The notes under the pieces: generated by a model
The model's input: the letters and a program-made list of their open reading frames with translations, nothing else
Databases searched by the model: none
What the model was told of the DNA's origin: nothing
Shown here: piece after piece, positions 1-64,000 of the stretch
How positions within the stretch are numbered: position 1 is the first letter of the stretch
Layout: each line of letters begins with the position of its first letter
Assembly (NCBI RefSeq): GCF_019075875.1
Contig: NZ_JAHOOZ010000001.1
Span: forward strand, 4,154,001 to 4,218,000
Direction of reading: 5' to 3'
DNA from: Novosphingobium sp. G106
GTDB lineage: Bacteria > Pseudomonadota > Alphaproteobacteria > Sphingomonadales > Sphingomonadaceae
Length of the DNA: 64,000 bases
Made by a program: the position numbers and the translations under genes

Positions 1-365
1 CGAACCCGACCGCGGCCACGTGCGCCTCCGGGCTGTTGCCGACCGCCGTTGCATCGATTGCGACAAGCCGTGAGGGCGCTGCCCGCGCCGCTCGCCGGCA
101 TCACCATGCTCCATGGCCTCCTCTCGCACCGCGGCGAGCAGGTGAAGCTTTTGGAGACGGGAAAGGGCCGAGCCGAGCTTCGTGCCGCGACCAGCCCCAG
201 CTATGGCGGCATCTGGGATCACGAACTGGTCGCCACCGTCATGAGATCGCCGGCAACGGCACCGGGGACACGTGCTGGCAAGTGCCCGGCGTGCTCGACT
301 GGAGCTCGATGGTCTATAATCCTGAGGTCGATATTACCCGCGACAACACGACGCTCTACCTGAAC
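1..365 (+). pseudogene. Broken 5' part of a DUF932-like plasmid gene
   Basis: Two consecutive frames carry one protein. Frame 1 gives a stretch ending SYGGIWDHELVATVM, and from about position 243 frame 3 continues IAGNGTGDTCWQVPGVLDWS and DITRDNTTLY. The join at ATGAGATCGCC looks like ATGAAGATCGCC with one base lost. From memory this matches proteins annotated as DUF932 that sit near ParB-like genes on alphaproteobacterial plasmids and islands, where several hundred residues normally follow. Here similarity stops near 360. The 5' end lies at or beyond the window edge. The frameshift is seen directly; the family name is recalled, not searched. Confidence 0.5.
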
Positions 366-521
366 GAGGGGCCGCTTAGCGTCGTATTCCGATCAGTCCC
401 CGACGTCGAACAAACTGACCACACCTTGCTCGTCGGATCAGCCCGTTTGGCGTCGTGTGAAACCTTTGATCGGTTCGATTTCTGCAGCCTCGGATTGGAC
501 GCTCTCAACGATGGATGAGGG

Positions 522-762
522 CTACCCCTTGTGAAGATGCTTTGCAAACTGATCGAGCATGCTTTTGTCGCCGATCGCATGGACCTCTACGCGACCATCA
601 CGCCGATTTCCCACCCAAGCCCATGACGCCCATTTCGCGTGCCTTGGTCACGGTGCATTCCCGGAAGAACATCGCTTGGACATGGCCTTGAATCAGAAAC
701 CTGCGCGCGGCGGTCACTGATATGAGGTCACCGGAATTCTGAACTGCGTCCTTGCTCATCAT
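522..762 (-). pseudogene. Acylphosphatase, frameshifted
   Basis: Reading down from ATG at 762 (or 759), the frame gives VTAARRFLIQGHVQAMFFRE and then TKAREMGVMG before a premature stop. Moving one base at about 625 (GGCTTGGGTGGG, one T too many) continues as WVGNRRDGRVEVHAIG, then LDQFAKHLHKG, and stops at 522-524. Together these make a roughly 79-residue acylphosphatase with the family order VQG-like/FR then GWV-x-N-xx-DG. The catalytic Arg (in FFR) and Asn (in WVGN) are both kept. The enzyme hydrolyses acyl phosphates in the cytoplasm. The single-base insertion splits the reading frame, so the gene is either dead or a sequencing error. Its neighbours are equally decayed, which favours real decay. 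Confidence 0.7.
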
Positions 763-981
763 CTTGCCGTTAGCAGCGGAGACAGCCGCCCGGCAGCCTC
801 GTTGCGGTCGAGTGCCAATAACACAGAACAGGATGCAAGGGAGATCCAAGCTCGGGGATGCAAATGTCGATCCGTCCGCACGCCTGATTCGATCCAAATC
901 CGTCGTGAAAGTTGGGACTCTCCAGGGCCTCCCAGCCGCGTGGACTGTTCATCCCGACCACATTTGCTAGGACCGCTTCTC

Positions 982-1902
982 ATGCGCACCGATCTCGACC
1001 ATCTGCCGCCAGCCAAGCAGCGAGAGCTCGAGCATGTCGTGCAGGTCCTGTTCGAGGAATTCTCCGCCGCTCAGGAAAATGCGACCGGGCGCCGCACGCG
1101 CGGTCGCATCACAAAGATCATCCTTTACGGCAGCCACGCCCGCGGCAGTTGGGTCGACGAGCCGCACACCGCCAAAGGCTACGTCTCGGATTTCGATTTG
1201 CTGGTTATCGTCAACCAGAAGGAACTGACTGACCGGGCAGCACACTGGACGAAGGCCGAGCAGCGGCTGAACGAAGAGAAGCTCGCCGGCCATCTCCGAA
1301 CCCCGGTGAACTTTGTGGTCCACTCCCTACAGCAGGTAAATGACGCGTTAGCGCATGGCCGCTTCTTCTTCATGGACCTCGCCCGCGACGGCATTGCGCT
1401 GTTCGAGGCCGATGACAAACCTCTGCCCCAGCCGAAGCCGAAAACTCCGGAAGCCAACCTTCTTATGGCGCAGGAATATTTTCAGGAGTGGTTTCCGGCG
1501 GCGATGCGTCGCTACGATTTCGCACGATTTGGCCTTGAGAAAGGGCATTCGAAGGAAACCGCGTTCGAGTTGCACCAAACTGCCGAAAGTCTCTACCATT
1601 GCGTCCTGCTTGTCTGCACGTTTTACACCCCGCACAATCATAACCTTGCCTTCCTGCGGACTCAGGCCGAACGATTAGACCTTCGTCTCGTCGACGCCTG
1701 GCCGCGCGACACGCGCAAGGAGCGGGCCATGTTTGAGAAACTGAAGGACGCCTATGTGAAGGCGCGGTACTCCAAACACTACCGCATCAGCGCAGAGGAA
1801 CTCACCTGGCTCGGCGAGCACGTCGAGGAGCTGGGCCGCATTGTCCAAGTCGTCTGCAGTGACCGCATAGCTGCCCTCGCAGCATCTGCCAAAGCAGCCT
1901 GA
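982..1902 (+). CDS. Nucleotidyltransferase-HEPN domain fusion protein
   Basis: 306 residues. The N-terminal half is a MNT-type nucleotidyltransferase: GSHARG near residue 52 and SDFDLLV about 20 residues later supply the GS-x(n)-DxD metal site, so it could be active. The C-terminal half is helical with an ARYSKHY motif near 265-271, typical of HEPN domains of this class; I see R-x3-H rather than the canonical R-x4-6-H. Separate MntA and HepT proteins form toxin-antitoxin pairs in which the MNT adenylylates the HEPN RNase; here both are in one chain. The start at 982 is chosen because upstream in-frame sequence has poor codon usage. It is the only intact gene in the decayed 1-2.8 kb segment. 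Confidence 0.8.
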   Translation: MRTDLDHLPPAKQRELEHVVQVLFEEFSAAQENATGRRTRGRITKIILYGSHARGSWVDEPHTAKGYVSDFDLLVIVNQKELTDRAAHWTKAEQRLNEEKLAGHLRTPVNFVVHSLQQVNDALAHGRFFFMDLARDGIALFEADDKPLPQPKPKTPEANLLMAQEYFQEWFPAAMRRYDFARFGLEKGHSKETAFELHQTAESLYHCVLLVCTFYTPHNHNLAFLRTQAERLDLRLVDAWPRDTRKERAMFEKLKDAYVKARYSKHYRISAEELTWLGEHVEELGRIVQVVCSDRIAALAASAKAA

Positions 1903-2094
1903 TCGCAAACCAATCAACTATCGTGGTGCCGAACGACTCCGCTCGCTGGCGTGATGTCTCGTGCCTCTCGATGGCCCAGTTATTTGATCTGAGCCAGCCG
2001 CTCACCGAAATTCGGGCAGGAGAAAAGTAAGCGGTGGAGCGGATGCGGCAAGCGACCTGGTGGTCAGGTCGGCGCTGCATTCCGGAGACCATCA

Positions 2095-2549
2095 ATGAAC
2101 CAGCAACCGATCCTCGTTCCGGCCACGCGGCTGACCAAGTCGCCCAGCAACGTGCGCCGACCCGTTATCCCGAAGCCGACGCGCAGCTCGAGGCCAACAT
2201 CGCCGAATACGGCGTCATCCAGAACCTGAAAGGCATGCCGGTAGCGCGCAAGAAGGGCGCCTTCGAAGATGAATACGTCCTGCCGGTCCTTGTCCTCGCC
2301 GACGCTAGGAACGCCATCGAAATCAGCCTCGCCGAGAACTTCATCCGCCTCGCGATGAACCTGGCAGATGCCTGCCGCGCGTTCCAGGACGTCATCGAGA
2401 CCGAAAACAAAACGCCGACCGATGTCTCGCGTCGCTTTGGCGTCACCGAGAAGTTCGTCCTGGGCGGTCTGCGGCTCGTCTGCCTTGCCGAACCGATCTT
2501 CGAAGCACTCGCTGCCGGCGACATCACGCTCGACGTGGCGATCGCTTAG
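2095..2549 (+). pseudogene. ParB-like protein, frameshifted and internally deleted
   Basis: ATG at 2095 opens MNQQPILVPATRLTKSPSNV, the usual start of island ParB/Srx-like proteins. At 2159-2160 one base is missing (CGC-CG-ACC), and the next frame continues TRYPEADAQLEANIAEYGVI. After ARKKG the text jumps directly to AFEDEYVLPVLVL, skipping about 20 residues that in this family carry the GGRR motif (equivalent to the GERR CTP-binding box). The protein then stops at LDVAIA, roughly where the second half should begin. Two kinds of lesion plus truncation make it a true pseudogene. It was probably a partition or regulator protein of a mobile element. Confidence 0.75.
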
Positions 2550-2821
2550 TCGGCAGCCTGGCGGACGTTAGAGGTTTCGGCGAGCTTGGCGAGAAATCGC
2601 TGCGCCAGTTCTGCGTCACTGCGCCCGCGGCGGCATGGCCCGCGCCGGGCCGACGCTGCTCGCGACGGCGCACACGCTTATTGCCCCGCCCAAGCGGTTT
2701 CGCCGAAGGCATTCGTTGCTCCGGCCAATGAGAAAAACGCGATGGCGCGTCGCCTTCCCGGCGACTCGCACCATCTCGATGTTCCGTTATGCAAGCAATG
2801 AGCGTGACGATGTCAAGTCGA
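2550..2821. other. Non-coding remnant, nothing recognised
   Basis: Between the ParB remnant and the next gene I see only short frames without family signatures on either strand. Codon structure is poor. It may be the eroded 3' part of the ParB-like gene and its junction with the chromosome. Confidence 0.4.
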
Positions 2822-2840
2822 AATAACCGATTTGGTTATT
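2822..2840 (+). promoter_or_regulatory. Inverted repeat upstream of YqaA-like gene
   Basis: AATAACC-gattt-GGTTATT is a perfect 7-bp inverted repeat with a 5-nt spacer, 54 bp before the start codon at 2894. The AT-rich arms stand out in GC-rich sequence, so an operator is possible. No cognate regulator is evident. Confidence 0.4.
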
Positions 2841-2893
2841 GCCCGTGGAATCGCGCCCGTCTAAGCAGCGCAATCGCCCGAGGGGAACCGAGC

Positions 2894-3535
2894 ATGCTGC
2901 GCAGCCTGTACAACTGGACCATGGACAAGGCCGCGCATCGCCATGCGCAGTGGTGGCTGGCCTTCTTCGCTTTCGTCGAAGCGAGCTTCTTCCCGATCCC
3001 GCCGCACCCGTTGCTTGGCCTGATGTGCCTGGCCGAGCCGAAGAAGGCGATCCGCTATGCGATGATCGCGACCCTGGCTTCGGTGATCGGCGGCCTGCTC
3101 GGCTATGCCATCGGCCATTTCGTCTACGAAAGCATCGGCGTGCAGATGCTGGCGCTGCTGGGCCTGACCAAGAGCTTCCCCCAAGCGGCCTGCTATCTTC
3201 GCGAGTACGGCGCCGAGATTATCATGATCAAGGGCGCGACGCCGATCCCGTTCAAGCTGCTGACGATCACCGCCGGCTTCATCGGCATGCCGCTGCTGAC
3301 CTTCATCGCCGCGAGCGTCGTCTCTCGCTCGATCAGCTTCATGATCGTCGGCGTGCTGTTTCGCCTGTTCGGCGCACCAATCAAGGCCTTTATCGACAAG
3401 TACCTCGGCCTCGCCACGGCTGCTTTCGCCGTGGCGGTGGTCGGTGGCTTCGTCGCGATCATCATGCTCAGCGGCACAGGCAGCGAGACGAGCGCGAAAT
3501 GCGCACACGCCCCGCCGATCACCGCGACGGCCTAA
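2894..3535 (+). CDS. YqaA-family (SNARE-associated/VTT-like) inner membrane protein
   Basis: 213 residues, hydrophobic throughout with about five membrane segments. The core FVEASFFPIPPHPLLG followed by a glycine-rich segment (GGLLGYAIGHF) and PFKLLTITAGFIGMPLL is typical of YqaA proteins, relatives of the DedA/VTT family that act in membrane homeostasis and lipid or ion translocation. ATG 2894 has a good ribosome site (GAGGGGA, 8 nt upstream) and starts just before the hydrophobic region. The gene is convergent with the lipoprotein gene, whose stop is only 3 bp away. Substrate unknown. Confidence 0.75.
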   Translation: MLRSLYNWTMDKAAHRHAQWWLAFFAFVEASFFPIPPHPLLGLMCLAEPKKAIRYAMIATLASVIGGLLGYAIGHFVYESIGVQMLALLGLTKSFPQAACYLREYGAEIIMIKGATPIPFKLLTITAGFIGMPLLTFIAASVVSRSISFMIVGVLFRLFGAPIKAFIDKYLGLATAAFAVAVVGGFVAIIMLSGTGSETSAKCAHAPPITATA

Positions 3536-3538
3536 CCG

Positions 3539-4111
3539 TCAATTCTCGCCGCGCCGCCAGCCTCCGCGCCCGCCGCGATTTCCGCGGCCGGCAGGATCGC
3601 CGGTCGGCGATGACGTCAGGCCCTGCGACTGACGCTGCGCCTGCCAAGCCTCGCGCCGCTGCTGACGCTGATCGTCGGTAAGATCCTGCGATTGCTGACG
3701 CCGCGACTGCCAGGCCTCGCGCCGGGCCTGCCGTTGCTCGTCGGTCAGGCCCTGGTTCTGCGATCGCCAGGCTTCGCGGCGTTGCTGCCAGTTGCTATCG
3801 CCGGCATTGTTGCCATTGCCCCGGAAGCCGCTCCAGTTCTCGCTGCCCGAGCGGCTGCCGCGGCGGCCTTCCCAATAGCGGCGCTGGTTGTCGTTCCAGC
3901 TGTAACGACGCCCACCGCGATCGTAGATGTAATAGCCCGAGCCAGGATAGTAGTAGCCGTCGTTCCAACCCCAATAGGGGTCGCCGCCATAATAACCGCT
4001 GCCATAGCCGAGGCTGACGCCGCCGCCATAGCCATAGTCATCGCCCATGCAGCCCGAGAGCGTGAAGACGGCAGTTGCGGCCAGAAGCGCCGCGCCGATT
4101 GGATGTTTCAT
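3539..4111 (-). CDS. Repeat-rich outer lipoprotein
   Basis: 190 residues. A signal peptide with lipobox LSGC at 18-21 predicts acylation at Cys21. Residues 25-70 are Gly/Tyr rich (YGYGGGVSLGYGSGYYGG). The C-terminal half has three tandem units of about 22 residues built on RREAWQ-x-RQ-x-Q-LTD-QRQ, then a Gly/Arg tail. The repeats are strongly polar and probably helical or coiled. Start at 4111 fits the signal peptide; an in-frame ATG at 4165 would put 18 extra residues before it. Function unknown; envelope localisation is inferred from the lipobox. Confidence 0.65.
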   Translation of the reverse strand: MKHPIGAALLAATAVFTLSGCMGDDYGYGGGVSLGYGSGYYGGDPYWGWNDGYYYPGSGYYIYDRGGRRYSWNDNQRRYWEGRRGSRSGSENWSGFRGNGNNAGDSNWQQRREAWRSQNQGLTDEQRQARREAWQSRRQQSQDLTDDQRQQRREAWQAQRQSQGLTSSPTGDPAGRGNRGGRGGWRRGEN

Positions 4112-4215
4112 GGGAGCTTCTCCCGATGTCCTGCGAATCAGGAACTTTACGAGAGTACTACGCACTAACCCCGATGAAGGTTGCCTGAATTCTCGGGGTT
4201 TTACCCGATCGCAAT

Positions 4216-4938
4216 CTACCCGACGGCCTGCGTCAGGGCCTCCGCTTCACGCCGCAGCCGCTTGCCTACCTCGTCGCGCCGCGAGGGCGGCAGCCGCTCG
4301 ACCGGCCCGGTCAGCACCAGCGCCCCGGCGGGCACGCCCTGGCGCGAGACGATCGCAGCGGCCATGGCCACCGCGCTGGGCTCGATATCGCCGTCGTTGA
4401 CCGCATAGCCGCGCGCCCGCGTCGCGTGGAATTCCTCGCGCAGGGCGGCCGTCACCGGCGTCCCCAGCAGCCTCTCCTGCTCCGCCTCGGACAAATGCGG
4501 CAAGATCGCCCGCGCCGTCGCCGTGCCGTGGACGCGCACGACCATGCCGACCGGCTGGACCATGCGCAGCAGGTGCTCGCTTTCGAGCGCGTCGAGCACG
4601 ACGAACTGGTCGCCGTCGGGCACGGTCAGATAGGCGGTCTCGCCGGTTTCGCCGCGCAGCCGCTCGAGCGCGGGCCGCGCGCGCTGGCGCAGGCTATCGG
4701 TGCTGTGCGGCGGGCGGGCCAGGGTCAGGACGTGCGGGGTAAGTTCCCATTGCCCCGGCATGCCCACGGCGACGCGAATCCAGCCGGCGTCCGCCAGGGT
4801 CATCAGGTCGCGCTGGACAGCGCTCTTGTCCGCGCCGAGATCGCGGGCGAGCGCCGAGACGCCGATCGGCTGGTGCGCGGCGCAATGCTCGAACACCTTG
4901 AGCACGCGCGAGGCGCTGGAACTCCGCTTGACCGCCAT
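4216..4938 (-). CDS. IclR-family transcriptional regulator
   Basis: About 240 residues. Residues 8-65 form a winged helix (VLKVFEHCAAHQPIGVSALA, then DKSAVQRDLMTLADAGW). The rest is the IclR effector-binding domain, with ETAYLTVPDG, GTATARAILPHL and a late ARGYAVNDGDIE. ATG 4938 (MAVKR) has an AGGG site 6 nt upstream; ATG 4944 is also possible and TTG 4968 less so. It is divergent from the dioxygenase at 5014 with a palindrome in between, so it probably controls the 5.0-11.3 kb catabolic cluster. Such regulators usually bind the pathway substrate or an aromatic intermediate. Effector unknown. Confidence 0.85.
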   Translation of the reverse strand: MAVKRSSSASRVLKVFEHCAAHQPIGVSALARDLGADKSAVQRDLMTLADAGWIRVAVGMPGQWELTPHVLTLARPPHSTDSLRQRARPALERLRGETGETAYLTVPDGDQFVVLDALESEHLLRMVQPVGMVVRVHGTATARAILPHLSEAEQERLLGTPVTAALREEFHATRARGYAVNDGDIEPSAVAMAAAIVSRQGVPAGALVLTGPVERLPPSRRDEVGKRLRREAEALTQAVG

Positions 4939-4972
4939 GCCCATCCCTGCAATGTTACTATTCGACAAGATA

Positions 4973-4987
4973 TATTACATTGTAATA
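4973..4987. promoter_or_regulatory. Candidate IclR operator palindrome
   Basis: TATTAC-att-GTAATA is a perfect 6-bp inverted repeat with a 3-bp centre, located in the intergenic gap between the divergent IclR regulator and the TauD-type dioxygenase, 26 bp upstream of the latter's ATG. A 15-bp AT-rich palindrome fits the size of IclR-type sites. Overlap with a promoter would allow control of both directions. Confidence 0.5.
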
Positions 4988-5013
4988 CGGTTCTGGCAAG
5001 TCTGGAGAGTTCC

Positions 5014-5973
5014 ATGTCCTTGACTGATGTTCGACCACTGCAGGAAGGCCTGCCGTTCGGTGTCCGCATCGGCGGCCTTACCCGCGACCAGACGGCCGAC
5101 CCTGCGATCCGTGACGAGATCGAGGCGCTGTTCTGGCAGCACGGCATGATCGTCTTCGAGGATGTCGAGCAGTCGGACGAGATGCAGGTCGCGCTGTCGA
5201 CGATCTTCGGTCCGCTGAAGGAGCATCCGGTCAAATCGCTCGCCCGCGTCGACAGCGAGCGCTTGCCCGGCGTGATCGAGCTGCACACCAAGCCCAATTC
5301 GGGCGGGATCGTCGAAGTCGACGGCAAGCGCGTCTCGCACTGGCTGCCCTGGCATTTCGACCATTGCTACAACGACGAGCTAAACCGCGCCGGCGTGCTG
5401 CGCGCGGTGACGATCGTCGAGGAGGGCGGCATCACCGGCTTCATGGACGGCGTGGCACTCTACCAGGCCTTTCCCGCCGAACTGCGCGAGCGGATCGAGG
5501 GCAGCGAAGTCGTCTACACGCTGTCGACCCACTACACTCACCTCAAGTTCGGCCGACCGGCACAATACCGCGAGATCGAGCCAAAGCCCTCGTCCGATGC
5601 CTTCCGCGCCCAGGCGGCCGCGATGTCGCGCGCGATCCACCCGGCGGTCTGGACGCGGCCCACGGGCGAAAAGGTGCTCCACGTCTCGTCCTACATGGCC
5701 GAGGGTCTGCTCGGCCATGAGGATGCCGAGGGCGATGCGCTGCTCGAGGAAGTCTGCCAGGCGATCAATGGCTTTGCCGGCAAGTGCTCGTACCACCACA
5801 AGTGGCGTCCGACCGACATGGTCATCTGGGACAACACCCGCATGCTCCACGCCGTCTCGGGCAACCGCCCCGAGGACGAGCGGCTGATGTACCGCACGAC
5901 GATCAAGGGCGACTACGGTCTCGGCCGCTGGGAGAGCGAAGCTCCCGCGGAAGCCGCGGACGCGATGGCCTGA
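5014..5973 (+). CDS. TauD/TfdA-family Fe(II)/2-oxoglutarate dioxygenase
   Basis: 319 residues. The iron triad is visible: His114 and Asp116 in WHFDHCYND and His279 in NTRMLHAVSGN. Arg290 and Arg294 sit 11 and 15 residues after the last His, the spacing seen in TauD for the 2-oxoglutarate and substrate contacts. The family hydroxylates carbon next to a sulfonate, sulfate ester or aryloxy ether, splitting the substrate. GGAGAG precedes the ATG by 5 nt. It is the first gene of a same-strand run to 7984 under the divergent IclR protein. With sulfotransferases nearby, a sulfur-containing or aryl-ether substrate is plausible but unproven. Confidence 0.85.
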   Translation: MSLTDVRPLQEGLPFGVRIGGLTRDQTADPAIRDEIEALFWQHGMIVFEDVEQSDEMQVALSTIFGPLKEHPVKSLARVDSERLPGVIELHTKPNSGGIVEVDGKRVSHWLPWHFDHCYNDELNRAGVLRAVTIVEEGGITGFMDGVALYQAFPAELRERIEGSEVVYTLSTHYTHLKFGRPAQYREIEPKPSSDAFRAQAAAMSRAIHPAVWTRPTGEKVLHVSSYMAEGLLGHEDAEGDALLEEVCQAINGFAGKCSYHHKWRPTDMVIWDNTRMLHAVSGNRPEDERLMYRTTIKGDYGLGRWESEAPAEAADAMA

Positions 5974-6001
5974 ATTCAACGAATCCAAGGGAGAGACTGC
6001 A

Positions 6002-6868
6002 ATGGCGCGCATCGAGGTCGATGGGCTTGAGCTCGACTACGAACTGATCGGCGACGAAGGCGCGCCGCCGCTGATGCTGACGCCGGGCGGGCGCTATCCG
6101 CGCGACACCGCCGGTGTGCCCGAGCTCGGCCGCATCTTCGCCGACAACGGCTACCGCGTGCTGCTGTGGGACCGCCCGGGCTGCGGCGCCTCCGACATCG
6201 GTTTCGACGCGCCGACCGAGTCGGTGATGAACGCCAATGCCGCGGTCGGCCTGATCGAGGCGCTGGAGCTCAAGGACATCACGCTGGTCGGCGGCTCGGC
6301 GGGATCGCGCATCTCGCTGATGGCGGGCATCCGCATGCCGCAGAACGTCAGGAAGATCGCGGTCTGGTGGCTCTCGGGCGGGCCGATCGGCCTCGCCGGG
6401 CTTGCCTGGTTCTATTGCGGAGACCAGGTCGCCGCCTGTTCGAAGGGCGGCATGGAAGCCGTGGCGGAGCTGCCCAGCTGGGCCGACCAGATCGCCCGCA
6501 ACCCGCGCATCCGCGAGATCCTGCTACGCCAGGACCCGGACGAATATATCGCAGTCATGGAAAAATGGGCCAAGGCCTTCAACTATCGCGAAGACACGCC
6601 GATGCCAGGAATCAGCGAAGCGGATTTCGCCAAGCTGACCATGCCCGTGCTCGCCTTCCGCAGCGGCAAGAGCGACATGGCCCATACCCGCGCGACCTCC
6701 GAATGGGTCGCGCGTCTGTTGCCCAACTGCACCTTCAGGGACCCGCCCTGGGGCGACCAGGAATGGAACTACGTCTCCACTTTCCCCAACGACGTCGCCG
6801 CGCGCCGCGGCCGCTTCGAACGCTGGCCGCTGATCGCGCCCGACGTGCTGGAATTCCTCAAGGCCTGA
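6002..6868 (+). CDS. Alpha/beta hydrolase
   Basis: 288 residues. The fold markers are the oxyanion segment TPGGRYP (27-33), WDRPGCGASD (56-65) and the nucleophile elbow GGSAGS with Ser99. A late aspartate may lie in FRSGKSDMAH, and a catalytic His is not clear near the C-terminus. The active-site Ser places it among esterases, C-C bond hydrolases and dehalogenases. It follows the dioxygenase by 28 bp with GGGAGA before its ATG, so it is probably co-transcribed and may hydrolyse that enzyme's product. Confidence 0.8.
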   Translation: MARIEVDGLELDYELIGDEGAPPLMLTPGGRYPRDTAGVPELGRIFADNGYRVLLWDRPGCGASDIGFDAPTESVMNANAAVGLIEALELKDITLVGGSAGSRISLMAGIRMPQNVRKIAVWWLSGGPIGLAGLAWFYCGDQVAACSKGGMEAVAELPSWADQIARNPRIREILLRQDPDEYIAVMEKWAKAFNYREDTPMPGISEADFAKLTMPVLAFRSGKSDMAHTRATSEWVARLLPNCTFRDPPWGDQEWNYVSTFPNDVAARRGRFERWPLIAPDVLEFLKA

Positions 6869-6906
6869 GGTTAGGCTCCCGGCTGAATCGGAGACGGGAG
6901 AACCAA

Positions 6907-7467
6907 ATGGAAGCCGAACTGGACCGCAAGCTGCGCGAGCTCGTCGACCGGAGCGAGATCTGGCGTGTCATGCAGAAGTACGGCCGCGGGCTCGATCGGC
7001 TCGACAAGGGGCTCGTCATGTCCTGCTACTGGGAAGACGCGATCGAGGATCACGGCAACTACGTCGGCCACCCGAGCGACTTCATCGACTGGGCCGACCA
7101 GTCGACGCTGTCGTTCCAGTCGAGCCAGCACGGCCTGCTCAACCATTCGTGCGACCTCCAGGGCGACGACGCCTATTGCGAGACCTACTACCTGTTCAGC
7201 GGCGTCACCGGTGGGCCGACCAACTTCATGTCGACCGGTCGCTATATCGACCACTTCCAGAAGCGCCCCGGACCAAACGGCCCCGTTTGGAAGATCGCCA
7301 ACCGCGTCTGCATCATCGAAGGCAAGTTCGACGTGCCCGCCAGCATGATGGGCGCCGACCTGCCGCCGCCCTATACGCCCGAGGAACCCTGCCAGGCGGC
7401 GCGCGACCGGACCGACGTATCCTATCACCGCCCGCCGGTTCCGCGCCGGCCCAAGCAGCTCGCCTGA
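6907..7467 (+). CDS. SnoaL/NTF2-like protein
   Basis: 186 residues. The N-terminal helix EIWRVMQKYGRGLDRLDKGL and a short acidic segment (EDAIEDHGNYVG) are typical of SnoaL-like NTF2-fold proteins, which act as small isomerases, dehydratases or hydroxylase partners on ring compounds. The C-terminal tail is Pro/Arg rich. It sits 38 bp behind the hydrolase with a GGGAGAA ribosome site. The family is broad, so only the fold is assigned; operon context suggests a role in the same catabolic route. A second SnoaL-like gene lies at 16522. Confidence 0.75.
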   Translation: MEAELDRKLRELVDRSEIWRVMQKYGRGLDRLDKGLVMSCYWEDAIEDHGNYVGHPSDFIDWADQSTLSFQSSQHGLLNHSCDLQGDDAYCETYYLFSGVTGGPTNFMSTGRYIDHFQKRPGPNGPVWKIANRVCIIEGKFDVPASMMGADLPPPYTPEEPCQAARDRTDVSYHRPPVPRRPKQLA

Positions 7468-7525
7468 CGGGAACACCGTCCACTACCCAGCCGTTTCGCG
7501 TCCCGTCACTAGGAGACCCATCGCT

Positions 7526-7984
7526 ATGAAGCCTCTGATCCTGCTCGCGCCGTTCGCCAGTCTCGCGCTGGCGGCCTGCGGCGGTCCGCAGACCCCCGGC
7601 GCCAAGGCCGCGCACGAACGGCACGAGAATTTCGAACAGATCGGCAAGAGCTTCAAGGCGCTCGGCGAAGAGCTCAAGAAGGACGCGCCCGACGTCGCGA
7701 AGGTCAAGGAGAGCGCGACGACGATCAACAATTACGCTTCGCAGGTGAAGACTTGGTTCCCCGCCGGCTCGGGCCCGCAGGATGGGGTAAAGACGCATGC
7801 GCTGGAAGCAGTGTGGAAGGACCCGGACGGCTTCGGCCTGGCCGCGGCCAAGCTGACCGACGCCGCGACCGCGCTCAATAGCGCCGCGCAGTCGGGCGAT
7901 CTCGCCGCGGTGCGCGGCGCGGTCCCGCCGCTCGGTGCCGCCTGCAAGGGCTGCCACGAGAAATTCCGCGCGAAGGATGACTGA
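7526..7984 (+). CDS. Cytochrome c'-like lipoprotein (class II cytochrome c)
   Basis: 152 residues. Lipobox LAAC at 15-18 follows a short signal peptide. The body is a four-helix bundle in size, and the haem motif CKGCH (140-144) is near the C-terminus followed by EKFR, as in c' and c556 cytochromes. These periplasmic proteins carry electrons or bind NO. It lies 58 bp after the SnoaL-like gene, so it may be the last gene of the catabolic unit. The lipid anchor is less usual for the family. Confidence 0.8.
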   Translation: MKPLILLAPFASLALAACGGPQTPGAKAAHERHENFEQIGKSFKALGEELKKDAPDVAKVKESATTINNYASQVKTWFPAGSGPQDGVKTHALEAVWKDPDGFGLAAAKLTDAATALNSAAQSGDLAAVRGAVPPLGAACKGCHEKFRAKDD

Positions 7985-7987
7985 AGT

Positions 7988-8884
7988 CTAGCGCTGCCCC
8001 AGCCATGCAGCGCACTCCTCGCCAAGCTCGGCCCGGGCCCTGGCTTCGTAGGTTGCGCTGTCCGCGGCGGGCAGCACGTCCTGCCAGCGGCCATTGATGC
8101 CCTTGTTGATGAAGGTCGCCCCGCCGCCTTCGAAGATTATACCGCCGAGGGGCGTGACGTGATCGGCGTTGGTCTTCATCCATTCGAAGCTGCACAAGTT
8201 CTCGATCTCGGGCCAGTGGTCCGCCGGCACCGAGACCTCGAGGAAATCGGCGATCTCGCGCATCTTGCCTCCCATGTCGCGCTTGAGCTCGGCGAAATGG
8301 AGCATCATTACGTTAGGCAGGTGGCGGATTTCCCACCATGAGCGGACGTTTTCCCAGAAGGCCCAGAACGGAAAGCCATCGCGATCGAGCCACTCCCGGA
8401 AATAGGAGCAGATATCGGGATTGGGCGGATCGATCTTTGGACCGACGAGGCCGGGCGTATCGTTCAGAATCTCGTACCATCTGGCGTTGGCATTGGCGTG
8501 ATGGTTGTACATCGACCATATGACGTCGCGCCCGTCGCGACCGACGAAGATGTACTTGGCCTTGGCCGAGAAGCGCAGCGCGTCGACGGGAAGGTGCGTC
8601 TTGAGGAAACGCCGGGCGGTCTGCGCCTCGAGCTCGGGCAGCTTGATATGCCTGGGCGGTACGCGCAGGTCGACCCATGGCGACAGGTCCGACACGGGTA
8701 GGGTCGGATCGGGTCCGTGCATAATCTGCCCGACGATCTGCTGCGTCCAGGTCGTGCCGGACTTGGCATAGGTCGCGATGAAGACGTCGTCGTCCCGGAA
8801 CGTGAAATCGTTCCAGATCGTCGAGTCCATATGATGATTGTGCAGCTCGCGCGTCTTGCGCGGCAGTTCCGTTGTCGGATCCAT
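7988..8884 (-). CDS. Sulfotransferase (cytosolic type)
   Basis: 298 residues. The 5'-phosphosulfate loop YAKSGTTWTQQI and the 3'-phosphate region FVGRDGRDVIWSMYNHH are intact, and the C-terminal INKGINGRWQDVL matches the GxxGxW element that closes over PAPS. It should transfer a sulfuryl group from PAPS to an alcohol or phenol. ATG 8884 is preceded by GGGGGAA at a good distance; the frame is open further upstream to 8947. It is convergent with the cytochrome gene (stops 3 bp apart). Its acceptor is unknown; similar genes occur in sphingomonad degradation clusters. Confidence 0.85.
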   Translation of the reverse strand: MDPTTELPRKTRELHNHHMDSTIWNDFTFRDDDVFIATYAKSGTTWTQQIVGQIMHGPDPTLPVSDLSPWVDLRVPPRHIKLPELEAQTARRFLKTHLPVDALRFSAKAKYIFVGRDGRDVIWSMYNHHANANARWYEILNDTPGLVGPKIDPPNPDICSYFREWLDRDGFPFWAFWENVRSWWEIRHLPNVMMLHFAELKRDMGGKMREIADFLEVSVPADHWPEIENLCSFEWMKTNADHVTPLGGIIFEGGGATFINKGINGRWQDVLPAADSATYEARARAELGEECAAWLGQR

Positions 8885-9060
8885 GCCGATTCCCCCAGGG
8901 CGTTTTCGTATGCACCTTTTAGCACAGAGGCATGGCAGGCAGAACATCGCAGGCCGATGTTCTAGAGATAGGGGCCCTCAACCGGACCTTTCGTGTCACA
9001 TGGTTTGAACGGAGCGCCGCGCATCCCTAAGCCCGCCGCAAAACGTGAAACGGAGCAGGA

Positions 9061-10098
9061 ATGGCACACCCCCCGCGGATCGCGATCTATGGCATCGGCC
9101 AGTACGGCATGATGATTGCACGCCTCGCCGCCGACCGCGGCTGGCCGATCGTCGCTGCGTTCAACCGCGCCGGGCCCAAGGTCGGGCATGACCTCGGTCG
9201 CGTGATCGGGCTCGGCCGCGATCTCGGCGTCGTCATCCAGGACAGCGAGAGCGGTGACTATGCCGGCCTCGACGCCGACATCGGCGTGGTCACGCACCGC
9301 GATCTGCTAAGCGCCAACATGCCCGCCTACCGCCGGCTGATGGGCGCAGGGCTCAACGTGGCCTGCCACGGCGTCCAGTCCTACCTGCCGCAAAGTAACG
9401 ATCCCGAACTTGCCGCCGAGATCGAAGCGCTGGCCCAGTGCAACGGCGTGACCTTCACCGGCTGCGGCATCTGGGACATGTCGCGGATATGGGCGGGAAT
9501 CCTGACCGCCGGCCCCTGCACCGAGATCAGGTCGATCCACATCGCCAGCCTCACCGACCCCGAGGGTCAGTGCAATTCGATCGAACAGATCAGGCAATAC
9601 TGCATCAGCCTGCCGGTCGAGACCTTCCACGAGCGCGGCATCGCCCGCAACGCCGCCGCACTGGCCAAGAAGACTATCCCCGAGATGGTGCTGCGCGCGC
9701 TAGGCTACACGGTGCTTGAATCCACCGCGACGATCGAGCCGGTGGTCTACGACGTGCCGGTGAAGACCAAATTCGTGCCCGAGGGCTGGTTCGAGCCCGG
9801 CCTGGTCATGGGCGTGCGCTTCCGCTGCGAGACGACCACGGCCGAGGGCGTGACCGGCACCGGCCTGATCGATCAGCGCATGTTCCTGCCCGGCGACGTC
9901 GAGCACATGTTCTGGGAAGTCGACGGCACCCCGCGCAACCGCACGCGGGTAGAGCGGCTGGATTCGGCCCATGCCACGGCAGGTAACCTGTTCAACCGCA
10001 TCCCCGACATCATCGCCGCGCGACCGGGGATCGTGCCGGTCTATGAAATGGGGCCGCTGAAGACCACTGCGGTGCGCTGGCCGAGGATCGGCCGGTGA
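9061..10098 (+). CDS. Dihydrodipicolinate reductase-like NAD(P)-binding oxidoreductase
   Basis: 345 residues. Residues 6-20 (IAIYGIGQYGMMIARL) form a Rossmann GxGxxG loop, followed by FNRAG, GVVTHRDLLS and CHGVQSYLP. The fold resembles DapB-type and amino-acid dehydrogenase proteins, but the length and C-terminal half differ from DapB, so lysine synthesis is unlikely. GGAGCAGGA precedes the ATG. It overlaps the next sulfotransferase by 4 bp (GTGA), so the two are coupled. In other actinobacterial and sphingomonad clusters such proteins are annotated only as hypothetical oxidoreductases. Confidence 0.65.
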   Translation: MAHPPRIAIYGIGQYGMMIARLAADRGWPIVAAFNRAGPKVGHDLGRVIGLGRDLGVVIQDSESGDYAGLDADIGVVTHRDLLSANMPAYRRLMGAGLNVACHGVQSYLPQSNDPELAAEIEALAQCNGVTFTGCGIWDMSRIWAGILTAGPCTEIRSIHIASLTDPEGQCNSIEQIRQYCISLPVETFHERGIARNAAALAKKTIPEMVLRALGYTVLESTATIEPVVYDVPVKTKFVPEGWFEPGLVMGVRFRCETTTAEGVTGTGLIDQRMFLPGDVEHMFWEVDGTPRNRTRVERLDSAHATAGNLFNRIPDIIAARPGIVPVYEMGPLKTTAVRWPRIGR

Positions 10099-11258
10099 AC
10101 CCGCATCCGCTGTCGCCGACCGCCGAGCAGCTCTTGGCCCGCTCGCGCGAGATCGCGGATATCGAGCTCGTCGACGAGGAAGTGGTCGAACCGCTGACCG
10201 TGCTCGTCCGCGCACTTAATACTGAGGCGAAGCTCGATGCCGAGGGTGCCCGCGCCTACGAGGCCAAGTTCCTGCGACTTCTGGTCAACCGCCTGCGGAT
10301 GAAGCGCGATTTCCTGGCGCATCCCGAAATCGCCGAACAGGAGATCGCCGGGCCGCTGGTCATCATGGGCGTGGCGCGGTCGGGCACGACCAAGCTGCAG
10401 AAGGTCCTCGCCGCCTCGGGCGATTTCAATTTCCTGACTTTCTGGCAGAATTTCAACTGGGCCTCGGTCAGCGGCACACCGGGTGAGCCCGTCGACGCGC
10501 GTATCGCTGAGGCCGATGCCTTCTGCCGCTGGTACGACGAGCGCTCGCCCGAGACCAAGCTCGGCCACCACTTCTCCGCGCTCGAGCCCGAGGAAGAGGG
10601 GCCGCTCAGCGAGGGCTGCTTCGTCGCGCCCTCGTTCATCGGCTATGCCGAGATGCCGAGCTACGCGCAGTGGCTCGCAGACAAGCCGCGCAGCATCTTC
10701 TTCGCCTTCCTGCGCGACGTGCTCAAATACCTGCAGTGGCAGGGTCTCGCCGTGCCCGGGCGGCCCTGGCTGCTCAAGTCGCCCAACTACAACGGTCACG
10801 AGGCGGCGATCCGCGAAGTGTTCCCGAATGTCCGCTTCGTCGTCGCCAATCGCTCGCCGGTCGAGACACTGGCCTCGATGTGCAAGCTGCTGCGCTGCTT
10901 CCGTACGGCCTACGGCAGCCCCGAGGTCGACAATGCGATGATCGTCGAAGGCAATTACCGCGCGATGGAAGCCCACCTCGCCAACCGCGCCGCGCATCCC
11001 GAGATCCCGATCCTCGACCTGCGATTCCAGGACATCGTCGGCGCGCTGCCCGCGACAATCGAGCGGATCTACGCCCATGCCGGCATGGCGCTGACCCCGT
11101 CCTCGCGCGAGCGCATACTCGCCTGGAACGCGGCCAATGCCATGCACAAGCACGGCGAGTTCAGGTACTCGCTCGGCGACGCCGGCCTTGAAGAAGCCGT
11201 GATCCGTGAGCGGATGGCCCGCTACTTCGAGCTGCTCGAAAGACTCGATGCGGCCTGA
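10095..11258 (+). CDS. Sulfotransferase-family protein (second type)
   Basis: 387 residues with a GTG start overlapping the upstream TGA. The PAPS loop is [13 protein letters not shown] around 97-109, with the second phosphate region [17 protein letters not shown]. The long N-terminal helical part and WLLKSPNY motif mark the Sulfotransfer_3-like branch, distinct from the gene at 7988. Two sulfotransferases of different branches within 3 kb suggest sulfation is part of the pathway or of its export products. The last 37 bp overlap the 3' end of terC on the other strand. Confidence 0.8.
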
Positions 11259-12013
11259 TTCGCCTTCAGCCTGCGCCGACGCGACCAGATGTTGAGACTC
11301 TCGACACCGGCCGAGAAGGCCATCGCCGTGTAGATATAGCCCTTGGGCACATGCACGCCGAAACCGTCGGCGATCAGCACCGCGCCGATCATCAGCAGGA
11401 AGCCCAGCGCCAGCATAACCACGGTCGGGTTCTCGTTGATGAAATTGGCTAGCGGATCGGCCGCAACCAGCATCACCGCCACAGCCACGATCACCGCGAC
11501 CACCATGATCGGCAGGTGGTCGGTCATGCCCACCGCGGTCAGGATCGAATCGATCGAGAAGACGATGTCGAGCAGCAGTATCTGCACGATCGCCGCTCCG
11601 AAGTTCATAGCCACCTTGCCGCCGGTATCGAAGACGTCGCCGGCGGGCGCGGGATCGACGTTGTGATGTATCTCCTTCGTGGCCTTCCAGACTAGGAACA
11701 GGCCGCCGGCAATGAGGATCAGGTCGCGCCACGAGAACTGCGTCTCGAAGCCCTCGCCGCGCAGGCCGAGGTCGAAGACCGGAGCGGTCAGCCCGACCAG
11801 CCAGGCGATCGTCGAGAGCAGCGCGAGCCGCATGATCAGCGCCAGCGCGATGCCGGTACGCCGCGCCTTCTGCCGTTGCGCTTCCGGCAATTTGTTCGAC
11901 AGGATCGAGATGAAGATCAGGTTGTCGATGCCGAGCACGATCTCCATCACGACCAGTGTCAGCAAGGCGGCCCATACGGCCGGCTCGGAAAATAGCGTCA
12001 GTAAGCCTTCCAC
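11222..12013 (-). CDS. TerC-family integral membrane protein
   Basis: 263 residues with about seven membrane segments. Family signatures are [18 protein letters not shown] near the start, [15 protein letters not shown] in the middle and [13 protein letters not shown] near the end; the acidic residues in the first two segments are the metal-binding ones in TerC/Alx/MntH-exporter relatives. TerC proteins export or handle Mn2+ and support secretion of metalloproteins. The start is GTG with AAGGGA 5 nt upstream. I looked for a yybP-ykoY manganese riboswitch upstream and saw none. Confidence 0.85.
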
Positions 12014-12269
12014 GTTCGTCCCTTCACATCAGCGAAGCTGTGCCGATCGGGCCGAGGACGGGGGTGCTGGAGGAATGGGCCTCAGGACGCACCGAGCTCG
12101 GCTCGATGCGGTCCGACATCACGATCATCGCTGGAATGATCGCCAGAGGGGCCCGGTCCGCGCTTTGCGATGTAGCGGCGGCGGCGGCCCGGTTCAACCC
12201 CGCTGTCCAGCGAGCGCGCGTTCACGTCTCGCGCCTATTGCGTCCAGAACCGAGACAATCGCGTTTTCT

Positions 12270-12299
12270 CGCTAGCGGTTTGCGCATGCGCCGCTAGCG
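12270..12299. repeat. Inverted repeat between terC and PEP-CTERM gene
   Basis: The 344-bp gap 12014-12357 holds no gene I can support. It contains CGCTAGCGG at 12270-12278 and CCGCTAGCG at 12291-12299, a perfect 9-bp inverted repeat whose core CGCTAGCG is itself palindromic, around a loop containing a third palindrome, GCGCATGCGC. It lies 58 bp upstream of the PEP-CTERM start. Paired operators or a hairpin are both possible; no T run follows. Confidence 0.4.
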
Positions 12300-12357
12300 G
12301 GGCGGCTCGGGACGCAAAGAGGCTCGCGGGAACGGGCCTACTTTCCAAGGGAAACCA

Positions 12358-13026
12358 ATGAACAAGAAACTGGCTACGGTGCTTCTGGGCACCGCCATGC
12401 TGGCCGCCACGCCGGCAACGGCTGCGACCGTCATGTACAATCTCACGATCTCGGGCAGCGGCAGCAGCTCGACCCCCAGCAACGACACGCCCTATTTTCT
12501 GCTGTCGAACACGTCGACGCACACCGGCGCGCCGAACAGCGCCGATGCGCTGACCGCGATGCTGACCTCGTTCAAGCTGACCTTCAACGGCACGTCCTAC
12601 GTCGACCGCCTGACTTCGTTCCAGGGTTCGCCCAACGCCACTTCGCCGGGTATTTCGAACCAGGTCATCTACCCGACGCCGAACACGCAGGACAACATCG
12701 GCACGCCCGGCTTCCAGCTGGGCCTCACCGGCTTCAATCCCGGCGACGGCTATCGCTTCGCCGTGGACTTTGACAAGGCCGGCGGCGCGAACGAGAACTA
12801 TCGCAGCCTGCTCGAAGGCGCAGTCATCGAAGTCGGCTTCTCCGACGGTACGAAGCTGACCAAGACGCTGTCCGGCTTCAACGCCAACGACCCCTCGTTC
12901 AGCTTCTCGGGCAGCGACATCTCGGCCGCCGTGCCCGAGCCCGCGACCTGGGGCCTGATGATCCTCGGCATCGGCGGAATCGGCGCCTCGCTGCGCCGCC
13001 GCAAGGCGACCCTCGCGACCGCCTGA
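12358..13026 (+). CDS. PEPxxWA-CTERM sorting-domain exported protein
   Basis: 222 residues. A signal peptide (residues 1-22, ending ATPATAA) is followed by a Ser/Thr/Gly/Asn-rich secreted region. The C-terminus has VPEPATWGLMILGIGGIGA then RRRK: the PEP motif, one membrane helix and a basic cluster that define exosortase-targeted proteins. The processing system (exosortase/archaeosortase and the PEP-CTERM exopolysaccharide locus) is not in this window. AAGGGA precedes the ATG by 6 nt. The gene is monocistronic, with its own terminator. Role of the mature domain unknown. Confidence 0.85.
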   Translation: MNKKLATVLLGTAMLAATPATAATVMYNLTISGSGSSSTPSNDTPYFLLSNTSTHTGAPNSADALTAMLTSFKLTFNGTSYVDRLTSFQGSPNATSPGISNQVIYPTPNTQDNIGTPGFQLGLTGFNPGDGYRFAVDFDKAGGANENYRSLLEGAVIEVGFSDGTKLTKTLSGFNANDPSFSFSGSDISAAVPEPATWGLMILGIGGIGASLRRRKATLATA

Positions 13027-13048
13027 AGCCGCTAACCGGCAAACGAAC

Positions 13049-13079
13049 CGCCGTCGGCCTCATGGCCGGCGGCGTTTTT
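13049..13079 (+). terminator. Intrinsic terminator of the PEP-CTERM gene
   Basis: CGCCGTCGGCC (13049-13059), a TCAT loop and GGCCGGCGGCG (13064-13074) form an 11-bp stem with one G-T pair, followed by TTTTT. It begins 23 bp after the PEP-CTERM stop codon and abuts the mtnC stop on the other strand. Confidence 0.85.
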
Positions 13080-13744
13080 CATACCACTCCCTCGAGGCTG
13101 GCAACCGTCGGGAAAGGATTCTCGACCGCGCCGTCTCGCGCCACCAGCAGCACGCTGAAGCCCGCACCCTGCGCCGCGACGAGTTCCTCGGCCACGTCCG
13201 ACAGGAACAGGATCTCGCCCGCCGACACGCCGATAGCTTCGGCGATCGCGCGATAGGAGGCGGCCTCCCTCTTCCCCCCGACGGCCGTATCGAAGTAGCC
13301 GCTGAACAGCCCGGTAAGGTCGCCCTGCGCAGTATGGCCGAACAGCAGCTTCTGCGCCGCGACCGAACCCGAGGAATAGACGTAGAGCGCGATGCCGGCC
13401 GCGTGCCAGCGCCATAGCGCCGCGGCAGCATCGTCGTAGATATGGCCCTTGAGCGCGCCCGAGGCGTAGCCCTTGGCCCAGATCAGTCCCTGGAGTTCCT
13501 TGAGCGGCCCGACTTTGCTGTCGGCATCGTGCCATTCGAGCAGCAGCGCGACGCACCTATCGGTATCGAGATCCGCCCGGTCGCCTTCGAGGCGCACCGC
13601 CGCGAGGATCGGTGCAACCTCGTCAGGATGCTCCGCGACGAATGTCGCTAGGCGTGCGCGTGAATAGGGGAACAGCACCTCGTGAACGAAAGCGATGCTC
13701 GAGGTGGTGCCTTCGATGTCGGTGACGATGGCTCTGGGCGTCAC
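13079..13744 (-). CDS. mtnC: Enolase-phosphatase E1 (methionine salvage)
   Basis: 221 residues, a HAD phosphatase with the enolase-phosphatase start TDIEGTTSSIAFV (Asp9 nucleophile and Glu11 in place of the second Asp, typical of MtnC). Later motifs are YSSGSVAAQKLLFGH and the acidic FLSDVAEEL. It converts 2,3-diketo-5-methylthiopentyl-1-phosphate to the acireductone. GTG start at 13744 overlaps the mtnD stop (GTGA). Last gene of the mtnB-mtnD-mtnC unit. Confidence 0.92.
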   Translation of the reverse strand: MTPRAIVTDIEGTTSSIAFVHEVLFPYSRARLATFVAEHPDEVAPILAAVRLEGDRADLDTDRCVALLLEWHDADSKVGPLKELQGLIWAKGYASGALKGHIYDDAAAALWRWHAAGIALYVYSSGSVAAQKLLFGHTAQGDLTGLFSGYFDTAVGGKREAASYRAIAEAIGVSAGEILFLSDVAEELVAAQGAGFSVLLVARDGAVENPFPTVASLEGVV

Positions 13745-14292
13745 GCCGCACCTTCGTACAGCGGAATCGCCGCAGCGATCGTGTCGCCGGTGAACCGCGC
13801 CACCCAGCCCTCGGGCGTGGTGAAAAGCCGGATCGCGGTGAAGCGCGGCTGCGCGCCCGTGTCGAACCAATGACGCAGCCCGGCGGGCAGGACGATGAGA
13901 TCCCCCGCCGCGCATTCGAGCGCCAGCACCTGCCTGCCCGCACGTATGTAGAACATGCCCGATCCTTCGACGAAGAAGCGCACCTCGTCATCGTCGTGAA
14001 CATGCTCGGCAAGGAACTTTGCGCGCATCGCCTCGCGCTGCGGATTCTCCGACGTCAGGCGGACGACATCGCACGACTGGTACCCGCCGCGCGCCTTCAG
14101 CGCTTCGATGTCCGCTGCATGGGCCGCAACGATGGTATCGTCGTCCAGAGCCTCGCCCAGAGACCGCGCCGGCCACCGCTCGAAGCCGACACCCGCCTCC
14201 GCGAGCCGCGCGGTTATCGCCTCCGGTTCGGAGATCGTCCCCTGTACCGCGAAGGGCGCCGTGTCGTCGTAGAGGGTCAGAGTCGTCACCAT
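13741..14292 (-). CDS. mtnD: Acireductone dioxygenase
   Basis: 183 residues, cupin fold. Metal ligands are visible: His97, His99 and Glu103 in EHVHDDDEVRFFVEG, and His141 in LRHWFD. The enzyme oxidises acireductone to the 2-oxo acid precursor of methionine plus formate (Fe form). It overlaps mtnB upstream by 7 bp and mtnC downstream by 4 bp, indicating coupled translation. No mtnA or mtnK is in the window; those steps must be encoded elsewhere. Confidence 0.92.
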   Translation of the reverse strand: MVTTLTLYDDTAPFAVQGTISEPEAITARLAEAGVGFERWPARSLGEALDDDTIVAAHAADIEALKARGGYQSCDVVRLTSENPQREAMRAKFLAEHVHDDDEVRFFVEGSGMFYIRAGRQVLALECAAGDLIVLPAGLRHWFDTGAQPRFTAIRLFTTPEGWVARFTGDTIAAAIPLYEGAA

Positions 14293-14921
14293 GCGGCTCC
14301 TTGCGCTTTCAGCCGTTCCCACTCGCAGGCAAGCAGGAATTCGCTGCCCTCGACGATGTTCTCCGCCGCGGCCAGAGTCGGCCCCCAGGCGTAGAGGCCG
14401 TGCCCGCAGATATAGAACGCCGGCAAAGGCGGCGCATCGGTTTCCAGCAGCGGCCGCAGCCGCTCGGTGAGCGCCGGCATGTCCTGGCTGTTGTCGACCA
14501 GCGGCAAGCTCACGTTCGCCTCGTGTGTCCTGACTCCCGGATAGACTTTGAGCATTTCGTAACCGGCAAGCTCGATGATCTCTGTGCCGCGCAAGGCCCG
14601 GCTGAGCACGGTGCCCGCCACCGAATGGGTATGAAGCACGGCGCCTGCGCCGGGAACGGCCTCGTAGATCAGGCAATGCAGCAAGGTTTCGGCCGAAGGC
14701 TTCTTGCCGTCGAGCGCCGCACCGGTTTCCGACACGCGCATGATCTCGTCCTCGCCGAGGCGCCCTTTGTGCGCGCCTGAAACCGTGATCGCGATCGAAC
14801 CGTCGGAGAGCCGCGCCGAGAAGTTGCCCGCGGTGGCCGGGGCAAGGCCGCGGTGGTCGAGTCGACGGCCGGTTTCGATCAGGGCGCGCGCAGTATCGGC
14901 GAATTCGTCACGGAAGAGCAT
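14286..14921 (-). CDS. mtnB: Methylthioribulose-1-phosphate dehydratase
   Basis: 211 residues, class II aldolase/adducin fold. Zinc ligands lie in VLHTHS (His97, His99) with a further His in FYICGHGLYAWG. Early TAGNFSARLSDGSIAITVSG is typical of MtnB. It removes water from methylthioribulose-1-phosphate. First gene of the three-gene salvage operon; the order B-D-C follows pathway order, and the short overlaps suggest equal expression. Confidence 0.92.
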   Translation of the reverse strand: MLFRDEFADTARALIETGRRLDHRGLAPATAGNFSARLSDGSIAITVSGAHKGRLGEDEIMRVSETGAALDGKKPSAETLLHCLIYEAVPGAGAVLHTHSVAGTVLSRALRGTEIIELAGYEMLKVYPGVRTHEANVSLPLVDNSQDMPALTERLRPLLETDAPPLPAFYICGHGLYAWGPTLAAAENIVEGSEFLLACEWERLKAQGAAW

Positions 14922-14981
14922 CGCCCATAGCTAGGCGCCCGTTCGTGACGACTTGATGACGATCGTGCGGCAATCGCGCGA

Positions 14982-16181
14982 TCAGATGATCCCGGTCGCC
15001 TTCCCCGCGCGCTCGAACATGCCAATGATCGTCTGGACCTGCTCGGCCGAATGCTCGGCGCAGAGCGAGCAGCGCAGCAGCGTCATGTTCGCAGGCGTCG
15101 CCGGCGGGCGAGCAAGGTTCACGTAGAGGCCCTCCTTCAAGAGCGCTTCCCACATCGCCGCGCCGCGTTCGAGATCGGGCATGATCACCGAAATGATCGC
15201 GCTCTGCGGGCTGTCGGTGCCGAGCTGAAAGCCGCGGTCCTTGAGGCCTTTGTGCAGCGTGCGCGAATTCTCCCAGAGATGCGCGCGCTTGTTGCCCGAA
15301 TGCATGAGCTTGCGGATCGAGGTCGCGGCGGTGGCGACGACGCTCGGCGGCAGCGAGGCGGTGAAGACGTAGGGCCGGCAGACCAGCCGCAGGATCTCGA
15401 ACTTCGGGTGGTTGGAAACGCAGAAGCCGCCGACCGTACCGACGCTCTTGGAAAAAGTGCCGATGACGAAATCGACATCGTCGAGCACGCCCTGATCCTC
15501 GGCAACACCGCGGCCGTTGGGACCGATGAAGCCCATCGAATGGGCCTCGTCGACCAGCACCATCGCGCCATTGGCCTTGGCGACGGCGATCATCTCCTTG
15601 AGCGGGGCGATATCGCCCATCATCGAATAGACGCCTTCGAGGATCACCAGCTTGCCCGCGCCCTCGGGAATGCGCTTGAGGCGCTTTTCCATGGCTTCGA
15701 GGTCGTTGTGCTTGAACGGGACGACTTCGGCATCACCGAGCTTGCAGCCGTCCCAGATCGACGCGTGGCTGTCGATGTCGAGGACGATGTAGTCGCCCTT
15801 GCCCGCCACCGTGGAAATGATGCCGAGGTTGGCCTGGTAGCCGGTCGAGAAGACCATGGCGTGATCCATGCCGTAGAATTCGCAGAGCGCCTGCTCGACC
15901 GCCTTGTGCCCGGCATAGGTCCCGTTGAGCACACGGCTGCCCGTCGTGCCCGAACCGAAATCGTCGAGCGCCTGCTTGCCCGCATCGATCACGTCGGGAT
16001 CGAAGGTCATGCCCATGTAGTTGTAGGTGCCGAGGAGGATCGTTTCACGGCCGTTGCAGATCGCGACGGTCGGCGAGATCACCTTTTCCATCACGAGGCT
16101 GAACGGATCCTCGACGCCCGAGGCGAGCAGCCCCGCGCGGAGGTCGATGATCGGCTGGAACTTGTCGAACAGGTCGCCCAT
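14982..16181 (-). CDS. spt: Serine palmitoyltransferase
   Basis: 399 residues, alpha-oxoamine synthase family. PLP Lys245 is in GTFSKSVGTVGGF, the stacking His139 in DIDSHASIWDG, the PLP Asp in VLVDEAHSMGF, and RPPATPAN near the C-terminus. All lie 20 positions earlier than in the characterised Sphingomonas paucimobilis enzyme, which has a longer N-terminus. It condenses L-serine with an acyl thioester to 3-ketodihydrosphingosine, the first step of sphingolipid synthesis. The gene 7 bp upstream encodes an acyl carrier protein, the probable acyl donor. This is the strongest taxonomic marker in the window. Confidence 0.93.
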   Translation of the reverse strand: MGDLFDKFQPIIDLRAGLLASGVEDPFSLVMEKVISPTVAICNGRETILLGTYNYMGMTFDPDVIDAGKQALDDFGSGTTGSRVLNGTYAGHKAVEQALCEFYGMDHAMVFSTGYQANLGIISTVAGKGDYIVLDIDSHASIWDGCKLGDAEVVPFKHNDLEAMEKRLKRIPEGAGKLVILEGVYSMMGDIAPLKEMIAVAKANGAMVLVDEAHSMGFIGPNGRGVAEDQGVLDDVDFVIGTFSKSVGTVGGFCVSNHPKFEILRLVCRPYVFTASLPPSVVATAATSIRKLMHSGNKRAHLWENSRTLHKGLKDRGFQLGTDSPQSAIISVIMPDLERGAAMWEALLKEGLYVNLARPPATPANMTLLRCSLCAEHSAEQVQTIIGMFERAGKATGII

Positions 16182-16188
16182 CTGCCGA

Positions 16189-16431
16189 TCAGCCCTGCAG
16201 CTTCACGACGGCGTCCACAAGCTGGCCGTAGGTCTCTATCTCGGCCTGCTGGTTCATGCTGATGATGATGTCGAATTCGTCCTCGATCGCGGCGACGAAA
16301 TCCATCACGGTCAGGCTGTCGAATTCGAGGTCGCCGGAGAAAGTGCTGGTGTCGTCGATCGGGACGCCTTTCTTGTTGAACGGCGCGATCAGCGCTGCGA
16401 TCCGGTCGGCAGTGGCGGCACGGTCCATCAA
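16189..16431 (-). CDS. Acyl carrier protein paired with serine palmitoyltransferase
   Basis: 80 residues, acidic and helical. LEFDSLTVMDF contains the phosphopantetheine site Ser39 in the DSL motif. It is not the housekeeping AcpP (sequence and context differ). It ends 7 bp before spt, so the pair is probably translated together. A comparable spt-linked carrier protein is known from Sphingomonas wittichii, where the acyl-ACP is thought to serve spt. The local FAS genes are absent. Confidence 0.88.
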   Translation of the reverse strand: MMDRAATADRIAALIAPFNKKGVPIDDTSTFSGDLEFDSLTVMDFVAAIEDEFDIIISMNQQAEIETYGQLVDAVVKLQG

Positions 16432-16521
16432 AAAATATGCTCCTGAAACGATGCTGGCCCTCTGGCCAAGAATTGCGGCGCAAAAGCGGCGCGGGGCCGC
16501 CGTGTCAAGTTCTGCCGCGCC

Positions 16522-17049
16522 TCACGATCCGCGCGGGTTGACCACCGCAGAGATGTAAGCCGCGTCGCGCAGGCCGTCGGGTCCGCCCAGAATGGACTTG
16601 GGCAACGGCTCGCGCGGCAAGGGATCCAGGCGGTCATATCGCAGGCGCCAGCTCGTGATCTTCCAGGCGCCCTCGATCTTCCGGTAGGTCTCGTATTCGC
16701 GGCCGTGGCCGTTGTAGCCGCAGCGTTCGCCGGTCTGGGGATCGAACGGCCATTCGTTGTAATCGTGGAGCACCCAGATGCCGCTCGCTTCGGTCGGGCT
16801 TTCGAAGGTTATCTCGGGCATCGAGAAGCGGTGGAGCGAAATGGCCCCCTCGAGCATGTCCCTGACGGCGTAGGCGTAAGTCGCACCGCCGTGCATCAGT
16901 TCGCCCATGCCGAGGTCGAAGGTGCAATCGGCGCTAAAAACGTCCTTGAAGCCTTCCCAGTCCTTGACGTCGGCCAATCGGCCGAACCGCGCCTTCAGCT
17001 CGATAATCTCCTTGTAGTCGAGCATCTGTTGCAACAGGTCCTCAGCCAT
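16522..17049 (-). CDS. SnoaL/NTF2-like protein upstream of the acp-spt pair
   Basis: 175 residues. EIIELKARFGRLADVKDWEGF is the typical first helix pair of SnoaL-like NTF2-fold proteins; further support is YETYRKIEGAWKITSWRLRYDR at the end, a strand pair shared by the family. Catalytic residues cannot be assigned. It reads in the same direction as acp and spt, 90 bp ahead, and may share their promoter. A link to sphingolipid metabolism is inferred only from position. Not closely similar to the SnoaL-like protein at 6907. Confidence 0.75.
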   Translation of the reverse strand: MAEDLLQQMLDYKEIIELKARFGRLADVKDWEGFKDVFSADCTFDLGMGELMHGGATYAYAVRDMLEGAISLHRFSMPEITFESPTEASGIWVLHDYNEWPFDPQTGERCGYNGHGREYETYRKIEGAWKITSWRLRYDRLDPLPREPLPKSILGGPDGLRDAAYISAVVNPRGS

Positions 17050-17061
17050 CGCGTCCTCTCC

Positions 17062-17439
17062 TTAGACTGCCGCTTTTTCGACCAGACCTTTCACGGCCGC
17101 CATGAACGGCCCGATCGACACGGGCTTGGCCAGGTAGGAATCGGCGCCCGCCTCGCGGATGCGTTCCTCGTCGCCCTTGCCCGCATAGGCGGTTACCGCC
17201 AGCACCGGGATCGAGCGCAGGATGGGATCGGCCTTGGCCGCCTCGATCAGGTCGAGCCCCGAAACGTTGGGCAACTGGATGTCCATGATGATGAGGTTGG
17301 GGACGAAGCTCTTGGCCTTGTCCAGCGCATCGAGCCCATCGGCGACGGGCTCCACGGCATAGCCCTGACTCTTCAGCACGTCGCAGAACAGCTTCCGATT
17401 GAGATCGTTGTCCTCGACAACGAGGATTCGCTTTGCCAT
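17062..17439 (-). CDS. divK: Single-domain response regulator DivK
   Basis: 125 residues, receiver domain only. Phospho-acceptor Asp53 in LIIMDIQLPNVSG, acidic pair VVEDND at 7-12 and Lys105 in YLAKPVS. Size and sequence match DivK, which in alphaproteobacteria is phosphorylated by DivJ, dephosphorylated by PleC, and controls the DivL-CckA-CtrA cell-cycle relay. The divergent neighbour is DUF3572, a pairing common in this class of bacteria, which supports the name. Confidence 0.9.
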   Translation of the reverse strand: MAKRILVVEDNDLNRKLFCDVLKSQGYAVEPVADGLDALDKAKSFVPNLIIMDIQLPNVSGLDLIEAAKADPILRSIPVLAVTAYAGKGDEERIREAGADSYLAKPVSIGPFMAAVKGLVEKAAV

Positions 17440-17548
17440 TCGCCAGCCCGCGCACCATGTTGGTAAAGCGAACTTCTAAGCGCTGCAGGCGAGACTGACA
17501 ATTCTACGAGACCGCTCATCCCCCGCGATAAATGCGGATTCACAGGCT

Positions 17549-17782
17549 TTGGCGCTGTCCGCGCTCGGCTGGGTGCTGGGCGACGAGAGCCGCGCCTCCC
17601 GCCTGCTCGCGCTAACGGGGCTAACCCCCGACGAACTGCGCGAGGGCCTTGGCGATCCGGCACTGCTCGGCGCGGTGCTCGACTTCCTCTGTTCGCATGA
17701 ACCCGATCTCGTCGCCGCGGCCGATGCGCTCGGCGTCACGCCGCAGGACCTTGCCGGCGCGCGCGAAAGACTGAACCCATGA
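17549..17782 (+). CDS. DUF3572 family protein
   Basis: At least 77 residues. LGWVLGDESRASRLLALTGLTPDELR and DFLCSHEPDLVAAADALG are the family's conserved blocks; all helical. No ATG or GTG is in frame upstream: the first usual candidate is TTG 17549, but the conserved segment NADSQALALSAL extends to about 17531, so the true start may be a rarer codon (ATA 17528 or ATT 17501). It overlaps the next gene by 4 bp (ATGA). Function unknown; conserved beside divK in alphaproteobacteria. Confidence 0.75.
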   Translation: MALSALGWVLGDESRASRLLALTGLTPDELREGLGDPALLGAVLDFLCSHEPDLVAAADALGVTPQDLAGARERLNP

Positions 17783-18423
17783 GCCGGCCGCTGGTCATCA
17801 CCGATTGCGACGAAGTCCTGCTCTACATGATCGCGCCGTTCCGCGACTGGCTGGCCGAGACGCAGGGCATCCTGTTCGACATGAGCCGCGAGGACTTCGG
17901 CCGCGCCATGACCTATGCCGGCAGCGGCGACACGGTCGTGGGCGAGGAAGTCTGGCGGCTGCTCAACCTGTTCTTCGACGGCCAGATGCACCGCCAATCG
18001 CCCGTGCCCGGCGTGATCCAATCGATCGCCGCGCTGCGCGAGCATGCCGATGTCGTCGTCCTGACCAATCTCAAGGACTTCCGCCAGCAGGCGCGAACCC
18101 AGCAGCTGCTCGGCCACGGGCTCGATCTGCGCGTATTCACCAACCAGGGGCCGAAAGGCCCGGCGCTCAAGGCAATCCTCGACGAGTACCAGCCGTCGCG
18201 CGCGGTGTTCATCGACGACATCGCCCAGCACCACGGCTCGGCCGCCGAGCTAGTGCCGCATGTCAGCCGCCTACACCTCTGCGCCGAGCCGCTGCTCGCG
18301 CCGCATATCACTTGCGCCCACACCGCCGGCCACGCTCATGCGCGGATCGACGACTGGGAGAGCGCCCTGCCCTGGCTGCTCGATCGCCTGACCAACCAGA
18401 ACGCCACCACGGAGACCGCATGA
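17779..18423 (+). CDS. HAD-superfamily hydrolase
   Basis: 214 residues. Motif I ITDCDEVLLYM gives Asp10 and Asp12 (D-x-D-x-V), motif II is VVLTNLKDF, a lysine follows in GPKGPAL, and motif IV FIDDIAQHH supplies the acidic pair. A phosphatase of a small metabolite is likely; the substrate cannot be read from sequence. Coupled by 4-bp overlaps to DUF3572 and to the RidA-like gene behind, so it belongs to a five-gene run through 20803. Confidence 0.8.
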   Translation: MSRPLVITDCDEVLLYMIAPFRDWLAETQGILFDMSREDFGRAMTYAGSGDTVVGEEVWRLLNLFFDGQMHRQSPVPGVIQSIAALREHADVVVLTNLKDFRQQARTQQLLGHGLDLRVFTNQGPKGPALKAILDEYQPSRAVFIDDIAQHHGSAAELVPHVSRLHLCAEPLLAPHITCAHTAGHAHARIDDWESALPWLLDRLTNQNATTETA

Positions 18424-18893
18424 CCACCGACGCCGCAATCGACGCGAAGTTGGCCGAACTCGGGCTGGAACTGCCCGAACCCGCCGCGCCGGTGGCCGCC
18501 TATGTTCCGGTGGTGATCGCCGGCGGGCTCGCCCACGTCTCGGGCCAGCTGCCCTTTGTCGACGGCGTGCTGGTCAAGGGCCGGCTCGGCGCCGACGTCG
18601 ATGCCGGCAAGGGCTATGAGGCGGCGCGCGCCTGCGGGTTGATGATCGTCGCCCAATTGCGTGCGGCGCTGGGCTCGCTCGACCGGGTCGAACGGATCGT
18701 CAAGCTCGGCGCTTTTGTCAATTCGACCGGCGATTTCACCGACCAGCCCAAGGTCGCCAACGGCGCTTCCGAACTGATGGCCGCGCTCTTCGGTGAGGCC
18801 GGCAAGCATGCCCGCAGCGCGGTCGGCGTACCCGTACTGCCGCTTGGCGCCGCGGTGGAGATCGATGCCATTGTCGCCATTCGCGCCGATTGA
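18420..18893 (+). CDS. RidA-family protein (enamine/imine deaminase type)
   Basis: 157 residues. The conserved order is AHVSGQLPF, the helix GYEAARACGLMIVAQLRAAL, RIVKLGAFVNS and the C-terminal RSAVGVPVLPLGAAVEIDAI with the Arg that contacts the substrate carboxylate. Longer than classic RidA (about 130), as in the YjgF/YER057c-like subgroup. RidA proteins destroy reactive enamines made by PLP enzymes. ATGA overlap with the HAD gene; the following gene starts inside its last 29 bp. Confidence 0.85.
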   Translation: MTTDAAIDAKLAELGLELPEPAAPVAAYVPVVIAGGLAHVSGQLPFVDGVLVKGRLGADVDAGKGYEAARACGLMIVAQLRAALGSLDRVERIVKLGAFVNSTGDFTDQPKVANGASELMAALFGEAGKHARSAVGVPVLPLGAAVEIDAIVAIRAD

Positions 18894-19656
18894 CCGCTGG
18901 CTGGCGCCGGCGCCCGATCCGGGCAAGGCCGCCTGGATCGGCGACCATATTTTCGCCCATCGCGGCCTTCACTACCCCGGCGTTCCCGAGAATTCGCCCG
19001 GCGCTTTCGCCGCCGCGATCTTCCGCCACTATGGCATCGAGTGCGACATCCAGCGCTCGGCCGATGGCCAGGCCATGGTCTTCCACGACTGGGATCTGGA
19101 CCGGCTGACCAGCCAGAGCGGACCCGTGGCGAAACGTAACGCCGCCGAACTCGGCGCGATTATGCTGACCGGCAGCGAGGACCACATTCCGACGCTGCGC
19201 CAGTTGCTCGACCAGATCGACGGCCGCGTGCCGCTGCTGATCGAAATCAAGTCGCGCCGCCAGATGCATATCGGCGCGATCTGCCTCGCGGTTCGCCGCG
19301 TGCTTGAAGGCTATGTCGGCCCGCACGCCGTGATGAGCTTCGATCCGCGCGTATCGCGCTGGTTCGCGACCCATTCGCCGGCGACCGTGCGCGGGCTCGT
19401 CGTCACCGAGGAGAACGACAAGACGGCGACGGGCCGGATCAAGCGACACCTGTCGCTCTGGCAGGCGCGGCCCGACTTCCTCGCTTACGACATCCGCGAC
19501 CTGCCGAGCGCCTTCGCCGCCGGCCAGCGCAGCCGCGGCCTGCCCGTGGCGAGTTGGACCGTGCGCAGCGCAGAACTGCGCGACAGGGCGGCGCTCCACG
19601 CCGACGCACCGATCGCCGAAGGGGCGGGGATCGGGCAAGTGCCTGTGCTAGGCTGA
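18865..19656 (+). CDS. Glycerophosphodiester phosphodiesterase family protein
   Basis: 263 residues. Catalytic signature IFAHRGLHYPGVPENSPGAF near residue 30, then ECDIQRSADGQAMVFHDWDL with the metal Glu/Asp and second His; later LLIEIKSR. These define the TIM-barrel GDPD fold, which cleaves glycerophosphodiesters to glycerol-3-phosphate. No signal peptide is visible, so it is probably cytoplasmic. ATG 18865 has GGAG 5 nt upstream and overlaps the RidA gene by 29 bp. Confidence 0.87.
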   Translation: MPLSPFAPIDRWLAPAPDPGKAAWIGDHIFAHRGLHYPGVPENSPGAFAAAIFRHYGIECDIQRSADGQAMVFHDWDLDRLTSQSGPVAKRNAAELGAIMLTGSEDHIPTLRQLLDQIDGRVPLLIEIKSRRQMHIGAICLAVRRVLEGYVGPHAVMSFDPRVSRWFATHSPATVRGLVVTEENDKTATGRIKRHLSLWQARPDFLAYDIRDLPSAFAAGQRSRGLPVASWTVRSAELRDRAALHADAPIAEGAGIGQVPVLG

Positions 19657-19660
19657 CCTC

Positions 19661-20803
19661 ATGGCCGATTCCGATCCCGCCTATGCCGTCCGCCTGCTCG
19701 CTTCGGTCGGCGAATGCGATGCCGCCGAATGGGACGCGCTGACCGATGGGGGCAATCCCTTCGTCTCGCATGCCTTCCTCAGCGCCATGGAGGATTCGAA
19801 GTCGGTCGGCGAGCGCAGCGGCTGGCTGCCGACCCCGCTTGTGATCGACGGGCCCGACGGGCGGCTGGCGGCGGCCCTACCGGCTTATGTGAAGTCGCAC
19901 AGCCAGGGCGAATATGTCTTCGACCACTCCTGGGCCGATGCCTGGCACCGCGCCGGTGGCTCCTATTACCCCAAGCTGCAGATCGCCGCGCCGTTCACCC
20001 CGGCGACCGGCCCGCGCCTGCTGACCCCCGAGCCCGCGCTCGCGGCGCCCCTGCTGCGCGCGGCCGAGCAGTTCTGCGTGCAGCAGGGGCTGTCCTCCGC
20101 CCACGCCACTTTCATCGAGCCTGCCCAGGCTCCGCTATTCGAGCGCGCCGGCTGGCTGCTGCGCGAGGACATCCAGTTCCATTGGGAAAACCGCGGCTAC
20201 GCCAGCTTCGACGACTTCCTCGCCCAGTTGAGCTCGCGCAAGCGCAAGGACCTGCGCAAGGAGCGTGCCGCGGCGCAGGCCGGCGTCGAGATTCGCGCGC
20301 TGCGCGGCGACGACATCCGCCCCGAGCACTGGGACGCCTTCTGGCATTTCTATCAGGACACCGGCGCACGCAAATGGGGCCAGCCCTATCTGACCCGCAA
20401 AGCTTTCACCCTGCTCGGCGAGCGGATGGCGAATCAGATCCTGCTGGTCCTGGCTTTCGTGGATGACCAACCCATCGCGGGCGCGCTCAACTTCATCGGT
20501 GCCGACGCGCTCTATGGCCGCTACTGGGGGGCGCTGGTCGACAAGCCGTTCCTGCATTTCGAGCTCTGCTACTACCAGGCGATCGACGCGGCAATCGCGC
20601 TGGGGCTTTCCCGCGTCGAGGCGGGCGCACAGGGCGGGCACAAGCTGGCGCGCGGCTACGAACCGGTGCGCACCATCTCGGCGCATTACATCGTCCATGA
20701 AGGATTTCGCGAAGCGGTCGCCGAATTCCTCGCGCGCGAACGCGAGGGGATCGTCGGCGAGCAGCTCTATCTCGGCACGCGAACGCCGTTCAAGAAAGGT
20801 TAG
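19661..20803 (+). CDS. FemAB-like GNAT-fold acyltransferase (COG3146 type)
   Basis: 380 residues with two GNAT-like lobes. FVSHAFLSAMEDSKSVG near 45, then FDHSWADAWHRAG, LSSRKRKDLRKER, and RVEAGAQGGHKLARGYEP near 325 are the hallmarks of this family, often labelled 'peptidoglycan biosynthesis/GNAT family N-acetyltransferase'. Biochemical role not established. It starts 4 bp after the GDPD gene and ends the run that begins with DUF3572. Confidence 0.78.
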   Translation: MADSDPAYAVRLLASVGECDAAEWDALTDGGNPFVSHAFLSAMEDSKSVGERSGWLPTPLVIDGPDGRLAAALPAYVKSHSQGEYVFDHSWADAWHRAGGSYYPKLQIAAPFTPATGPRLLTPEPALAAPLLRAAEQFCVQQGLSSAHATFIEPAQAPLFERAGWLLREDIQFHWENRGYASFDDFLAQLSSRKRKDLRKERAAAQAGVEIRALRGDDIRPEHWDAFWHFYQDTGARKWGQPYLTRKAFTLLGERMANQILLVLAFVDDQPIAGALNFIGADALYGRYWGALVDKPFLHFELCYYQAIDAAIALGLSRVEAGAQGGHKLARGYEPVRTISAHYIVHEGFREAVAEFLAREREGIVGEQLYLGTRTPFKKG

Positions 20804-20804
20804 G

Positions 20805-20845
20805 GCGATTTCGCGCCGGCTGCCCCCGGCCGGCCCGGAAATCGC
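20805..20845. terminator. Hairpin between convergent genes
   Basis: GCGATTTC (20805-20812) pairs perfectly with GAAATCGC (20838-20845), with GGC-rich inner pairs (GCCGGC/GCCGGC). It lies between the converging acyltransferase and Sel1-like genes. No T tract follows on either strand, so termination is possible but not certain. Confidence 0.45.
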
Positions 20846-20863
20846 AGCAGAACCAGTAGTACC

Positions 20864-21202
20864 TCAGGCCGCCTTGCGAGCCGTCGCGGCGAGCCATTCG
20901 CGGGCGCGGCGCTGGGCTTCGGCGATCTCGCGCGCGGTCATCTCTTCCGAAATGTCCGCCCGGCACATCTGGGCTTCCTCGTGACCCGCGACGGCGGCGA
21001 GGTTGAACCACTTGTGCGCTTCGACCAGGTCACAGGCGATGCCGTGGCCGCCGGTCGAGTAAGCCACACCGAGATCGAAATAGGCGGCAATGTCGCCCTG
21101 CGCCGCTGCGGCGAGGCATCGTGCCACCATCATGTCACCGGCTGTGTCTTGCGTTTCGCTCGCGCCGGCCAAGTCAGTATTGTGTATCCAGGCTATCGTC
21201 AT
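20864..21202 (-). CDS. Small Sel1-repeat protein
   Basis: 112 residues. AAAQGDIAAYFDLGVAYSTG then DLVEAHKWFNLAAVAGHEEA is one complete Sel1-like (TPR-like) repeat, followed by a basic helix. Such small one-repeat proteins bind other proteins; the partner is unknown. It is convergent with the acyltransferase and divergent from dksA, separated from the latter by 339 bp. Confidence 0.7.
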   Translation of the reverse strand: MTIAWIHNTDLAGASETQDTAGDMMVARCLAAAAQGDIAAYFDLGVAYSTGGHGIACDLVEAHKWFNLAAVAGHEEAQMCRADISEEMTAREIAEAQRRAREWLAATARKAA

Positions 21203-21424
21203 GCTAGTTGCCCCCCTGGCTGAAAATACGGGTCCTCCTTCGCCCGTCCTGTGTCGGACGCTGGCAGATTTATGGTCAAGAAAAGGTTAACGCGTTTCCG
21301 CATTTCTCGCCGGGCGAGGCCCGGATTGGCCCGAACCCACATGCCCAAAGCTCGGAATTCTCACAAAAATGTCATCTTCAGCAGGGCTTAAGGAAATTTC
21401 ATGTAGGAGAAAGTCTATTGCCGC

Positions 21425-21453
21425 TTGTGCGGGTTCAGGCCCCCAACTATAGG
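21425..21453 (+). promoter_or_regulatory. Candidate dksA promoter
   Basis: The 339-bp gap 21203-21541 has no gene. TTGTGC and TATAGG separated by 17 bp lie 88 bp upstream of the dksA start. The match is partial (3 of 6 and 4 of 6), so this is only the best visible candidate. Confidence 0.3.
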
Positions 21454-21541
21454 CGCGGCAACCGTGGCTCGCAGTACGCTACCGGGAAAACCCGGGGCAC
21501 CAAATGCAGGCGGTCCGGGGAGGAGTGGTGCGGAGACTCTG

Positions 21542-22000
21542 ATGGCGACTGCCCTTGCTGATGAAATCGACGTCCTGGCGAAAGCCAAACGTGCGCTAGG
21601 GGGCGATTACACCCCCAGCGAAGACGAGCCCTATATGTCGGAGGCGCAGCAGGACTATTTCCGGCGCCTGCTGATGGAATGGAAGAAGCTGATTCTGAAT
21701 GCCGCGGCCGATACGCTGCAGCAGCTCCAGGACGGCCCGATCCGCGAGCCCGACCTCAACGACCGCGCCTCGAGCGAGACCGATTGGGGCATCGAGCTGC
21801 GGACTCGCGACCGGCAGCGCAAGCTGATCGCCAAGATCGATTCGGCGCTGCGCCGCATCGAGGAAGGCGACTACGGCTATTGCGAGGTCACCGGCGAGCC
21901 CATCGGCATCGGCCGGCTGACCGCCCGCCCCGTCGCGACGATGACGGTCGAGGCGCAGCAGGCGCACGAACGTCGCGAGAAAGTGTCCCGCGACGACTGA
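21542..22000 (+). CDS. dksA: RNA polymerase-binding transcription factor DksA
   Basis: 152 residues. The coiled-coil region (about 20-105, LMEWKKLILNAAADTLQQLQ through RKLIAKIDSALRRIEEGDYG) carries the acidic tip in LNDRASSETDWG. The zinc-finger domain keeps only one Cys (YCEVTGEPIGIGRL), as in many alphaproteobacterial DksA proteins that lack the C4 site. DksA enters the RNA polymerase secondary channel and works with ppGpp to tune rRNA and amino acid promoters. GGAG lies 6 nt before the ATG; longer in-frame starts upstream read through low-quality codons. Confidence 0.93.
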   Translation: MATALADEIDVLAKAKRALGGDYTPSEDEPYMSEAQQDYFRRLLMEWKKLILNAAADTLQQLQDGPIREPDLNDRASSETDWGIELRTRDRQRKLIAKIDSALRRIEEGDYGYCEVTGEPIGIGRLTARPVATMTVEAQQAHERREKVSRDD

Positions 22001-22006
22001 TGTGCG

Positions 22007-22033
22007 ATCGCCTTCGATTGCTTCGAAGGCGAT
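22007..22033 (+). terminator. Hairpin directly after dksA
   Basis: ATCGCCTTCGA, loop TTGCT, TCGAAGGCGAT: a perfect 11-bp stem starting 6 bp after the dksA stop. No U tract follows, so it may end the transcript with Rho or protect the mRNA 3' end. Confidence 0.5.
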
Positions 22034-22254
22034 GCTCCAGCTTCTCGGCTATCCGCGGCTTCGGATCCGTCTGATGGCCAATCTGTCCCGAAATCGGTCT
22101 GATGCGGCGCCTCCAGATTCCCGATTAAAGCTTTGTTTGTCAGTTCCGTTTATCAGCGGGCGGTGGTACGACGGCTATGGGTCGCACCATGGTTGCACGC
22201 ACGGATCTCGACTGGGATCTTCGATTTGGCACTGGCAATTGGCTAGGCGAGACG

Positions 22255-22620
22255 ATGGACGGAAGTGAAAATAGGCAAATCGCGCGCGACAGCCTGTTCG
22301 TCATGGCCGACCTGCGCCTGCCCGATTCCGCCGCCGAGCATCGCATCAAGGTGCGCAACCTCTCCGCCGGCGGCATGATGGGCGAAGGTACGGTGCGCGT
22401 TTCGCGCGGCGACCTCGTCGAAGTGAACATCCGCAATATCGGCTGGGTCGAAGGCTCGGTAGCCTGGGTCCAGGACGATCGCTTCGGCGTCGCCTTCCAG
22501 GAAGAGATCGATCCCAAGGTGGCCCGCGCGCCGGTGGCGCAGGCACAGACGGCGGGTGCCAGCCCCTCGCCCCAGCATAAATACGTGCCCCGCGACGCTA
22601 AGTCGCTGCGCAAGATCTGA
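22255..22620 (+). CDS. PilZ-domain protein
   Basis: 121 residues. RDSLFVMADLRL, then HRIKVRNLSAGGMMGEG with the NxSxxG element, and later WVQDDRFGVAFQEEID form a PilZ beta-barrel. The upstream arginines of the classic RxxxR c-di-GMP switch are poorly preserved (NRQIARDS), so nucleotide binding is uncertain. I chose ATG 22255 because codon third-position GC drops upstream; ATG 22177 would add 26 residues. Confidence 0.75.
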   Translation: MDGSENRQIARDSLFVMADLRLPDSAAEHRIKVRNLSAGGMMGEGTVRVSRGDLVEVNIRNIGWVEGSVAWVQDDRFGVAFQEEIDPKVARAPVAQAQTAGASPSPQHKYVPRDAKSLRKI

Positions 22621-22692
22621 TCCCAAACTGGCCGGGCATTCCTTGCCCAGCCGCATTCCCGCCTCCGGCAAAATCGGCTAGGTCCGGCGCGG

Positions 22693-24189
22693 ATGCGAAA
22701 GGCCCGGAAATCCCTCGCGAAACGCATCAAGCTGCTGGTCGCTTTGCTGGCTGGCCTGCCGCTTGCCGCCTGCGGTTCGGGCAAGGACGCGCTGACCGTC
22801 GTCACCATCGGCAGCCCCGCTTCGCCTTTCGAGAAAACCGCACGCCTTTCGCCGCCGGCCCGGTTGATCCGCGCCGCGACGGTCGAGGGCCTGGTCGGCT
22901 TCGACGAGCAGGGCCAGATCGTCCCGGCCCTGGCGGACCGCTGGATCGTCACCGACGACGGGCTGAGCTACATCTTCCGCTTGCGCGACGGCACTTGGGC
23001 CGACGGCAGCCCGCTGACCGCACAGAGCCTGCGCACCGCCCTGCGCGAGACGATGGCGGGGCTCCGCGGCATGCCCCTGGCGCTCGACCTCTCGGGCATC
23101 ACCGAAATCCGCGTGATGACCGGACGCGTGATCGAGATCCGGCTGGCCGCGCCGATGCCCAACCTGCTGCAGCTGCTCGCCCAGCCCGAGCTCGGCCTAG
23201 CCCACGAGGATCTGGGCACCGGCCCGATGCGGCTGCGGCGCGACGGCGACGTCGCGCTGCTGACCGCGATTCCGCCGGAGGGTCGCGGGCTGCCCCAGGT
23301 CGAGGGCTGGAGCGGCAAGGTTCGCCCGCTGCGGCTGCTCGCGCTTCCCGCCGAACAGGCCGTGGCCAGGTTCAACAGCGGCGAGGCGGACGTCCTGCTG
23401 GGGGGCAGGATCGAAGACTTCCCCCTGGCAGGCTCGGTCGGGCTCATCCGCGGGACGATCCAGCTCGACCCGGTCATGGGCCTGTTCGGACTGGCCGTTT
23501 CGGAGACCGACGGCTTTCTTGCCGCGCCCGAAAATCGCGAGGCCGTGGCCATGGCGATCGACCGCAGCGCGCTGATCGACGCTTTCGGCGTCGGCGGCTG
23601 GACCCCGACCACGCGCATCGTCGGCGCCGGCGTGGCCGACGATCCAGGCTCCATCGGCGAACGCTGGCCCGGCCTGTCGATCGGCGAGCGCCGCGCCCAG
23701 GCCACCGCACGGGTCAACCGCTGGCGTGCCACCCAGCCGGGAGCGCCGGCACCGGTCGAACTGCGCCTGGCGCTGCCGCGTGGACGCGGCGGCGATATCC
23801 TGTTCGCGCGGCTGCGGGCCGATCTCGCAGCAGTCGGCATCGAGGCCCAGCAGGTCGGCCCCGACGACGAAGCCGAACTCCGCCTGGTCGACGCCGTCGC
23901 CCGTTATCCCCGCGCCGCCTGGTTCTTGAACCAGCTGGGTTGCGGTGCCAGGCGCGGCCTCTGCAGCGAGGATGCTGATCGCCTGGTCGCTCAGGCGCAG
24001 CGCGCGAGCGACCCCGCGGTCGGCAAAAATCTGCTCGCCGATGCCGAGGCAGAGCTGACCAAGGCGAACGCCTTCATCCCCTTCGGCCCGCCGATCCGCT
24101 GGTCGCTTGTACGCGGTGACGTCCACGGCTTCGCCGCCAACCGCTGGAACATTCATCCCTTGATGCCGATGGCTATGCTTCCCAAATGA
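22693..24189 (+). CDS. ABC-type peptide/solute-binding lipoprotein (SBP family 5)
   Basis: 498 residues. Lipobox LAACG follows a basic, hydrophobic leader. The body has the family 5 order: ATVEGLVGFDEQGQIVPALA, WADGSPLTAQSL, then a second lobe with PENREAVAMAIDRSALIDAF. OppA/DppA-like proteins capture peptides or other solutes in the periplasm for an ABC importer. No permease or ATPase gene is nearby, so it is an orphan or serves a remote system. A 4-bp overlap links it to DUF4112. Confidence 0.8.
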   Translation: MRKARKSLAKRIKLLVALLAGLPLAACGSGKDALTVVTIGSPASPFEKTARLSPPARLIRAATVEGLVGFDEQGQIVPALADRWIVTDDGLSYIFRLRDGTWADGSPLTAQSLRTALRETMAGLRGMPLALDLSGITEIRVMTGRVIEIRLAAPMPNLLQLLAQPELGLAHEDLGTGPMRLRRDGDVALLTAIPPEGRGLPQVEGWSGKVRPLRLLALPAEQAVARFNSGEADVLLGGRIEDFPLAGSVGLIRGTIQLDPVMGLFGLAVSETDGFLAAPENREAVAMAIDRSALIDAFGVGGWTPTTRIVGAGVADDPGSIGERWPGLSIGERRAQATARVNRWRATQPGAPAPVELRLALPRGRGGDILFARLRADLAAVGIEAQQVGPDDEAELRLVDAVARYPRAAWFLNQLGCGARRGLCSEDADRLVAQAQRASDPAVGKNLLADAEAELTKANAFIPFGPPIRWSLVRGDVHGFAANRWNIHPLMPMAMLPK

Positions 24190-24650
24190 AGCGCGTCCGT
24201 CGTTCGGACGGGATCGGAGCGAAGACCAAAATGGCCGGTACGGCACAGCAGACACGGCGCATGGCGCCGGAACTACCCCTCGGACGCGACGCAGTCGCCG
24301 TGCGGCAGCGCATAGAAATGGCCGAGCGGCTGCTCGAGCGGGTATTTGTCATCCCCGGTATCAACCGGCCGATCGGGCTCGACGTCATCCTCGATATCGT
24401 GCCCGTGGCTGGCAATGCGATCGGCGCGTTGATGGGCATGTACCTGGTCTGGGAAGCCCGCAACCTCGGCATGTCGAAGTGGCAGATGACGCGGATGATG
24501 GGGAACGTCGGGATCGACGCCGTCATCGGTGCGGTGCCCTTCGTCGGCGCCGTCGCGGACTTCTTCTTCCGGTCGAACACGCGCAACCTGAAGATCGTCC
24601 GCAAGCATCTCGACAAGCACCACCCGGCCTCGCGCATCATCGAGGCCTGA
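24186..24650 (+). CDS. DUF4112 membrane protein
   Basis: 154 residues. ERLLERVFVIPGINRPIGLD, LDIVPVAGNAIGALMGMYLV and AVIGAVPFVGAVADFFFRSN are the family's conserved blocks; two hydrophobic segments around 65-90 and 108-130. ATGA overlap with the solute-binding protein gene. Function unknown; widespread in bacteria. Confidence 0.8.
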   Translation: MKRVRRSDGIGAKTKMAGTAQQTRRMAPELPLGRDAVAVRQRIEMAERLLERVFVIPGINRPIGLDVILDIVPVAGNAIGALMGMYLVWEARNLGMSKWQMTRMMGNVGIDAVIGAVPFVGAVADFFFRSNTRNLKIVRKHLDKHHPASRIIEA

Positions 24651-24708
24651 TCGCCCGAACCTGATTGGAGGGGCTGGCGGCGCTTTCGCCAGCGGCTATG
24701 ATGCCGCG

Positions 24709-24921
24709 ATGCGCAAGACCTGCCTGCTCGCCCTTCTTTTCGCTCTCGCCGCCTGCGGCAAGTCGGACAATGCCCCCGGCCCGGGCGGCGTCACCGTCGG
24801 CGAGGCCCGCGCGCTCGACGAGGCGGCCGAGATGATCGAGAAACGCCAGCTTCCTAAGGACGCGCTGCATCCGCCTGCTCCGGCCCCTTCGGCCGCGGCC
24901 AGCGCAAGCACCACGCCATGA
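24709..24921 (+). CDS. Small lipoprotein
   Basis: 70 residues. Signal MRKTCLLALLFALAAC gives a lipobox Cys at 16. The mature part is a short acidic helix (EARALDEAAEMIEKRQLP) and an Ala/Pro/Ser tail. Its stop overlaps the start of the SDR gene (ATGA). Not recognised as a family; envelope localisation is inferred. A GGAGGGG sequence sits too far upstream to set the start with certainty. Confidence 0.6.
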   Translation: MRKTCLLALLFALAACGKSDNAPGPGGVTVGEARALDEAAEMIEKRQLPKDALHPPAPAPSAAASASTTP

Positions 24922-25829
24922 TGCTCGCGGGCAAGGTCGTCGCCGTGACCGGCGGCGGGCGCGGCATCGGGCGAGCCATCGCGCTGCTCTGCGCGCAGGA
25001 AGGTGCCGCGGTGCTGGTCAACGATCCCGGCGTCGCGCAGGACGGAGACGGCAGCGATGCCGGCCCCGCCGAGCAGACCGCCGCCGATATCCGCGCCGCC
25101 GGCGGCCAGGCCCAGGCCAATCTCGCCAGCGTCGCCGATCCCGCGGGCGCGCAGTCGATCGTCGCCGACGCCATTGCCGCTTTCGGCCGGATCGACGCCG
25201 TGGTGAACAACGCCGGCATCCTGCGCGACGCGATCTGGCACAAGCTGAGCCACGAGGACTGGCGCGCGGTGATCGACGTCCACCTCCACGGCGCCTTCAA
25301 CGTCGCCAAGGCCGCAACGCCGCATTTCCGCGAGCAACAGTCGGGCAGCTTCATCCATTTCACCTCGGGCAGTGGGCTCACCGGCAACGTAGGCCAGGCC
25401 AATTATGCCGCGGCCAAGCTGGGCATCGTCGGCTTGTCGCAGTCGATCGCGCTCGACATGGCGCGCTACGGCGTGCGCTCGAACTGCATCGCGCCGGTCG
25501 CGTTCACCCGAATGATCGAGAACCTGACGCGCCATCGCGCCGACGACGACCCCAGCATGGCCAAGTTCCGCGACATGGGGCCCGAAAAGATCGCCCCGCT
25601 CGTCGCCTATCTTGCCTCGGACGTCGCGGCAGACGTCACCAACCAGGTCTTCGGCGTGCGCCGCAACGAGATCTTTCTCTATTCCAAGCCGCGCATCCTC
25701 CGCTCGATGGCCAAGAGCGAAGGCTGGACCGCGCAGTCGATCGCCGACGAGCTGATGCCCGCGTTGCGCCCAGATTTCGAGCGGGCCGATCTGACGGCGC
25801 AAATGCTTCAGCCCTACGATCCGATCTAG
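24918..25829 (+). CDS. Short-chain dehydrogenase/reductase
   Basis: 303 residues. Cofactor loop TGGGRGIG (11-18), NNAG (97-100), and catalytic Ser150, Tyr163 and Lys167 in YAAAK. The long loop LVNDPGVAQDGDGSDAGPAE after strand 2, with Asp at the end of the strand, suits NAD(H). Size and loop resemble the dehydrogenase part of multifunctional beta-oxidation enzymes (3-hydroxyacyl-CoA type). The substrate is not fixed by sequence. Confidence 0.82.
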   Translation: MMLAGKVVAVTGGGRGIGRAIALLCAQEGAAVLVNDPGVAQDGDGSDAGPAEQTAADIRAAGGQAQANLASVADPAGAQSIVADAIAAFGRIDAVVNNAGILRDAIWHKLSHEDWRAVIDVHLHGAFNVAKAATPHFREQQSGSFIHFTSGSGLTGNVGQANYAAAKLGIVGLSQSIALDMARYGVRSNCIAPVAFTRMIENLTRHRADDDPSMAKFRDMGPEKIAPLVAYLASDVAADVTNQVFGVRRNEIFLYSKPRILRSMAKSEGWTAQSIADELMPALRPDFERADLTAQMLQPYDPI

Positions 25830-26243
25830 TCGAAGCTCACCTTACCGCGCCCGGCCTTGACCGCGCCGCGCAGCTTCTTGCCCTGGAGCCGCTGTTCCTT
25901 GCCGACACGGTTGAGGCGGGACTTGGCGCGCTTTTCGGGCAGATTGTGCGCTTCGGTCAGCAGTTCGGCGAGCCGCTCGCGGGCGTCGGCGCGGTTGGCT
26001 TCCTGGGTACGGAAGCGGCGCGCAGTGAGGACGAGTTCGCCGCGCGCGGTCATACGGCTGCCGGCGAGTTCCTTGAGGCGGTGAAAGATCTCGGGGGGGC
26101 AGGCGCAACGCGAAGACGTCGAGCCGCAGCTGCACCGCGGTCGCCACTTTGTTGACGTTCTGGCCGCCGGGGCCCGAGGCGGTGATGAAGCTTTCGCTCG
26201 CCAGTGCCTGCGCGCGTTCGATGGCAGGCTCAGCGTCAGGCAT
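25826..26243 (-). pseudogene. arfB: Peptide-release factor ArfB, split by a frameshift
   Basis: From ATG 26243 the frame gives ESFITASGPGGQNVNKVATA, with the catalytic GGQ, and then FALRLPP before going off. A second frame, to stop 25826, continues EIFHRLKELAGSRMTARGEL and the basic tail KSRLNRVGKEQRLQGKKLRG. The join is a run of seven G (26093-26099 on the plus strand; seven C in the gene) where six are needed. ArfB rescues stalled ribosomes by hydrolysing peptidyl-tRNA. Everything except that one base is intact, so a homopolymer sequencing error or slippage is as likely as a true mutation. Overlaps the RluA-type gene by 8 bp. Confidence 0.8.
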
Positions 26244-26898
26244 CCGGCTCTTCGAAGCCGAGAATGGCGAAATCGGCGGGCAGTGACGAAGTCGCGGCGA
26301 CCGGCGGCTTGTCGCCGCGGTGCAGGATAAGCGCAGAGGCGTGGAGCATCGTGCGGGTCACGCGGCGGTCCTTCTTACCGTAGACCGGATCGCCGACCAA
26401 CGGAAAGCCGAGCCCGGCGAGCGCGTGGATGCGGATCTGGTGGGTGCGACCGGTCACCGGCTTGAAGCGGACCATGGTGACGCCATCGTGGACCGCCAGT
26501 CGCTCCCAATGGGTCATCGCCGGCTTGCCCTTCTTCGCTGCGATCATCCGCCAGCCGTCCTTCTCGCTGCTGATCTTCGACAGTGCGAGTTCGATCGTGC
26601 CGGCTTCCTCGGCCAGCTCGCCGGCGACGAGGCCGATATAGGTCTTGTCGACCTGGCGCTCCTCGAAAGCGGCGGAGAAGCGCTTGAGCGCCTTGGGATT
26701 GCGCGCGAGCAGCAGGCAGCCCGAGGTATCCTGGTCAAGCCGGTGGACCGGTGCGGGTGGGCGCTGGAAGCCGAGCTTGAGCTGTTCGAGATAGTCCTCG
26801 AGGCAGGGCCCGCCGGCGCGCGGACGATCGAGCGGCAGACCGGCGGGCTTGTCGATGACCAGGGCCTCGCCGTCTTCGAACAGGATGGGCAGGTCCAT
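26236..26898 (-). CDS. RluA-family pseudouridine synthase
   Basis: 220 residues. Catalytic Asp55 in HRLDQDTSG, then TYIGLVAGEL and RTHQIRIHALAGLGFPLVGD near 155-175. No S4 domain, so it belongs to the short RluA-like branch acting on rRNA or tRNA uridines. Its ATG shares bases with the aminotransferase stop (TGATG), so the order pabBC-aspC-like-rluA-arfB forms one minus-strand run. Confidence 0.88.
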   Translation of the reverse strand: MDLPILFEDGEALVIDKPAGLPLDRPRAGGPCLEDYLEQLKLGFQRPPAPVHRLDQDTSGCLLLARNPKALKRFSAAFEERQVDKTYIGLVAGELAEEAGTIELALSKISSEKDGWRMIAAKKGKPAMTHWERLAVHDGVTMVRFKPVTGRTHQIRIHALAGLGFPLVGDPVYGKKDRRVTRTMLHASALILHRGDKPPVAATSSLPADFAILGFEEPDA

Positions 26899-28070
26899 CA
26901 GGCGACCGCCGCCGCGATCCGGCGCACGGCTTCGGCGAGCTGCGCGTCGTCGGCAGCGAAGCTGATGCGAAAGCCGTCCGCCCCGCCGAAGGCCGAAGCC
27001 GGGACGATGGCGACGCCGTGTTCTAGCAGTTGCAAGGCCAGTGCCTCGTCATTGCCGAACCGGCTCATCAAGGGCGCGGCGTCGACCATGCAGTAGAACG
27101 CGCCGTCGGGCACCGGGCTCGACAGGCCGGGGATCGCATTGATCCCGCCGACCACGAGATCGCGCCGCGTGCGGAACCGCTCGCGCCAGTCGAGCAGGAA
27201 GTCCTGCGGGCCCTCGAACGCCGCCACCGCGCCAGCCTGGCTGACCGAGCTGGGGTTGCCCGAGCTGTGCGACTGCAGCTTTTCCATCGCCTGGATTAGC
27301 CAGCGCGGGCCAGCGACGACGCCGATGCGGAAGCCCGTCATCGCGTGGCTCTTGGAGACGCCCGACACGGTCAGCACGCGGTCGGCAATGCCGGGATATT
27401 CCACGGCGAGCGTCGCATGGGCGCCGCCCGAGTAGCGGATCGGCGCATAGATATCGTCGCTCATCACCAGCACGCGCGGGTGGCGTGCCAAGACCTCGCC
27501 GATCGCCTGCAGCTCCTCGGCCGGATAGGTCGCGCCCGTGGGATTGCCCGGGCTATTGAGCAGCAACCAGCGCGTACGCGGCGTGATCGCCTGTTCGAGC
27601 TGTGCGGCGGTGATGCGGAAGCCGCCCGCGGCGTCGGTCGGCAGCTTGACCACCTCGGCCCCGGCGAAGCGGACGATCTCCGGATAGGAGACCCACCACG
27701 GCGCGGGGATCAGCACTTCGTCGCCGGGATCAAGCGTCGCCAACAATGCGTGGAAGATCGCCTGCTTGCCGCCGGCGCTGATCGTCACCTGGCTGACCGG
27801 CACTTCGATGCCGAGATCGCGGGCGAAATGCAGCGCCGCCGCCTTCTTCAGGGCCGCCGTGCCGCCCACCGGGGTATATTTCGTATCACCTGCGTCCATC
27901 GCCGCCTTTGCCGCGGCGATGACGTGCGGCGGCGTGGCGAAATCGGGCTCACCCACCGACAGCGAGATGATGTCGCGCCCTTCGGCCTTGAGCGCCGTGG
28001 CGCGGTCGGTCATCGCCGTGGTCTGCGAGGGGGCGATGCGCTGGAGCGCTATGGACGTATTGTCGGTCAT
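26898..28070 (-). CDS. Class I PLP aminotransferase, aspartate aminotransferase type
   Basis: 390 residues, alpha-family class I. Motifs: ISLSVGEPDFATPPH near 35, LLNSPGNPTGATY, SDDIYAPIRYSG, PLP-lysine segment VSGVSKSHAMTGFRIG, and the C-terminal FRISFA with substrate-binding Arg. Typical of the Ib aspartate aminotransferases of alphaproteobacteria, which may also accept prephenate or aromatic amino acids. Start 28070 overlaps the pabBC stop by 4 bp. Confidence 0.88.
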   Translation of the reverse strand: MTDNTSIALQRIAPSQTTAMTDRATALKAEGRDIISLSVGEPDFATPPHVIAAAKAAMDAGDTKYTPVGGTAALKKAAALHFARDLGIEVPVSQVTISAGGKQAIFHALLATLDPGDEVLIPAPWWVSYPEIVRFAGAEVVKLPTDAAGGFRITAAQLEQAITPRTRWLLLNSPGNPTGATYPAEELQAIGEVLARHPRVLVMSDDIYAPIRYSGGAHATLAVEYPGIADRVLTVSGVSKSHAMTGFRIGVVAGPRWLIQAMEKLQSHSSGNPSSVSQAGAVAAFEGPQDFLLDWRERFRTRRDLVVGGINAIPGLSSPVPDGAFYCMVDAAPLMSRFGNDEALALQLLEHGVAIVPASAFGGADGFRISFAADDAQLAEAVRRIAAAVA

Positions 28071-29857
28071 GGAAGCAGCCTCGCTGGCATCAGGCCGCGC
28101 AGGGCATTGCCGATGAAAAATCCCTGGCCGAGATCGGCGAGCGTCAGCTCCGCCTCTTCGGCGCGGCCTTCCTCGATCAGCGCGCGGCGCAGCACGCCCG
28201 GCAGCAGGCCCAGCGCCAGCGGCGGGGTCAGCAGCTTGCCGTCGCGCTCGACGAAGACATTGGTGAAGCAGCCTTCGGTGACGAGCCCGTCGCTGCGCAG
28301 GAACAGCCCCTCTACCCCGCCCTCGGCCTGCGCCGCGGCAAGCCCGGCCTCGTAGAAGCCGCGGTCCGAATTCTTGTGCCGCAGCCGCCAATCGCCCGGA
28401 TCGACCGGCAGGCGGAACACCGCGCATGGCGCCGGGTCGGGCAAGTCGGCAGGAAGGTCGGCCAGTTCGAGGCTGTAGGAACCGCTGCGCGCGAGCACGA
28501 GCCGCAGTTTGCCCGGCCGATCGGCATCGAAGCACAGCGCCTGTATCGCGTTGCGCACGGCGTGGCGATCGAACAGGAAGCCGAGTTCCGAAGCGCTCGC
28601 CTTGATCCGTTCGAGATGCAGTTCGAGCAGCGGGATGCCGCCGTCGGGCGTGAAGGCCATGGTCTCGATCAGGTCGAAACTCGCCGGCGACTCTCGCACG
28701 AAACCCCCTTTGACCAGGCACTCGCGCCATTCGTCCAGTGCATCGGAATCGGCGACGATCGCCGATCCCACCCCCAGCACCGCACGACCCCGACCATTTT
28801 CGCCGGGTGTCAGACGCAAAGTTCGGATTGCCACATTGAACGCAGCATCGCCAGAGGGATCGATACGGCCGATTGCACCGCAGTATGCCCCCCGCGCATC
28901 GCGTTCGGTCTGCTGGATCAGTTCCATCGCCCGGATCTTGGGCGCGCCGGTGATCGAACCGCAGGGGAACAACGCGCGGATCATGTCGACCGCCCCCTTG
29001 CCCGGCTGCAGCCGCGCGCGCACGGTCGAGACCATCTGGTGCACGGTCGGATAGCTCTCGACCGCAAAGGCGTTCTCGACCCGCACCGAGCCCGGCTCGG
29101 CAACGCGAGAGAGATCGTTGCGCATCAGGTCGACGATCATCAGGTTCTCGGCGCGATCCTTGACCGAAGCGGCGAGTTCGTCGGCCAGCGTCTTGTCCTC
29201 GCCCGGCGTGCGGCCACGCGGACGCGTGCCCTTCATCGGCTTGACCGTCGCGGCGCCGTCTTTCAGCGCAAAGAACAGCTCGGGCGAGAAGCTGAGCAGC
29301 CAGTGCGTGCCGTCGAACACCACGCCGCCGTAACCGGCGCCCGCCGAGGGCCGGATCGCCGTGTAGAGCGCCAGCGGATCGCCGCGCCAGGACGCCGCGA
29401 GCGGAAAGGTCAGGTTGGCCTGGTAGATATCGCCCGCGCGGATCGCTTCCTGCAGCGCGGCGAAGTTGCGGCCATAGCCGCCGAATGAAAGCTGCGGCTC
29501 GAGCGGACCGATCGAGCCCGATGGACCACCGGCATTCGCCGCGAGCCACTGCGGTACTTGGGCGGCGGAAATCGTCTCGTAATTCTCGAAAGCACCGAAC
29601 CAGACCAGCGGCCCCATCGCCCCGGTTCGCCCCGCGGCGAGCGAGGCCAGCCGCGGTTCGAGCGCAAGGCCGGCCTCATAGGCGAGGTAGCCGGCCAGCT
29701 CGCGCCCTTCGGCATGCAGCGCCTCGATCCGCGCCAGCGCGGGCGCCACCTCTTCGGGCCGCCGTGCGACGACCAGCTCGACCGGCGCGCGGTAGAGCCT
29801 GGCGTCGCTCGCGCCCTCGGGCCGGGCATCGTCGAGCAGGATGAAGGGTTCGGCCAT
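28067..29857 (-). CDS. pabB: PabB-PabC fusion: aminodeoxychorismate synthase I and lyase
   Basis: 596 residues. Residues 1-375 are a chorismate-binding synthase: [13 protein letters not shown], the motif [16 protein letters not shown] (the Lys forms the covalent intermediate in PabB), [16 protein letters not shown] and [14 protein letters not shown]. Residues about 395-590 are a class IV PLP lyase domain: [19 protein letters not shown], a Lys in [10 protein letters not shown] and [12 protein letters not shown]. Together they make 4-aminobenzoate for folate, needing only the glutaminase PabA, absent here. Such fusions are known in alphaproteobacteria. Confidence 0.92.
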
Positions 29858-29959
29858 TCTGCCCGCCCTCTAGCCGCGACAGGCGCCGCTTGCAAAAAGC
29901 CTCTCGCACAGTGTCCTAGGCCCCGGTACACCTGTGCCGCAAGACAGCTGGAGTGCGGC

Positions 29960-31525
29960 ATGAGCGAGATCTACATCGGACTGGGCGCGAACAACGAGCG
30001 GCAGGTGCTGCACCTCGGCCGAGCTAACCGCCACGGGCTGATCGCCGGCGCGACGGGCACCGGCAAGACCGTCACGCTCCAGACCATCGCCGAGCAGTTC
30101 TCCGCCAACGGCGTCCCCGTCTTCCTCGCCGACGTGAAGGGCGATCTCTCGGGCATTTCGATGGCCGGCAGCCACGAGTTCAAGAACGCCGCGATCCTCG
30201 AAGGCCGGGCGAAGGAAATCGGCATCACCGACTACGCCTATCACGACAATCCGGCGATCTATTGGGATCTCTACGGCGAGCAGGGCCACCCGATCCGCAC
30301 AACCATCTCGGAAATGGGCCCCTTGCTGCTGTCGCGGCTGATGGGCCTCAACGAGACGCAGGAAGGCGTCCTCAACGTCGCCTTCCGCTATGCAGACGAC
30401 AACGGCTGGCTGCTGCTGAACCTCGAGGACCTGCAGGCCGTGCTCACCGCCACGGCCGAGAACGCCGGCGAGCTCGCGACCAAGTACGGCAACGTGTCGA
30501 AGGCCAGCGTCGGTACGATCCAGCGCCAGCTGCTCGCTTTCGACAGCCAGGGCGCAGCCAAGTTCTTCGGCGAGCCGGCCTTCGAGATCGCTGACTTCAT
30601 CCGCTGCGACGACAACGGCAAGGGCTACGTCAACATCCTCGCCGCCGACAAGCTGATGCAGAGCCCCAAGCTCTACGCCACCTTCCTGCTCTGGCTGCTG
30701 TCCGAACTGTTCGAGGCGCTTCCCGAAATGGGAGATCCCGACAAGCCCAAGCTCGTCTTCTTTTTCGACGAGGCGCACCTGCTGTTCGAGGACGCACCCG
30801 ACGCGCTGATGGACAAGGTCGAGCAGGTCGTCCGGCTGGTCCGCTCGAAAGGCGTCGGCGTCTATTTCATCACGCAGAACCCGATCGACATTCCCGAGAA
30901 GATCGCCGGCCAGCTCGGCAACCGCGTTCAGCACGCGCTGCGCGCCTTCACCCCGCGCGACCAGCGCGCGATCAAGGCCGCGGCCGAGACCTTCCGGATC
31001 AATCCCGATCTCGACGTCGAGAAGGCGATCACCGAGCTCAAGGTGGGCGAAGCGCTTGTCTCGACCTTGCAGGACGACGGCAGCCCCTCGGTGGTCCAGC
31101 GTACCCTGGTAGCGCCACCATGCTCGCGGCTCGGGCCGGTAACGCCCAAGGAGCGTGCGATCGTCCAGTCGATCAGCCCCTGCGAGGGTAAGTACGATAC
31201 CGAGGTGGATCGCGAATCCGCGTCCGAAATCCTGGCGCAGAAAGCACAGGATGCAGTGGCGGCGGCGCAAGTCGTCGAGCAGCAGGGCGAGGAAGCGCAG
31301 CGCGCGCAGCCGCGCCAGTCGCCCTCGCTCTGGGAGAAGGCCGGCAAGGCCGCGCTGGGCGCCGCCGCAGCTTCGGCCGGGACCATGGTCGCACGCAGCA
31401 TGAGCGGCCGGAAGTCTTCGGCATCGCCGATGGCCTCGGCCGCCACCGCCGCAGTAGGTGCGGTTCTGGGCAGCGGTGCGCTCGGCCGATTCGCACGGGG
31501 TTTGCTTGGCGGATTATTGCGCTAA
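29960..31525 (+). CDS. HerA-like ATPase, DUF853 family (YjgR type)
   Basis: 521 residues. Walker A GATGTGKT (30-37), [11 protein letters not shown], Walker B FFFDEAH (267-273), and [19 protein letters not shown] near 300. The last 90 residues are Ala/Gln rich, then hydrophobic and Gly-rich, ending [13 protein letters not shown]. The family is related to HerA/FtsK translocases; no NurA-like nuclease is adjacent and the cell role is unsettled. GGAG sits 7 nt before the ATG. Confidence 0.88.
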
Positions 31526-31535
31526 TAAGGCAGCG

Positions 31536-34196
31536 ATGATCCGCACACTCCTGGCCGCGCTGCTGGCCACCGTTCCGGCGCAAGCCTTCGCCCAGGCCGC
31601 CGTTCCAGCTCCCGCCCCAGCGCCTGCCGCGACGCCAGCCGCCTATCCGGTGGGACAGCTTTCCGACGCCGTGCAGCCGCAGGACTATCGCCTCGATCTC
31701 ACCGTCGATCCGTCGAAGGAGCGCTTCTCGGGCAAGGTCGAGATCGACGCGCTGCTGAAAGCGCCCAGCGCGACTATATTCCTCCACGGGCGCGATTTCG
31801 CCATGAACCGCGCGGTCGCGCGGGTCGGCGGCAAGGAATTCGTCGGGACCTGGAAGCAGATCGATCCGACAGGCGTCGTCGCGCTGACTTTCGCCCAGCC
31901 GCTGCCGGCCGGACCGGTCGTCTTTGCTTTCGACTACGATGCGCCGTTCCAGGACGGACCCACCGGCATGTTCCGGGTCAAGGTTGGCGGCGACTGGTAT
32001 AGCTGGACACAGTTCGAATCGATTGACGCGCGTGCGGCTTTCCCGGGCTTCGACCAGCCTTCGTTCAAGACCTCGTTCACCGTCACTCTGCGCACACCGC
32101 GCGGACTGAAAGCGGTCGGCAACGCGCCTGAGACATCGACGACCGCCGAGGGCGGACTCGACGTCCACCGCTTCGCCCGGACCCTGCCGTTGCCAACCTA
32201 TCTCGTGGCCATGATGGTCGGCCCCTTCGCCACGGTCGAAGGCACGGTTCCGCCGACGCCGCAGCGCACGAAACCGCTGCCGCTGCGCATCGTCACGACG
32301 CAGCCCAACGCCGCCAAGCTCGACTTCGCGCTACAGGGCTCGAAGGAAATCGTCGCTCTGCTCGAAGACTATTTCGCCGACGGTTTCCCCTACCCCAAGC
32401 TCGACCAGATCACCTCACCGATCCAGCCCGGCGCGATGGAAAACGCCGGCGCCGATCTCTATGGCGACAGCCTGCTGGTGATGACCAAGGACGCGCCGAC
32501 GCCGAAGAAGCGGCAATTCGGCATGGTCGTCGCGCATGAGCTGGCGCACCAGTGGTTTGGCGATCTCGTCACGCCGACGTGGTGGGACGACATCTGGCTC
32601 AACGAAAGCTTCGCCAACTGGATGGGCTACCGCATCGGCGACGCCTGGCGGCCCGATCTCAATATCCGCGCCGGCGCGGTGGCCGAGGGCTTCGGCGCGA
32701 TGGACACTGACGCGCTGCTCGCCGGGCGGCCGATCCACCAGAAGATCCCGGCCAATTCGGACATCGACGCCTCGTTCGATTCGATCACCTACGGCAAGGG
32801 CGGCCACGTCGTCGCGATGATCGCGGCCTTCATGGGTGACACGAAATTCCGCGACGGCGTGCGCCGCTATATGGCCGCGCACCGCTACGGCAACGCCACC
32901 AGCACCGACTTCTTCGCCGCCATGGCCGACGCTGCGCACGATCCACGGATCATCCCGGCGATGCAGAGCTTCATCGATCAGCAGGGCGTGCCGCTGCTGA
33001 CCTTCGCCCGCACAGCAGACGGCTACACTGTCCGCCAGAGCCGCTACGCCAAGCTCGGAACGACGCCGCCCGCAACGCGCTGGGGCGTGCCGATGTGCCT
33101 GCGCCGCGGCGAGACGCGCCAGTGCAGCCTGCTGACCGAGGAAAGCGCAGCGGCGACGATCTCCGGCAGCGGCCCGCTGGTGCCCAATGCCGGCGGCACC
33201 GGCTACTACCGCTTCGAACTGCCCGCGGCCGACTGGGACGCGCTGATCGCCGATGCCGACAAGCTGACACCGAGCGAGGCCCAGGCGACGGTCGATTCAC
33301 TGTTCGCCAGCCTGCTCGCGGGGCGGTCAGGCGCGACCAAGCTGGCCGCGCTGGCGGAAAAGCTGATCAACTATCCCGACAGCTACGCCAGCGACGTCGC
33401 CATCGGCGCGCTCGGCAACCTGACCAGCGCCGACCTGCTCGACGATGCCGGCCGCCGCGGCTGGCGGCGCTTCGTCAAGCGGCTCTATGCGCCGCTGCTG
33501 ACGCAGTACGGTTTCAATCCGCGTGCCGGTGCCTATGCCGCCGACGCGCCCGAGCGCGCCCAGAGGCGAGTCCAGATCGTCGCACAGCTCGCCGGCGCGG
33601 CGCGCGACAAGGGCCTGCGGCGGCAGCTCGAAGCGGCGACGCGCGACTTCCTCGCCGGCAATGCCCAGGCGCTCGACGAATCATGGCTGGGGCTCGGTCT
33701 CGACGTCCATCTCGCGCAGGGCAAGCTGCCCGCCGCCAAGGCGCTGGTCGACAAGGCCCTGGCTTCGGAAGACCCGGCCTTCCGCCCTGCCGCGCTGGGC
33801 ACGGTGGCGGGCAGCGGGCGCAAGGATGTTGCCGCCTGGCTGCTCGACGGCCTCAAGGATCCGCGTCTGCGTGCGAGCGAAAAGCGCGACCTGCTGCGCG
33901 GGGTGATCCTGAACGGAAGCACGCGCGAAGTGGGCTATGCCTGGCTGCGCGCGCACCTGGACGAACTGACTACGGGCGCGGGCGGGATCTTCTTCGCCGC
34001 GCGCCTGCCGCAGATGCTCTCGCGCTTCTGCTCGGTCCAGCGCGCCGATGAATTTGCCCGCGATCTACGCCCGCGCTTCGCGGGCAAGTCCGGCGAGCTC
34101 GAACTCGAACGAACGATCGAGCGCATGCGCAATTGCGGCGTGCTGAGCGACAAGCGCAAGGACGAGCTCTCGGCCGAGTTCGCGCGCCTGAAGTGA
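31536..34196 (+). CDS. M1-family aminopeptidase, secreted
   Basis: 886 residues. Signal peptide 1-19 (ending AQAFAQA), a Pro/Ala linker, then the M1 domains. Exopeptidase motif GAMEN at 299-303; zinc site HELAHQW with His334 and His338, general base Glu335, and Glu357 in NESFA. A C-terminal ERAP1-like helical domain follows (about 540-886). It should remove N-terminal residues from peptides in the periplasm. Starts 10 bp after the HerA-like gene. Confidence 0.92.
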   Translation: MIRTLLAALLATVPAQAFAQAAVPAPAPAPAATPAAYPVGQLSDAVQPQDYRLDLTVDPSKERFSGKVEIDALLKAPSATIFLHGRDFAMNRAVARVGGKEFVGTWKQIDPTGVVALTFAQPLPAGPVVFAFDYDAPFQDGPTGMFRVKVGGDWYSWTQFESIDARAAFPGFDQPSFKTSFTVTLRTPRGLKAVGNAPETSTTAEGGLDVHRFARTLPLPTYLVAMMVGPFATVEGTVPPTPQRTKPLPLRIVTTQPNAAKLDFALQGSKEIVALLEDYFADGFPYPKLDQITSPIQPGAMENAGADLYGDSLLVMTKDAPTPKKRQFGMVVAHELAHQWFGDLVTPTWWDDIWLNESFANWMGYRIGDAWRPDLNIRAGAVAEGFGAMDTDALLAGRPIHQKIPANSDIDASFDSITYGKGGHVVAMIAAFMGDTKFRDGVRRYMAAHRYGNATSTDFFAAMADAAHDPRIIPAMQSFIDQQGVPLLTFARTADGYTVRQSRYAKLGTTPPATRWGVPMCLRRGETRQCSLLTEESAAATISGSGPLVPNAGGTGYYRFELPAADWDALIADADKLTPSEAQATVDSLFASLLAGRSGATKLAALAEKLINYPDSYASDVAIGALGNLTSADLLDDAGRRGWRRFVKRLYAPLLTQYGFNPRAGAYAADAPERAQRRVQIVAQLAGAARDKGLRRQLEAATRDFLAGNAQALDESWLGLGLDVHLAQGKLPAAKALVDKALASEDPAFRPAALGTVAGSGRKDVAAWLLDGLKDPRLRASEKRDLLRGVILNGSTREVGYAWLRAHLDELTTGAGGIFFAARLPQMLSRFCSVQRADEFARDLRPRFAGKSGELELERTIERMRNCGVLSDKRKDELSAEFARLK

Positions 34197-34197
34197 C

Positions 34198-35637
34198 CTA
34201 AAGCGGCAGGCTGATCGTCGCGACCAGCCCAACGACTTTCCCGTCCGCACTGCGGCGGTTGGCAAGCGCGAGCGAGCCGCCGTGCTGCTCGGCGATGGCG
34301 CGGGCGAGGGTCAGGCCGAGCCCGGCCCCGCCGGTGGCGCTGTTGCGCGAAGGCTCGCCGCGCGAGAACGGCTCCATCATCCGCTCGATATCGGCTTCGG
34401 CGATACCCGGCCCATCGTCCTCGATCCAGATCACCGCCTGCCGCGTCTCTCGCACCAGTGACACCCGCGCGCGCTGGCCATAGCGCAGCGCATTGTCGAT
34501 CAGGTTGCGCAGGCCGCGGCGCAGCCAGGTCGACCGCACCGGCAGGACGATACGCGGCATGTCATTGAGTTCGACCGGCTCACCCATGTCCTCGTATTCC
34601 TCGACCACCGAAGCGACGAGCGCCGAGATCTCGGACTTCTCGAGCGGATCGCTCGGCCTGCCGACGCGAGCGAGCGAGAGGATATCGTCGAGCGAACGGA
34701 CGATATCCTCGATCGTCGCTGCCATGCGCGCTCGCTCGATATCGTCCTCGACCGATTCGATGCGCACGCGCAGCGCCGCGAGCGGCGTCTTGAGATCGTG
34801 GCCGATCGCGCCGAGCATCACGTCCTTTTCATCGAGCAACGCGGCGATGCGCGCTTCCATCGCATTGTGCGCGACGATCAGCCGGCGCACGTCGTCCGGG
34901 CCCTCTGGCTCGAGCTGGCCATCGGGGTTGCGCGTCTCGGTGAAGCGCTCGAGCCGCTCGGTCAGCGCCTCCAGCGGCCGCGTGATGCGCCGCAGGATCA
35001 GCGCGATCGCGCCCACCAGCACGACATAGATGAACAGCGTCTGCAGCAGCAGCGATATGACGATCGCGCGCTCGCCCGGCGGTACGATCGCGCGCGCGAC
35101 GATCCAACCGTCGCGTTCGGGTATCTTCACGGCCGCGACGACGACCTGCGTCGGCTGTTGTTCGTGCTGGGCAACGAGCACCCGCCGCTGCCGTTCGAGC
35201 CGGCGGCTGGCCACCTCGTCACGCGCGATCGCGCGCCGCAGCACGATGACGTCCGCCACGGCGAAGTCCTGGTCGGCAAGGATATGGCGCAGTTCGCCCT
35301 CGGCTTCACTGTCGCGCACGTCGCCCGCCTGCTGCGGCGATGCGATGGCACGCTCGGACCGGAAGCCGCCACCACCGCCGCCACCGCGAAAGCCGGGACC
35401 GAAATCGGGGCCGCGCCCCCTGCCTGCGTCGCGCGGCGGGCGACCCTGGGCGCGATCGTCGTCGTCGCGCGCCGAGAGAAGACGAAATGCTGCCGAATGC
35501 AGCAAGGCGGCTTCGCGCCGCTCGGCCCCCGCGCGATAGGCGAGAACCGCACCGATGAGCTGCGCGGCAAGCAGCGCGACCGCGACCGCGAGCATCATCT
35601 GCCCCATCAGACTGCGCGGCAGGAACCTGCGGATCAT
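34198..35637 (-). CDS. Sensor histidine kinase
   Basis: 479 residues. Membrane segments at about 13-34 and 192-215 flank a periplasmic region with a low-complexity Asp/Arg/Gly stretch (58-92, including seven Gly in a row). HAMP at 216-270, phospho-acceptor His280 in GAIGHDLKTPL, then N-box NLIDNALRYG, DDGPGIAEAD and GAGLGLTLA. EnvZ-like layout. The 4-bp overlap with the response regulator marks a cognate pair, and the upstream EF-hand gene suggests a metal or Ca2+-related signal. Confidence 0.9.
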   Translation of the reverse strand: MIRRFLPRSLMGQMMLAVAVALLAAQLIGAVLAYRAGAERREAALLHSAAFRLLSARDDDDRAQGRPPRDAGRGRGPDFGPGFRGGGGGGGFRSERAIASPQQAGDVRDSEAEGELRHILADQDFAVADVIVLRRAIARDEVASRRLERQRRVLVAQHEQQPTQVVVAAVKIPERDGWIVARAIVPPGERAIVISLLLQTLFIYVVLVGAIALILRRITRPLEALTERLERFTETRNPDGQLEPEGPDDVRRLIVAHNAMEARIAALLDEKDVMLGAIGHDLKTPLAALRVRIESVEDDIERARMAATIEDIVRSLDDILSLARVGRPSDPLEKSEISALVASVVEEYEDMGEPVELNDMPRIVLPVRSTWLRRGLRNLIDNALRYGQRARVSLVRETRQAVIWIEDDGPGIAEADIERMMEPFSRGEPSRNSATGGAGLGLTLARAIAEQHGGSLALANRRSADGKVVGLVATISLPL

Positions 35638-36374
35638 GCGGAAGCAGTGCGCTTGACGTCGGTGGCGAGCATGTAGCCGCCGCCCCAGACGGTCTGGATC
35701 AGCTGCGGGTTGCGGCTGTCGACCTCGATCTTGCGGCGCAGGCGGCTGACCTGGTTGTCGACCGCGCGGTCGAACAGATGCGCCTCGCGGCCCTGGACCA
35801 TGTCGAGCAGGCGGTCACGATCGAGCACCTGCCGCGGATGTTCGAGGAAGGCCATGAGCAGGCGGAACTCGACCGAAGAGATTGCCACGATCGCTCCTTC
35901 GGGGTCGATCAGCCGGCGCTTGAGCGGGTCGAGCTTCCAGCCTTCGAATTCGAACAGCTCGTTCTCGGGCGCGGCGGCGCTGCGGCCGGCGCGGCGGAGC
36001 ACGGAGCGGATGCGCGCGACCAGTTCGCGCGGCTCGAAGGGCTTCACGACGTAGTCGTCGGCGCCGATCTCAAGCCCGACGATGCGGTCGGTCGCCTCGC
36101 CTTTGGCCGTCAGGAAAATGGTCGGAATCGCGCGTGATTCGACGAGATGACGGCACAGCGACAGACCATCCTCGCCGGGCATCATGATGTCGAGCAGGAC
36201 GAGATCCGGGGCCGCCCCGTTGTTCTGGTCGTCGCGGATCTGGCTGCGCGCCTCTGCAGCGCTGGCTGCCTGGGCAACGTCGAACCCCTGGCGCGAGAGG
36301 TACTCGGCCAGGGGTTCGCGCAGGGCTGCCTCGTCGTCGACGATCAGCAGCCGGACGGGCGCGGTCTCGTTCAT
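35634..36374 (-). CDS. OmpR-family response regulator
   Basis: 246 residues. Receiver domain with acidic pair VDDE (12-15), phospho-acceptor Asp62 in LVLLDIMMPGEDG and Lys in DDYVVKPFEP; winged-helix output with ISSVEFRLLMAFLEHPRQVL and VDNQVSRLRRKIE. Lies between the EF-hand gene (18 bp upstream) and its kinase (4-bp overlap). A direct repeat upstream of the operon (37120-37135) is a candidate binding site for it. Confidence 0.92.
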   Translation of the reverse strand: MNETAPVRLLIVDDEAALREPLAEYLSRQGFDVAQAASAAEARSQIRDDQNNGAAPDLVLLDIMMPGEDGLSLCRHLVESRAIPTIFLTAKGEATDRIVGLEIGADDYVVKPFEPRELVARIRSVLRRAGRSAAAPENELFEFEGWKLDPLKRRLIDPEGAIVAISSVEFRLLMAFLEHPRQVLDRDRLLDMVQGREAHLFDRAVDNQVSRLRRKIEVDSRNPQLIQTVWGGGYMLATDVKRTASA

Positions 36375-36392
36375 GCTTACCGCGCTCCGGGC

Positions 36393-36980
36393 TTAGTTGG
36401 GCTTGGCTTCGGGCTGGCCCATACGGCTCTTCCACTGCTCACGCATCGCCTGACGCGCGGCCTGGCGTTCTTCCTTGGTCACCGTGCCGTCGTGGTTGGT
36501 GTCCATCCGGTCGAAGCGCTGCAGCGCTGCTGCCGTGAATTCGGCCTGGGTGATCGTGCCGTCCTTGTTGGCATCGGCCATCCGGCCCATCATCATTCCG
36601 CCGCCGCGATGGCCGCCACGGTGGCCCCAGCCGTGCTTGCCGGAACCGCGTTCACCGTCGGGACCGCCGGCTTCGGGACCATGCGGACCGCGGGCACCCG
36701 GGCCCATGGCGTCGAACTCGGCGCGCGAAATCTGGCCGTTGTGATCGGTATCCATGCGATCGAACATGGCGTCGCGGCGCGCCGCGCGGTCGGCCTGGTC
36801 GAGCTTGCCGTCCTTGTTGACGTCCATGCGGGCGAACATTTCCTGCGCCTTGGCCTGAGCTTCGGCACGGGTAAACGAGCCGTCGCCCTTGGCGGCCTGC
36901 TGGGCATAGGCCCCACCGGCAACAGCGGTGACGGCCAGCGAGAGCCCCAGCATGATCTTGCGAGTCCTGGTCATTTTCAT
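36393..36980 (-). CDS. Exported four-EF-hand calcium-binding protein
   Basis: 195 residues. Signal peptide 1-26 (ending GGAYAQ). Four EF-hand loops are visible: 53-64 (DVNKDGKLDQAD), 77-88 (DTDHNGQISRAE), 136-147 (DANKDGTITQAE) and 160-171 (DTNHDGTVTKEE), each with Asp at 1, 3 and 5 or equivalents. A Gly/His/Arg-rich linker (100-135) separates the two pairs and could bind transition metal. GGAGGA 5 nt before ATG 36980 fixes the start. First gene of an operon with a two-component system. Confidence 0.85.
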   Translation of the reverse strand: MKMTRTRKIMLGLSLAVTAVAGGAYAQQAAKGDGSFTRAEAQAKAQEMFARMDVNKDGKLDQADRAARRDAMFDRMDTDHNGQISRAEFDAMGPGARGPHGPEAGGPDGERGSGKHGWGHRGGHRGGGMMMGRMADANKDGTITQAEFTAAALQRFDRMDTNHDGTVTKEERQAARQAMREQWKSRMGQPEAKPN

Positions 36981-37119
36981 TTCGATCCTCCGATACTTCC
37001 CAAAAAAGGCGGAAGCCGCGCCGGGGACGTGAAGGGGAGGGGGAACGTCCCGCAACACAGCTTCCTTGGCCTTGCTTCTAGAAGCCGAATGTCGCGCGGT
37101 TATGCCGGCTCAAGGGTTT

Positions 37120-37135
37120 ATTGTCGCCAATTGTC
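37120..37135. promoter_or_regulatory. Direct repeat, possible OmpR-type box
   Basis: ATTGTC occurs at 37120-37125 and again at 37130-37135, one helical turn apart, in the 306-bp gap (36981-37286) between the divergent EF-hand operon and the M48 protease. OmpR/PhoB-type regulators bind half-sites spaced this way. The rest of the gap shows no gene. Confidence 0.35.
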
Positions 37136-37286
37136 ACAATGCAGCCGCCTCGTTCATCTTGCTGAAAGTGCTTTGGCATGTTGATACATCTCGAAGGTGG
37201 TGAAGCAAGCGCCCCGCGGCTACACCCATTGCATGCCCTACCCGCTTCATGCCCGGTTCAGCGCTTTTCAGGCTAGCGCAGAGCCC

Positions 37287-38654
37287 ATGCGCAATCGCCT
37301 TCGCACGCCGGGCCGCCTTCTGCTCGCAATTGCCGGAGCCGCCGTCATCGCGGTGCAGCCCGCCGCCGCCCAATCGATCCTGCGCGATGCCGAGACCGAA
37401 GCGCTGCTGCACGACATGGCGCAGCCCATTGTCGTCGCCACGGGGCTCGACCCCAAGAACGTGGACGTCGTCCTGGTCAACGATTCCTCGGTGAACGCCT
37501 TCGTCGTCGGCGGTCAGGCGGTCTATCTCAACAGCGGACTGATCAACACGGCCGACAGCGCCAACGAGGTCCAGGGCGTGATCGCGCACGAACTAGGCCA
37601 CGTCGTCGGCGGCCATGCCATCAGCGACGGCGGCGGCAAGGCAGCCCAGGGCATCAGCCTGCTGTCGCTGCTGCTGGCGGCCGGCGCGGCCGCTGCAGGC
37701 GGCGGCGACGCGGCGATCGGCGTGCTTATGGCCGGGCAGCAGGCAGCTATGGGCAAGTACCTCGCCTTCAGCCGCAGCCAGGAATCGAGCGCGGACGCCG
37801 CCGGCGCGCAGTTCCTCTCGAAAGCCGGGATCACCGGCAAGGGCTCGGTCGCCTTCTTCAAGAAGCTGCAGAACCTTGAGTTCCGCTATGGCTTCACGCG
37901 CGACGCGGACTCCGAATTCTACAGCACCCACCCGATGACCGGCGACCGCATCACGACGCTGCAGGACACCTACGAGAAGGATCCGGCCTGGAACAAGCCC
38001 AGCGACCCGGCGATCGAGGCACGGTTCCAGCGGGCCAAGGCCAAGCTGTTCGGCTATCTGGCCGAACCCGCCGATACGCTGCGGACCTATCCCGAAGGCG
38101 ATAACTCGGTCCCCGCGCGCTATGCCCGCGCCTATGCCTTTCACAAGGACGCGCACCTCGACAAGGCGATGGACGAGACCGACGCGCTGCTCAAGCAGGC
38201 GCCCGACGACCCCTATTTCCTCGAGCTCAAGGGCCAGATCCTGCTCGAAGCGGGCAAGCCACTCGACGCGCTCGCCCCGTTGCGACGCGCGACCGAGCTC
38301 ACCAACAACCAGCCGCTTATCGCCACTACTTTCGGTCACGCGCTGATCGCCACCGAAGACGCCAAGAACATGCCGGAGGCGCAGCGCGTGCTGAAGGCGG
38401 CCGTGGCGCGCGACCGCGAGAACCCCTTTGCCTGGTACCAACTCGGCGTGGTCTATGCGGCCAACGGCGACATGCCGCGTGCGCGTCTCGCCAGCGCCGA
38501 GCAACAGGTGCTCTCGATGCGGATGCCCGAGGCTCTGGGCAGCGCCGAAGCGGCCGAGTCGGCGCTGCCCAAGGGCTCGCCCGACTGGCTGCGCGCGCAG
38601 GATATTGCCATGCAGGCGCGCGCGGCGATTGAACAGACCCGCAAACGCAGGTAG
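37287..38654 (+). CDS. M48 metalloprotease with TPR domain (BepA-like)
   Basis: 455 residues from ATG 37287; in-frame ATG 37233 would place extra residues before the signal peptide. Signal 1-29 (AVQPAAAQ). Zinc site HELGH with His101 and His105, Glu102 catalytic, third ligand Glu166 in SQESSADAAG. A hydrophobic Gly/Ala loop at 122-150 follows the active site, and TPR-like repeats fill about 275-450. BepA-type periplasmic proteases remove misassembled outer membrane proteins such as LptD. Confidence 0.9.
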   Translation: MRNRLRTPGRLLLAIAGAAVIAVQPAAAQSILRDAETEALLHDMAQPIVVATGLDPKNVDVVLVNDSSVNAFVVGGQAVYLNSGLINTADSANEVQGVIAHELGHVVGGHAISDGGGKAAQGISLLSLLLAAGAAAAGGGDAAIGVLMAGQQAAMGKYLAFSRSQESSADAAGAQFLSKAGITGKGSVAFFKKLQNLEFRYGFTRDADSEFYSTHPMTGDRITTLQDTYEKDPAWNKPSDPAIEARFQRAKAKLFGYLAEPADTLRTYPEGDNSVPARYARAYAFHKDAHLDKAMDETDALLKQAPDDPYFLELKGQILLEAGKPLDALAPLRRATELTNNQPLIATTFGHALIATEDAKNMPEAQRVLKAAVARDRENPFAWYQLGVVYAANGDMPRARLASAEQQVLSMRMPEALGSAEAAESALPKGSPDWLRAQDIAMQARAAIEQTRKRR

Positions 38655-38664
38655 CCCGCCGCCT

Positions 38665-39399
38665 ATGAACTCTCGCAATTGGACGGTGCTGACCGTCGTC
38701 GGAATCGTTCTCGCCCTCGGTGCCGGCCTGCTCGTCGGTCGCTATTGGCACGACAGTGATCGGACTAAGGGCAACCGTGCCGAGGTCGAAAAGATCGTCC
38801 GCGAGTATATCCTCGACCATCCCGAGATCCTGCCCCAGGCGATGGAGAACCTGCAGAAGCGCGAGAATGCGCAAGCGCTCTCGGGCATCAGCGATCAGGT
38901 TCACGCCCCCTTCCCCGGCGCCGTTCTGGGCAACCCGCAAGGCAAGGTGACGCTGGTCGAGTTCACCGACTTCGCTTGCACATTCTGCCGTCAGAGCGTC
39001 GCCGAGGTCGAGCAGCTGATCGCCGCCAATCCTGACCTGCGCGTCGTGGTGCGCGAGTTGCCGATCCTCAGTCCGCAGAGCGCCAATGCCGCCAAGATGG
39101 CGCTCGCCGCCGCAGAGCAAGGCAAATATGCCGCGTTCCACAACGCGATGTACGCCGCCGGGCAGCCCAGCCCCGAAACGATCGCCGCCGCCGCCCAGGC
39201 CGCCGGGCTCGACATGGACCGTGCGAACAAGACCATCGCCGATCCCAGGCTCGAGGCGGAACTGACACGCAACGTCGAATTCGCCCGCAGGCTGGGCTTC
39301 AGCGGCACACCGAGCTGGATCGCGGGCGATGCGCTGCTCTCGGGCGCCGTGGGCAAGGACCGGCTGGCCGAAGCGATCGAGGCTGCGCGGAAGGGGTGA
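38665..39399 (+). CDS. Membrane-anchored DsbA-like thiol-disulfide oxidoreductase
   Basis: 244 residues. One N-terminal membrane anchor (7-26), a charged helix with DHPEILPQAMENLQKRE typical of the DsbA/ScsC-like N-terminal extension, then a thioredoxin fold with active site CTFC (105-108) and cis-Pro in GFSGTPSWI. It should oxidise or isomerise disulfides in the periplasm. Ten bp after the BepA-like protease, so envelope quality-control genes are grouped. Confidence 0.87.
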   Translation: MNSRNWTVLTVVGIVLALGAGLLVGRYWHDSDRTKGNRAEVEKIVREYILDHPEILPQAMENLQKRENAQALSGISDQVHAPFPGAVLGNPQGKVTLVEFTDFACTFCRQSVAEVEQLIAANPDLRVVVRELPILSPQSANAAKMALAAAEQGKYAAFHNAMYAAGQPSPETIAAAAQAAGLDMDRANKTIADPRLEAELTRNVEFARRLGFSGTPSWIAGDALLSGAVGKDRLAEAIEAARKG

Positions 39400-39400
39400 T

Positions 39401-39474
39401 GCTTCGACAAAGCTCAGCATGAGCGGATGTTGTTTTAGAATCCAACCCCGCTCAGCATGAGCTTGTCGAAGGCC
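39401..39474. repeat. REP-like palindromic repeat, copy 1
   Basis: GCTTCGACAAAGCTCAGCAT then GAGCGG (39401-39426) is mirrored by CCGCTCAGCATGAGCTTGTC then GAAGGC (39448-39473) around an AT-rich spacer. It fills the gap between the DsbA-like and cyclase genes. A second copy lies at 43706. Dispersed elements of this sequence type are common between genes in sphingomonads. Confidence 0.8.
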
Positions 39475-39479
39475 AAGCG

Positions 39480-40610
39480 CTACACCGCCTCCAACAAATA
39501 CAACTCCAGCTCGCCGGCTTCCTTCGCCAGCGCCTTGCGTCCGACCGAAGTGAAGCGGCAGTCGTTGCAATCGTCGATCAGCAGCGCCGCGGCGAAGCTT
39601 TCGGTGCAATAGACCCCGCCGACCGGCGTTACCGGCTCGATCCGGGCCGTGCGGTTGACCTCGCTGCCGTACCAGATGCGGTTGCCGGTGATGCGGTCTG
39701 TGCCGACCCAGATCGGACCATAGTGCAGGCCGATGCGCATCCCCGCGATGCCGCCGGGCGGGGTCAGCGCCGGCGGCAGGTCCGCCAGGCGCTGCTGCAG
39801 CGCCAATGCCAGCCGCGCAGCGATGCGCGGCTCGTCGACGATCGCGTAGATCGCGTCGCCCCAAGTGTTGCGGAACTCGACGTGGTCGCCGAACTCGGCC
39901 AGCACCGCGCCGATGCGGCCCATGACCTCGGCCATGAACAGCGGCAGTTCGCGCTCGCCGAGCCGCGAGAAGCCCTTGTAGTCGGCGAAGAGGACCGAGC
40001 GGATCTCGCGCCGCGTGCCGTCGCCGGCGGGCGCGTGCTGCGGGAAGGCCAGGTTGCGCTCCACCGGGCCGGCCGGGATCGCCACGGTCTCGCGCCCCAG
40101 CGCCTGCCACATGCCGATGTCGGCGAGCGTGCCGGCAAGCCCGGTCTTCGACAGCGTCTGGAACTTGTCCGAAATCACCGCCACCTGCACCGCCTCGCTA
40201 CCGATCTGCTGGGCGCGCAGCGCGGTGAGACCCATGACCAGGCGGGTATTATAGGCAAACTGGTTGTCGTCGCCGACATAAGCCCCCGGCGTGGCGAAAT
40301 GGACCGCCACCGCGGCATCGCGGCAGGCATGATAGCGCGCCAACCAGCCCTCGCCGCCGCAGAGCACCGATTCGGGAATGAAGTCCTCTTCCGCAAAGGG
40401 CAGCACGACGTTGAGCTCGGCCCCGCGCGCTAGTAGCGCCTCGGCAATGAGTAGATCGGCGCCGCAGGCCAACGGGCCATAGCCGATCGTCGTGCCCAGC
40501 CGGTCGAGCGCCTCGCCGATCCGTGCGGCAAGTGGCACTTCCTCGGCACAGCCAGCGTTGAACATATGACCGCAATAGCCGACGACCGCGGCCGGGCCGG
40601 TCTCAGCCAC
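39480..40610 (-). CDS. SLOG-like domain fused to class III nucleotide cyclase
   Basis: 376 residues. Residues 5-150 look like a Rossmannoid SLOG-type nucleotide-sensing domain (GYGPLACGADLLIAEALL, VVLPFAEEDF, ARYHACRDA). Residues 200-376 are a class III cyclase: metal Asp210 in FADYKGFS and Asp252 in NTWGDAIYA, transition-state Asn319 and Arg323 in EVNRTAR. By eye, the purine-specifying Lys/Glu position is Asn248 and the partner Asp position is Ile312, so the substrate may not be ATP or GTP. Its ATG overlaps the TIR gene's end by 8 bp, so the pair is translationally coupled. Function as a second-messenger synthase for the TIR protein is inference. Confidence 0.8.
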   Translation of the reverse strand: MAETGPAAVVGYCGHMFNAGCAEEVPLAARIGEALDRLGTTIGYGPLACGADLLIAEALLARGAELNVVLPFAEEDFIPESVLCGGEGWLARYHACRDAAVAVHFATPGAYVGDDNQFAYNTRLVMGLTALRAQQIGSEAVQVAVISDKFQTLSKTGLAGTLADIGMWQALGRETVAIPAGPVERNLAFPQHAPAGDGTRREIRSVLFADYKGFSRLGERELPLFMAEVMGRIGAVLAEFGDHVEFRNTWGDAIYAIVDEPRIAARLALALQQRLADLPPALTPPGGIAGMRIGLHYGPIWVGTDRITGNRIWYGSEVNRTARIEPVTPVGGVYCTESFAAALLIDDCNDCRFTSVGRKALAKEAGELELYLLEAV

Positions 40611-41580
40611 CGTAGCGCGCCTCGGCCTTGGCCAACAGGTCGACGTTTGACTGCTCGGTCGGCGTCAGCTGCACCTGATCGTAAAGTGGCTTGTACCAGG
40701 TATAGCGGCTGAACCAGTCGCGCAGCCAGGGATCGTTGAACTTGCGTCCCTTGCGCGCATAAATCTCGTTGCGCGCGATCCGCAGGGTCGTCGGGCCCTT
40801 CGACATGACTTCGGCGGCCGTCAGCAGCCGCGTGCTGGAATCGGGAAATTCCATGTCGGCCGGATTGGGCTTGAGCGCCGCCTCCTGATCGGGATCGAGA
40901 ACCGGGGCCGGTACCGCCTGCGAAGGCGTGGGAGCGGCCGCCTCGGGCTGCGGTGCGGCAACGGCAGGGGCCGGCGCTGCCACGGGAGCGGCGCTGGAAG
41001 GCGGCGTGGCCGGAGCATTGCTACCCCGCCCCAGCAACATACCGCCCGCCACGGCCAGCGCGACCACGGCTATGCCGATGCCCGCGAACAGCGGCCAACG
41101 CGACGCAGTGGGTGCGGGGGCCGGGGTGGGCTGCGGTTGGTACTGCGGTGGCGGCGGAACGCGCGGCGTCGACGGTTCCGCGGTGCCGCGCTGGCCACAC
41201 AGATCGGCCAGGCTGAGCTTGACCTTGCGCCATCCCGGATGGTCGTCCTCGCCGCGCCAGTCGCCCATTTCGGCATACTGGATCTGGTTGAATGGCAGCG
41301 GCGGCATGACATCGTCGATCGCGGTCTGAATCAGCTTGCGCTGGTTGCGCGCCATGTCGGCCTCGGCGCGGACCCATTCCGATTTGGCCGCGCTGGCCGA
41401 CCAGACGACGATCGCCGCCTTGGCGCTCGCGACTTTCTCGGTGATCACGTCGCCATAGGACTGGTGCGGCGGCAGCTCGGCATCCCACCACACGTCATAG
41501 CCGGCCGCCTCTACGGCGCGGGCCAGCATCGCCACCATCGGCTGGTCGCTGCGCGAATAGGAAATGAATACGTCGACCAT
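40603..41580 (-). CDS. TIR-transmembrane-YARHG protein
   Basis: 325 residues. TIR domain 1-130: VFISYSRSDQ, BB-loop region DVWWDAELPPHQSYGD, and SEWVRAE with Glu73 four residues after Trp69, the spacing of the NAD-cleaving Glu in SARM1-type TIRs. A Pro-rich linker, one membrane helix (162-184), a long Ala/Pro linker and a C-terminal YARHG domain (about 247-322, NEIYARKGRKFNDPWLRDWF) follow. TIR would be cytoplasmic and YARHG likely periplasmic. First gene of the operon with the SLOG-cyclase. No cyclic-nucleotide-binding domain is visible. Confidence 0.85.
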   Translation of the reverse strand: MVDVFISYSRSDQPMVAMLARAVEAAGYDVWWDAELPPHQSYGDVITEKVASAKAAIVVWSASAAKSEWVRAEADMARNQRKLIQTAIDDVMPPLPFNQIQYAEMGDWRGEDDHPGWRKVKLSLADLCGQRGTAEPSTPRVPPPPQYQPQPTPAPAPTASRWPLFAGIGIAVVALAVAGGMLLGRGSNAPATPPSSAAPVAAPAPAVAAPQPEAAAPTPSQAVPAPVLDPDQEAALKPNPADMEFPDSSTRLLTAAEVMSKGPTTLRIARNEIYARKGRKFNDPWLRDWFSRYTWYKPLYDQVQLTPTEQSNVDLLAKAEARYGG

Positions 41581-41679
41581 CGGCAGCCCCGCCCGTTGCG
41601 GATGCGAGGATAAGGCGCGCTAACGGTCTCTCCAAGCAGGGATTTCATCCCGCCGCGGTTTTCGGCTAAGGATGGCCAC

Positions 41680-42840
41680 ATGGCCGTGCTGCCCTTCCGA
41701 CCGACGCCCTTCTTCGCCAACAAGAACCAGGCCTTCTGGCGCCTGCAGGCAGCCGGCTGGGCCGGTGCGATGCTGCTGCGCGCGATGTCGAGCCTGGCCA
41801 ATGCCCAGCCGCCCTCGTTCCTCGTGCTGCTGCTGATCGCGACGATCACGGGCTTCTCGATCTCGCTGCTGCTTTCGGTGGTCTATCGCCAGCTGATCCA
41901 GCAGCGGCCGCTGATCACCTGGGGCGTGACCATGCTGATCCTGCCGTTCGCGGTGGCGCTCAACGCCTTCATCGATGCCTGGGTAATCTCGCTCTACCGC
42001 GCCGAGAGCGAATCCAGCTTCGCACAGCTGTTCGTCGGCGTGTTCTACCTCGACCTGACGCTGCTCGGCGCCTGGTCCGCGCTCTATTACGCGATCAATT
42101 TCTTCCTCCAGATCGAGGAGCAGAACGACCAGCTGATCCGGCTGGAGAACCAGGCGACCAGCGCCCAGCTCGCCATGCTGCGCTACCAGCTGAACCCGCA
42201 CTTCCTGTTCAACACGCTGAACTCGATCTCGACGCTGGTGCTGCTCAAACAGACCGAACCGGCCAACGCGATGCTGAGCCGCTTGTCATCGTTCCTGCGC
42301 TACACGCTGATCAACGAGCCCGGCGGGCGGGTCACGGTCTCGCAGGAAATCGACACGCTGAAGCTCTACCTCGACATCGAACGGATGCGCTTCGAGGAGC
42401 GGCTGCGCACCACCTTCAACGTCGATCCGGCGACCGAGACCGCGCTGCTGCCCTCGCTGCTGCTGCAGCCACTGGTCGAGAACGCGATCAAATATGCGGT
42501 CGGCCCGCAGGAGAGCGGCGCCGAGATCACGATCACGACGCAACTCATCGGCCAGAACCTTCGCATCACCGTCTCGGACACCGGCCCGGGCTTGCAAAGC
42601 GCCAGCACCAGCAACAGGTTGTCGGGCGTGAGTTTCGACGGCGGCGAACCTGTATCCACCGGGGTGGGATTGGCGAACATTCGCGATCGCCTGGCGCAAG
42701 CCTATGGCGAGCAGCATCGTTTCGAGACGTTGGAACCACCCGAGGGCGGCTTTGCCGTCGTCATCGAGATCCCCGTAGAACGCCGCGAAATTGCGGAACA
42801 GGAACCCATCGCGCCGCGAATCGTTGCTGCCGCGGGTTGA
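41680..42840 (+). CDS. LytS/AlgZ-type sensor histidine kinase
   Basis: 386 residues. About four membrane helices in 25-145, then a coiled helix QNDQLIRLENQATSAQLAML, phospho-acceptor His174 in LNPHFLFNTLNS, and ATP-binding boxes PLVENAIKYAV, SDTGPGL and GVGLANIRDRL. Works with the LytTR regulator encoded 44 bp downstream. It is divergent from the TIR-cyclase operon with a 99-bp gap that may hold both promoters. Confidence 0.9.
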   Translation: MAVLPFRPTPFFANKNQAFWRLQAAGWAGAMLLRAMSSLANAQPPSFLVLLLIATITGFSISLLLSVVYRQLIQQRPLITWGVTMLILPFAVALNAFIDAWVISLYRAESESSFAQLFVGVFYLDLTLLGAWSALYYAINFFLQIEEQNDQLIRLENQATSAQLAMLRYQLNPHFLFNTLNSISTLVLLKQTEPANAMLSRLSSFLRYTLINEPGGRVTVSQEIDTLKLYLDIERMRFEERLRTTFNVDPATETALLPSLLLQPLVENAIKYAVGPQESGAEITITTQLIGQNLRITVSDTGPGLQSASTSNRLSGVSFDGGEPVSTGVGLANIRDRLAQAYGEQHRFETLEPPEGGFAVVIEIPVERREIAEQEPIAPRIVAAAG

Positions 42841-42884
42841 ACCGTCGCATAGTAGCGTTCCGGGTTCCCAGCAGAGGTTATTGC

Positions 42885-43682
42885 ATGAGCATCCGCACCA
42901 TCCTCGTCGACGATGAGAAACTGGCTATCCAGGGACTTCAGCTTCGCCTGGAGAAATTCCCCGATGTCGAGATAATCGACACCTGCTCGAACGGGCGCGA
43001 GGCGATCCGCAAGATCAAGACCGAGAAGCCCGATCTGGTCTTCCTCGACATCCAGATGCCTGGCTTCGACGGTTTCTCGGTGGTCAAGGGCGTGATGGAG
43101 ATCGAGCCCCCGCTGTTCGTCTTCGTCACCGCCTATCAGGAGCACGCCGTGAAGGCCTTCGAGGCCAACGCGGTCAACTACCTGATGAAGCCGGTCGACG
43201 AGGACAAGCTCGCCGACACACTCGACCGGGTGCGCACGCGCCTGATCGAGAAGCGCGGCGCCGAAGAGGCCGAGAAACTCAAGCACGTCCTCGCCGAAGT
43301 GGCGCCCGATGCGATGGATGCGATGCCCGAGGAGCCCGACGCCAACGCCGCGCGCTACGAGAAGCTGATCAACATCAAGGATCGCGGCCAGATCTTCCGG
43401 ATCGACGTCGATTCGATCGAGCATATCGAAGCCGCCGGGGACTATATGTGCATCCGCACCGCCGACAATTCGCTGATCCTGCGCGAGACGATGAAGGACC
43501 TCGAACGCCGGCTCGACCCGCGCGTGTTCCAGCGCGTGCACCGTTCGACCATCGTCAACCTCAACCAGGTCCGCCAGGTCAAACCGCACACCAACGGCGA
43601 ATGCTTCCTCGTGCTCGATTCGGGTGCGCAGGTAAAGGTGAGCCGGTCCTACCGCGACGTGGTGGCGCGCTTCGTTCATTGA
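42885..43682 (+). CDS. LytTR-family response regulator
   Basis: 265 residues. Receiver with acidic pair VDDEK (8-12), Asp55 in LVFLDIQMPGFDG and Lys102 in YLMKPVD. The C-terminal LytTR DNA-binding domain has HIEAAGDYMCIRTADNS, RVHRSTIVNLNQV and VKVSRSYRDVV. ATG 42885 is preferred over the in-frame start at 42837 because it begins directly at the receiver. Pairs with the upstream LytS-type kinase. Confidence 0.92.
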   Translation: MSIRTILVDDEKLAIQGLQLRLEKFPDVEIIDTCSNGREAIRKIKTEKPDLVFLDIQMPGFDGFSVVKGVMEIEPPLFVFVTAYQEHAVKAFEANAVNYLMKPVDEDKLADTLDRVRTRLIEKRGAEEAEKLKHVLAEVAPDAMDAMPEEPDANAARYEKLINIKDRGQIFRIDVDSIEHIEAAGDYMCIRTADNSLILRETMKDLERRLDPRVFQRVHRSTIVNLNQVRQVKPHTNGECFLVLDSGAQVKVSRSYRDVVARFVH

Positions 43683-43705
43683 GCGTGAAGGCCGAGGTTG
43701 TGCCA

Positions 43706-43803
43706 GCATCCTTCGCCAAGCTCAGGATGATGCTTCGACAAGCTCAGCATGAGCGGGGTTGGGAACAACCAAACCTCTGCTCGGCCTGAGCTTGTCGAAG
43801 GCC
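43706..43803. repeat. REP-like palindromic repeat, copy 2
   Basis: GCTTCGACAAGCTCAGCATG then AGCGG (43732-43756) is mirrored by the GCCTGAGCTTGTCGAAGGCC arm ending at 43803. A degenerate extra copy (CCTTCGCCAAGCTCAGGATG) precedes it at 43709-43728. Same family as the element at 39401; the two bracket the TIR-cyclase and LytS-LytTR units. Confidence 0.8.
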
Positions 43804-43849
43804 CACGCGCAACGCTTGACCTGAAACAGCCTCCCGCTAGTCAGCAGGC

Positions 43850-44707
43850 ATGACCTTCTCGATCCCCGGCTTCGACCTCGATGCCTTCGTCGCCGCCACG
43901 CTCGCCGAGGATCTCGGCGAGGGCTGGCCCGGCGGCGGCCGTGACGTGACTTCCGAAAGCGTCATTCCCGCCGATGCCCGCTTCACCGGGGTGATGGACA
44001 GCCGCGATGCGATCACCGTCGCCGGCCTGCCGATCGCCGCCGCCTTCTTCCGCAAGCTCGACCCCGCGATGGAGATCGAGATTCTGGTCGAAGAAGGCGC
44101 ACAGGTCTCGGCAGGCTCGGACCTGATGCGCCTCTCGGGCAACGCCCGCGCCATGCTGACCGCCGAGCGCAGCGCGCTCAACACCGTGCAGCACCTCTCC
44201 GGCATCGCGACCATGACGCGCGAATATGTCGATGCCATGGGCGGCCACGCGGTGCTGCTGGACACGCGCAAGACCATTCCCGGCCTGCGCCACCTGGAAA
44301 AGTACGCGACGCGCATGGGCGGGGCGCAGAACCACCGGCTCGGACTGTGGGACGCGGCGATGATCAAGGATAACCACGTCGCGGTCGCCGGCAGCGTCGG
44401 CCAGGCCGTGGGTGCGGCCAAGGGCGCTGGGGTCGAGCGAATCATCTGCGAGGTCGATCACCTTGATCAGATCGAACCGGCGGTAGCAGCGGGCGCCAAC
44501 CACCTGCTGCTCGACAATATGAATCCCGACAAGCTGCGCGAAGCCCTGGCGATCGTCGCCGGCCGCGTGCCCTGCGAGGCGTCGGGCGGGGTCAACCTCC
44601 AGACCATCGGCGCGATCGCCGCGACGGGGGTCGACTACGTCTCGGTCGGCCGCCTGACCCAGAGTGCGCCCGCCGCCGACGTCGGGCTGGATTTTACGCC
44701 GCTATGA
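43850..44707 (+). CDS. nadC: Quinolinate phosphoribosyltransferase
   Basis: 285 residues. RDVTSESVIPADARFTGVM, LNTVQHLSGIAT, LDTRKTIPGLRHLEKYA, HRLGLWDAAMIKDNH and the glycine-rich VDYVSVGRLTQSAP match NadC throughout. It forms nicotinate mononucleotide from quinolinate and PRPP in NAD synthesis. nadA and nadB are not in the window. 4-bp overlap with the RNase T2 gene. Confidence 0.93.
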   Translation: MTFSIPGFDLDAFVAATLAEDLGEGWPGGGRDVTSESVIPADARFTGVMDSRDAITVAGLPIAAAFFRKLDPAMEIEILVEEGAQVSAGSDLMRLSGNARAMLTAERSALNTVQHLSGIATMTREYVDAMGGHAVLLDTRKTIPGLRHLEKYATRMGGAQNHRLGLWDAAMIKDNHVAVAGSVGQAVGAAKGAGVERIICEVDHLDQIEPAVAAGANHLLLDNMNPDKLREALAIVAGRVPCEASGGVNLQTIGAIAATGVDYVSVGRLTQSAPAADVGLDFTPL

Positions 44708-45402
44708 CTTGGCGCGGCGCCGCGCTGCTGGCTCTGGCCATACCGGCTCCGGCGCTAGCCCAGGCCTATCAGTGCACCCCGCCGCAGCGGTTCGATCCAG
44801 TGCGGCCGATTCAGCCCGACGGGCCGCCGCGGCGGGTGCCGATCGCGGGCTATACGCTGGCGGCGAGTTGGTCGCCCGAATATTGCCGGCGGCCGCAGGA
44901 CAAGGCCTCGATGCAGTGCTCTGGCGCCAACGGCCGCTTCGGCTTCGTGCTCCACGGGCTCTGGCCCGAGGCGGGCAGCGGGCCCCCGCCGCAATGGTGC
45001 TCGCTGACGCCGCGGCCCTCGGCTCAGGTCATCCGCCGCAACCTCTGCATGACGCCGGTGCCCTGGCTGCTCGAGCACGAATGGGCCAAGCACGGCAGTT
45101 GCATGGCGAAGACGCCCGAGACCTATTACCGTGCCGCCGGCGCGCTCTGGCGCTCGCTGCGCTGGCCCGATGCCGACCGCCTCTCGCGCCAGGACGGGCT
45201 GACCGCCGGCGACCTGCGTCGCGCTTTCGTCGAGCGCAATCCAGACTGGAAGTTGGAGCAGATCGGCGTGCTGGCCAGTGACACCGGCTGGCTGCGCGAA
45301 GTGCACCTCTGCTATGGCCGCGACTTCATGCCCGCGGCCTGCGACCGCCAGAGTTTCGGCCCACCCGATTCGGCAACGCTGAAGATCTGGCGCGGGCTCT
45401 AG
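44704..45402 (+). CDS. Ribonuclease T2, secreted
   Basis: 232 residues. Signal peptide 1-20 (ending APALAQA). Catalytic segments CAS I FVLHGLWP (His84) and CAS II HEWAKHGSC (His125, Glu126, Lys129, His130). Six or more Cys support disulfides in the periplasm. It cleaves RNA through a 2',3'-cyclic phosphate. Coupled by ATGA to nadC, an odd functional partner; it may feed nucleotide scavenging. Confidence 0.92.
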   Translation: MTWRGAALLALAIPAPALAQAYQCTPPQRFDPVRPIQPDGPPRRVPIAGYTLAASWSPEYCRRPQDKASMQCSGANGRFGFVLHGLWPEAGSGPPPQWCSLTPRPSAQVIRRNLCMTPVPWLLEHEWAKHGSCMAKTPETYYRAAGALWRSLRWPDADRLSRQDGLTAGDLRRAFVERNPDWKLEQIGVLASDTGWLREVHLCYGRDFMPAACDRQSFGPPDSATLKIWRGL

Positions 45403-45854
45403 CGCCGCTCGCGGAAAAATCCGCGCAACAGTTCAGCCGCCTCGGCCTCGCCGATCCCCGGATAGACTTCAGGCCGGTGCAGGCACTGGTCCTGCTCGAA
45501 CACCCGCGCGCCGTGCTCGACCGCGCCGCCCTTGGGATCGGACGCTCCGTAATAGACCTTGGCGATTCGCGCGTGGGCGATGGCGCCGGCGCACATCGCA
45601 CAGGGCTCGAGCGTGACCCAGAGTTCGCAGCCGTCGAGCCGCTCGTTGCCGATCGCCTGCGCCGCCGAGCGAATCGCCAGCAGCTCGGCATGGGCGGTAG
45701 GATCTCTGAGGGTGCGCGGGGCATTGTGCGCGGTAGCGATCACCGCACCGTCCTTGACCACGACCGCACCGATCGGCACTTCGCCCGCAGCCACGGCCTT
45801 CCCGGCCTCGGCGAGCGCAAGCGCCATCGGTTCAGGAAGCGGCCAGCGTGACAT
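45399..45854 (-). CDS. tadA: tRNA-specific adenosine deaminase
   Basis: 151 residues. Zinc and catalytic motifs HAE (55-57) and PCAMC (84-88), with [12 protein letters not shown] before and [18 protein letters not shown] after. TadA converts A34 to inosine in tRNA-Arg. Start at 45854; ATG 45827 is an alternative. Convergent with the RNase T2 gene, sharing 4 bp. Confidence 0.9.
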
Positions 45855-45891
45855 CCGAGCGGCGCTAACACCTCGCCCCCCTGTGCACAAC

Positions 45892-45920
45892 TTGACCTTG
45901 GCGGGTGGAATCGGTAAGGG
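45892..45920 (+). promoter_or_regulatory. Candidate rpmB promoter
   Basis: TTGACC, a 17-bp spacer and TAAGGG lie 47 bp before the rpmB ATG. The -35 match is good (5 of 6); the -10 is weak. Confidence 0.4.
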
Positions 45921-45966
45921 CGCCGCTCCCCCGTTATGGGCCAGCATTTTCGAAGCGAGTAAAACC

Positions 45967-46254
45967 ATGTCCCGCATTTGCGAACTGACCGGCAAGGGCC
46001 GCCAAGTCGGCAACAACGTCAGCCACGCCAACAACAAGACCAAGCGCGTGTTCCTGCCCAACCTGCAGAACGTCACGCTGCTGTCCGACGGCCTGGAGCG
46101 CAGCTTCAAGTTCCGCGTCTCGACGCACGGCCTGCGTTCGGTCGAGCATGTCGGCGGCCTGGACAACTGGCTGCTGAAGGCGGCCGACGCCAAGCTGTCG
46201 CCGCGCGCGCTTAAGGTGAAGCGCGACCTCGCCAAGAAGCAGGTCGCCGCCTAA
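45967..46254 (+). CDS. rpmB: 50S ribosomal protein L28
   Basis: 95 residues. [20 protein letters not shown] and [15 protein letters not shown] are the standard L28 start; the C-terminal extension ([20 protein letters not shown]) is usual in alphaproteobacteria. Monocistronic with a terminator 27 bp after the stop. Start is fixed by the conserved N-terminus. The short SD is weak (GCGAG), common for this gene. Confidence 0.96.
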
Positions 46255-46280
46255 ACCTCTTTCAGAGGCAATTCGCTGAA

Positions 46281-46309
46281 GGGCGCGGGGTAACCCCTCG
46301 CGCCTTTTT
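46281..46309 (+). terminator. rpmB intrinsic terminator
   Basis: GGGCGCGGGG and CCCCTCGCGCC pair with a one-base bulge around TAA, followed by TTTTT. Confidence 0.8.
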
Positions 46310-46401
46310 GCGTGCATGAGGCTTTTTCCAGCTGACGCTGGAAGCGGCACCGGCCCGCTCCCCCACCCGTGCCGCGTCTGGTTCAGCCTTGCTGAACCCC
46401 A

Positions 46402-47391
46402 TCAGGGCAGCCGCGCCGGGTCTACCACCATCTTCCAGAGCAGCGTGCGCTGGGTCACCGCATGATTATCGTCGGAGATCAGCCAGACGGTGACCCGACC
46501 GTCGGCGCGCGGCTCGATCGCCATGCCTTCGAAATTGTCGACCGGAAGACTCGATGTCAGCTTGGCGACCTCGGTGGCATGCCAGACCACGCCGGGGCGG
46601 ATCTCGGCGGGATCGGCTATCGTGATCCGCCCCCCGAAATGCAGCGGAAACGGCCATAGCAACCGGCGCTGGAGCACGAGTACGCGGCCATCGGGCAATT
46701 GGGCCATGTCGGTGACGCTGAAATTGGGCGAGCCGGAGAAGCTGAATTCCACGCCCCTGTCTCCCCGCAGCGGATCGCGCGGGAACAGCACCGCCGGATG
46801 CAGCCGCGGTTCGAAGAAGCCGGTGAACCCCTCCTCGATCACGACGAAGCGGCCGTCGTGCAGCCGCACCATGGCCTCGGGCCCGACATTGCGCGGCCAA
46901 TCGTGCATCAGGACGGGCCTGATATTGACGAAACTGCGGAAGGCGGGATCGATCCGCGAGATCGCGTTGCTGTCCTCCCGCGCGACCCAGACGGTCCCGG
47001 TCGCGGGATCCTGGGTCGCGGCTTCGGTATCCCGATTCTTGCGTATGCGTTCGAACCCCGGCAGCACCTCGGCCGAGATTGGCCGAGCATAGGGGACGCC
47101 CGGCGGCGAGAATTCGAAACGCCGGGCATTGTCGCCGATCGCCATCAGCCGCCCACCCGGCCTCGGCAGCAGTGCCGAATAGCCGCCGAAGGCACTGTAG
47201 TCGCTGGTCAGCGACCAAGCCCGCTCCAGCTCGAAGGCACCGAGATGATGCGCCAGTTCGGCTTTGGGCGGCAGCTTCACCTCGGCAAAGCGGATCGAGG
47301 CCGTGGGATTCCAGGGTGCTGCCGTCTGATAGAACCACATCCCCGGCGCGAGCCCCAGGATCAGCAGCAGGGCGAGGAGGACGCGGCGCAC
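46402..47391 (-). CDS. Exported esterase-like protein of the phytase-like family
   Basis: 329 residues with GTG start. An N-terminal hydrophobic segment (3-20) gives a signal or anchor. Repeated beta-propeller-like blocks follow: RLMAIGDNARRFEF, GTVWVAREDSNAISRI, VGPEAMVRLHDGRFVVIEEG, NFEGMAIEPRADGR. These match 'esterase-like activity of phytase' proteins; the actual substrate is unknown. It sits downstream of the TonB receptor on the same strand, but a terminator separates them. Confidence 0.75.
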   Translation of the reverse strand: MRRVLLALLLILGLAPGMWFYQTAAPWNPTASIRFAEVKLPPKAELAHHLGAFELERAWSLTSDYSAFGGYSALLPRPGGRLMAIGDNARRFEFSPPGVPYARPISAEVLPGFERIRKNRDTEAATQDPATGTVWVAREDSNAISRIDPAFRSFVNIRPVLMHDWPRNVGPEAMVRLHDGRFVVIEEGFTGFFEPRLHPAVLFPRDPLRGDRGVEFSFSGSPNFSVTDMAQLPDGRVLVLQRRLLWPFPLHFGGRITIADPAEIRPGVVWHATEVAKLTSSLPVDNFEGMAIEPRADGRVTVWLISDDNHAVTQRTLLWKMVVDPARLP

Positions 47392-47456
47392 GGGTCAGGG
47401 CATAGCGGATCGCGCCGGATCGGCAAGCATCGGCCAGGCTGAGTCGATGCGCGACG

Positions 47457-47485
47457 AAAAAGGGCGGCGGATTGCTCCGCCGCCC
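47457..47485 (-). terminator. Terminator of the TonB receptor gene
   Basis: On the minus strand GGGCGGCGGA, loop GCAA, TCCGCCGCCC forms a perfect 10-bp stem followed by TTTTT, 33 bp past the stop codon. Confidence 0.9.
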
Positions 47486-47518
47486 TGCTCGAAAGGCCTC
47501 GCGACCTCTACGAGATCG

Positions 47519-50416
47519 TCAGAACTTCGCCCTTACGCCCGCATAGAGCCGACGACCGAGCAGGTCGTAGGTGCTCGCGACGGTATTGCTGCCCGGCCAC
47601 TGGTTGGTGAGGTCGGCAACGATCGGCGGCTGCTTGTCGAACAGGTTGTTCACGCCGAAGTAGACCTCGTAGTTCTTGTCCTCGCCGACCGTGAACTTCG
47701 CCTGGATGTCCGAATAGGTATAGGCGGGGATCCGGTCCTCGTTGGTGGTCGTTACGACAGGGCTGAAGTAACGGAAGGTGTAGGCAAGGGTAAAGGGCCC
47801 GGTCTGGTAGGCGAGGTTGGCCGTCACCTGATCCCGGAAGCCCGTACCGATGTTCTGGCTGGTGCCGTAGACATCCGCGACGCCCACCTGGTGGCTGACG
47901 AAGGCGCCGGCAAACGGCGTCTTGTCCTGCTTGAACTTGTGGTTCCAGAACACGCTGAGGTTCACGCTTTCATCCGGGCCGAAGAGGTGCGGCCTGAACG
48001 CGTAGTGGACCTGGGTGTCGAGTCCGGACACCTGATAGGACGCACCGTTCAGGAAGATCGCATCGACCGACTTGATGATGCCCGTGGCAGGATCGCGGGT
48101 CACGTTGCTGCAGAAGTTCGGATCACTGGTTGCCACGCACTGATTGACCGAATCCTGGAAATCGACCTGCGTGATCGCGTTGTTGACCTTGATGTTGTAG
48201 TAATCGACCGAAAGATCAAAGCCGCGGAAGAAGCTGGGCGTGAAGGTGCCGCCCAGCGTCAGCGTGTTGGTCGATTCGGCGCCAAGGTTCGCGTTGCCGC
48301 CGATGGTGCCGCTGATCGTCTGGATCTGCGCCAGCGAATAGTTGAACGTCGGGTGCGTCTTCAGATAGTTCGCGATGCCCGGGATGGCCTTGCAGGCAGC
48401 CGACAGCGGCAGCGGGCCGCCGGCAATCGGATCGTCACCGTTGCCGCCGTTCTGGTCGCAGGGATCGATCACCGCCGGCGCGGTGTTGGCCGCGCCCGAG
48501 TACAGCTCGTTGACATTGGGGGCGCGGACCGCGCGGGCATAGATCGCGCGGAAGCGGATGTCCGAGACCGGGGCGTAGGTGCCGCCGAACTTGTACGACA
48601 CGAACCCGCCGACGGTCGAATAGTCGGCATAGCGAACCGCGCCTTCGAGGCTCAGTTCCTGCGCGAACGGAACGTTGCGGAGCAGCGGAATGCTGACTTC
48701 GCCGTAGACTTCCTTCGAATCGTACTTGCCCACCGTGTTGGCCGCCTGCTGGAACGAACTCCAGCCCGACTGGGTGAACGGATCGTAGAACTGTTCCGAT
48801 TTCTCGCGATGGTATTCGGCGCCGACCGCGATCTGCACCGCGCCGGCGGGCAGCTGGAAAAGCGAGCCGGAGAGATTGAGCGCGGCAACGTCCTGCGTGC
48901 CCGTGCGCTGCAGGTCATAGACCGCCGTGTCACCCACATTGGCGCCGGGCACCAGGGCACCCTTGCCGGTGTAAGTGCGGAGCCACTTGATCATCGCGGG
49001 CGTGACGGTGTTGAAGCCGAAGATGTTGATCGGGACGCAGCCGGCGGCTTGCGCTGCCGGATCGGTGCAGCCCTGGAGCGCTGCGCCGTAGTTGGTCATC
49101 ATGATTGCGTCGCCCGACGTGTGGTCCTTCACCCGGCTGTGTTCGTAGTACGCCTCGTACTTCCAGTTCGAACCGATATCGCCCTTCACACCGAGCACGC
49201 CGCGATAGTAATCGCGTTCGCTGGCGGCGCTGCGGTCGAAGATGCCGTTCGAGCGACGACGGAAGTAGATGATGTCACCGGCCGTCGCATTGCGGATCGC
49301 TGCGGGTACGTACTGTTGTGTCTTCGGGATACCGCTGAAGGCAGAACCGTCGAAATTGTACACGGTCTGGCCCTGCGCGCCCTGATCGTCGACCGCCAGC
49401 GGCTCGACGGCCGAGCGGGCCGTGGTCCTGGAATAGGTGAATTCGCCGAACACGGTCACCGCCGGGCTGAACTCGTAGTCCCCCGTGACCGAGCCCAGGT
49501 AACGCCGGCTCGGCGTCGTCAGCAGGCGATCACCATTACGGTTGTAGCCGTCGATGGCAGCGCTTTGATAGGGCTTGACCGCATTGGCGGAGTTGAAGGT
49601 GTAAGTCGTCCCGGCAGCAGGGCTGAAGGTCGGCGAGCCGCCGGTGTCGAACAGGCCCTGCGCGGCATAGGAGCTCTTGTTGGGTACGTCGACCGCCGAA
49701 TAGGCGCGACTGCGCGCGTAGACCGGCTCGTCATTTGTGAAGGTGAAATTGGCGATCACGTGGCCGCGACCGTCGGAGAAGGTCTTGCCGGCGGTGATGG
49801 CGGCGAGCTGGTTGCCGGCATCGCCGCGGTCCGAAACGCCGCCCTGCATGTGCAGCTGGATGCCGTCGAACTTCTTCTTCAGGATGATATTGACCACGCC
49901 GGCGACCGCGTCCGAACCGTAGACCGCGGAGGTGCCGCCGGTGGCGATCTCGATGCGATCGATCAGGTCGGGCGCGATGTTGTTGAGGTCGACCGCGCTG
50001 TCGCCCGGCGTACCGACGCTGCGGCGGCCGTTTATCAGCACCAGCGTCCGCGAGGTGCCGAGGTTGCGCAGGTTGACGGTCGAGATGCCGTTGTCGAAGT
50101 TAGAGAAGTTCGAGGCCGACTTGTCGAGCGACTGACCAGCGATCGGAATGTCGCGAATGGCGTCGAGAGCGTTGGTCTGGCCCTTGTTCTGGATAGCCTG
50201 ATCAGTGACCACCGAGATCGGGATGGACGCTTGCAGATCGGGCCGGGAGATGCGCGATCCGGTGACGACAATCGCTTCGGCTTCATCGGCGGTGCCTTCG
50301 GACTTCGCCGCGGGCGCGGTGTCCTGGGCGAACGAAGGTGTGGACAGCAAGGCAATGCCGACAGCCATCGCTGCTGCACCGACTTTCAGCGCAGCAAAGT
50401 TCGTCATGGTTTTCAT
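47519..50416 (-). CDS. TonB-dependent outer membrane receptor
   Basis: 965 residues. Signal peptide 1-30 (STPSFAQ), plug domain beginning EAIVVTGSRISRPDLQ with SGTSAVYGSDAVAG-like text (GGTSAVYGSDAVAGVVNIIL), and a long barrel ending YAGVRAKF with the terminal Phe needed for Bam insertion. Conserved FRAIYARAVRAPNVNELYSG lies in the barrel. The plug has QNKGQTNALDAI, resembling the sphingomonad receptors for plant-derived sugars or aromatics. The ligand is unknown. Long nested hairpin immediately upstream. Confidence 0.92.
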   Translation of the reverse strand: MKTMTNFAALKVGAAAMAVGIALLSTPSFAQDTAPAAKSEGTADEAEAIVVTGSRISRPDLQASIPISVVTDQAIQNKGQTNALDAIRDIPIAGQSLDKSASNFSNFDNGISTVNLRNLGTSRTLVLINGRRSVGTPGDSAVDLNNIAPDLIDRIEIATGGTSAVYGSDAVAGVVNIILKKKFDGIQLHMQGGVSDRGDAGNQLAAITAGKTFSDGRGHVIANFTFTNDEPVYARSRAYSAVDVPNKSSYAAQGLFDTGGSPTFSPAAGTTYTFNSANAVKPYQSAAIDGYNRNGDRLLTTPSRRYLGSVTGDYEFSPAVTVFGEFTYSRTTARSAVEPLAVDDQGAQGQTVYNFDGSAFSGIPKTQQYVPAAIRNATAGDIIYFRRRSNGIFDRSAASERDYYRGVLGVKGDIGSNWKYEAYYEHSRVKDHTSGDAIMMTNYGAALQGCTDPAAQAAGCVPINIFGFNTVTPAMIKWLRTYTGKGALVPGANVGDTAVYDLQRTGTQDVAALNLSGSLFQLPAGAVQIAVGAEYHREKSEQFYDPFTQSGWSSFQQAANTVGKYDSKEVYGEVSIPLLRNVPFAQELSLEGAVRYADYSTVGGFVSYKFGGTYAPVSDIRFRAIYARAVRAPNVNELYSGAANTAPAVIDPCDQNGGNGDDPIAGGPLPLSAACKAIPGIANYLKTHPTFNYSLAQIQTISGTIGGNANLGAESTNTLTLGGTFTPSFFRGFDLSVDYYNIKVNNAITQVDFQDSVNQCVATSDPNFCSNVTRDPATGIIKSVDAIFLNGASYQVSGLDTQVHYAFRPHLFGPDESVNLSVFWNHKFKQDKTPFAGAFVSHQVGVADVYGTSQNIGTGFRDQVTANLAYQTGPFTLAYTFRYFSPVVTTTNEDRIPAYTYSDIQAKFTVGEDKNYEVYFGVNNLFDKQPPIVADLTNQWPGSNTVASTYDLLGRRLYAGVRAKF

Positions 50417-50440
50417 GGTTTGGGACCCCTGGGTTCAAAG

Positions 50441-50524
50441 GGCTGCCCGCCAATCCGCCTGAAGCGCAAAAATGCATGTCCGCGCTCCGGGAAAAGCGCG
50501 GACTTCAGGCGGATTGGGACAGCC
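50441..50524. repeat. Nested inverted repeat in the TonB receptor 5' region
   Basis: Outer arms CCAATCCGCCTGAA (50450-50463) and TTCAGGCGGATTGG (50504-50517) pair perfectly over 14 bp. Inner arms GTCCGCGCT (50478-50486) and AGCGCGGAC (50495-50503) pair over 9 bp. GGCTG/CAGCC extends the outside. A 14-nt bulge lies on one side. It starts 24 bp upstream of the receptor start codon, within the 276-bp gap 50417-50692, which has no gene. Confidence 0.8.
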
Positions 50525-50692
50525 TCGTGGATAAAAACTCACATGGCTGAAAGTTCCGCTTGGGGCTATATACTGACAATGCTGTAAGGTCGGTTTTTGC
50601 GCGATATGTAACAATCCTGCAACACATGCACCGTTGGCTCCGCACAGGCGTGCCGAGTGTAATGCTTATCAAGTAGTTGGAATTGGCCGGAT

Positions 50693-51559
50693 TTATCCGG
50701 CTAGTTCATCGGCCCCGTGAACAGGATCGGATCGAGGCGCAGAATCGCGCCATTTAATGCCCCAGTGCAGATGCGGGCCGGTCGCGCGGCCGGTCATGCC
50801 GATCCGGGCGATGATCTGGCCCTGCTTCACCGCCTCACCCTGGTGCACGAGAATCTGCGAGCAATGCAGGAAGGCGCTGTTGAGCCCCATCCCGTGGTCG
50901 ATCATCAGCAGGTTGCCCTCGAGCGTGAACGGGCTGGCCGCGGCGAGGATGACGACCCCGTCGGCTGGCGCGGTGATCGCGGCGCCCGCCCCGCCCGCTA
51001 TGTCGGTGCCTGAATGATAGGAACCCGGCACACCGTTGTAGATGCGCTGCGAGCCGAACATGCCTGAAAGGCGGCCCCTGGCCGGCCAGGTGAAGCGCTG
51101 CCGCCAGCCCTGGCTGTGGCTGTCGATCGCCCGCGCGGCGTTGATCTGCTTGAGTTCGGCCTCGCGGCGGATGCGGAAGGCCTCGCTCGGCGGTGTGCCG
51201 GGCTTGGGACCGAGCGGAATATATTCGAGCTTCCAGGCGCGCGGTGAGACCGCCAGCGTGCGCGTGATCGCAGTGCCATCGCCAAGCTGGGCGACGAGCC
51301 GCGCCTGCGCGCCCGCGTCGCGGTCAAATGCGAGGAAGAAAGCACCGTCGGGGGCGACGGAAACGGGCTTGCCGTCGAACGTCAGGGCCGCGGTGCCCGC
51401 AGGCGCCGTGCCGCGCGCCCAACCGCCCTGGGTCAGTTCGCCGGCAAGCGCGATGTCCTGCCGCGGCGCGCTGGCGCTCGAGCGGGTTATACCGCTGCCT
51501 ACCGCCACGACCGCTGCCGCACCGGCAAGGCCGAGCACTATGACCAGTGAACGCTTCAC
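50693..51559 (-). CDS. M23-family metallopeptidase (LytM domain)
   Basis: 288 residues with GTG start overlapping DUF2093 (GTGA). One N-terminal membrane anchor (LVIVLGLAGAAAVVAVG). A beta-rich middle domain, then LytM: GSQRIYNGVPGSYHSGTDIA with metal His and Asp, and GPHLHWGIKWR with the second His pair. Both ligands are kept, so it should be an active murein endopeptidase rather than an inactive activator. Confidence 0.9.
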   Translation of the reverse strand: MKRSLVIVLGLAGAAAVVAVGSGITRSSASAPRQDIALAGELTQGGWARGTAPAGTAALTFDGKPVSVAPDGAFFLAFDRDAGAQARLVAQLGDGTAITRTLAVSPRAWKLEYIPLGPKPGTPPSEAFRIRREAELKQINAARAIDSHSQGWRQRFTWPARGRLSGMFGSQRIYNGVPGSYHSGTDIAGGAGAAITAPADGVVILAAASPFTLEGNLLMIDHGMGLNSAFLHCSQILVHQGEAVKQGQIIARIGMTGRATGPHLHWGIKWRDSAPRSDPVHGADELAG

Positions 51560-51759
51560 TTCGCTTCCATCAGTCTCCGCGTCGAGATCTCGCAGCTGGC
51601 ATAGGCCTCCTGCAGTTCCCCACTCCAGTAACGCAGTGCATCGAGCGGAATCTTCTCGCCCGTCACGGCGCAAAGCACATAGCTGCCGGCAGTCACTACG
51701 CGGAAGCCGTTGGGGCCATAGTGCAGCGTGGCGGGGCGATCGTTCGAGGACATCAGCAT
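51556..51759 (-). CDS. DUF2093 family protein
   Basis: 67 residues. ATLHYGPNGFRVVTAGSYVLCAVTG and IPLDALRYWSGELQEAYAS are the family blocks, with one Cys. Start ATG 51759 or 51753; sequence before it has no family match. Small conserved alphaproteobacterial protein of unknown role, coupled to the M23 peptidase and downstream of xseA. Confidence 0.8.
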   Translation of the reverse strand: MLMSSNDRPATLHYGPNGFRVVTAGSYVLCAVTGEKIPLDALRYWSGELQEAYASCEISTRRLMEAK

Positions 51760-51802
51760 GGCAGACACTATAGGAAGCCCCCCCTTCCAAAGCAAATTGG
51801 CC

Positions 51803-53173
51803 TTAAAGCAATTTGCCCTGCTCGGGCGGCGCCGGTTTGTCCTTGCGCGCGGGCGGTGCGGCGCGGACGCCGGCGGGAGTCACAGCCAGTTCGCCGTCGC
51901 GGAAGTGCAACGCCAGCGCCGCCTCCTTGGCCGCCACCGCCTTGCTCACCAGCGTGCGCCCGTCGGCGCCCGTGACGCGGACATAGCCGCGATCGAGGAT
52001 GTTGTCGGGATTGAGCGAGACCATGAGGCGGCCCAGCCCGTCGAGCCTGTCGCGCTGCGCTGCAATCCGGCCCGTAACCAACGCCGGCGTCAGCCGCTGC
52101 GCCGCCAGCCGATGCTTCGCATGATCGAGCCGCGAGGCGAGCAGCGGTGCGGAGAGCCGCGCACGGTCCGCCTGCAAGGCTTGGCGCGCAACGACGATGC
52201 GCTCGCCCAGCCCACGCCGCAGCCGCTCGCCCAGGTCGTCGAGCCGCTGGACGAAAGGCGCGAGTACCGCATCGGCGCGGGGCAGGCGCTGAACGCGCGC
52301 TTCGAGCCGCTCACGCCCCAGCGCCACCGGCCGGGCGACCGCGCGGCGCTTGCGCAGCGCCAGTTCGGCGACCTGGTTGATCAGTTCGCTGCGCACCGGC
52401 ACGGCATGCTCGGCCGCCGCGGTCGGGGTCGGCGCGCGGAGATCGGCGGCGAAATCGGCGAGGGTGGTGTCGGTCTCGTGGCCGACGGCGGAGATCACCG
52501 GGATCGAGCAGCCCGCGATCGCCCGCACCACCACTTCCTCGTTGAACGCCCAGAGGTCCTCGATCGAGCCGCCGCCGCGCGCGACGATGACGAGATCGGG
52601 CCGCGGCACGCGCCCGCCCGGTTCCAGCCGCGAGAAGCCGTTCACCGCCGCCGCCACCTGCTCGGCCGCGCCCTGCCCCTGGACCAGCACCGGCCAGACG
52701 ACGACGTGGCAGCCGAAGCGGTCCGACAGCCGATGCAGGATGTCGCGGATCACCGCCCCGGTGGGTGACGTCACGACGCCAATCACGTCGGGCAGGAACG
52801 GTATCGGCCGCTTGCGCGCGCTGTCGAACAAGCCCTCGGCCTCGAGCCGCGCCTTGGTCTTGGCGAGCAGCGCCAGCAAGGCGCCCTCGCCCGCCACTTC
52901 CATCCGATCGATGACGATCTGGTAGTTCGAACGGCCGGGATAGGTCGTCAGCTTACCCTGGGCGATCACCTCGATCCCGTCCTCGACGCGGAACGGCAGG
53001 TTACCCGCCTGCCCGCGCCACATGACGCCGTCGAGCCGCGCCGATTCGTCCTTGAGGCAGAGGTAAAGATGGCCCGATGCCGCGCGCTTGACGCCCGAAA
53101 GTTCGCCGCGGACGCGGACGAAGCCGAAGCGTTCCTCCACCGTGCGCTTCAGCCGGCCCGAAATCTCGCTCAC
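51803..53173 (-). CDS. xseA: Exodeoxyribonuclease VII large subunit
   Basis: At least 456 residues. N-terminal OB fold (SGHLYLCLKDESARLDGVMW), catalytic domain with TSPTGAVIRDILHRLSDR, VARGGGSIEDLWAFN and SAVGHETDTTLADFAADLRA, then a long helical region. GTG 53173 is the only usual start in frame, yet the family's PLSVSE block begins upstream (DNAAPLSVSE in frame). A run of nine C on the plus strand (53219-53227) breaks the frame from an ATG at about 53234; with eight, that ATG would be in frame. The true start is therefore probably near 53234 and the tract suspect. Confidence 0.9.
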   Translation of the reverse strand: MSEISGRLKRTVEERFGFVRVRGELSGVKRAASGHLYLCLKDESARLDGVMWRGQAGNLPFRVEDGIEVIAQGKLTTYPGRSNYQIVIDRMEVAGEGALLALLAKTKARLEAEGLFDSARKRPIPFLPDVIGVVTSPTGAVIRDILHRLSDRFGCHVVVWPVLVQGQGAAEQVAAAVNGFSRLEPGGRVPRPDLVIVARGGGSIEDLWAFNEEVVVRAIAGCSIPVISAVGHETDTTLADFAADLRAPTPTAAAEHAVPVRSELINQVAELALRKRRAVARPVALGRERLEARVQRLPRADAVLAPFVQRLDDLGERLRRGLGERIVVARQALQADRARLSAPLLASRLDHAKHRLAAQRLTPALVTGRIAAQRDRLDGLGRLMVSLNPDNILDRGYVRVTGADGRTLVSKAVAAKEAALALHFRDGELAVTPAGVRAAPPARKDKPAPPEQGKLL

Positions 53174-53269
53174 CGAAAGAGGCGCGGCGTTGTCCCCCGG
53201 TGTATCCTTCGCTACCAGCCCCCCCCCGGACCATTGGCATCATCGTCATCGGAATAAGAAGGCACGCGT

Positions 53270-54556
53270 ATGAACATCCTGCTGTTGGGATCGGGCGGGC
53301 GCGAACATGCGCTGGCATGGAAGCTCGCGCAATCCCCGCTCTGCGAGACGCTCTACGCTGCGCCCGGCAATCCGGGGATCGCCGAGCAGGCCGAACTGGT
53401 CACGCTCGACGTGACCGACCATGCCGCAGTCGTCGCCTTCTGCGAGGCCAAGCGGATCGGCCTCGTCGTCATCGGCCCCGAGGCGCCGCTGGTCGATGGC
53501 CTGGCCGATACGCTACGTGGCGCCGGCTTCGCGGTCTTCGGTCCCAGCCGCCAGGCCGCGCAGCTCGAAGGCAGCAAGGGCTTCACCAAGGACCTTTGCG
53601 CCCGCGCCAACATCCCCACCGCCGGCTATGAGCGGGTGACCAGCGAAGCGGCCGGCCTCGCCGCACTCGCGCGCTTCGGCGCGCCGGTGGTGATCAAAGC
53701 CGATGGCCTCGCCGCGGGCAAGGGCGTGACCGTGGCCATGACCATGGCCGAGGCAGAAGAGGCCGTGCGCGAGATTTTCAGCGGCCGCTTCGGCGAGGCG
53801 GGCGCAGAGGCCGTGGTCGAGGAGTTTCTCGAAGGCGAGGAAGCCAGCTTCTTCGCGCTGACCGACGGCTCGACGATCATTCCCTTCGGCTCGGCCCAGG
53901 ATCACAAGCGCGTCGGCGACGGCGACACCGGCCCCAACACCGGCGGCATGGGCGCCTATAGCCCGGCGCCGGTGCTGACACCGATGCTGGAAGGCGAAGT
54001 CCTGGCAAAGATCGTCGCGCCGACGGTGCGGGCCATGGCCGACGAAGGCATGCCCTACTCTGGCGTGCTCTATGCCGGGCTGATGCTGACCGCCGAAGGC
54101 CCCAAGCTGATCGAATACAACGCGCGCTTCGGCGATCCCGAATGCCAGGTGCTGATGATGCGGCTGGAAAGCGACCTCGCCGAGATTCTGCTCGCCTGCG
54201 CGGAAAACAAGCTGTCCGCCTGCCAGCAGCCGGTCTTTTCATCCGATACCGCGCTGACCGTGGTCATGGCGGCCGAGGGCTATCCGGGCACGCCCAGGAA
54301 GGGCGGCCGGATCGACGGCATTCCCGCAGCCGAGCATGACGGCGCCAAGGTATTCCACGCCGGGACCGCGCTGGGCATCGACGGCGTGCTGACCGCGGAC
54401 GGCGGCCGGGTGCTCAACGTCACGGCGCGTGGCGCTTCGGTGCGCGCGGCCCAGGCAAAGGCTTATGCCGCGGTGGATGCAATCCGCTTTCCCGAGGGCT
54501 TCTGCCGCCGAGACATCGGCTGGCGTGAGATCGAGCGCGAAGCCTCCAAAGGCTAG
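53270..54556 (+). CDS. purD: Phosphoribosylamine-glycine ligase
   Basis: 428 residues, ATP-grasp. [65 protein letters not shown] and [14 protein letters not shown] are all present. It makes glycinamide ribonucleotide in purine synthesis. The SD is weak (GGAATAAGAAGG region). Convergent with the kinase gene, overlapping by 4 bp. Other pur genes are not local. Confidence 0.95.
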
Positions 54557-55545
54557 CCCAGCTTCGCGGCCAGCTCCCTGAGGTCTGCCTCGGGCCGCGC
54601 ACCGTAGTGCGAGATCACTTCGGCGGCGCAGACCGCGCCGAGCTTGAGGCTCTGCGCGAGCGGATAGCCGCGGACGTGGCCGAAGAGGAAGCCGGCGGCG
54701 AAGAGATCGCCCGCGCCGGTAGTGTCGACCACCTTGGCGATCGGCTCGGCCGGGACTTCGGCGCGCTCGGTGCCCGCCACCGCGACCGCGCCCTCGGCAC
54801 CGCGCGTAACAACGAGCAGCGGCACCTGGCTCGCCAGCGCAGCCACGCCAGCGTCGAAGTTCGCCTCGCCCGTCAGCGCGGCGAGTTCGTCCTGGTTGGC
54901 AAAGAGGATGTCGATCTCGCCGGCGGCGATCAGCTTGCGGAAATCGTCGCCGTGGCGCGAGATAACGAATGCGTCGGACAGCGTGAAGGCCACCTTGCGC
55001 CCGGCGCCTTTCGCAGCGCTGATCGCCTTGCGCATCGCAGCGCGCGGCTCTTCAGGATCCCAGAGGTAGCCTTCGAGATAGAGCACCGCTGCGCTGGCGA
55101 TCGTGCTTTCGTCGAGCGCGGCGGCGGGCAGGAACTGCGAGGCGCCGAGGTAGGTGTTCATCGTCCGCTGGCCGTCTGGCGAGACGAAGATCAGGCAACG
55201 CGCCGTCGGCGGATCGCCCGCACGTGCCGGGGTTCCGAACGCGATACCGCCGGCGCGGATGTCATGCGCAAAAACCTCGCCGAGCTGGTCGTCGGCGACC
55301 TGGCCGATGAAAGCGCAGCTGGCGCCGAGCGCGGCAAGGCCGGCGAGCGTATTTGCAGCGGAACCACCCGAAATCTCGCGCGCCGGTCCCATCGCCTCGT
55401 AGAGCTCGCGCGCCCGGTCAGTGTCGACCAGAGTCATGCCGCCGCGGACGAGGCCGAGTTGCTCGATCGCTTCGTCCGAACTGGGCGCCATGACATCGAC
55501 GATGGCGTTGCCGATGGCGATGACGTCTAGGGAAGGCTGGGACAT
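54553..55545 (-). CDS. PfkB-family kinase, adenosine kinase type
   Basis: 330 residues. Early [45 protein letters not shown], and the catalytic [18 protein letters not shown] with the base Asp. This set matches the alphaproteobacterial 'adenosine kinase' group of ribokinase-like enzymes, converting adenosine to AMP. Substrate is inferred from similarity in memory only. Next to purD, consistent with purine metabolism. Confidence 0.87.
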
Positions 55546-55657
55546 CGGCGATTTCCTGCGTTGGTATGTTCAGCGGCGGCGCCTAGCGGTCAGCGCTCCT
55601 GATCACAAGGCCCGTTGGCGTTGACATGGCCCGCCGCCCAAGCGATGCCGCTCGGCA

Positions 55658-56101
55658 ATGCGTAACTTTGCGACATTCCCGCTGGTCATGGCTCTGGCCG
55701 TGGTGCTCTCGGCCTGCAGCACGGCCGGAACCGCGCCGCGCACCGGCACGGCACCTCCGAAGAAGCCCGTCACCGTGCGCCAGAACAAGCCGCGCCAGGC
55801 CGTCCGGCAGCCGATCACCCGGCCGCCGCCGGTGGCGCAGGTGCTGCAGCTCCCCGGGCTCGAAGGCGTGATCGGGCGAAACTCGGCCGAGCTCACTCGC
55901 CAGTTCGGCACGCCCCGGCTCGACGTCCTGGAAGGCGATGCGCGCAAGCTGCAGTTCACGGGCACGGCCTGCGTGCTCGACATCTATCTCTATCCGAGTA
56001 CCCCGGGCCGCGAGCCGCAGGCAACCTATGTCGACGCCCGCCGCGCCGACGGCCGCGACGTCGATCGCGCCGCCTGCATCCAGGCACTGAGAAAGCCGTA
56101 A
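55658..56101 (+). CDS. Hypothetical lipoprotein
   Basis: 147 residues. Signal with lipobox LSAC (17-20), a Pro/Arg/Lys-rich linker to about 65, then a compact domain VIGRNSAELTRQFGTPRLDV and KLQFTGTACVLDIYLYP with two Cys that could pair. The second part resembles the SmpA/BamE-like 'GxxxxxLxxxFGxP' fold. Family not named with confidence. 58 bp before the next gene. Confidence 0.65.
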   Translation: MRNFATFPLVMALAVVLSACSTAGTAPRTGTAPPKKPVTVRQNKPRQAVRQPITRPPPVAQVLQLPGLEGVIGRNSAELTRQFGTPRLDVLEGDARKLQFTGTACVLDIYLYPSTPGREPQATYVDARRADGRDVDRAACIQALRKP

Positions 56102-56159
56102 CCCGAATTTAAGCTGATCGGCCGATAATCCCCGCGAAAAGGTTGGGGACATACGACCG

Positions 56160-57113
56160 ATGAGCATGCATTTCCGCGATCTCGCCGCGCAGGCCGCTGC
56201 CGACGGCATCATCTCGCCCGAGGAAATCCTGATCCTGCGCCGTGCCGGCTGGCAGGACGGCAAGATCGACATCGACGAGGCCGAAGCGATCTTCGCCGTC
56301 AACGACCGCATCGAAGACCATTCGCCCGAATGGGTCGACTTCTTCGTCGAGGCGCTGGCCGAATATGTCGTCAACGGCTCGGAGCCGCTCGGCTATGTCG
56401 ACGAGGCGAAGGCCGAATGGCTGATGGAGCACATCGACCGCGACGGCGCGGTCGAGACCATGGGCGAGCTCGAACTGCTGGTGAAGCTGTTCGAACGCGC
56501 CACCAGCGTTCCCGAGCAGCTTCGGACCTACGCCATCGCTCAGATCGAAAAAGCGGTACTCATCGGCGAAGGCCCGACCCGCTATGGGCAGGGGCTCAGC
56601 CTGGGCAATATCAACGACACCGAGGCAAAGCTGCTGCGCCGCCTGATCTTCGCACCCGCGAGCGACCGTCCGGCCGGGGTCAGCCGCGCCGAAGCAGAGC
56701 TGCTGTTCCACCTCAAGGATGCGACGCTGGGCGGCGCCAACAGCCCCGAATGGAAGCGCCTGTTCGTCCAGGGCGTCGGCAACTACCTGATGGCTTACAC
56801 CAGCTATGAACCGCTCTCGCGCGAGCGCGCGGCCGAGCTCGAGGAATTCATCAGCCGGCCGAGCGACGGCGTCGGTCGCTTCTTCGCGCGCATGGCCCAT
56901 TTCGACCTGCAATCGGGCTTCACCGGTGTGTTCGGCCGCAAGCCCATGCGTAACCGCGAGGCCGAAGAGGCCGTCGCTCAAGAAATCACGGGCGACGAGC
57001 GGTCCTGGCTCGATGCCCGGATCGACGCCGACCATCAGGTCGACGAGTACGAGCAGGCGCTGATGGATTTTCTGGCGGAAGAAGGCGGCAAGGAACCCTT
57101 GCTCAGACCGTGA
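56160..57113 (+). CDS. Unrecognised protein with internal repeats
   Basis: 317 residues, acidic and helical, no signal peptide. Two modules align by eye: IDIDEAEAIFAVNDRIEDHSPEWVDFFV (about 40) and VSRAEAELLFHLKDATLGGANSPEW (about 180), sharing AEAExxFxxxD...SPEWxxxFVxxxxxY. A third, DERSWLDARIDADHQVDEYEQAL, closes the chain. It resembles TerB-like or EF-hand-like helical repeats. The gene ends inside the suf operon's sufA 3' end (11-bp overlap). Function unknown. Confidence 0.65.
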   Translation: MSMHFRDLAAQAAADGIISPEEILILRRAGWQDGKIDIDEAEAIFAVNDRIEDHSPEWVDFFVEALAEYVVNGSEPLGYVDEAKAEWLMEHIDRDGAVETMGELELLVKLFERATSVPEQLRTYAIAQIEKAVLIGEGPTRYGQGLSLGNINDTEAKLLRRLIFAPASDRPAGVSRAEAELLFHLKDATLGGANSPEWKRLFVQGVGNYLMAYTSYEPLSRERAAELEEFISRPSDGVGRFFARMAHFDLQSGFTGVFGRKPMRNREAEEAVAQEITGDERSWLDARIDADHQVDEYEQALMDFLAEEGGKEPLLRP

Positions 57114-57462
57114 AGCTTTCGCCGCAGCCGCAGCTCCCCTTGGCGTTGGGGTTCTGGAAGGTGAAGCCGGCGGTGAAGTCGTCTTCTTCCCAGTCCATCG
57201 TCGAACCGATCAGGTAGAGCACGCTGGCGCCGTCGATGAAGAACAGGCCGCCCGGCGTTTCGATCCGCTCGTCGAAGGCATTGGCCTCGGTCACATAGTC
57301 GACAGAATAGGCCAGACCCGAGCAGCCGCGGCGCGGGGTCGAGAGCTTGACGCCGATCGCGTCCGCGGGTGCCTGGGCCATCAGCTTGGCGACGCGCGCT
57401 TCGGCAGCCGGGGTCAGGATGACCGCGGCGGGGCGTGCGCGTACTTTGGTTTCGCTACCCAT
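57103..57462 (-). CDS. sufA: A-type Fe-S carrier (HesB/IscA/SufA)
   Basis: 119 residues. The three ligand Cys are present: Cys47 in RRGCSGLAY and Cys111 and Cys113 in GSCGCGESF. A-type carriers deliver clusters made on SufBCD. ATG 57462 shares a base with the sufT stop. Last gene of the suf operon. Confidence 0.92.
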   Translation of the reverse strand: MGSETKVRARPAAVILTPAAEARVAKLMAQAPADAIGVKLSTPRRGCSGLAYSVDYVTEANAFDERIETPGGLFFIDGASVLYLIGSTMDWEEDDFTAGFTFQNPNAKGSCGCGESFTV

Positions 57463-57947
57463 TACAGCATTCCCAGTTCGAGCTTGGCCTCGTCGCTCAT
57501 CGACGACATGTCCCACGGCGGGTCCCAGACGAGATTGACTTCGGCATCGCGCACGCCGGGAACCGCGCTGACGCGCAGTTCGACTTCGCCCGGCATCGAT
57601 TCCGCCACCGGGCAATGCGGCGTGGTCAGCGTCATAGTCACCTTGACCTCGCCGTCATCAGTGACGTCGACGCCGTAGATCAGGCCGAGGTCGTAGATGT
57701 TGACCGGGATCTCGGGGTCGAAGATTTCCTTCAGCGCCGAGACGACGCCGTCGTAGATCGCCCCGCCGGGTTCGCCTTCAGCTGCGCCCTGCGGCTTTTC
57801 CGCGAGGAAGCCTTCGAGATAATCACGCTTGCGAGAGAGCTTGGCGCCAGGAGTCTCAGGAGCCGTCTCGATATCCTCGACACGCGCACGCGGCGGCGGC
57901 GTCACGCTCTCGACTTCTTCCACGGTGAACTTGGTCTCTTCACTCAT
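57462..57947 (-). CDS. sufT: SUF system Fe-S assembly protein SufT
   Basis: 161 residues. A variable, charged N-terminus (1-70) precedes the DUF59/MIP18 domain: LKEIFDPEIPVNIYDLGLIY, VTMTLTTPHCPVAESMPG with the conserved Cys, and VNLVWDPPWDMSSMS. Helps Fe-S maturation under demand. ATGA overlap with sufS. Confidence 0.92.
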   Translation of the reverse strand: MSEETKFTVEEVESVTPPPRARVEDIETAPETPGAKLSRKRDYLEGFLAEKPQGAAEGEPGGAIYDGVVSALKEIFDPEIPVNIYDLGLIYGVDVTDDGEVKVTMTLTTPHCPVAESMPGEVELRVSAVPGVRDAEVNLVWDPPWDMSSMSDEAKLELGML

Positions 57948-59161
57948 CCGAAGATCCTCTTGGTCCTCTCGATGCCGCGCAGGAGCGCGGCAATATCGCT
58001 TTCGTCGCTATAGATGCCGAAGCTGGCCCGCGCCGTCGCCGGCACGCCGAGCCAGTCCATCAACGGCTGCGCGCAATGATGCCCGGCGCGGATCGCCACG
58101 CCTTCCTCGTCCAATATGGTGCCGAGGTCGTGCGGATGCACCCCGTCGAGCGCGAAGGAGACGATGCCGGCCGATTGCTCGGGACCGAACACGGTCACCG
58201 AATTGAGCCGGCGCAGTTGGTCGCGCGCCTGCGCGGTCAGCGCCATTTCGTGCGCCGAGATCGCCTCGATGCCGATCGCCTCAACGTAATCGACCGCCGC
58301 AGCGAAGCCGATCGCCTCGATGATCGCCGGGGTGCCAGCCTCGAACCGCGCGGGCGGCGGGGCATAGGTCGTGCGCTCGAAGGTCACGCGGTCGATCATC
58401 GCGCCACCGCCGTGCCAGGGGGGCATCGATTCGAGAATCTCCGCCCGCGCCCAGAGTGCTCCGATGCCCGTAGGCCCGTAGAGCTTGTGCGCTGAAAAGA
58501 CGTAGAAATCCGCGCCCATCGCCGCGACATCGACCGGTAACCTGGGAACCGCCTGACAGCCGTCGACCAGCACCTTCGCGCCGACCCGGTGCGCCAAAGC
58601 GACGGCATGTTCCACGTGGAGCATCGAGCCGAGCACGTTCGAGACATGGGCGAGCGATACCAGCTTGTGCGCCGGCGTCAGCAAGCGCTCGGCCGCGGCC
58701 AGGTCGATCAGGCCATCGGGCGTCAGCGGGCAGACGTCGATCTCGACGCCGGTGCGGTCGCGCAGTAGCTGCCACGGGATGATGTTGGCGTGATGCTCGA
58801 GCGTCGACAGCAGGATACGGTCGCCGGCCTTGAGATGGGTGTTGCCCCACGAGTGCGCGACGAGATTGATCGCCTCGGTCGCGCCGCGGGTGAAGACCAG
58901 CTCGTGCTCGGGCGCGCCGATGAAGGCCGCGATCCGGCGCCGCGCCGCCTCGTAGGCCAAGGTCATGTCGGCCGAACGCGCATAGACGCCGCGGTGGACC
59001 GTGGCGTAGTCGGCGCCCATCGCGCGGACGGTAGCGTCGATCACCGCCTGCGGCTTCTGCGCCGTGGCGGCCGTGTCGAGGTAGTGCCAGGGGCTGCCGT
59101 CGGCCATCACCAGGCCGGGGAAATCCTGACGTACGGAGCGGATGGGAGTAGCCACGTTCAC
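57944..59161 (-). CDS. sufS: Cysteine desulfurase SufS
   Basis: 405 residues, class V PLP fold. HYLDTAATAQKPQAVID, HRGVYARSADMTLAYEAARR, PLP-Lys in VFSAHKLYGPTGIG, active-site Cys in IRAGHHCAQPL. Releases sulfur from cysteine for SufBCD. GTG 59161 overlaps the sufD stop (GTGA); GTG 59155 is the alternative. No sufE gene is adjacent in this window. Confidence 0.93.
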   Translation of the reverse strand: MNVATPIRSVRQDFPGLVMADGSPWHYLDTAATAQKPQAVIDATVRAMGADYATVHRGVYARSADMTLAYEAARRRIAAFIGAPEHELVFTRGATEAINLVAHSWGNTHLKAGDRILLSTLEHHANIIPWQLLRDRTGVEIDVCPLTPDGLIDLAAAERLLTPAHKLVSLAHVSNVLGSMLHVEHAVALAHRVGAKVLVDGCQAVPRLPVDVAAMGADFYVFSAHKLYGPTGIGALWARAEILESMPPWHGGGAMIDRVTFERTTYAPPPARFEAGTPAIIEAIGFAAAVDYVEAIGIEAISAHEMALTAQARDQLRRLNSVTVFGPEQSAGIVSFALDGVHPHDLGTILDEEGVAIRAGHHCAQPLMDWLGVPATARASFGIYSDESDIAALLRGIERTKRIFG

Positions 59162-59895
59162 AGCATCGCCTCCAGCCGCAATAGCGCCGCCTGGGTCAGG
59201 CTCTCCTCGTCGGCCGCGCCGGTGAAGGCCTCGGCGATGAAGGCTTGGAGCATCAGCTGCTTGGCTTCGGGCGGAGTCAGGCCGCGCGACTGCAGATAGA
59301 ACAGGCCCATCGCATCGAGCTCGCCCACCGCGCAGCCGTGTGCGCACTTGACGTCGTCGGCGTAGATTTCGAGTTCGGGCTTGGCATTGGCCGTCGCGGT
59401 CCGATCGAGCAGCATCGCCCGCACCGACTGCTCGGCATCGGTCCCATCGCTGCCGCGTGCGACCGCGACCTTGCCGAGATAGGTGCCCACGGCCTGGTTG
59501 CCGAGCACCGAGCGCACCACCTGCCGGCTGACCGCGTTGGGCGCCTCGTGGCTGACTTCGGTGACGATCTCCAGCGTCTGCGCGCCCGAACCGAGCTGCG
59601 CGGCGCCGAGCGTGAACGATGCCCCCTCGCCCAGCCGCGCTTCCACCGCAATGCGGCCGAAAACGTTGCCAGCATTTAGAATGCGCAAGTCGAAAGCCGC
59701 CCCGGCCTCCACTTCGATCACCAGATGCCGCGCGACAGCGGCCTCACCCTGCTCGACGACGCTCAGCGATGTGTTCTGCCCGCTCGGCACGAGAATTTCC
59801 TCGCGCGCAACCGGCCATACGCCCGCCAGCGCATCGATATCCGAATAACGGAACGCTTCGCTCTTGCGCGTCGGAAGGGGCGCGAGTTCGCTCAC
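59158..59895 (-). CDS. sufD: Fe-S scaffold component SufD
   Basis: 245 residues, shorter than E. coli SufD (about 420), as in sphingomonads. KSEAFRYSDIDAL at the start, YADDVKCAHGCAVGELDAMG and FYLQSRGLTPPEAKQLMLQA near the end are the conserved SufBD core. GTG start overlaps the sufC stop. Forms SufBC2D with its neighbours. Confidence 0.92.
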   Translation of the reverse strand: MSELAPLPTRKSEAFRYSDIDALAGVWPVAREEILVPSGQNTSLSVVEQGEAAVARHLVIEVEAGAAFDLRILNAGNVFGRIAVEARLGEGASFTLGAAQLGSGAQTLEIVTEVSHEAPNAVSRQVVRSVLGNQAVGTYLGKVAVARGSDGTDAEQSVRAMLLDRTATANAKPELEIYADDVKCAHGCAVGELDAMGLFYLQSRGLTPPEAKQLMLQAFIAEAFTGAADEESLTQAALLRLEAML

Positions 59896-60638
59896 GCCAC
59901 CGCCTCGTAGCCTTCTTCTTCCAGCTGAAGCGCCAGCTCGGGACCGCCAGTCTTGACGATGCGGCCGCCGGCGAGGACGTGGACCTTGTCGGGCTTCACG
60001 TAGTCGAGCAGCCGCTGGTAGTGGGTGATGAGCAGCACGCCCTTGTTCGGCTTGCGCATGATCGCGTTGATCCCCTCGCCGACGATGCGCAGGGCATCGA
60101 TGTCGAGGCCCGAATCGGTCTCGTCGAGCACGGCGAACTTGGGATCGAGGATGCCCATCTGGACCATCTCGGCGCGCTTCTTCTCGCCGCCCGAGAAGCC
60201 GACGTTCACCGGGCGCTTGAGCATGTCCATGTCCATGCGCAGCAGCGCTGCCTTCTCCTTGGCGAGCTTGAGGAATTCACCGCCCGACAGCGGCTCCTCA
60301 CCGCGCCCGCGGCGCTGGGCATTGGCCGCCTCGCGCAGGAACTGGACGAAGGAGACGCCAGGAATCTCGACCGGATACTGGAAGCCGAGGAACAAGCCGG
60401 CGGCAGCGCGTTCGTAGGGTTCGAGCGCGAGCAGGTCCTGTCCGGCGAAATCCACCGAGCCGCCGGTCACAGCGTAGCCGGGCCGGCCGCCGAGCGTGTA
60501 GCCGAGCGTCGACTTGCCCGCACCGTTGGGCCCCATGATCGCGTGAATCTCACCCGCATTCACGGTGAGCGAAAGGCCCTTGAGGATCAGCTTGTCGGCG
60601 ACGGTGGCCTGGAGGTTGTCAATCTTGAGCATGGTCAT
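59892..60638 (-). CDS. sufC: Fe-S assembly ATPase SufC
   Basis: 248 residues. Walker A GPNGAGKST (36-44), Q-loop FQYPVEIPGVS, signature FSGGEKKR, Walker B FAVLDETDSGLD, and the switch His in LITHYQRLL. Drives SufBC2D. ATG 60638 or 60632. It begins 2 nt after the DUF559 gene's stop. Confidence 0.94.
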   Translation of the reverse strand: MTMLKIDNLQATVADKLILKGLSLTVNAGEIHAIMGPNGAGKSTLGYTLGGRPGYAVTGGSVDFAGQDLLALEPYERAAAGLFLGFQYPVEIPGVSFVQFLREAANAQRRGRGEEPLSGGEFLKLAKEKAALLRMDMDMLKRPVNVGFSGGEKKRAEMVQMGILDPKFAVLDETDSGLDIDALRIVGEGINAIMRKPNKGVLLITHYQRLLDYVKPDKVHVLAGGRIVKTGGPELALQLEEEGYEAVA

Positions 60639-60640
60639 CT

Positions 60641-61129
60641 CTAGTAATCCCGCCGTGCGCGGCCGGGGTTGGCGGGCCGCGGGCGGGCGCGGCGTTCGTC
60701 GTAGTTCTTCTTCATTTCGGCTACGATCGCCTGGACGACGCCAGCCGTATCGTCGCGCACCTGCGCCGCGGGATAGCGCAGCACCTTGATGCCGACTTCA
60801 GCAAGGCTGCGATCACGGCGACGGTCGATCTCGGCATTGGCATCGGGCTCGTCGATCTCGACCGCAAGCTTGAGCGAATGGCAGGCGAAATCGACGATCG
60901 CCGAGCCGATCACCACCTGGCGGCGGAACCGGTACTTGCCGAGTTCGGCGGCGACGAGCGCCTCGGCCAGCAGCACCTGCGCCTCGGTCGGGTTGCGCCG
61001 CATCTCGCGCGCGGTGTCGTGCAGCGTATCGAGCCGCGATTCGGCAATGTTCCAGCCGCGGCCCTTCTTTTGCAGGGCCGGGGCTTCGGTACGCTCCTCG
61101 GGCGGACGGACGGTGAGAGTCTTCTTCAA
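60641..61129 (-). CDS. DUF559 nuclease-fold protein inside the suf operon
   Basis: 162 residues. MRRNPTEAQVLLAEAL, YRFRRQVVIGSAIVDFACHS, LAVEIDEPDANAEIDRRRDR, and VLRYPAAQV form the Vsr-like PD-(D/E)xK fold of DUF559, with Asp in IVDF and Glu in VEID as likely metal ligands. TTG 61129 overlaps the upstream TGA (TTGA), a coupled start; no ATG fits. Role unknown. The gene separates sufB from sufC. Confidence 0.78.
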   Translation of the reverse strand: MKKTLTVRPPEERTEAPALQKKGRGWNIAESRLDTLHDTAREMRRNPTEAQVLLAEALVAAELGKYRFRRQVVIGSAIVDFACHSLKLAVEIDEPDANAEIDRRRDRSLAEVGIKVLRYPAAQVRDDTAGVVQAIVAEMKKNYDERRARPRPANPGRARRDY

Positions 61130-61421
61130 AACCAAGCCTCGTTCATAGCCTTGAGAAAGGCCAATTCGGTCACTGGGAAGCCAGAAGCCGAACCAATCAC
61201 CGAATCTATGCCGCACTTAGGACACATGGCCGTCGCGCCGTCATCGATCCACTCTTCGACCAAAGCCGGAGCATAAGTTCGGCAGCAGTAAAAGCAGCCA
61301 GCTTCGTTACTTTGGCCGAGTTCATCGCGGTTTTCGCTGCAATGCGCGTGCGCTTCGCCGACCGGCCCACCATTCTTTTTGAAATCATTGATGCGCGAAA
61401 TCGCTTGATCGAAATCGTCAC

Positions 61422-61425
<4 letters not shown>
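61126..61425 (-). CDS. Small Zn-ribbon-like protein inside the suf operon
   Basis: 99 residues. Two Cys pairs, [11 protein letters not shown] and [13 protein letters not shown], around [10 protein letters not shown] suggest a zinc ribbon; the end [18 protein letters not shown] is shared with 'cytoplasmic protein' entries recalled from many bacteria. ATGA overlap with sufB. Not a known Suf component; Fe or Zn binding is inferred. Confidence 0.7.
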
Positions 61426-62899
<1,474 letters not shown>

Positions 62900-62903
<4 letters not shown>

Positions 62904-63331
62904 GATACGGTCTCGGGCGCGCGCTGCGCTACTTCGGCCAGCCGGGTCAGCGACACTTGCGCCAGGGCGCCGCGCAGCGCCTCGTTCACCAGCGGCCAAT
63001 GCGGCCGGACCATGCAGGACGATTCCAGCGTGCAGTCGTGCCGGCCATGCTCGACGCAGGCGGTCAGCGCGATGGGGCCTTCGACGGCTTCGACGATGTC
63101 CGCCAACGTGATCGCCGCCGCCGGCCGCGCGAGCTTGAGCCCGCCGCCGACACCGCGCGACGAGCGCAGCAGCCCCGCCGCGGTCAGCCGGCTGACCAGC
63201 TTCTGCACGGTCGGCGCCGGGACACCCGTCTCCTCGGCGAGCTGGGTCGCCGAAACGCGCGCACCGCCACAGTGCCGCGCAGCGGCGGCCATGGTGACGA
63301 CGGCATAGTCTGCCATGCTCGAAAGTCGCAT
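62900..63331 (-). CDS. Rrf2-family regulator of the suf operon
   Basis: 143 residues. Winged helix with [39 protein letters not shown] and [12 protein letters not shown]. Cys92, Cys100 and Cys106 ([14 protein letters not shown]) have IscR-like spacing for a [2Fe-2S] cluster. First gene of the operon, so Fe-S-dependent autoregulation is likely. Confidence 0.9.
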
Positions 63332-63451
63332 TTGAGAACCGTTCGCAAAATCGGAGTGATTCGTTCCGGTTTCACCTAAGAGCGGTTCGGTCGCATTTCA
63401 ACCGCTGCTTCGCAGCATTCCGTGGTTCAGCGGCGGTCTATCTGCTGCGGA

Positions 63452-63489
63452 CAAAAAAGAGGCGGCCTTCGGATGATCCGGAGGCCGCC
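63452..63489 (-). terminator. Terminator upstream of suf, end of a possible leader or small RNA
   Basis: On the minus strand GGCGGCCTCCGGAT pairs with ATCCGAAGGCCGCC, followed by T-C-TTTTTT. It sits 121 bp before the suf regulator and no gene precedes it within 150 bp, so it must end either an attenuated leader or a small RNA starting near 63600. The region 63332-63684 holds no protein gene I can support. ACACTATATTGTGT at 63610-63623 is a near-palindrome at the likely promoter. Confidence 0.65.
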
Positions 63490-63684
63490 GCAAAGTCGAG
63501 AACTCGCTGCAAATGCTACGAGCCCTTCGGGTCGCAGGGGTCGGATATGCCTGGCCTCCAACAAAAAATTGTACAAATGCGACACACTTCAACGGCTCAC
63601 CTCGTATTTACACTATATTGTGTTCGATATGGCCAATGGGCAACACATTGAGCTTTGCCTGTCGCAGGCGCTAAGGGCGCGAGG

Positions 63685-64000
63685 ATGGTCTATTCGCTCC
63701 TGCGCCCCGCCCTGTTCCGACTCGACGCCGAGCAAGCACACGGCCTTGCCTTGAACGCGCTGAAGCTGATGCCCGGCAGGCGCCACGCCCAACCGGGCGG
63801 CCCGCTGGCGGTGACGGTGGCCGGCATTGCGTTCCCCAACCCACTCGGCATGGCGGCTGGCTTCGACAAGGACGGGGAAGTGCCCGACGCGCTGCTCGGC
63901 CTGGGCTTTGGCTTCGCCGAGGCCGGCTCGATCACGCCGCTGCCGCAGGCGGGCAACCCGCGCCCGCGGCTGTTCCGCCTTGTCGAGGACCGCGCGGTGA
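63685..64000 (+). CDS. pyrD: Dihydroorotate dehydrogenase, 5' part
   Basis: Runs off the window after about 105 residues. [20 protein letters not shown], then [20 protein letters not shown] and [10 protein letters not shown] match class 2 (membrane-associated, quinone-linked) PyrD. The N-terminal helix before the barrel confirms class 2. It oxidises dihydroorotate in pyrimidine synthesis. GAGG precedes the ATG closely. Confidence 0.92.

Follow-up and report, generated by a model that had tools for sequence, protein, structure and literature searches.

A membrane TIR-YARHG protein paired with a SLOG-class III nucleotide cyclase in Novosphingobium sp. G106: a candidate two-protein signalling relay

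A two-gene operon encoding a membrane TIR protein and a SLOG domain fused to a nucleotide cyclase was analyzed in a 64,000-nt stretch of the Novosphingobium sp. G106 genome (the window; all coordinates are positions within it). Judged from its sequence, the operon is a stripped two-gene member of a TPR-S/SLOG/cyclase family. We give about an even chance to the reading that the two proteins form a relay running from TIR to SLOG to cyclase to cyclic nucleotide, with the membrane TIR as the input. Burroughs and Aravind reportedly predicted TPR-S-centred nucleotide-signalling systems composed of TPR-S, SLOG, cyclase and TIR in 2020; against that background the stripped pair would be the new part. 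In the open-access titles and abstract openings listed by the searches, neither the TIR-TM-YARHG/SLOG-cyclase pair nor a TPR-S/SLOG/cyclase protein was described, which is a slight indication that the stripped pair is novel. The initial annotation knew of no named system with this exact architecture; this holds for the pair itself within those titles and abstract openings, but the operon can be placed as a reduced member of the TPR-S/SLOG/cyclase family.

If the relay is correct, a minimal two-gene unit would join two chemistries that have so far been studied separately: NAD-derived TIR signals with SLOG as their reader, and the cyclic nucleotides of class III enzymes. The operon would then tell whether bacterial TIR signalling feeds non-lethal second-messenger circuits besides suicide effectors. 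It would also place TPR-S, which in these proteins matches the Pfam MAP3K TRAFs-binding family as well, in a bacterial context.

Domains and catalytic residues of the two proteins

The first gene of the operon (40603..41580, ATG start) encodes the TIR-TM-YARHG protein of 325 aa (P0121) and the second (39480..40610, GTG start) encodes the SLOG-class III nucleotide cyclase of 376 aa. Both lie on the minus strand, as do all of the features described below for the two proteins, and by their ORF coordinates they overlap by 8 bp (40603..40610). Both open reading frames were found where the initial annotation had placed them, and coordinates, Pfam and hydropathy agree with its description of an overlapping gene pair that includes a membrane TIR protein with Glu73.

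The TIR_2 domain occupies residues 3-111 (41248..41574; Pfam E 7.6e-21) and the YARHG domain residues 241-319 (40624..40860; Pfam E 3e-19). Between them lies the one hydrophobic segment of the protein, a predicted transmembrane segment at residues 164-182 (41035..41091; mean KD hydropathy 2.37), and no other separate segment exceeds 1.6. This topology would place the TIR domain in the cytosol and the YARHG domain in the periplasm. The putative NADase glutamate E73 (41362..41364) is preceded by W69 (41374-41376) four residues ahead, and these residue numbers were verified in the protein. The two residues form a WxxxE motif that we take to be the NADase motif of the TIR domain, and both are invariant in 35 of 35 aligned TIR proteins (32 chosen from 120 listed relatives plus 3 from the loci). 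The NCBIfam and PADLOC profiles gave weak or partial matches only on the two proteins. For the TIR protein, the ThsB_TIR profile scored 19.6 bits (below its cut-off of 21.2), the PADLOC ThsB profile matched residues 2-86 only (E 1.2e-5), and the SAVED_TIR match was confined to the TIR part (residues 2-74). A cyclic-nucleotide-binding domain (CNBD; PF00027) is absent from the TIR protein in Pfam at E up to 1. The founding YARHG paper (PMC3355149) links YARHG and SH3 domains to the cell wall, and no TIR was found in the passages searched.

In the cyclase protein, residues 1-200 have no Pfam match. The whole-chain model was predicted with a pLDDT of 93.5 and a pTM of 0.91, and since cyclases filled the list of the whole-chain structure search, the N-terminal domain was modelled alone. 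This isolated model has a SLOG fold (residues 6-182, 40065..40595) that is closest to YpsA among the best 50 structures listed, which upholds the SLOG-like domain proposed in the initial annotation. The first SLOG strand begins at residue 9 in the predicted model. A sequence profile of the N-terminal domain gave nothing significant against solved structures (best E 0.3). ThsA and other STALD SLOGs are absent among the 50 structures listed and may be present further down. The solved YpsA chain consists of one domain of 178 residues, whereas the window SLOG is fused to a cyclase. According to PMC9503650, cADPR sensors belong to the YpsA-like SLOG clade and the signals of ThsB are recognised by the SLOG domain of ThsA.

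The C-terminal domain (residues 205-374, 39489..39998; Guanylate_cyc, Pfam E 7.2e-8) is assigned to class III by its sequence and predicted fold. Like CyaB, Rv1900c and soluble guanylate cyclase, it has a predicted class III fold and the catalytic Asp/Asn/Arg positions. From what is known of class III cyclases, D210 (39981..39983) and D252 (39855-39857) are presumably the metal-binding Asp a and Asp b, and N319 (39654-39656) and R323 (39642-39644) the transition-state pair. D210, D252 and R323 are each present in at least 90% of 50 chosen sequences. N319 is kept in the window clade, but many divergent relatives of the 50-sequence alignment have T, V or A at this position, which makes cyclase activity across the family uncertain. 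The window cyclase itself looks catalytically competent. The lysine of canonical class III cyclases specifies the purine; unlike those enzymes, the window protein has N248 (39867..39869, aligned with the K of 3mr7) at this position, and the asparagine is present in at least 90% of the 50 chosen relatives. The base of the product is not predictable from these residues, and a pyrimidine is possible. The TIR and cyclase catalytic positions are intact, and the TIR/SLOG/cyclase signalling theme raised in the initial annotation is supported.

Distribution, pairing and genomic site

The window's genome holds a single SLOG-cyclase copy, the second match (E 1.1e-7) being to the cyclase domain only. SLOG-cyclases were found in 27 of 247 genomes and 14 of 70 genera of the order (E<=1e-30) and in 16 of 398 genomes of the phylum; the genus to which the window belongs has them in just 1 genome of 16. 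Scanning genome_contigs by peptide patterns, a method biased towards close relatives, yielded 28 loci, of which 25 carry labels of Sphingomonadales genera or families, 1 is labelled Alphaproteobacteria and 2 are labelled Candidatus Odyssella. None of 72,556 plasmid or 50,697 phage records contained a SLOG-cyclase match. Since few genomes carry the gene and plasmid and phage records gave no match, it is patchily distributed and, on present evidence, chromosomal. A mobile-element origin was rejected on the plasmid and phage result, and a fixed core gene on the presence of the cyclase in only 27 of the 247 order genomes.

The initial annotation named conserved pairing across genomes as a check, and a genome survey supports such pairing. 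With iterated profiles, 22 of the 27 order loci, window included, proved to have a TIR gene no more than 3 kb away, and pairs of this kind are also seen in other genera. One further locus (L037, G180) has a TIR gene directly upstream of the cyclase and was missed in the 3-kb count because its flank sequence is short, which brings the order total to 23 of 27. A contig end cuts another locus (L116, G084) and leaves a TIR-TPR-type fragment at its edge; no TIR is found near the order loci L105, L124 and L125. Of the 28 genome_contigs loci, which overlap in part with the order loci, 19 have a TIR gene at most 3 kb away, and of the 9 without one, L024, L029 and L030 are near contig ends. Beyond the order, matches came from 12 new genomes (one of them, L160, by the cyclase half only), and 11 were examined; a TIR gene is nearby in 4 of these 11 relatives, on the opposite strand in 2 of the 4.

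Eight of the 247 order genomes have a close TIR relative (E<1e-55, the match after these being at 2e-44). The cyclase is present in every one of these 8, compared with 27 of 247 overall (hypergeometric 7e-9, ignoring shared ancestry). A lone cyclase is seen in 8 genomes. In 5 of them another part of the genome still encodes a TIR of 58-68% identity; the 2 such unlinked TIRs that were scanned (L119 and L121) had no YARHG match. The other 3 have no close TIR and only TIR paralogues of 34-35%, so a genome can carry the cyclase and lack this TIR. TIR distances rise with cyclase distances across the 23 pairs of adjacent genes (r 0.69, matched by 0 of 2000 permutations), a correlation that fits co-inheritance but does not control for the species tree. 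Over these pairs the TIR domains are 75% identical on average versus 67% for the SLOG-cyclase. With 2 TIR_2 matches above cut-off in the 7.2 Mb of the window's genome (G000) and recurrence in other genera, the pairing is more than chance.

The operon is flanked by two genes on the plus strand: a DsbA/ScsC-like thioredoxin gene (38653..39399; assigned by Pfam, start codon provisional), whose orthologue adjoins the kinase gene in relatives, and a histidine kinase gene (41680..42840; Pfam His_kinase), which is divergent from the TIR gene. Both are present in 31 of 31 genomes of the genus. Among 28 relatives with both genes on one contig, the gap between them is at most 200 bp in 20 and larger in 8, and no TIR or cyclase match was found in nine of these intervals that were examined. 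The window has a gap of 2283 bp here, occupied by the cassette. Two loci labelled Novosphingobium (L003 and L004) have the cassette between the same dsbA and kinase genes, and L008 has the dsbA/M48 side in common with the window. In L131, from another genus, the cassette adjoins dsbA/M48 with the kinase ~2 kb off on the other side, and the cyclase at this locus (also L036) has a TPR region, with a TPR-S score of 22.8 bits against a cut-off of 27.6. The simplest reading is that this is an old locus where the cassette was often lost and where, in the window lineage, TPR-S was lost in place rather than never gained. Repeated insertion of the cassette at one site may instead be the explanation.

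A PADLOC comparison of 55 of the 61 proteins predicted for the window revealed no recognisable defence system, the TIR protein's own matches aside. The assignment of matches to individual proteins covered 20 of the 55. It gave SduA matches to two response-regulator-like proteins, one partial (17065-17439; E 1.9e-13, profile positions 6-90 of 323) and one at E 6.5e-6 (35637-36374), as well as partial or generic matches to SspA/DndA (57947-59347), mad8 and HerA (29558-31522) and mad3 (59895-60638). A defence island is not supported, as the matches are only partial or generic where located. One dCTPase match (E 1.2e-8) was also seen among the window proteins.

Divergent relatives and known systems

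Open frames are longer in the divergent members from the order (L035-L056, 31-53% identity) and include a TPR region. When 15 divergent proteins were searched with Pfam, TPR-S (PF20308) scored above cut-off in 8 and below cut-off in 6, the latter including L036, P0310 and L154, and gave no match in 1 (P0307); some divergent members also match MAP3K_TRAF_bd. The window cyclase protein lacks TPR-S. A RyR domain was seen in 64 of 95 listed family proteins.

The TIR partner differs among these relatives. A TIR-YARHG gene lies upstream of divergent cyclases in L035-L038 (four genomes; longer stretches L130-L132). In four genomes from a single genus (L126-L129) a TIR gene lies downstream, and the sole member scanned (L043, the same as L129) has a TIR-FHA protein with an FHA domain. 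A TIR-TPR gene precedes the cyclase in 11 of L107-L118 and follows it in L106; the Pfam scan of this group covered L107, L109 and L117. The TIR-TPR group stands apart from the window TIR by profile score, with WVxxE kept in the 13 sequences examined. Between the TIR-TPR gene and the cyclase, L109, L115 and L118 have a pNTSase1-like gene, found with a profile grown from L109; the L109 neighbour scored exactly at threshold against Pfam pNTSase1 (PF20301). TIRs of two divergent profile groups with differing C-termini accompany the same SLOG-cyclase. One metagenome sequence (P0310) joins TIR, nSTAND1, a weak TPR-S, SLOG and cyclase in a single chain, and the window cyclase is 36% identical to it over 360 columns.

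Other relatives point to likely outputs and to further inputs, and cyclic-nucleotide readers accompany some of them. The gene directly upstream of the cyclase encodes a Crp-type regulator in L153 and a cNMP-binding ABC protein in L155, and one sequence (P0295) is a fusion of ABC ATPase, cNMP_binding, TPR-S, SLOG and cyclase. The L154 open frame has a vWA domain ahead of TPR-S-SLOG-cyclase; this fusion is an open-frame reading alone, since the database form (P0241) is shorter, at 749 aa. In L156 and L157 a dCache-SpoIIE protein is encoded upstream of the cyclase.

The operon resembles the TPR-S-centred systems in its SLOG-cyclase core with a TIR neighbour, in the TPR-S carried by its relatives, and in the pNTSase1-matching gene beside L109. 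It is unlike them in that its cyclase lacks TPR-S, its TIR protein is predicted to be membrane-anchored and carries YARHG, and pNTSase1 is absent from the operon, where the 8-bp overlap of the two genes leaves no room for it. Like type I Thoeris (ThsA/ThsB), it is a two-gene operon of a TIR protein and a SLOG-bearing partner in which the TIR catalytic Glu position is intact (E73, with W69). Unlike in Thoeris, the SLOG domain is N-terminal, has YpsA as its best listed match and is joined to a nucleotide cyclase instead of a SIR2 NADase, and the TIR is a predicted membrane protein. Thoeris membership was rejected on the ThsB_TIR score and on the class III cyclase that takes the place of SIR2 in the SLOG partner. 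CBASS was rejected as well; neither protein has a CD-NTase match in Pfam, NCBIfam or PADLOC, and the cyclase is class III.

Proposed relay and alternative readings

In the proposed relay, the periplasmic or membrane part of the TIR protein would sense a disturbance, and the TIR domain would then make an NAD+-derived nucleotide signal or change conformation. The SLOG domain of the partner would bind the TIR-derived signal and switch on the attached class III cyclase. The resulting cyclic mononucleotide would be read by a host cNMP-binding protein, of the Crp/Fnr type or other; the window's genome has 15 cNMP_binding matches, which are candidates for this reader. The TPR-S region of the divergent relatives probably shares in sensing; since the window lineage lacks it, SLOG would be the only sensor left on the window cyclase.

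The TIR protein is placed upstream of the cyclase mainly because a constant SLOG-cyclase has interchangeable front parts and, in some cases, cNMP-reader neighbours. The TIR looks more like an input than an output, as it is the part that is exchanged, and the cNMP-binding partners are a Crp-type regulator and ABC proteins. By analogy, these observations favour a wiring like that of Thoeris in which a cyclase takes the position of SIR2. Counted for the relay are the YpsA-like SLOG fold, the linkage and co-occurrence with TIR, the TIR exchange, the cNMP readers and the invariant W69/E73. Counted against it are the lone cyclases, the few TIRs outside the order, the N319 replacements and the absence of ThsA among the 50 structures listed, and its direction is read from context. 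The natural series of relatives with and without TPR-S, with several TIR partner types and with fusions makes the signalling direction testable. A more specific version, which we hold to be rather unlikely, is a trans-envelope relay of two messengers, in which a periplasm-sensing TIR would pass an NAD+-derived signal to a YpsA-like SLOG and a cyclase of non-canonical base. Thoeris wiring would here have exchanged its SIR2 suicide effector for a second-messenger amplifier, and the system would have been reduced in place from a TPR-S ancestor.

Envelope-stress signalling, not immunity, is the best of the alternatives and is possible if on balance improbable. The periplasmic YARHG (or SH3) domain would report on peptidoglycan, the TIR would be mainly an oligomerising scaffold, and the SLOG-cyclase would set the cyclic-nucleotide level for ordinary physiology. 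This would suit the dsbA/M48 neighbourhood held in common with L131 and also with L003, L004 and L008, the lack of plasmid and phage matches and of a recognisable defence system among 55 window proteins, the higher conservation of the TIR than of the SLOG-cyclase in the 23 pairs, the vWA domain of the L154 open frame, and the tie of YARHG and SH3 to the cell wall in PMC3355149. It is harder to reconcile with the patchy spread (27 of the 247 genomes from the order and a single one of 16 from the genus), the exchange of TIR partners and the NADase-motif W and E kept in all 35 aligned TIRs. TPR-S and pNTSase1 belong to predicted conflict systems, and this kinship also speaks against ordinary physiology. 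The self-contained immunity module of the initial annotation is unproven: patchiness and conflict-system kinship argue for an immune role, but the conserved TIR and the site shared with a relative from another genus also fit envelope signalling, and no other recognisable defence system is seen among the 55 window proteins compared.

The initial annotation also had the cyclase messenger triggering the TIR response. In this Pycsar-like order, which we regard as decidedly unlikely, SLOG would sense an infection nucleotide and the cyclase would make a messenger that activates an NAD-destroying TIR effector. This order would suit the encoding of a class III cyclase and a TIR protein in one operon, as in Pycsar (PycC/PycTIR), the weak match of the PycC profile to the cyclase (E 0.0021, residues 276-331 only), and the non-canonical N248 at the base-specifying position. 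According to PMC11224242, however, PycTIR consists of a CNBD and a TIR. Because the window TIR protein has no CNBD, the pair, as its sequence indicates, is not Pycsar; the SLOG domain on the cyclase is a further difference. The cNMP readers of the relatives sit on other proteins, the TIR is the N-terminal domain of the nSTAND1 chain in P0310, and the TIR part is exchanged around a constant SLOG-cyclase, all of which speaks for the reverse order.

It is very improbable that the two proteins are co-transcribed and work separately, for example as an orphan TIR envelope factor and a general cyclase: the 9 of 28 genome_contigs loci without a TIR within 3 kb (three of them near contig ends) and the 3 of 8 lone-cyclase genomes without any close TIR would suit this, but TIR and cyclase co-occur unlinked in the other 5 of the 8, different TIRs stand beside related cyclases, and P0310 carries both in a single chain.

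Apparent changes to the cassette in relatives

At two loci labelled Novosphingobium (L003, 3669-5987; L004, 3-3073) the cyclase gene is preceded upstream by a tandem pair of TIR genes, and because of this arrangement the TIR gene seems to have been duplicated inside the cassette. At a further locus, L037 (genome G180), an in-frame TAG lies within the SLOG-cyclase gene, which is apparently a broken copy; a TIR gene adjoins it.

Fused SLOG-cyclase proteins

A 1303-aa open frame at L154 (3882-7793) joins vWA, TPR-S (below the cut-off) and SLOG-cyclase regions, whereas the database form of this protein (P0241) is 749 aa long. If real, the longer frame is a membrane version in a single chain. The RyR domain, which may be an additional sensor, was found in 64 of the 95 listed SLOG-cyclase relatives. 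Proteins such as P0242 have the architecture RyR-TPR-S-SLOG-cyclase, and the source names include Pyrinomonadaceae, Verrucomicrobia, and Chroococcidiopsis.

An apparent TIR expansion in some Sphingomonadales

In the sample of 247 genomes of the order, some genomes (e.g. G119, G131, and G148) encode many TIR proteins that match the TIR of the window weakly and whose open frames are mostly near 570-720 aa. This looks like a TIR expansion, and the search of the sample for the cyclase gave no match in G131 and G148.

Other features of the interval and the window

In two genus relatives (L176, 1219-2844; L177, 1379-3029) the interval between the DsbA/ScsC-like gene and the histidine kinase gene is occupied by other genes, judged by eye to encode a metallopeptidase-like and an HD-like protein, and the interval is therefore a site of differing cargo. 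A cis-regulatory terC RNA element (Rfam RF03067, 65.5 bits) is located at 12104-12164 on the minus strand of the window.
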